Part shown: piece after piece, positions 1-17,460 of the stretch
Numbering within the stretch: the stretch's first letter is position 1
Layout: every line of letters starts with the position of its first letter
DNA from: Lithacetigena sp037446255 [NCBI: Coprothermobacterota bacterium]
GTDB lineage: Bacteria > Coprothermobacterota > HKB111
Length of the DNA: 17,460 nt
Reading direction: 5' to 3'
Assembly: GCA_037446255.1 (NCBI GenBank)
Contig: JBBIIY010000017.1
Coordinates: 1 to 17,460 of the forward strand
The notes under the pieces: model-generated
Database searches by the model: none
What the model saw: the letters and a program-made list of their open reading frames with translations, nothing else
What the model was told of the DNA's origin: nothing
Translations under genes and position numbers: made by a program

Positions 1-885
1 GCTTTTGTTTTAAGTGGTGGTGGGAATTATGGGGCAATGCAGGTTGGGGCACTAAAAGTGCTTCTGGAAGCTGGTATCAAGCCACAGATGCTGGTGGGTA
101 CTTCAGCAGGAGCTCTTAATGCCATCTATCTATCTACAAACTTAACCAAAGAAGGAGCAGAAAAGCTAGAAAATCTCTGGCTTCATGCCAAACCCACAGA
201 AATGGGCCTTACTGCTATTTTTGAAGTAGTAGGTAATATAGCCCATCGTAAAGAAAGCCTTTTCTCTAACAAAAAACTTCTTGAATACCTGAAACTGAAC
301 CTACCAAAAGATATAATAACTTTCGGTGATTTACAGAAAAAATATGGTATAGCTGTTTACACTACAGCAGTCGGAGTCTCCAGCAGAAAACTGAGAGTGT
401 TCGGGGACTCTCCTGAAGATACCCTGATAGACGGAGCTTTAGCCAGCACTGCCCTCCCCCCATATTATCCACCGTGGAAAATAGATAATCACCATTACAT
501 TGATGGTGGTGCTCTGGCTAAACTACCGATATCGGTAGCAGTAAAACGGGGTGCAGATGAAATTATTGCCCTGGATATAAGAGATATTGTGGTAGGCGAA
601 GGCGATGGAATGCTGGATACTGCAGCTTTTACCCTTTCTATAATGACCCAACAACAAACAGATAACCAGTTAAGATGGGCCAGAAATAAAGGTGTTAAAG
701 TCCACTACCTACCTCTAAAACCCGAGAAGATACGCTTCTGGGATTTTTCCCAGGCCAAGGTATTAATTGAATCAGGTAGCAGGGAAGCAGAGAAATTCCT
801 GAATAAACCTGGTCTGCAAATACCCTCAGGACCTACTTTAAAGTATCGTATAAATAAAATAATTAAAGACAAAAATTTATTATAA
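1..885 (+). CDS. Patatin-like phospholipase (RssA-type), 5' end outside window
   Basis: This is a serine acyl-hydrolase of the bacterial patatin family, expected to cleave acyl esters of phospholipids or related lipids. The reading frame is open from base 1, so the true start lies upstream. The glycine-rich oxyanion motif GGGNYG (residues 6-11 of the visible part) comes before the first internal Met, which rules that Met out as the start. The nucleophile motif GTSAG follows, with Ser at residue 35, and the dyad aspartate is in IDGG at residue 168. Both dyad residues are present, so the enzyme should be active. About 294 residues are visible and the usual family length is about 300, so only a few N-terminal residues are missing. 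No signal peptide can be judged. The physiological substrate is unknown. Confidence 0.9.
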   Translation, partial: AFVLSGGGNYGAMQVGALKVLLEAGIKPQMLVGTSAGALNAIYLSTNLTKEGAEKLENLWLHAKPTEMGLTAIFEVVGNIAHRKESLFSNKKLLEYLKLNLPKDIITFGDLQKKYGIAVYTTAVGVSSRKLRVFGDSPEDTLIDGALASTALPPYYPPWKIDNHHYIDGGALAKLPISVAVKRGADEIIALDIRDIVVGEGDGMLDTAAFTLSIMTQQQTDNQLRWARNKGVKVHYLPLKPEKIRFWDFSQAKVLIESGSREAEKFLNKPGLQIPSGPTLKYRINKIIKDKNLL

Positions 886-911
886 ATATATTTATTCAAT
901 GTTTTTTAATT

Positions 912-1002
912 AAAAGGGGGACAGGCTGGTTTTTTGTAAAATTGTAAAATGAGTACAAGTCTAAAACTCCAGGATTATTTAAAAAAATAGCCTGTCCCTT
1001 TT
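912..1002. repeat. Palindromic element with GGGACAGGCT / AGCCTGTCCC arms
   Basis: The left arm (912-927) is AAAAGGGGGACAGGCT. The right arm (989-1002) is AGCCTGTCCCTTTT, its reverse complement apart from two extra G in the left arm. The pairing can continue inward through a T-run at 930-935 and an A-run at 981-987. The interior is non-coding and includes an 8-bp tandem duplication, TGTAAAAT twice, at 935-950. The GGGGACAGGCT motif resembles the palindromic ends I associate with Y1/IS200-like and REP-type elements, but that link is from memory. The element lies between the patatin gene and the tRNA promoter. It could also fold in RNA and act as a terminator for the patatin gene. No clear target-site duplication is visible. 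Confidence 0.6.
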
Positions 1003-1048
1003 ATTCTTTTCAACAGGTGAAAGTTTGTGAAGACTGGCGAGGTAAAAG

Positions 1049-1078
1049 TTGACACAAATTTCCAGATTAGTGTATACT
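1049..1078 (+). promoter_or_regulatory. Strong sigma-70/sigma-A promoter for tRNA-Val and the thrS unit
   Basis: The -35 box is a perfect TTGACA at 1049-1054. An 18-bp spacer leads to the -10 box TATACT at 1073-1078, preceded by TG at 1071-1072. Transcription should start near 1084-1086, only a few bases before the tRNA. It is the only convincing promoter before thrS. Confidence 0.8.
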
Positions 1079-1087
1079 TTGGGCAAT

Positions 1088-1162
1088 GGGCGGTTAGTTT
1101 AGTGGTAGAACGCTACTTTGACACGGTAGAGGTCGATGGTTCGATTCCATCACTGCCCACCA
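1088..1162 (+). tRNA. tRNA-Val (anticodon GAC)
   Basis: A full cloverleaf can be drawn. The acceptor stem GGGCGGT pairs with ACTGCCC (one G-U), followed by discriminator A and an encoded CCA at 1160-1162. The D arm is GTTT/GAAC around AGTGGTA. The anticodon stem CTACT/GGTAG closes the loop TTGACAC, giving anticodon GAC at 1120-1122. The T arm is GATGG/CCATC around TTCGATT. A GAC anticodon reads the valine codon GUC, and discriminator A73 agrees with valine identity. The gene sits directly behind a strong promoter and only 16 bases before the first T-box stem, so its 3' end must be processed from a longer transcript. Confidence 0.95.
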
Positions 1163-1178
1163 TAAATTGACCCTATGA

Positions 1179-1414
1179 AGGGAAAAGTACCCTGTTTTTT
1201 CCTGGAAAGAGAAAGGAGACCCTGGCTGAAAGTCTCCTTAAGGACAGCAGAGGGAACACCATCCCTGAGGGAGGTCTGAGAAAGAGGAAGATCCTCATAA
1301 AGACCGTGCCTCTCCTCACCAAATAGGAGAATACAAGAGGGTTCTATAAAATAGAACCAATAGAGGTGGAACCGCGGGATAAACTCTCGTCCTCACAAGA
1401 TAGAGAGTTTTTTT
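1179..1414 (+). promoter_or_regulatory. T-box riboswitch leader, threonine-specific, controlling thrS
   Basis: This leader senses uncharged tRNA-Thr and switches transcription read-through. The base of Stem I is AGGGA (1179-1183) paired with TCCCT (1262-1266). The specifier loop has AAAGTA on its 5' side (AGTA box) and AACACCA on its 3' side, placing the threonine codon ACC at 1258-1260 followed by a purine. The upper stem is CCCT/AGGG, with a distal hairpin AAGGAGAC/GTCTCCTT (1213-1239). Further stems are GGTCT/AGACC with GAGGA/TCCTC inside (1273-1305) and GGTTCTA/TAGAACC (1340-1358, Stem III). The T-box is at 1363-1376. The antiterminator pairs GAGG with CCTC (1391-1394) and GCG with CGT (1388-1390). 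Its bulge TGGAACC would pair with a tRNA ending UCCA, which suits tRNA-Thr with discriminator U. Confidence 0.95.
1381..1414 (+). terminator. Regulated intrinsic terminator of the thrS T-box
   Basis: AAACTCTC (1381-1388) pairs with GAGAGTTT (1403-1410) and is followed by a T tract (TTTTTTT to 1414, then GTTTTT). Its 5' half shares bases 1388-1394 with the antiterminator, so the two folds are mutually exclusive. That is the expected T-box switch: terminator formed when tRNA-Thr is charged, antiterminator when it is uncharged. Confidence 0.9.
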
Positions 1415-1435
1415 GTTTTTAAAAGGAGGTTGTTG

Positions 1436-3361
1436 ATGAAAGTAAAACTAATTGATTTAAACAAAGTTGTGGAAGTTGACAACAACAAAACCGTTTTGGA
1501 TATTTACTCTGCCCATGGTAAAGACCTACTTCCCGATGCCCTTTTATCTCTTATAAACAGCGAACTGAAAGACCTTTCAGCCAGACCAGGCGAGGGTGAT
1601 ACCATATCTCTCGTTTACGCTGGTAAGGAAGCTCTAGAACCCCTAAGACACTCGGTATCACACATTATGGCTCAAGCAGTAAGAAGGTTATTTCCTGAAA
1701 GTCAATACGCTATCGGTCCAGCCATTGAAGATGGTTTCTATTACGATTTTCATTTACCCCGCCCTCTTGCCCCAGAGGACTTACCGGTTATTAGCGAGGA
1801 GATGGATAAAATTGTTAAAGAAGATTTACCGATAGTTGCAGAAACAGTTTCCAAAGATGTGGCAATGAATCTTTTCGCTTCTTCAGGACAAAATTATAAA
1901 GTAGAACTTATAACTGATATAGAAGATGAGTGGGTAACCTTGTATCGGCAGGGTGAATATGTTGACCTTTGTCGCGGACCCCATATGTCATCAACCGGGA
2001 AAAGCGGTTCTTTTCAATTAATGGGCATAGCCGGAGCCTACTTCAAGGGTGACGAAAAAAGGCCTATGCTCCAGAGAATCTATGGAACCGCTTTTTTTAC
2101 CAGAGAAGAGCTGGATAGTTTCCTTAAACAAAGAGAAGAGGCCTTGAAACGAGACCACCGAAAGTTAGGTAAAGAGCTTGAACTTTTCAGTATTGAAGAC
2201 GAAATAGGATCAGGTCTGGTTTTATGGCATCCCAAAGGAGCTATGGTCAGGAAAATAATTGAAGACTTCTGGCGAGACGAGCACCTGAAAAGAGGGTACA
2301 GTTTCGTATTTTCACCCCATATAGGAAGGGAAAGTCTCTGGCAAACCAGCGGACATCTCTCCTTTTATAGTGAATATATGTACTCGCCCATGGAAGTGGA
2401 TGAACAAAAATACCTGATTAAACCGATGAACTGCCCCTTTGCCATGGTGGCTTATAAAAGTAAAACCAGGAGCTACAAAGATTTACCTCTTCGCTGGGCA
2501 GAATTGGGCACTGTGTATCGTAACGAAAGGTCCGGGGTTCTTCACGGACTTCTCAGGGTAAGAGGTTTTACCCAGGATGATGCTCATATCTTTTGCCGTC
2601 CCGACCAACTTAAAGACGAGATAAAAAACACCATTGAACTGGCTCAATATATGCTGGAAACTTTCGGTTTTCATGAATATTCTATTGAGTTTAGCGTTCG
2701 CGATTTAGATAATAAATCCAAATATGTGGGTCAAGAAAAAGCCTGGGAAATTGCTGGAATTGCCATAGAGCAATCATTGGAGGAATTAGGGTTAAATTAT
2801 AAAGTTATGGAGGGCGAAGCTAAGTTTTATGGACCTGCTATTGATATAAAAATCAAAGATGCCATAGGAAGACTCTGGCAATGCACCACCATACAGGTTG
2901 ATTTCAATCTTCCCCAAAGGTTTAACATTACCTATATGGGACCTGATGGCAAAGAATATGAACCGGTAATGGTCCACCGAGCAATTTTGGGAAGTTTTGA
3001 AAGGTTCTTTGGTACTTTGATTGAGCATTATAGCGGCGCTTTCCCCCTCTGGCTCTCCCCGGTGCAGGTAAAAATTCTTCCTGTTAAACCTGATATCTGT
3101 GAATACGCGGAAAATATATTCAGGGAATTGAAGAAAAATAAAATCAGGGTGGAAGTTGATAACCGCGAGGAAGCCCTTTCGGCTAAAATAAAAACCGCTC
3201 AGCACGAGCAGGTTCCCTATATGTTAATACTGGGTAAACGAGAGCAAGAAGCTGGGCTTATATCGGTAAGGGAAAGAAGAAGGGGTGATTTAGGGGCTAT
3301 GGATTTGTTAAAATTTATAGAATTAATTAAAGATGAATTACCCTCTTTCTTGAAGGAATGA
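1436..3361 (+). CDS. thrS: Threonine--tRNA ligase (ThrRS)
   Basis: A 641-residue cytoplasmic class II synthetase that charges tRNA-Thr. I chose ATG 1436 over the in-frame TTG codons at 1430 and 1433 because GGAGG at 1425-1429 sits 6 bases before it. The order of domains is the full bacterial set: N-terminal TGS domain (about 1-60), editing domain with the HxxxH metal motif (H72, H76) and CRGPH near residue 180, class II catalytic core, and C-terminal anticodon-binding domain (about 540-641). The catalytic zinc ligands are in place: C333 in MNCP, H384 in DDAHIF and H514 in MVHRA, within three residues of the E. coli positions. Both catalysis and Ser-tRNA editing should be intact. The T-box leader just upstream makes expression respond to uncharged tRNA-Thr. 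Confidence 0.97.
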   Translation: MKVKLIDLNKVVEVDNNKTVLDIYSAHGKDLLPDALLSLINSELKDLSARPGEGDTISLVYAGKEALEPLRHSVSHIMAQAVRRLFPESQYAIGPAIEDGFYYDFHLPRPLAPEDLPVISEEMDKIVKEDLPIVAETVSKDVAMNLFASSGQNYKVELITDIEDEWVTLYRQGEYVDLCRGPHMSSTGKSGSFQLMGIAGAYFKGDEKRPMLQRIYGTAFFTREELDSFLKQREEALKRDHRKLGKELELFSIEDEIGSGLVLWHPKGAMVRKIIEDFWRDEHLKRGYSFVFSPHIGRESLWQTSGHLSFYSEYMYSPMEVDEQKYLIKPMNCPFAMVAYKSKTRSYKDLPLRWAELGTVYRNERSGVLHGLLRVRGFTQDDAHIFCRPDQLKDEIKNTIELAQYMLETFGFHEYSIEFSVRDLDNKSKYVGQEKAWEIAGIAIEQSLEELGLNYKVMEGEAKFYGPAIDIKIKDAIGRLWQCTTIQVDFNLPQRFNITYMGPDGKEYEPVMVHRAILGSFERFFGTLIEHYSGAFPLWLSPVQVKILPVKPDICEYAENIFRELKKNKIRVEVDNREEALSAKIKTAQHEQVPYMLILGKREQEAGLISVRERRRGDLGAMDLLKFIELIKDELPSFLKE

Positions 3362-3412
3362 TAAATAATATTTATCAAAATATCGTTGTAATGAAGCAGG
3401 AGGTTTTTGCTG

Positions 3413-4759
3413 GTGTTTTTTAAAAAATATAAAAAATTAATTACCATTTTGTTATCCGCTATACTGGGATATGTGGTGTATCTTTTACCTATCCCTGACT
3501 TACCCACAGGAGGCAGGATAACCCTGGGAATACTGGTAATTGGAGCAATTTTCTGGATAACAGAAGTCATACCTCTTTACTCTACCGCTTTAGTGGTATT
3601 ATTCCTGGAATTAATCTTTCTGGCAAGAGTAATTGAAGTTCCCATAAGAACCTTTATCTCACCTTTCTTTGACCCGGTAATCCTGCTTTTTCTCGGAGGT
3701 TTTGCCCTTTCAGCAGGCTTGAGTAAATACGGTCTGGACGAAATTTTCACCCAGGCTATTGTTTCACGAGTGGGTAATTCGCCCAGGAAAATTCTTTTGG
3801 GGATTATGGCTGTGGTAGCCTTTCTTTCCATGTGGATGTCCAACACCGCAGCTACCGTTCTGGGAATGAGCTTAGCGATTCTCATCGTAAAAAATCTGGA
3901 GGCTAAAGACCCCTTCTCGCTGGCTATGGTTTTAGGTGTACCTTTTGCTGCCAGCATTGGAGGTATGGCAACCCCAATAGGAACTCCGCCCAATGCTATA
4001 GCGATCAGTATTCTTAAGGCTAAGGGCATTGAACTATCTTTCTTGCGCTGGATGAGTGTAGGTTTACCCCTCGTTATAATTTTATTCCTGTTTACATACT
4101 GGATTCTCATTACTTTCTTTAAACCAAAAGCCCAAACAGTGGAACTAAAAATTAGCACCAGCAAAAAACTTAATAAGACACAGATTATTGCCCTGGTGAC
4201 ATTTTTAATAACCATCACCTTCTGGCTAACCGGAGAATGGCATAAGTATGACCCTGCAATAGGAGCTTTAATTCCAGCAATTGTTTTTACCGGATTGGGA
4301 ATACTTAACCGAGATGACCTTGAACAGTTAGGTTGGGATGTATTACTCCTTATTGGTGGTGGTTTATCACTGGGGGTAGCCATTGAAAAAAGCGGTCTTT
4401 CTCAATGGGTGGTCTCTCAAGCGAGCGGGTTGCAGCTAAATCCAATGATGGTCTTTATCTTTTTTGCTCTATTTGCTATCATTCTAACTACTTTTATTTC
4501 TAATACTGTGACTGCTTCACTGATCATCCCTATCGGAATCAGCGTGGTTTCTACCGAACCTGCCAGCATAGTCATTATAATTGCTCTTTCAGCTTCTATA
4601 GCTATGATACTACCTATCAGCACCCCACCAAATGCTATTGCTTACAGCTCGGGTCTTATGAAAGTAAAAGATATGGCTAAAATTGGAACTATAATTGCCA
4701 TATTCTCAGCAGGAATATTATCCACGCTGGGTTTATATTTAATAAAACTGTTAATCTAA
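3413..4759 (+). CDS. DASS/SLC13-family sodium:anion (dicarboxylate) symporter
   Basis: A polytopic inner-membrane carrier of the divalent anion:Na+ symporter family (SLC13, CitMHS-like), about 448 residues. The two inverted repeats each carry the family's ion-binding signature: SNTAAT at 143 with a GTPPNA loop after it, and SNTVTA at 363 with STPPNA after it. Both SNT motifs and both TPPN loops are intact, so transport should be functional. Substrates in this family are usually succinate, malate, citrate or sulfate; the sequence does not say which. AGGAGG (3398-3403) lies 9 bases before GTG 3413 and only 3 before TTG 3407, so I prefer GTG. The gene begins about 50 bases after thrS with no terminator between, suggesting shared transcription. 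Confidence 0.85.
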   Translation: MFFKKYKKLITILLSAILGYVVYLLPIPDLPTGGRITLGILVIGAIFWITEVIPLYSTALVVLFLELIFLARVIEVPIRTFISPFFDPVILLFLGGFALSAGLSKYGLDEIFTQAIVSRVGNSPRKILLGIMAVVAFLSMWMSNTAATVLGMSLAILIVKNLEAKDPFSLAMVLGVPFAASIGGMATPIGTPPNAIAISILKAKGIELSFLRWMSVGLPLVIILFLFTYWILITFFKPKAQTVELKISTSKKLNKTQIIALVTFLITITFWLTGEWHKYDPAIGALIPAIVFTGLGILNRDDLEQLGWDVLLLIGGGLSLGVAIEKSGLSQWVVSQASGLQLNPMMVFIFFALFAIILTTFISNTVTASLIIPIGISVVSTEPASIVIIIALSASIAMILPISTPPNAIAYSSGLMKVKDMAKIGTIIAIFSAGILSTLGLYLIKLLI

Positions 4760-4772
4760 AAGGAGGGCGTTA

Positions 4773-5120
4773 ATGGATACCGCCAAACTGGAAACCTGTC
4801 CTATTTGTAAAAGTGTAGACCACAAAAATAATGTTTATGTAAAGAAGGGTGAAAAAGTAAAGATTCATGTTGAATGTGCTGATTGTGGTTCCTTTGTCGC
4901 TCGTTATACTCTCCTTAGATACACTTCCGATAAACCCTTTGAAACTCTGCTTAGAAAACTTCGTTGTTTTCAACTATCCAGCAGTAGAGATGTGCTTAAA
5001 GATGTTGAAGCCTTTGGCCTGGAGATAGCTTCTGAATTTGAGTATGTTAGAAGCCTGGTTAAAGAAAAAAATGAGCAGAGGAAGGTTGAAGAGCTGATTG
5101 ACCAGACTTTTTGTTTCTAA
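4773..5120 (+). CDS. Small zinc-ribbon protein of unknown function
   Basis: I do not recognise a named family. The 115-residue protein has an N-terminal four-cysteine ribbon, CPIC at 9-12 and CADCG at 35-39, spaced as in zinc ribbons. A mostly helical, charged C-terminal half follows (about 60-110), rich in Glu and Lys. There is no signal peptide or membrane segment, so it should be cytoplasmic. AGGAGGG just after the transporter stop provides a good ribosome site for ATG 4773. With 13 bases between the genes and a strong terminator after it, this is the last gene of the thrS unit. Nucleic-acid or protein binding is possible but not shown. Confidence 0.75.
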   Translation: MDTAKLETCPICKSVDHKNNVYVKKGEKVKIHVECADCGSFVARYTLLRYTSDKPFETLLRKLRCFQLSSSRDVLKDVEAFGLEIASEFEYVRSLVKEKNEQRKVEELIDQTFCF

Positions 5121-5159
5121 ATACTTAAAATATTAAGCATCAAGTTTACAACATTATTC

Positions 5160-5186
5160 AAAAGAGGGCTTAAACTGCCCTCTTTT
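5160..5186 (+). terminator. Intrinsic terminator ending the thrS-transporter-zinc ribbon unit
   Basis: A perfect 10-bp stem, AAAAGAGGGC (5160-5169) and GCCCTCTTTT (5177-5186), surrounds the 7-base loop TTAAACT and ends in a T run. The A-rich left side could also make it work weakly on the other strand, but no gene approaches from there. Confidence 0.9.
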
Positions 5187-5205
5187 CGTTGGTATTACCT
5201 TATAT

Positions 5206-5234
5206 TTGCTTATTTAATTTTTTAACCTTAAAAT
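5206..5234 (+). promoter_or_regulatory. Candidate promoter of the HEAT-repeat gene
   Basis: TTGCTT (5206-5211) and TAAAAT (5229-5234) are separated by 17 bp. The start point would be near 5241, leaving a very short leader that includes the ribosome site. It lies between the preceding terminator and the gene, where a promoter is needed. Confidence 0.45.
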
Positions 5235-5254
5235 AACAATGAGGTAACTTGAAA

Positions 5255-6523
5255 ATGAAATTAAATTTACCAACTAAAACCTGGAGAACTATTAAATTTT
5301 CACTTTTGAGTTTCCTGGTGTTATCTTTCATTTTTCTACTATTGGAAGCACCGAGCATTTATTGGCAGATTAAAACCTATATTCACCAGGGAGAAGAAAT
5401 TAAAAAATTGGTGGCTGATTTCGGACATTTTGACCACCAGGTAAGGTGGGATGCCATCAAAGCCCTGGGTAACCTGAAAGATAAACGAAGTATCCCTCAC
5501 CTGATTAAAATCCTCAATGGTGATAGAAGTATGAGGTGGCTGGCAGTGGAAGCTTTGGGCAAAATAAAGGATAAAGGGTGCATTGATGAATTACTGACCA
5601 CTCTTAAAGATAGCGACATTTATACTAAAGAGGTAACCATCTGGGCACTGGGGGAAATCGGAGACAGGAAAGCTGTTAACCATATTACGCCCGAGCTTAA
5701 TAATGAAAGCTGGGAAATCCGCAAGGCAGCAGCTGAAGCACTGGGTATAATAAAGGACAAACAATCGCTTGACCCATTAATAAAAACACTTGATGATTCT
5801 TACTGGAGAGTTAGGGCTTCGGCAGTCTGGGCATTAGGTGAATTAAAAGATAAGAAAGCTGTTTATCCTATAATTAAGTCCTTAAGAGATGAACATGAGC
5901 ATGTACAGGTACAGGTAAATTCTGCTGGTGCCTTAGGTAAAATCGGTGATGAAAAAGCTATCAAGCCTCTCATAGTTGCTTTAGAAGACGATGACTGGAA
6001 TGTTACCCGTGCAGCTGCCTGGGCGCTGGAACGGTTTGGAGAAAAGGCTATACTTGATTTAATTGAAGTTCTTGAATCTCCTTCTGCTGAAACTCGCGCC
6101 CTCATTATCTGGACACTTGGTGAAATGAAACTTAACCAGGCGTATGAGGCTATAATCAAACATTTAAATGATGAAGATGGTGGAGTTCGCGGGGTAACCG
6201 TTAGAGTTTTGGGTGAATGGAAAAATCCCAAAAATATACCTTTGCTACTTAAGGCTCTACCTGATAAAGATATCAATGTTACTGTAGAGATATTATTTGC
6301 CCTCGGTAATTACCGCGATAAAAGAATAGTTCAAACCCTTATTTCCTACGCCAATCATCCTTTACCCCTTTATAGATGGGCCGCCATACAAGCATTGGGT
6401 AATTTCAAACAGAAAGAGGTAATAAACATTTTAAAGAAAGCCCTAAACGACGAAAACGAAAAGGTAAGGGATGTGGCTTACGAAGCTCTAAATAAAATGA
6501 AAGTCAAGTTGCCTGAAAAATAG
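5255..6523 (+). CDS. Membrane-anchored HEAT-repeat (PBS-lyase-like) protein
   Basis: A 422-residue scaffold-type protein. One hydrophobic segment near the N-terminus (about residues 12-35) looks like an uncleaved anchor. The rest is about 12 HEAT repeats of roughly 31 residues, each ending in a variant of A-x-x-ALG-x-(I/L/F)-(K/G)-D-(K/R), similar to the PBS-lyase HEAT-like repeats used for protein-protein binding. No catalytic motif is visible. The sixth repeat is two residues longer (HVQVQV), matching a 6-bp tandem duplication in the DNA at about 5902-5916. GAGG at 5241-5244 serves either TTG 5249 or ATG 5255; I chose ATG. It is alone between a terminator and a convergent gene. The direction of the anchor, and so the compartment of the repeats, is not certain. 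Confidence 0.85.
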   Translation: MKLNLPTKTWRTIKFSLLSFLVLSFIFLLLEAPSIYWQIKTYIHQGEEIKKLVADFGHFDHQVRWDAIKALGNLKDKRSIPHLIKILNGDRSMRWLAVEALGKIKDKGCIDELLTTLKDSDIYTKEVTIWALGEIGDRKAVNHITPELNNESWEIRKAAAEALGIIKDKQSLDPLIKTLDDSYWRVRASAVWALGELKDKKAVYPIIKSLRDEHEHVQVQVNSAGALGKIGDEKAIKPLIVALEDDDWNVTRAAAWALERFGEKAILDLIEVLESPSAETRALIIWTLGEMKLNQAYEAIIKHLNDEDGGVRGVTVRVLGEWKNPKNIPLLLKALPDKDINVTVEILFALGNYRDKRIVQTLISYANHPLPLYRWAAIQALGNFKQKEVINILKKALNDENEKVRDVAYEALNKMKVKLPEK

Positions 6524-6531
6524 TAAATCTC

Positions 6532-7470
6532 TTACTTTATTATTGCTAACAGGGAGAGGAATTCAAAAGTTAGGTTTGCTGCCATTATGGAAGTTATTTC
6601 CCCGTGGTCAAAGGAAGGATTTACTTCTACAATATCAAAACCTACCAAATCTAACCCTTTCAACTGTCTTATCAACTCCAATAATTGATAACTGGTTAAA
6701 CCTCCTACTTCGGGTGTACCTGTCCCCGGAGCATAGGCCGGGTCAAGGACATCAATATCCAGAGATAGATAAACTGGTCCTTTGATTAAATTTCTAATTT
6801 CATCAGTGATAGAGTTAACACCTCTATCATAAATATCCTTAGTGGTAATCACCGACGCGCCTAACTTAACAGACATTTTCAAATCATATACCGAGGATAC
6901 AGGTCCTCTTATGCCTACCTGAATATACCCGTTTGGTTTTATATACCCTTCTATAATTGCTCTTCTAAAAGGCGTTCCGTGGCTATAAGGTTGGTTATCA
7001 AATTCACAAGACCAGGTATCTGGGTGGGAATCAAAGTGAATTACTGAGATTGGTCCATAGTGTTCAAAGTAGGTTCCTAATAAAGGAAAAGTAATAGAAT
7101 GGTCTCCTCCCAGAGATACGATTTTTACCCCTCCCCGTGAAAGAATGCTGGAGGCTGTATCACGGATAACTTCTATGGTATTTATAATAGAAGGTGGAAC
7201 AACAGCCACATCTCCATAATCCACTACTTTCAGAATATCCAGAGGCTTAACCATCAGGTAAGGATTAAATCCCCAGATGGCTAAAGAAGCCTCACGAATC
7301 TTGCGTGGACCAAACCGAGAGCCACTTCTATAACTGGTTCCGCTGTCAAAGGGTATTCCTAAAATAGCTACATCAACATTCTCCAGGTTTCGGGTAGCTT
7401 GACAACGCATAAAAGTAGTTATACCGATAAATGGTTGATGTTTTTCTCCGTAAGCGCTTTCTTCGGGCAT
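6532..7470 (-). CDS. speB: Agmatinase / ureohydrolase-family enzyme
   Basis: A 312-residue manganese enzyme of the arginase-agmatinase family. It is likely to hydrolyse agmatine to putrescine and urea, though relatives act on other guanidino compounds. The metal ligands are all present: H124 in GGDHS, D147, H149 and D151 in HFDSHPD, and D238 and D240 in SLDIDVLDP. The run APGTGTPEVGG that follows is typical of agmatinases. I start at the ATG at 7470, not the in-frame ATG 27 bases upstream, because AGGAGG lies 5 bases before it. The stop codon is 8 bases from that of the HEAT gene, and the two converge. A TATAAT-like -10 is visible at 7513-7518 on this strand but without a good -35. No speA/speE neighbour is present, so agmatinase is the best call but not proven. 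Confidence 0.85.
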   Translation of the reverse strand: MPEESAYGEKHQPFIGITTFMRCQATRNLENVDVAILGIPFDSGTSYRSGSRFGPRKIREASLAIWGFNPYLMVKPLDILKVVDYGDVAVVPPSIINTIEVIRDTASSILSRGGVKIVSLGGDHSITFPLLGTYFEHYGPISVIHFDSHPDTWSCEFDNQPYSHGTPFRRAIIEGYIKPNGYIQVGIRGPVSSVYDLKMSVKLGASVITTKDIYDRGVNSITDEIRNLIKGPVYLSLDIDVLDPAYAPGTGTPEVGGLTSYQLLELIRQLKGLDLVGFDIVEVNPSFDHGEITSIMAANLTFEFLSLLAIIK

Positions 7471-7603
7471 TGTTCCTCCTTTTTTAAACTGAATCATTGG
7501 TACTCTTTGATTATTATATAATACAATAAATCTTATTCATAAATCCCCTCCTGCCCTTGTGAAGAGCCCGTTAAAGCCACACGGCAAACTCATAAAAACA
7601 AAA

Positions 7604-7615
7604 GGGGCTGTCCCC
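7604..7615. repeat. Short palindrome GGGG-CTGT-CCCC
   Basis: Four G and four C flank CTGT, preceded by an A run. The CTGTCCC core is shared with the arms of the element at 912-1002, so this may be a solo end of a related element. It lies between the agmatinase promoter region and the damaged nitroreductase gene. A 12-base motif is weak evidence on its own. Confidence 0.35.
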
Positions 7616-7642
7616 AATTGGTTGCGACATTCGGAGAATACA

Positions 7643-8308
7643 GTGTATTATATATTAATTACGTACGAACATTATGTTAATTGGTATCCTGCAATTTTTA
7701 TCAGGCGCTCTCGCTGGCAATATAACAACCACAAGTTATCTAAAAGCACAGTTCACTATTTACATACCTTCTGTGAGAAACTTAACAGCACTATCAAAGA
7801 AATCAGGGTAGTTTTTGTTAATACACGTACTGAAAATGTCTTCAGAGGTATTATTAGTTCATATGGAAAGATTAAAGTTTCACCTGCTTATGCTGCCTTC
7901 ATGGGAGATATGACTGACCCTGATGTGCAGGAAAAAATAGATTACCTGGGAGAAAGCTTCGTTTTAGAAGCCACCTACCTATCTCTTTCTACCTGCCGGG
8001 TCGGGGGATTTTTTAATCACCGGGTAGTTAACGCCCACACCTGGCCAGAATGGGTAATTACCTGCTTAAACTCGGTCGGGTTAGCTTCTTCAGCTATAAA
8101 CAGGCAACCCTGGAGGTTTACGTCTAAAGATAATTCTATAACAGTTTCTGTTAATAAACTTCTTCCCTCTATAGTAGTTTCCAGCAGGCTTGATTGCGGA
8201 ATTGCCATGCTCCACCTGGAAATCGGGGCCTATCAAAAAGGCGTTACCGGTATATGGGAGTATTTAAAACATCCTGAAGTAGGCAGGTTTTGGCTTAACC
8301 ATATTTAA
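7643..8308 (+). CDS. Nitroreductase-family protein, probably decayed (internal deletion)
   Basis: This matches the TM1586-type nitroreductase family (FMN-dependent oxidoreductases) from the start-like segment NWYPAIFIRRS through STCRVGGFF to SAINRQPWRF and LDCGIAMLHLE. From memory of the family, about 50-60 residues are missing between GGFF and the SAINRQPW segment, where only 23 residues remain. Several conserved positions look changed: RRSRW where RRSRR is usual, TCR where TCW is usual, and ASSAIN where APSAIN is usual. No Met precedes NWYP; the codon there is GTT. GTG 7643 with GGAG at 7633-7636 is the best available start (221 residues); the frame is open back to GTG 7559 but without a ribosome site. 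It may be expressed but is likely inactive. The call of decay rests on remembered family features. Confidence 0.65.
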   Translation: MYYILITYEHYVNWYPAIFIRRSRWQYNNHKLSKSTVHYLHTFCEKLNSTIKEIRVVFVNTRTENVFRGIISSYGKIKVSPAYAAFMGDMTDPDVQEKIDYLGESFVLEATYLSLSTCRVGGFFNHRVVNAHTWPEWVITCLNSVGLASSAINRQPWRFTSKDNSITVSVNKLLPSIVVSSRLDCGIAMLHLEIGAYQKGVTGIWEYLKHPEVGRFWLNHI

Positions 8309-8330
8309 ATGCATGATATTTCTTTTATAC

Positions 8331-8360
8331 TTGATTTATTTCACTTTTTAGGTTTATAAT
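8331..8360 (+). promoter_or_regulatory. Promoter of the DUF3798 ABC operon
   Basis: TTGATT (8331-8336) and a perfect TATAAT (8355-8360) with an 18-bp spacer lie about 40 bases before the binding-protein start codon. The start point would be near 8367. No obvious operator repeat overlaps it. Confidence 0.7.
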
Positions 8361-8398
8361 ACAGATAGGTAACTACCAATTATTTCAATGGAGGTTTT

Positions 8399-9529
8399 AT
8401 GAAAACGAATCAACTGGTATTGATTTTGGTAGTAGTTGTTATAGTTGCTGGCTTGGCTTATTATTTTACCAGGCCTCAAGTTGAGGAAGTGGTTGAAAAG
8501 CCCTTTATGATTGGCATTATGACTGGAACAGTAGCCCAGGGAGAGGATGAGTACAGGGCTGCTGAAAGGATTATCGCCAAGTATGGAGCAGATAGGGTTA
8601 TTCATGTGGTTTATCCAGATAACTTCATGGGAGAACAAGAAACCACAATTTCTCAAATTACCAGTCTGGCACAAAACCCCGATGTTAAAGTAATAATTAT
8701 CAGCCAGGCTGTCCCCGGTGCCTTACCTGCACTTAGAAAAGTGAAGGAGGTCCGGCCTGATATTTTATTTGGTTTTGTAACACCACATGAAGACCCTGAT
8801 ATGGTAAATGCCGAAGCAGATTTTTCTATTCAACCTAATGAAGCCCTTCGTGGTAAAACTATTATTGCTCAGGCAAAAAAAATGGGTGCTAAAACTTTTA
8901 TTCACTATTCTTTTCCAAGACATATGTCTTATGCTCTCTTGGCAGAAAGAAGAAGAATTCTTGAAGAACAGTGTATTGCTAATGGCATTCAATTTGTCTT
9001 CGTAACAGCACCTGACCCTCTGGCTGAAGGTGGTTTACCTAGTGCTCAGCAATTTATACTGGAAGATGTTCCCAGACAAGTTGCAACCTATGGTAAAGAT
9101 ACTGCCTTCTTCAGCACTAACTGTGGTATGCAAGAACCATTAATTAAAGCAGTTCTTAAAGCAGGTGGTCTATTTGTCGAACAATGCTGCCCAAGCCCCA
9201 CCCACGGTTATCCTGGAGCTTTAGGAATTTCCATACCACAAGAAAAAGCTGGAGATATGGCCTACATCATTGAACAAATAAGAACAGAAATTGCCAAACA
9301 AGGCGGCACTGGTCGCTTTGCTACCTGGCCCGCACCAGTAAATATAGTTGCAACACTCGCAGCCTGTGATTATCTAGTATCGGTAGCTGAAGGCAACGCC
9401 AGCCTTGGGGACCTTAATGCCATTTCAACATTGGCAGGAAATGCAGCTGGAGTTCCGGTTACTATCGAGAAATACAAAACCGATGCTGGAACTATGTACT
9501 TCATAGTATTGGGTTCCATAGTTTTTTAA
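8399..9529 (+). CDS. DUF3798 substrate-binding protein of an ABC importer
   Basis: A 376-residue protein I assign to the DUF3798 family, which looks like a periplasmic-binding-protein-type fold. The N-terminus has one hydrophobic stretch (about 6-24) after MKTNQ, with no lipobox cysteine, so it is probably an uncleaved membrane anchor displaying the protein outside. The mature part shows two alternating alpha/beta lobes; notable segments are GIMTGTVAQGEDE near 40, the FGFVTPHEDPDM segment near 124 and EQCCPSPTHGYPGALGIS near 261. The downstream ATPase and two permeases strongly suggest that it captures the transported solute. GGAGG at 8390-8394 is 4 bases before the ATG. The ligand cannot be read from sequence; simple sugars or nucleoside-like compounds are only a guess from the transporter type. 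Confidence 0.8.
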   Translation: MKTNQLVLILVVVVIVAGLAYYFTRPQVEEVVEKPFMIGIMTGTVAQGEDEYRAAERIIAKYGADRVIHVVYPDNFMGEQETTISQITSLAQNPDVKVIIISQAVPGALPALRKVKEVRPDILFGFVTPHEDPDMVNAEADFSIQPNEALRGKTIIAQAKKMGAKTFIHYSFPRHMSYALLAERRRILEEQCIANGIQFVFVTAPDPLAEGGLPSAQQFILEDVPRQVATYGKDTAFFSTNCGMQEPLIKAVLKAGGLFVEQCCPSPTHGYPGALGISIPQEKAGDMAYIIEQIRTEIAKQGGTGRFATWPAPVNIVATLAACDYLVSVAEGNASLGDLNAISTLAGNAAGVPVTIEKYKTDAGTMYFIVLGSIVF

Positions 9530-9554
9530 GTTTTAATTCTTTAAGAATGATTTT

Positions 9555-9587
9555 GAGGGCTAAGAGTTAACTATTATCTTAGCCCTC
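9555..9587 (+). terminator. Stem-loop between binding protein and ATPase (partial terminator or mRNA stabiliser)
   Basis: GAGGGCTAAGA (9555-9565) pairs perfectly with TCTTAGCCCTC (9577-9587) around an 11-base loop. The bases after it (TTCATTAAAAG) are a poor U tract, so full termination is unlikely. Such hairpins often follow binding-protein genes and leave more mRNA for the binding protein than for the membrane parts. Confidence 0.65.
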
Positions 9588-9606
9588 TTCATTAAAAGAG
9601 GAATAA

Positions 9607-11190
9607 ATGCTTGAGATTAAAAATATATCCAAAGACTTTTTCGGTATTCAAGCTTTGAAAAATATTTCTTTAACTCTACAGGAAGGAGAAATTCTCGGGC
9701 TGGTTGGTGAAAATGGAGCAGGTAAATCAACCTTGATGAACATTCTTTTTGGCATGCCTGTCATCCACGAAACTGGAGGTTATCAGGGAGAAATCCTTTT
9801 TGATGGAAAACCGGTAATTATAAAAAGCGCTAAAGAGGCTATGGACCTGGGTATAGGGATGATACATCAGGAATTTATGTTAATCCCAGGCTTTAGTATT
9901 GCAGAAAATATTAAATTAAATAGAGAGCCTACCAAATCAAATATTTTTTCCAGATTAATAAATAAAAAATTAGAGACTCTGGATATGGTAACTATTAGAG
10001 AACATTCTAAAACTGTCTTACAGGAAATTGGTTTGGGTATTGATGAACTTCTCCCGGTTATAGGTTTGCCTGTAGGGCATAAACAGTTTGTAGAAATCGC
10101 ACGAGAAGTTGATAAATCTAAATTCAGCAAGGTTAAAGTCTTAGTATTTGACGAGCCTACAGCTGTGTTAACAGAATCAGAGGCAGAGAATCTGCTGCAA
10201 ATTTTAAAACAGCTTGCCCATAAAGGTATATCAATACTATTTATCAGTCATCGGTTGGATGAGGTTCTTCAAGTGTCTGACCGGGTAGTAGTATTACGAG
10301 ATGGTGAGAAAATTGCTGAAAAAAATCAATCAGAAACAAATATAATTGAAATAGCAGAATTAATGGTCGGTAGAAAATTTAAAAGGTTTGAGGCAATTGC
10401 AGAACTAAAGCCCCAAATTGAAGATATTACCATTTTAAAGATAAATAACTTGAAAGTATCCATGCCAGGAGAATATGTAAATGGCATAAACCTGGAGATA
10501 AAAAAGGGAGAAATATTTGGTTTAGGTGGATTGGCAGGACATGGAAAGGTTGGCATAGCCAATGGTATCGCAGGGTTATATCCCGCAAGTGGTGAAATAC
10601 AGTTTCAAGGTAAGCCCTTGAAACTTAACGACCCCAATGCTTTTCTCAATAGCAGTTTAGCTTTTCTTTCAGAAGACCGAAGAGGAGTGGGATTGCTACT
10701 CAATGAACCAATCGATTTTAATATATGTTTGACTTCATTTTATATCAAAGGTAGGTTTACCAAAAACCTGTTGGGAATGAAAATACTTAATCAGTCTGAA
10801 TTAGATGAATATAGCAAAAAAATAATTTCTGATTTAGACATCAGGTGTCTTGGTCCCCACCAGTTTGTTAGAGCACTCAGTGGGGGAAACCAGCAGAAAG
10901 TATGTATAGCACGGGCTTTAACCATGGAACCCCAACTTCTTTTTGTTTCTGAACCTACTCGAGGAGTGGACGTTGGGGCTAAACAAAAGATACTGGAAAT
11001 TCTGGTAAATCTTAACAGACGATTGGGAATGACCATTGTTTTTACTTCCTCGGAACTACTGGAATTAAGGTCTATTTCCGACAGGATAGGTATCGTTCAC
11101 CATGGTCAAATTACTGATATTTTACCTCCTGATGCTCCTGATGTGAAATTTGGGTTAGCCATGAGTGGCATTAAAGGGGTGGTCCAATGA
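9607..11190 (+). CDS. ABC importer ATPase, duplicated (RbsA/MglA/YufO-type)
   Basis: A 527-residue cytoplasmic ATPase with two nucleotide-binding domains in one chain, as in ribose/galactose and nucleoside importers. Domain 1 has Walker A GENGAGKST (34-42), MIHQEF as Q-loop region, and Walker B with DEPT at 182-185, but its signature is LPVGHKQ (154-160), not LSGGQ. Domain 2 has the good signature LSGGN (424-428), yet a degenerate Walker A (GLAGHGKVG, about 308-316) and SEPT in place of DEPT. One composite site is therefore complete and the other is not, a known pattern in this family. AAGAGG precedes the ATG by 5 bases. The stop overlaps the next start (ATGA), so translation is coupled to the first permease. 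Confidence 0.92.
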   Translation: MLEIKNISKDFFGIQALKNISLTLQEGEILGLVGENGAGKSTLMNILFGMPVIHETGGYQGEILFDGKPVIIKSAKEAMDLGIGMIHQEFMLIPGFSIAENIKLNREPTKSNIFSRLINKKLETLDMVTIREHSKTVLQEIGLGIDELLPVIGLPVGHKQFVEIAREVDKSKFSKVKVLVFDEPTAVLTESEAENLLQILKQLAHKGISILFISHRLDEVLQVSDRVVVLRDGEKIAEKNQSETNIIEIAELMVGRKFKRFEAIAELKPQIEDITILKINNLKVSMPGEYVNGINLEIKKGEIFGLGGLAGHGKVGIANGIAGLYPASGEIQFQGKPLKLNDPNAFLNSSLAFLSEDRRGVGLLLNEPIDFNICLTSFYIKGRFTKNLLGMKILNQSELDEYSKKIISDLDIRCLGPHQFVRALSGGNQQKVCIARALTMEPQLLFVSEPTRGVDVGAKQKILEILVNLNRRLGMTIVFTSSELLELRSISDRIGIVHHGQITDILPPDAPDVKFGLAMSGIKGVVQ

Positions 11191-12239
11191 AAAAAACTAT
11201 ACTATCATTTATATCCACCATTGGCATACCAAGAATCATCATAGCAGGATTTCTCACATTCTTACTAATTACTGCCTTCGTTTTAGGAATGGATATGAAA
11301 AGACTTTTATCGGATTCACTGGTTAGAATTGGCAGGAATAGTCTTTTTGTCCTTGCTTTACTGCCTCCCTTGAAAGCTGGAGTAGGTTTAAATTTTGGTT
11401 TATCATTGGGAGCGCTCTGTGGCTTGATAGGTCTGGTGGTGGGATTAGAGCTGGGAATAACAGGCATAAACCATATTTTACTGGCTTCAATAATTGGAGT
11501 ACTTTTAGCGGTAGTAATCGGTTATATATATGGAGTGCTTTTAAACCAGACTAAAGGTCAGGAAATGATGGTGGGGAACTATATGGGGTTTGCTACGGTT
11601 TCTTTAATGTGCACTTTCTGGCTCCTGGCACCCTTTAAAAATCCCTCACTTATCTGGGCTATTGGAGGAAAAGGACTAAGAACAACCCTCGTTCTTCCTG
11701 AAGCAACCGGTCAGATAATAGATAAATTTTTATCATTTTCCTTTTTCGGTTTCAACATTCCCACAGGCACCTTTGTTTTGTCCTCCCTATCCTGTCTGAT
11801 CATGTATTTTTTCTTCAAAACCAGGTCAGGTTTATCTATGGTAGCAGTTGGTTCCAACCCAATATTTGCTAAAGCTTCAGGAATAAAAGAAAATACTATC
11901 AGGATTCAATCTGTGATTTTATCTACTGTCTTGGCCGCTATTGGCATGGTAATCTTTGCCCAGAGTTTTGGATTTGTTCAACTGTATATGGCACCTTTGA
12001 TGTTGCCTTTCCCCGCAATTGCCTGTATTTTAATTGGAGGTGCTTCGCTTCGTAAAGCAACTTTACTTCATGTCATCATCGGTACCATACTTTTTCAAAC
12101 CCTTCTCACCATTACTTTGCCTGTGGTAACCCAGGCTGTGGCAATTAGTGGAGAGGCAGGCGATATTACCGAAGTATTGAGGGTTATAATCAGTAATGGT
12201 TTGATTCTATACGCTTTAACCAGGAAGGGAGGAGATTAA
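11187..12239 (+). CDS. ABC importer permease, BPD_transp_2 family (first)
   Basis: A 350-residue integral membrane protein with about 8-10 hydrophobic segments. It belongs to the sugar/branched-chain/nucleoside permease family (BPD_transp_2). The cytoplasmic coupling region is visible as VGSNPIFAKASGI near residue 220, and the late GGASLRKAT segment is also typical. Its ATG overlaps the stop of the ATPase gene by four bases. With the next permease it should form the heterodimeric channel through which the DUF3798-bound solute passes. Confidence 0.88.
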   Translation: MKKTILSFISTIGIPRIIIAGFLTFLLITAFVLGMDMKRLLSDSLVRIGRNSLFVLALLPPLKAGVGLNFGLSLGALCGLIGLVVGLELGITGINHILLASIIGVLLAVVIGYIYGVLLNQTKGQEMMVGNYMGFATVSLMCTFWLLAPFKNPSLIWAIGGKGLRTTLVLPEATGQIIDKFLSFSFFGFNIPTGTFVLSSLSCLIMYFFFKTRSGLSMVAVGSNPIFAKASGIKENTIRIQSVILSTVLAAIGMVIFAQSFGFVQLYMAPLMLPFPAIACILIGGASLRKATLLHVIIGTILFQTLLTITLPVVTQAVAISGEAGDITEVLRVIISNGLILYALTRKGGD

Positions 12240-12242
12240 ATT

Positions 12243-13310
12243 ATGAAAAGAATCATTGAAATAGTAAAAAATAATCCAATTCCAGTACTTTTCCTGGTAA
12301 TCTGCGTACTCGGGCTCTGGATTACTAAAATACCCCTACCAATATTCATTAATGACCTTATCACCAGGTTATCAAGGAACACCTTTCTGGTTCTTTCACT
12401 TATAATCCCCATCATTGTTGGCCTTGGTTTAAACTTTGCCATTGTTACCGGTGCTATGGCTGGACAGATTGGAGCTATCACCGTAATTGAGTTAGGAATA
12501 AAAGGATTGCCAGGATTCCTTGTTGCCTGCCTTATAGCAGTTCCCCTGGCTATTATTTTTGGTTACCTTCTGGGGAAAATTTTTAATATTGCTAAAGGGA
12601 GAGAGATGATAACCGGATTTATAACCGGATTTTTTGCCAACGGAGTTTATCAATTTATTTTCCTCTTTATAATTGGCACCGCCCTTATTCCTTTTAAAGA
12701 CAAAACCATCTTATTGCCTCAAGGTTGGGGGATAAGAAGTGTTGTTGATTTGTATAATATTCAATATGCTGTTGATTCTATCCTGAAATTAAAAATACCC
12801 ATTGGAAGATACTTCCTTAATGTTCCTCTTTCTACCTTTATAATAATATTCATCCTCTGTGTGGCTATTAATTATTTTATAAAAACAAAACTCGGGCAGG
12901 AATTCAGAGCTATCGGTCAAGAACCTCATGTATCTTTAGTTTATGGAATAAATGTTGACAAAAACAGGGTATTAGCTACTATTATTTCCATAACTCTGGC
13001 TGCCATCGGTCAGCTTATTTTCTTGCAGAATTTAGGAACAGTAAACACTTACGCCAGTCATGAGCAAGTCGCACTTTTTTCTATAGCCGCTCTTCTGGTT
13101 GGTGGGGCTACAGTTAAAAAAGCAGCTGTATCTAATGCTTTACTGGGAACCTTACTTTTTCACTCCCTCTTTATAATTTCCCCTCAGGTAGGCCTAAAAC
13201 TATTCGGTCAACCCCAGGTTGGTGAATATTTCAGGGTATTTGTAGCTTATGGTGTAATTGCCTTTGCCTTGGCTATGCATGCATTTCAAGTAAAAACCGG
13301 AAAAAAATAA
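12243..13310 (+). CDS. ABC importer permease, BPD_transp_2 family (second)
   Basis: A 355-residue multi-spanning membrane protein, paralogous to the preceding permease. Shared landmarks include the early GLGLNFAIVTGAMAGQIG segment, the coupling region AIGQEPHVSLVYGI near 223, and GGATVKKAA near the C-terminus. It starts three bases after the first permease stop, with GGGAGGAG overlapping the end of that gene as ribosome site. It is the last gene of the importer operon. The roughly 100 bases after it, up to the convergent HAD gene, hold only an imperfect, widely spaced AATTATG/CATAATT repeat and no convincing terminator. Confidence 0.88.
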   Translation: MKRIIEIVKNNPIPVLFLVICVLGLWITKIPLPIFINDLITRLSRNTFLVLSLIIPIIVGLGLNFAIVTGAMAGQIGAITVIELGIKGLPGFLVACLIAVPLAIIFGYLLGKIFNIAKGREMITGFITGFFANGVYQFIFLFIIGTALIPFKDKTILLPQGWGIRSVVDLYNIQYAVDSILKLKIPIGRYFLNVPLSTFIIIFILCVAINYFIKTKLGQEFRAIGQEPHVSLVYGINVDKNRVLATIISITLAAIGQLIFLQNLGTVNTYASHEQVALFSIAALLVGGATVKKAAVSNALLGTLLFHSLFIISPQVGLKLFGQPQVGEYFRVFVAYGVIAFALAMHAFQVKTGKK

Positions 13311-13410
13311 ATTAAGTATAAAACTGTTAGTAAATTATGTAGTCCTAATTAAAAAACCTGCAAAAACTGTAAGTTAAGTTGATAAATTAAAACCATAATT
13401 AGTATTGTCT

Positions 13411-14013
13411 TTAATTAAGGCGTATGAAAGCTTCTAACTTACTCATAAACTCATCATACCCGGTAAAGTAAATAGTATGATAACCAGTATTATTGGCTCT
13501 TAAAATATGGTAGCTATTGTCATCAATAAAGAGGATTTCTTCCGGTTTCACACCTAAATACTCACAAACATCAGTAAATAACGATGAATCGCTTTTGGAT
13601 TTTCCTAATTTAAAGGAGTTAAAAATGTAATCAAAATACTGATAGAAATGATGGTTCAGGTTTATTTCATCTAACCAGTTGGTCTGGTCACTCAAAATGC
13701 CTGTCTTCAGGCCTTTATTTTTAATTAATTCCACTACTTCAAGCATACGTAATCTAATAATAAATCTGCTTAATATTTCTACTCGCAGACTTATGTCACT
13801 TCCCTTCACTCTTGTAGCTATTCTTAAAGATTCCCAGAAGTCATGTTCTTCACACTTCCCGGTAAGATAACCTGTACTATTAATAAGGTCAACAACCTGA
13901 AAAAAGAAAGTAGAGGCATCTAAATTATTTTTCCGGGCAATGGCTTCTAACCCCTCTCGGAATCCTTCTTCAGCAATAACTCCGCCAAAATCAAATAAAA
14001 CAACTTTAATCAT
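13411..14013 (-). CDS. HAD-superfamily hydrolase (YihX-like phosphatase)
   Basis: A 200-residue cytoplasmic HAD-IA type hydrolase, probably a sugar-phosphate or nucleotide phosphatase. Motif I is LFDFGGV with nucleophile D8; the usual second aspartate (DxD) is replaced by Gly, as in several subfamily IA members of the FDxGxV type. Motif II is ILSDQ, motif III is around GKSKSD (Pro of the usual KPD replaced by Ser), and motif IV is FIDDN. The helical cap lies between about residues 15 and 85. I start at MIKVV (ATG 14013) because the sequence directly upstream is not HAD-like and AAGGA precedes it. It converges on the ABC operon and diverges from nfu. The substrate is not known. Confidence 0.85.
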   Translation of the reverse strand: MIKVVLFDFGGVIAEEGFREGLEAIARKNNLDASTFFFQVVDLINSTGYLTGKCEEHDFWESLRIATRVKGSDISLRVEILSRFIIRLRMLEVVELIKNKGLKTGILSDQTNWLDEINLNHHFYQYFDYIFNSFKLGKSKSDSSLFTDVCEYLGVKPEEILFIDDNSYHILRANNTGYHTIYFTGYDEFMSKLEAFIRLN

Positions 14014-14043
14014 ATGCTTCCTTTCAGTCAGTAATATTATTGA

Positions 14044-14052
14044 ATTATAGCA
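14044..14052 (-). promoter_or_regulatory. Extended -10 promoter of the HAD gene
   Basis: On the minus strand the sequence reads TGCTATAAT, a perfect -10 with the extended TGn element, about 30 bases before the HAD start codon. No good -35 is seen at 16-18 bp, which extended -10 promoters can tolerate. Confidence 0.55.
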
Positions 14053-14192
14053 TTCAGGTTTAAAAATATCATTTAAGGATAAACCAATTACATTAAATAT
14101 GGTATTCTTATAGGTCTGAATGAGAACCAATTATTATTTTTACCTAAGAATAAAGACTTTTCAGGCTTAAAAAATTAATGGAGGATAGATAA

Positions 14193-14414
14193 ATGCAAGA
14201 AAAAATAAAAGAAATATTAGAGCAGATAAGACCTCTCCTTAAAGCAGATGGTGGAGATATGGAGTTAGTGGAAATTACCGAAGATCAAACTGTAAAAGTA
14301 AGGTTAACTGGAGCTTGCGGTCATTGCCCTATGTCCACTATGACTTTGAAAATGGGTATTGAAAGAACACTAAAAGAAAAGGTTTCACCTGATATAAAGG
14401 TAGTAGCAGTTTAA
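14193..14414 (+). CDS. Nfu-type Fe-S cluster carrier (NifU C-terminal domain)
   Basis: A 73-residue protein made only of the NifU C-terminal domain. It begins with IRPLLKADGGDMELVEI, the family hallmark, and carries the cluster-binding CxxC in ACGHCPMST (C42, C45). Two molecules would hold one [4Fe-4S] cluster and pass it to target enzymes in the cytoplasm. GGAGG at 14180-14184 lies 8 bases before the ATG. It diverges from the HAD gene; I see no clear promoter in the 140 bases before it. It is 24 bases from the convergent macrodomain gene, with no terminator between. No isc or suf gene is near, so it may act as a stand-alone carrier. Confidence 0.93.
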   Translation: MQEKIKEILEQIRPLLKADGGDMELVEITEDQTVKVRLTGACGHCPMSTMTLKMGIERTLKEKVSPDIKVVAV

Positions 14415-14438
14415 AATATTTACAATTTATCTATTTGG

Positions 14439-14969
14439 TTATTCCGGTATCTGTTTGGATAGCTCTTCTTCAAATATCCGATAGCTATTTTGCCCAAATA
14501 AACAAAATATAACTTTTTTTATTTTGGTTATTCCCCTTAGATAACCGAAAGCTGTTTTTATCATTATTTTAGCTCCTCGCTCGATGGGGAACCCATATAT
14601 ACCACAGCTGACAGCAGGAAAAGCTATGCTGGTTAAATGGTATTTATCAGCTAATTTCAAGGAGTTAAGAATAGCCCTGGCTAATTTTTCATCCTCATTG
14701 CCTTCTCCCATCTGGGGACCTACGGTGTGTATCACATAGCGAGCTTTTAAATTACCAGCCCCGGTTATAACCGCTTCTCCCACCGGACAATACCCTATAC
14801 TGTTAGATTCTGTTTGAATTACCATTCCCCCCTTTCTCACGATAGCTCCTGCTACTCCCCCGCCATGCTGCAAGTGAACATTAGCAGCATTGACTATGAC
14901 ATCAGTATTCATCTCGGTTAAATCCCCTTCCAGAATTTCTATTTCCGATTGATTAATCATTCTGCGCAT
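14439..14969 (-). CDS. Macrodomain protein (O-acetyl-ADP-ribose deacetylase-like)
   Basis: A 176-residue single macrodomain, MacroD/YmdB-like, expected to bind ADP-ribose and possibly remove it from proteins or deacetylate O-acetyl-ADP-ribose. The signature NAAN is at 27-30 and the glycine-rich GGGVAGAI at 36-43; the phosphate loop SCGIYGFP is at 121-128. No extra domain is fused. The first ATG (14969) is three bases after the DUF2905 stop, with AGAAGA as a weak ribosome site lying over that stop, so translation is probably coupled. There is a second Met at residue 4. Confidence 0.9.
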   Translation of the reverse strand: MRRMINQSEIEILEGDLTEMNTDVIVNAANVHLQHGGGVAGAIVRKGGMVIQTESNSIGYCPVGEAVITGAGNLKARYVIHTVGPQMGEGNEDEKLARAILNSLKLADKYHLTSIAFPAVSCGIYGFPIERGAKIMIKTAFGYLRGITKIKKVIFCLFGQNSYRIFEEELSKQIPE

Positions 14970-14972
14970 TTT

Positions 14973-15200
14973 TTATCTTCTAAAAAAATAAAAAAATAAA
15001 TTAATAACTATGGTAAGAATTAAACTTATGAGAAGGCCAGAGGCTAAAGGAAAATAAAAACGATAGTTTTCTTTTTCTATGAATATATCCCCGGGAAGTT
15101 TTCCCAAAAAAGGTATTTTTCCTCCAAACATAAATAATAAGCCTATAAGCACCGTAATGCTTCCGAATAGTATCAATACTTTACCGATTTCTTTCAACAA
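14973..15200 (-). CDS. DUF2905 small membrane protein, TTG start
   Basis: A 75-residue protein with two hydrophobic helices (about 6-25 and 49-72) flanking the hallmark IPFLGKLPGDIFIEKENYRF. That central motif identifies the DUF2905 family, whose function is unknown. It should sit in the inner membrane. I place the start at TTG 15200 because GGAG (15206-15209 on this strand) precedes it by exactly 5 bases. An upstream ATG at 15257 would add 19 residues with no ribosome site and does not resemble the family. It is the first gene of a two-gene unit with the macrodomain. Confidence 0.8.
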   Translation of the reverse strand: MLKEIGKVLILFGSITVLIGLLFMFGGKIPFLGKLPGDIFIEKENYRFYFPLASGLLISLILTIVINLFFYFFRR

Positions 15201-15259
15201 TGAGTCTCCTTTTTCCACATAACCCAGAAAATATTGCTGTATTTTATTATATATCAACC

Positions 15260-15268
15260 TGCTAAAAT
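15260..15268 (+). promoter_or_regulatory. Possible extended -10 promoter of the PhzF-family gene
   Basis: TGCTAAAAT fits an extended -10, 20 bases before ATG 15288. TTGCTG at 15234 is too far (23 bp) to be its -35. The gene is divergent from DUF2905, so some promoter is required within 15201-15287. Confidence 0.35.
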
Positions 15269-15287
15269 ATTTTTTAAAGGAGACATG

Positions 15288-16181
15288 ATGGAAAAAGAAA
15301 ATATAACCTTTTATATTGTTGATGTTTTTGCTGAGTCAAAATATACCGGCAACCAGTTAGCTGTTTTCAGGAATGTTTCTCGCCTATCAGCTGAAGAAAT
15401 GCAAAATATTGCCCGAGAAACAAATTATTCTGAAACCACCTTCATCATCCGCGAAGATGATGAAGGCGATGGCTTTCCTGTCCGTATATTTACCCCCAGC
15501 GAAGAGATACCTTTTGCTGGACATCCCACTCTGGGCACTGCTTTCATAATACAGCAGGAAATTATTAAATCCCAGGTCAGTGAGCTTACCCTGAACTTAA
15601 AAATTGGAAAAATACCAGTTTTCTTCACTTATAAAAATGCTGTTCCCGATTTGCTCTGGATGAAACAAAACTCACCGGTTTCTGGAAAAAGGTTAAATTA
15701 TGAAGAAATTATACCTTTGTTAAACCTCAACCCCGAAGACATTGATAACAACTTCCCCGTTGAAGAAATATCCACAGGTTTGCCTGCTTTAATTGTCCCC
15801 CTTAAAAATCTGGATGCTTTGAAACGATGTCGGGTAAATAAAGATAAATATTTCCAACTTATAAAAAAAATCAATGCCAGAACAGTTCTGGTATTTTCTG
15901 ACCAGAGTTATGATGAAAGGGGTGATATCAGTGTCAGGGTTTTTGCTGATTACTATGGGGTTCCTGAAGACCCAGCCACCGGTAGCGCTAATGGTAGTTT
16001 AGCCGGATATCTATTGAAACATAATTATTTCCAGAAAGACAGCCTAAACCTAAAAGTGCAACAGGGTTATGAGATTAACAGGCCCTCTCTTCTATACTTA
16101 AAGGCTGAGAAAACCAGAGAAACCATAAATGTCTTTGTGGGAGGCAGGGTTGTTTTGGTTGCCAGAGGTTTATTCGTATAA
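15288..16181 (+). CDS. PhzF-family isomerase/epimerase-like protein
   Basis: A 297-residue protein of the PhzF/diaminopimelate-epimerase fold. The family hallmarks are in order: DVFAESKYTGNQLAVF near the N-terminus, the putative catalytic glutamate in NYSETTF (E49), FAGHPTLG (76-83) and EDPATGSANG (227-236). The two-lobed fold is complete. PhzF itself isomerises a phenazine precursor, but most bacterial homologues, such as YddE, have no known substrate, and no phenazine genes are here. Of two adjacent ATG codons I chose 15288, because GGAG at 15279-15282 is 5 bases from it and only 2 from 15285. The PAS gene follows 43 bases downstream on the same strand. Confidence 0.9.
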   Translation: MEKENITFYIVDVFAESKYTGNQLAVFRNVSRLSAEEMQNIARETNYSETTFIIREDDEGDGFPVRIFTPSEEIPFAGHPTLGTAFIIQQEIIKSQVSELTLNLKIGKIPVFFTYKNAVPDLLWMKQNSPVSGKRLNYEEIIPLLNLNPEDIDNNFPVEEISTGLPALIVPLKNLDALKRCRVNKDKYFQLIKKINARTVLVFSDQSYDERGDISVRVFADYYGVPEDPATGSANGSLAGYLLKHNYFQKDSLNLKVQQGYEINRPSLLYLKAEKTRETINVFVGGRVVLVARGLFV

Positions 16182-16208
16182 TTATTGAAACCAGGGAGGT
16201 TAGTTAAC

Positions 16209-16235
16209 ATGTGTAAGGAAAATAATGAAAAATGA
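16209..16235 (+). CDS. Eight-codon mini-ORF overlapping the PAS gene start
   Basis: ATG 16209 follows the strongest ribosome site here (GGGAGG, 16194-16199) at a spacing of 9 bases and encodes MCKENNEK before TGA at 16233-16235. It overlaps the PAS gene start (16225) in another frame. It could be a leader peptide giving translational coupling, or a remnant of a frameshifted longer start. There is no proof that it is translated. Confidence 0.35.
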   Translation: MCKENNEK

Positions 16236-16659
16236 TGACACGCGTGATGAAAATTCTCAAAATCCCATTTTTATGGAAACCGGAAGCTTTTTTCCCAAAG
16301 AGTTAGAGTCTATGCTAAACACCCTACCCTTTGATATCACTTTCGTTGATAATAACGATACTGTTCTGTATTATAGTGGAGGAAAACACAGGGTATTTGC
16401 CAGAACACCGTCGGTAATCGGACGACAGGTTCAACAATGCCATCCCCATAAAAGTATTCACCTGGTAACCCAAATTTTGGAAGATTTCAAAAATAACCGG
16501 CGAGAATTAGCAGAGTTCTGGTTAAACCTGAACCACAGACTAATCTACATCCGCTATTTTCCCGTGAAAGATGCTCAAGGTTCTTATTTGGGATGCCTGG
16601 AAGTAACTCAGGATATCACAGATATACAAAAGATTGAAGGAGAAAAAAGGCTTTTATAA
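16225..16659 (+). CDS. Stand-alone PAS-domain protein (DUF438 C-terminal type)
   Basis: A 144-residue cytoplasmic sensor-type protein that is essentially one PAS domain. The segments LNTLPFDITFVDNNDTVLYYS, IGRQVQQCHPHKS, LAEFWLNLNHRLIYIRYFPV and GCLEVTQDITDIQKIEGEKRLL match, from memory, the PAS domain at the C-terminus of DUF438 proteins. The N-terminal DUF438 part is absent and replaced by about 25 polar residues. There is no kinase, cyclase or DNA-binding output domain, so signalling would need a partner. The ribosome site AAGGA (16215-16219) is 5 bases before ATG 16225 and weaker than that of the overlapping mini-ORF. It converges on phoU. The hairpin TTGATGC/GCATCAA at 16675-16699 after it lacks a U tract. 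Ligand unknown. Confidence 0.8.
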   Translation: MKNDDTRDENSQNPIFMETGSFFPKELESMLNTLPFDITFVDNNDTVLYYSGGKHRVFARTPSVIGRQVQQCHPHKSIHLVTQILEDFKNNRRELAEFWLNLNHRLIYIRYFPVKDAQGSYLGCLEVTQDITDIQKIEGEKRLL

Positions 16660-16727
16660 CCAAACTTTTATGATTTGATGCTATGAAGTATTGCATCAAG
16701 AATAAAGCCCTGACCCTCGGGAGAAAT

Positions 16728-17399
16728 TTAATACCTGGGTTTGTGAGGATTGGTTTTTATTAGCTCACCTGTTACCAGATAATAAACCCGTTCCCCCATA
16801 TTTGTAGCGTGGTCTCCTATCCTTTCGAGATGTTGTGAAACCATTAAAAGAGCGTTTGCTCTCCTGATGTTCTTTGAGTCTTCCAGCATATAAGAAAGAA
16901 GTTCCCGGAAAATTTGATTATTTAAACCATCCAGTAGATCATCTTTCTCTATCAAATTCAGAGCTAACTGAGCACTTCTTTCGGTAAAAGCCTTTAACGC
17001 CTCATTTAGCATCTCAGAGCAGGTATCTCTCATTCTGGGAACATCAATTAATGGTTTAAGTAAAGGTTCATCTGCAATATCCATAGTAATTTCAGCTATG
17101 TCTACTGCATGGTCAGCCATTCTTTCCAGGTCAATATTCATGAATAGGATAGCCAATATTAACCTGAGGTCGCTACCGGTAGGCTGCTGGGTAGCTAGTA
17201 GGTTTGCTGTCTCCATCTCCAGGTCAAAAGAGAGTTTATCAATATAATCATCTCCTTCTATAACCTCCATTACCTGTCTTTTATCTCTTAATTTGAGAGC
17301 TTCTATGGACTTATTGATAGCCTTATCTACCTCATTCCCGAGAATTAGCAAGTCTCTCTCAAGACTTTGAAGCCTTCTGGAAAATGTCTCTCTGCCCAT
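16728..17399 (-). CDS. phoU: Phosphate transport system regulator PhoU
   Basis: A 223-residue all-helical cytoplasmic protein. Two three-helix bundles each carry the metal-binding E-R-x-x-D-H motif of the family: LERMADHAVDIAE in the first and LERIGDHATNMGE in the second. PhoU links the PstSCAB phosphate importer to the PhoR/PhoB two-component system and holds back the phosphate-starvation response when phosphate is plentiful. Length is normal for the family. AGGAGGTGA (17407-17415 on this strand) is 7 bases before the ATG. The end of pstB lies 18 bases upstream, so this is the usual pstB-phoU arrangement, with phoU the last gene of the operon within the window. Confidence 0.95.
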   Translation of the reverse strand: MGRETFSRRLQSLERDLLILGNEVDKAINKSIEALKLRDKRQVMEVIEGDDYIDKLSFDLEMETANLLATQQPTGSDLRLILAILFMNIDLERMADHAVDIAEITMDIADEPLLKPLIDVPRMRDTCSEMLNEALKAFTERSAQLALNLIEKDDLLDGLNNQIFRELLSYMLEDSKNIRRANALLMVSQHLERIGDHATNMGERVYYLVTGELIKTNPHKPRY

Positions 17400-17417
17400 T
17401 ATTCTTTCACCTCCTGT

Positions 17418-17460
17418 TTAACCAAACCTTCCTGTAACATAATCATTAGTTCTTTTATCT
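17418..17460 (-). CDS. pstB: Phosphate ABC importer ATPase PstB, C-terminal 13 codons only
   Basis: Reading the minus strand from 17459 gives DKRTNDYVTGRFG followed by TAA at 17418-17420. This closely matches the very conserved PstB tail (KRTEDYITGRFG). Together with phoU just after it, the identification is secure although only the end of the gene is visible. The complete protein would power phosphate uptake through PstCA. Confidence 0.85.
   Translation of the reverse strand, partial: DKRTNDYVTGRFG

What the first reader, a model, noticed from the sequence alone, without database searches (positions are those of the whole stretch)
1049..1436. tRNA-Val gene fused in one transcript to a threonine T-box riboswitch
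The tRNA CCA end (1162) and the first base of T-box Stem I (1179) are 16 bases apart, too close for a separate promoter. The only good promoter (TTGACA-18-TATACT) lies before the tRNA. The riboswitch 5' end would then be made by tRNA 3' processing, so valine-tRNA output and ThrRS expression would share a promoter while the T-box itself reads tRNA-Thr (specifier ACC). Tying a tRNA gene to a T-box for a different amino acid is unusual as far as I know. Alternatively, processing might be coupled to T-box folding.
Basis: partly seen in the sequence, partly recalled or inferred. Interest (0 to 1): 0.65.

Follow-up and report, generated by a model that had tools for sequence, protein, structure and literature searches.

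The report
Valine tRNA ahead of threonine T-box
A valine tRNA gene, a threonine-sensing RNA switch and the threonyl-tRNA synthetase gene appear to share one promoter; the tRNA–synthetase pairing itself is old and common, while squeezing the switch directly behind the tRNA looks rare but recurs in another bacterial phylum.

Summary
tRNA-Val(GAC) is at 1088-1162 (CCA encoded), a T-box leader (RF00230, 95.2 bits) at 1166-1397, and thrS from 1436. The only strong promoter, TTGACA-18-TATACT (1049-1078), lies before the tRNA. Stem I starts near 1169, so the linker is about 6 nt, not 16. Specifier ACC and UGGA fit tRNA-Thr(GGU), U73.

The Val-Thr tie is not new: tRNA-Val(GAC) lies within about 500 nt upstream of thrS in 37 of 104 loci (window included) from many phyla, nearly all without a T-box core string. 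What is unusual is the T-box directly behind the tRNA. I found six further cases without a promoter between (gaps 2-39 nt), all in or around Chloroflexota. Four separated cases with intact tRNA have their own T-box promoter; a fifth has one behind a broken tRNA.

Best reading: one transcript from the tRNA promoter; every transcript yields tRNA-Val, and the T-box admits RNA polymerase to thrS only when uncharged tRNA-Thr accumulates. Co-transcription is inferred from sequence; nothing was measured. Whether tRNA 3' processing makes the leader's 5' end is open, since CCA is encoded, which represses most RNase Z enzymes tested. Minimum-energy folds show no tRNA/T-box coupling in the window.

The parts
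1049..1078 (+). promoter of the unit: TTGACA (1049-1054), 18 nt, TATACT (1073-1078); expected start about 1084-1087, 1-4 nt before the tRNA
   Evidence: start position inferred
1088..1162 (+). tRNA-Val, anticodon GAC (1120-1122), discriminator A73, CCA encoded (1160-1162)
1163..1168 (+). linker between tRNA CCA end and base of T-box Stem I; no room for a promoter or terminator
1166..1397 (+). T-box leader (RF00230); Stem I about 1169-1276
   Evidence: 95.2 bits; Stem I limits read from sequence
1258..1260 (+). specifier codon ACC (Thr) in the Stem I specifier loop GAA-C-ACC-A
   Evidence: alignment
1365..1376 (+). T-box sequence GGTGGAACCGCG; UGGA (1367-1370) fits the U73-CCA end of tRNA-Thr
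1381..1414 (+). intrinsic terminator: AAACTCTC-GTC (1381-1391) with GAT-A-GAGAGTTT (1399-1410), 7-nt loop, one bulged A, then T run; overlaps the antiterminator 3' strand
   Evidence: minimum-energy fold; positions; not listed by the simple scan
1422..1430 (+). ribosome binding site AAAGGAGGT
1436..3361 (+). thrS, threonyl-tRNA synthetase

Best explanation
tRNA-Val(GAC), the threonine T-box and thrS form one transcription unit driven by the tRNA promoter at 1049-1078. RNA polymerase starts just before the tRNA, makes it in every round, then makes the T-box leader. With charged tRNA-Thr the terminator at 1381-1414 forms and only tRNA plus leader is made. With uncharged tRNA-Thr(GGU), bound through specifier ACC and UGGA, the antiterminator forms and thrS is transcribed. 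So tRNA-Val output is constitutive with respect to threonine, and the T-box acts as a gate that lets a strong tRNA promoter serve thrS without over-making ThrRS. The tRNA is cut out by RNase P at 5' and by tRNA 3' processing, leaving the leader with a processed 5' end. Shown from sequence: the elements, their order, the missing second promoter, recurrence elsewhere. Inferred: co-transcription, gating, processing.
For: Elements and spacing. The tRNA-side promoter scores 14.6 bits, reached by 0 of 300 shuffles; the best site in tRNA plus linker scores 9.0. The same layout without a promoter between occurs in L143 (the genome of L009), L144, L145, L146, L147 and L154: Rfam gaps 11, 39, 39, 38, 2 and 15 nt, with promoters of 12.4-15.0 bits before the tRNA and at most 8.7 between. 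Four separated loci with intact tRNA (L151, same genome as L047; L152; L153; L194) have a strong hairpin after the tRNA and a promoter of 14.3, 15.8, 15.8 and 16.1 bits before the T-box. tRNA-Thr(GGU) has U73 in 6 of 6 genes found (8 genomes searched, 6 with a match). The terminator forms in the minimum-energy fold. tRNA-Val/thrS adjacency in 37 of 104 loci, window included, shows a long-standing neighbour pair.
Against: No transcript data. No whole genome is held for the window and the nearest ThrRS relatives found are only about 56-61% identical, so no close relative tests conservation of this very junction. Other sigma factors or a weak promoter inside the tRNA cannot be excluded: the anticodon loop reads TTGACA, a perfect -35, with TCGATT 17 nt on (9.0 bits; 19 of 300 shuffles as good; in the six other joined loci 3 to 9 of 300). 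Three joined loci (L144-L146) keep a strong hairpin in the gap with 2, 0 and 3 T in the next 8 bases; the separated ones have 5, 5, 3 and 4, so the terminator contrast is modest and some of those hairpins could still stop polymerase. Adjacency could be a passing state, since separated versions exist in related lineages.
Confidence: 0.73

Rival explanations
1. The T-box/thrS unit has its own start inside the tRNA gene, using the anticodon-loop TTGACA as -35 and the T-loop as a poor -10, so tRNA and thrS are transcribed separately and merely abut.
For: TTGACA at the anticodon loop of tRNA-Val(GAC) in the window and the loci printed; best internal site TTGACA-17-TCGATT, 9.0 bits. In the other joined loci the site TTGACA-17-TCAAGT (8.7 bits) is reached by only 3 to 9 of 300 shuffles.
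Against: The -10 matches consensus at 3 of 6 positions; the score is 5.6 bits below the upstream promoter; in the window 19 of 300 shuffles do as well. The same letters also sit in L151, a separated locus that carries a real promoter further down (letters; promoter).
Confidence: 0.1
2. The pair is a co-transcribed but functionally neutral relic: an ancestral tRNA-Val/thrS neighbourhood in which a spacer, terminator and promoter were lost, with no advantage in sharing the promoter.
For: Widespread tRNA-Val/thrS adjacency without a T-box core string; both joined and split forms in the Chloroflexota-centred orders.
Against: Six further joined loci, five of them in one order where all 6 readable loci keep the tRNA (one broken) before the T-box; the one with the broken tRNA has a promoter-like site in front of the T-box (11.8 bits, 2 of 300 shuffles), as if the shared promoter mattered. 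That locus may be an assembly fault.
Confidence: 0.35
3. tRNA 3' maturation is coupled to the T-box: the tRNA needs the leader fold, or the leader needs release from the tRNA, to work.
For: Only about 6 nt separate them; L147 has a 2-nt and L143 an 11-nt gap. Ensemble folding is not free of contact: expected cross pairs are 6.4 in the window and 10.2 in L154, and the joint centroid of the window pairs parts of tRNA and leader.
Against: Joint minimum energy equals the sum of the parts in the window, L144 and L154 (coupling 0.0), and differs by 0.5 to 2.2 kcal/mol in L143, L146 and L147; L145 is the exception with -4.0 and 26.5 expected cross pairs. Gap length and sequence are not conserved. tRNA-Val has A73 and anticodon GAC and does not fit UGGA or ACC, so it is not its own ligand.
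Confidence: 0.08

Closest known systems
thrS T-box leaders (RF00230; thrS T-box regulation reported in at least 29 of 34 Firmicutes, PMC2494555, passage)
   Same: Stem I with specifier ACC, UGGA T-box bulge, antiterminator/terminator, downstream thrS
   Different: here the leader does not begin at its own promoter but about 6 nt behind a tRNA gene for another amino acid
tRNA-Val(GAC)/thrS gene pair of many phyla (seen here)
   Same: tRNA-Val(GAC) on the same strand just upstream of thrS
   Different: nearly all show no T-box core string between; the window has a full T-box
[quoted passage not shown] E. coli tufB operon, recalled)
   Same: a tRNA and a protein gene in one transcription unit
   Different: in the two S. 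agalactiae cases the tRNA follows the protein genes; here it leads, and a tRNA-sensing attenuator lies between
tRNA-Val - T-box - thrS loci of two Chloroflexota-centred orders (L143-L147, with an extra transporter-like ORF read in L009/L143, and L154)
   Same: same order, no promoter between tRNA and T-box, same specifier
   Different: no encoded CCA on the tRNA; in L143-L147 thrS lies more than 1.2 kb after the tRNA; L144-L146 have a strong hairpin in the gap

Membership tests
T-box leader (RF00230) | covariance-model match at or above the curated threshold | tested here: met
   95.2 bits against 93, full length 1-219
T-box leader (RF00230) | specifier codon matching the regulated gene's amino acid | tested here: met
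   ACC (Thr) at 1258-1260 before thrS
T-box leader (RF00230) | UGGN bulge complementary to discriminator of the ligand tRNA | tested here: inconclusive
   UGGA present; U73 in 6 of 6 tRNA-Thr(GGU) of other genomes; the window's own tRNA-Thr is not available
T-box leader (RF00230) | mutually exclusive antiterminator and terminator | tested here: met
   terminator in minimum-energy fold, antiterminator in Rfam alignment; both use the bases from about 1381 to 1394
T-box leader (RF00230) | response to uncharged tRNA-Thr | not testable with these tools
   needs in vitro transcription or reporter assay
tRNA-mRNA operon (tRNA co-transcribed with a protein gene) | no promoter or terminator between tRNA and the next element | tested here: met
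   6-nt linker, no site of 9 of 12, at most 9.0 bits; the T-box terminator is the only stop signal seen
tRNA-mRNA operon (tRNA co-transcribed with a protein gene) | joint transcript observed | not testable with these tools
   no RNA data
tRNA-Val(GAC)/thrS gene pair | tRNA-Val(GAC) same strand, within about 500 nt upstream of thrS | tested here: met
   274 nt in window; 37 of 104 loci including it

The most novel reading that the evidence does not exclude
A recurrent genetic device: a T-box placed directly behind a tRNA gene works as a gated tap on a strong, growth-rate-controlled tRNA promoter. tRNA-Val is delivered unconditionally, ThrRS only on threonine starvation, and tRNA maturation trims the riboswitch 5' end. 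The device arose or was kept in at least two lineages (the window's unplaced lineage and Chloroflexota).
Probability: 0.45. Interest if true: 0.5.

Novelty: new variant of a known kind. Interest (0 to 1): 0.38.

Why it matters
It shows how a T-box can sit inside an existing tRNA/synthetase neighbourhood and borrow the tRNA promoter, so that one promoter serves an always-on product and a starvation-gated one. Joined and split versions in related genomes give a ready comparison for asking when a riboswitch needs its own promoter. It also warns that 5'-end mapping of T-box leaders could mistake tRNA-processing ends for promoters.

Tried and rejected
Placing the window: no whole genome is held. 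A ThrRS tree with the 80 loci gave a long unplaced branch and no starred set holding the window. The best ThrRS matches were 57% identical in the search centred on L001's genome and 53-61% in the one centred on L003's genome. I therefore do not name the organism.

First broad pattern for 'any tRNA then AGTA' (249 genomes, 111 with a match, list cut) was useless: the listed matches, read by eye, were mostly tandem tRNA genes whose 5' parts contain AGTA. A stricter pattern for any CCA-ending tRNA then a classical Stem I start gave 0 of 398 genomes. A tRNA-Val pattern gave 0 of 398 and, in a slightly different form, 1 of 400 in the Chloroflexota-centred search. These patterns are narrow: they require AGTA and a short gap, and by their letters would miss L144-L147. 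They undercount and are not frequencies.

Considered and rejected: tRNA-Val as the T-box's own ligand (anticodon GAC and A73 do not fit ACC and UGGA); the T-box as an artefact (Rfam gathering score passed); chance adjacency (recurs in 6 other loci).

Literature: the listings (57 papers, 20 listed; open-licence PubMed Central papers only) showed no paper that, from title, abstract start or the passages I opened, describes a tRNA gene directly upstream of a T-box or the tRNA-Val/thrS pair. Most listed papers were not opened (for example PMC12452182 on contiguous riboswitches and PMC5670726). One search was for RNase Z. I saw passages only of PMC2494555, PMC7778990, PMC7583486, PMC7479834, PMC7160887, PMC4448216, PMC4342826, PMC10941002 and PMC7438776. 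Subscription papers were not searched, so absence from print is not shown.

Changed on re-checking: the terminator stem is bulged with a 7-nt loop, not a 14-nt loop; the ensemble fold figures that speak for coupling were added and that rival raised from 0.07 to 0.08; the UGGA test was set to inconclusive because the window's own tRNA-Thr was not seen; L194's promoter and the gap hairpins were scored.
Full report
What is there. Window 1049-1436 holds, in order: a promoter TTGACA-18-TATACT (1049-1078), tRNA-Val with anticodon GAC and encoded CCA (1088-1162), a six-base linker, a T-box leader (Rfam RF00230, 1166-1397, 95.2 bits against a gathering score of 93), a terminator with a T run (1381-1414), a ribosome binding site (1422-1430) and thrS from ATG 1436. 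One number changes: the base of Stem I (GACC 1169-1172 with GGUC 1273-1276) starts about 10 bases earlier than stated, so only about 6 nt separate CCA and Stem I.

Specificity of the leader. The specifier loop reads GAA-C-ACC-A (ACC at 1258-1260) and the bulge reads UGGA (1367-1370). The ligand should thus be tRNA-Thr(GGU) with U73. I could not get the window's own tRNA-Thr. In other genomes all 6 tRNA-Thr(GGU) genes found have U73 (8 genomes searched, 6 with a match; letters). tRNA-Val here has A73 and anticodon GAC and fits neither site.

Promoters. The consensus scan lists no site of 9 of 12 or better on the + strand between the upstream promoter and 1476. With a weight-based score (weights recalled), the upstream promoter gets 14.6 bits, reached by 0 of 300 shuffles. 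The best site in tRNA plus linker gets 9.0 bits (19 of 300 shuffles as good). That site uses the anticodon loop, which in tRNA-Val(GAC) reads TTGACA, a perfect -35 box, with a poor -10. It is the only sequence-based rival start I found.

The Val-Thr tie is old. A search centred on L001's genome (titled Actinomycetes; 119 genomes, 110 with ThrRS at the set threshold) gave 30 more loci. For the count I left out L081 and L082 (second copies of L001 and L002) and L083-L113 (not fetched through ThrRS), which leaves L001-L080, L114-L142 and the window, 110 in all; 6 had too little upstream DNA. tRNA-Val(GAC) lies within 500 nt upstream of thrS on the same strand in 37 of the remaining 104, window included. 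Record titles among them include Nitrospirae, Deltaproteobacteria, Nitrospinae, Omnitrophota, Caldiserica, Thioalkalivibrio, Ardenticatenales and Anaerolineales (Chloroflexota), Actinomycetota and Acidobacteria. The thrS start was estimated from the alignment, so some close cases (for example L018 and L078) fell outside the filter. Some loci may come from closely related genomes; I did not thin them. Among the 37, only the window shows a T-box core string in the stretch searched; L047, also among the 37, has one just outside it. The core string is a short pattern and could miss odd T-boxes. L009 has its tRNA and T-box further upstream because another ORF lies before thrS. So the tRNA-Val/thrS neighbourhood is ancient or recurrent and mostly without a recognisable T-box.

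The T-box-behind-tRNA layout recurs. In the order of L009's genome (9 genomes, 8 with ThrRS at the threshold, 6 with enough upstream DNA: L143-L148) all 6 have a T-box match by Rfam (L147 and L148 below the gathering score) and a tRNA-Val in front of it. Five tRNAs are intact. The sixth (L148) is not called by ARAGORN because its 5' half is unrecognisable, which may be decay or an assembly fault. The five intact loci have gaps of 11, 39, 39, 38 and 2 nt from tRNA to T-box model start and no promoter between. L148 has TTGCTT-17-TATAAT between the tRNA remnant and the T-box (11.8 bits, 2 of 300 shuffles as good). In the order of L047's genome (56 genomes, 42 with ThrRS, the best 30 loci examined), 28 of 30 have a T-box core string upstream (one of the two without, L161, has almost no upstream DNA) and 4 of 30 have tRNA-Val upstream. 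L154 is joined (15 nt, no promoter between). L151 (same genome as L047), L152 and L153 are split, with a TTGACA-16-TATACT or TATAAT promoter before the T-box. In the search centred on L003's genome (titled Bacillota; 299 genomes, 20 with ThrRS at a strict threshold, 20 loci), 18 of 20 have a T-box core string and one (L194) has tRNA-Gly-Cys-Val upstream, then a hairpin and, 533 nt after the tRNA, a T-box (88.1 bits, below the gathering score) with its own TTGACA-18-TATAAT promoter. In the search centred on L001's genome, 11 of 30 loci have tRNA-Val(GAC) upstream in the stretch held and none of those 11 has a T-box core string. Specifier ACC and TGGA are readable in the 11 loci L143-L148, L151-L154 and L194; the others were not read for this.

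Hairpins behind the tRNA. The split loci have strong hairpins right after the tRNA with 5, 5, 3 and 4 T in the next 8 bases (L151, L152, L153, L194). Joined loci L144-L146 also have strong hairpins, with 2, 0 and 3 T; L143 and L154 have none worth the name, and the one scored in L147 is part of the T-box itself by position. The contrast is in the expected direction but modest.

Reading. Joined loci (gap 39 nt or less) lack a second promoter in 7 of 7 (window and six others; L009 and L143 are one genome), and the split ones have one in 5 of 5 (L148 with its broken tRNA included). This is what one expects if the joined T-boxes are served by the tRNA promoter. I infer a single transcript in which tRNA-Val is always made and thrS is gated by the T-box: a gate on a tRNA promoter. 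That the sharing is useful rather than neutral is not shown; I give the neutral-relic reading 0.35, and it overlaps with co-transcription.

Processing. In the window CCA is encoded. CC or CCA after the discriminator represses B. subtilis and other RNase Z enzymes, while Thermotoga maritima RNase Z cuts just after CCA (PMC7479834, passages). In L143-L147 and L154 CCA is not encoded on tRNA-Val, so an ordinary RNase Z cut there is straightforward. T-box decisions are co-transcriptional (PMC5951919, abstract start in the listing) and would not need this cut. Minimum-energy folding of tRNA and leader is independent in the window (joint equals sum). The ensemble is less clean: 6.4 expected cross pairs in the window, 0.7 to 10.2 in five other joined loci, and 26.5 with -4.0 kcal/mol in L145; the joint centroid of the window also mixes the two. 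Such folds ignore tRNA modification and co-transcriptional order.

Frequency. Strict patterns gave 1 of 400 genomes in the search centred on the L009 genome, 0 of 398 for tRNA-Val and 0 of 398 for any CCA-ending tRNA, the latter two centred on L067's genome (titled Thermosediminibacterales). These miss known variants, so they say 'rare', not how rare.

Novelty. The parts are ordinary. The joined order tRNA-Val / Thr T-box is a new variant of a known kind so far as the searched open literature shows (listings, most papers not opened). Interest is moderate: a neat, testable operon design, not a new mechanism.

Noticed in passing
window 918-998: Inverted repeat with 25-nt arms (80% complementary; GGGACAGGCT ... 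AGCCTGTCCC) followed by a T-rich run, about 50 nt before the tRNA promoter; may end the patatin-like gene or be a small mobile-element remnant.
   Followed up: partly
window 1118-1123: The anticodon loop of tRNA-Val(GAC) reads TTGACA, identical to the consensus -35 hexamer, in the window and in the other tRNA-Val(GAC) genes whose letters were printed.
   Followed up: partly
L144, L145, L146, gap between tRNA-Val and T-box: A strong hairpin of differing sequence with a T-poor tail sits between tRNA and T-box; perhaps a decayed terminator or a processing aid.
   Followed up: partly
L148 oriented 1-200: tRNA-Val 5' half is unrecognisable while the 3' half looks intact, and a promoter-like site lies before the T-box; decay or assembly fault.
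   Followed up: partly
L009 2136-3038: A transporter-like ORF (my reading: DMT family; no family search was run) lies between the threonine T-box and thrS, so it may be under T-box control.
   Followed up: no
L008, L011, L015, L065, L078, L115, L116, L133, L136, L194: tRNA clusters ending in Val(GAC), such as Gly-Cys-Val or Cys-Leu-Val, precede thrS at various distances (over 3 kb in L008), suggesting an old tRNA/thrS gene cluster.
   Followed up: no
L146 (G928:C15:37077-38819): thrS match contains one TAA stop; sequencing error or damage, not examined.
   Followed up: no
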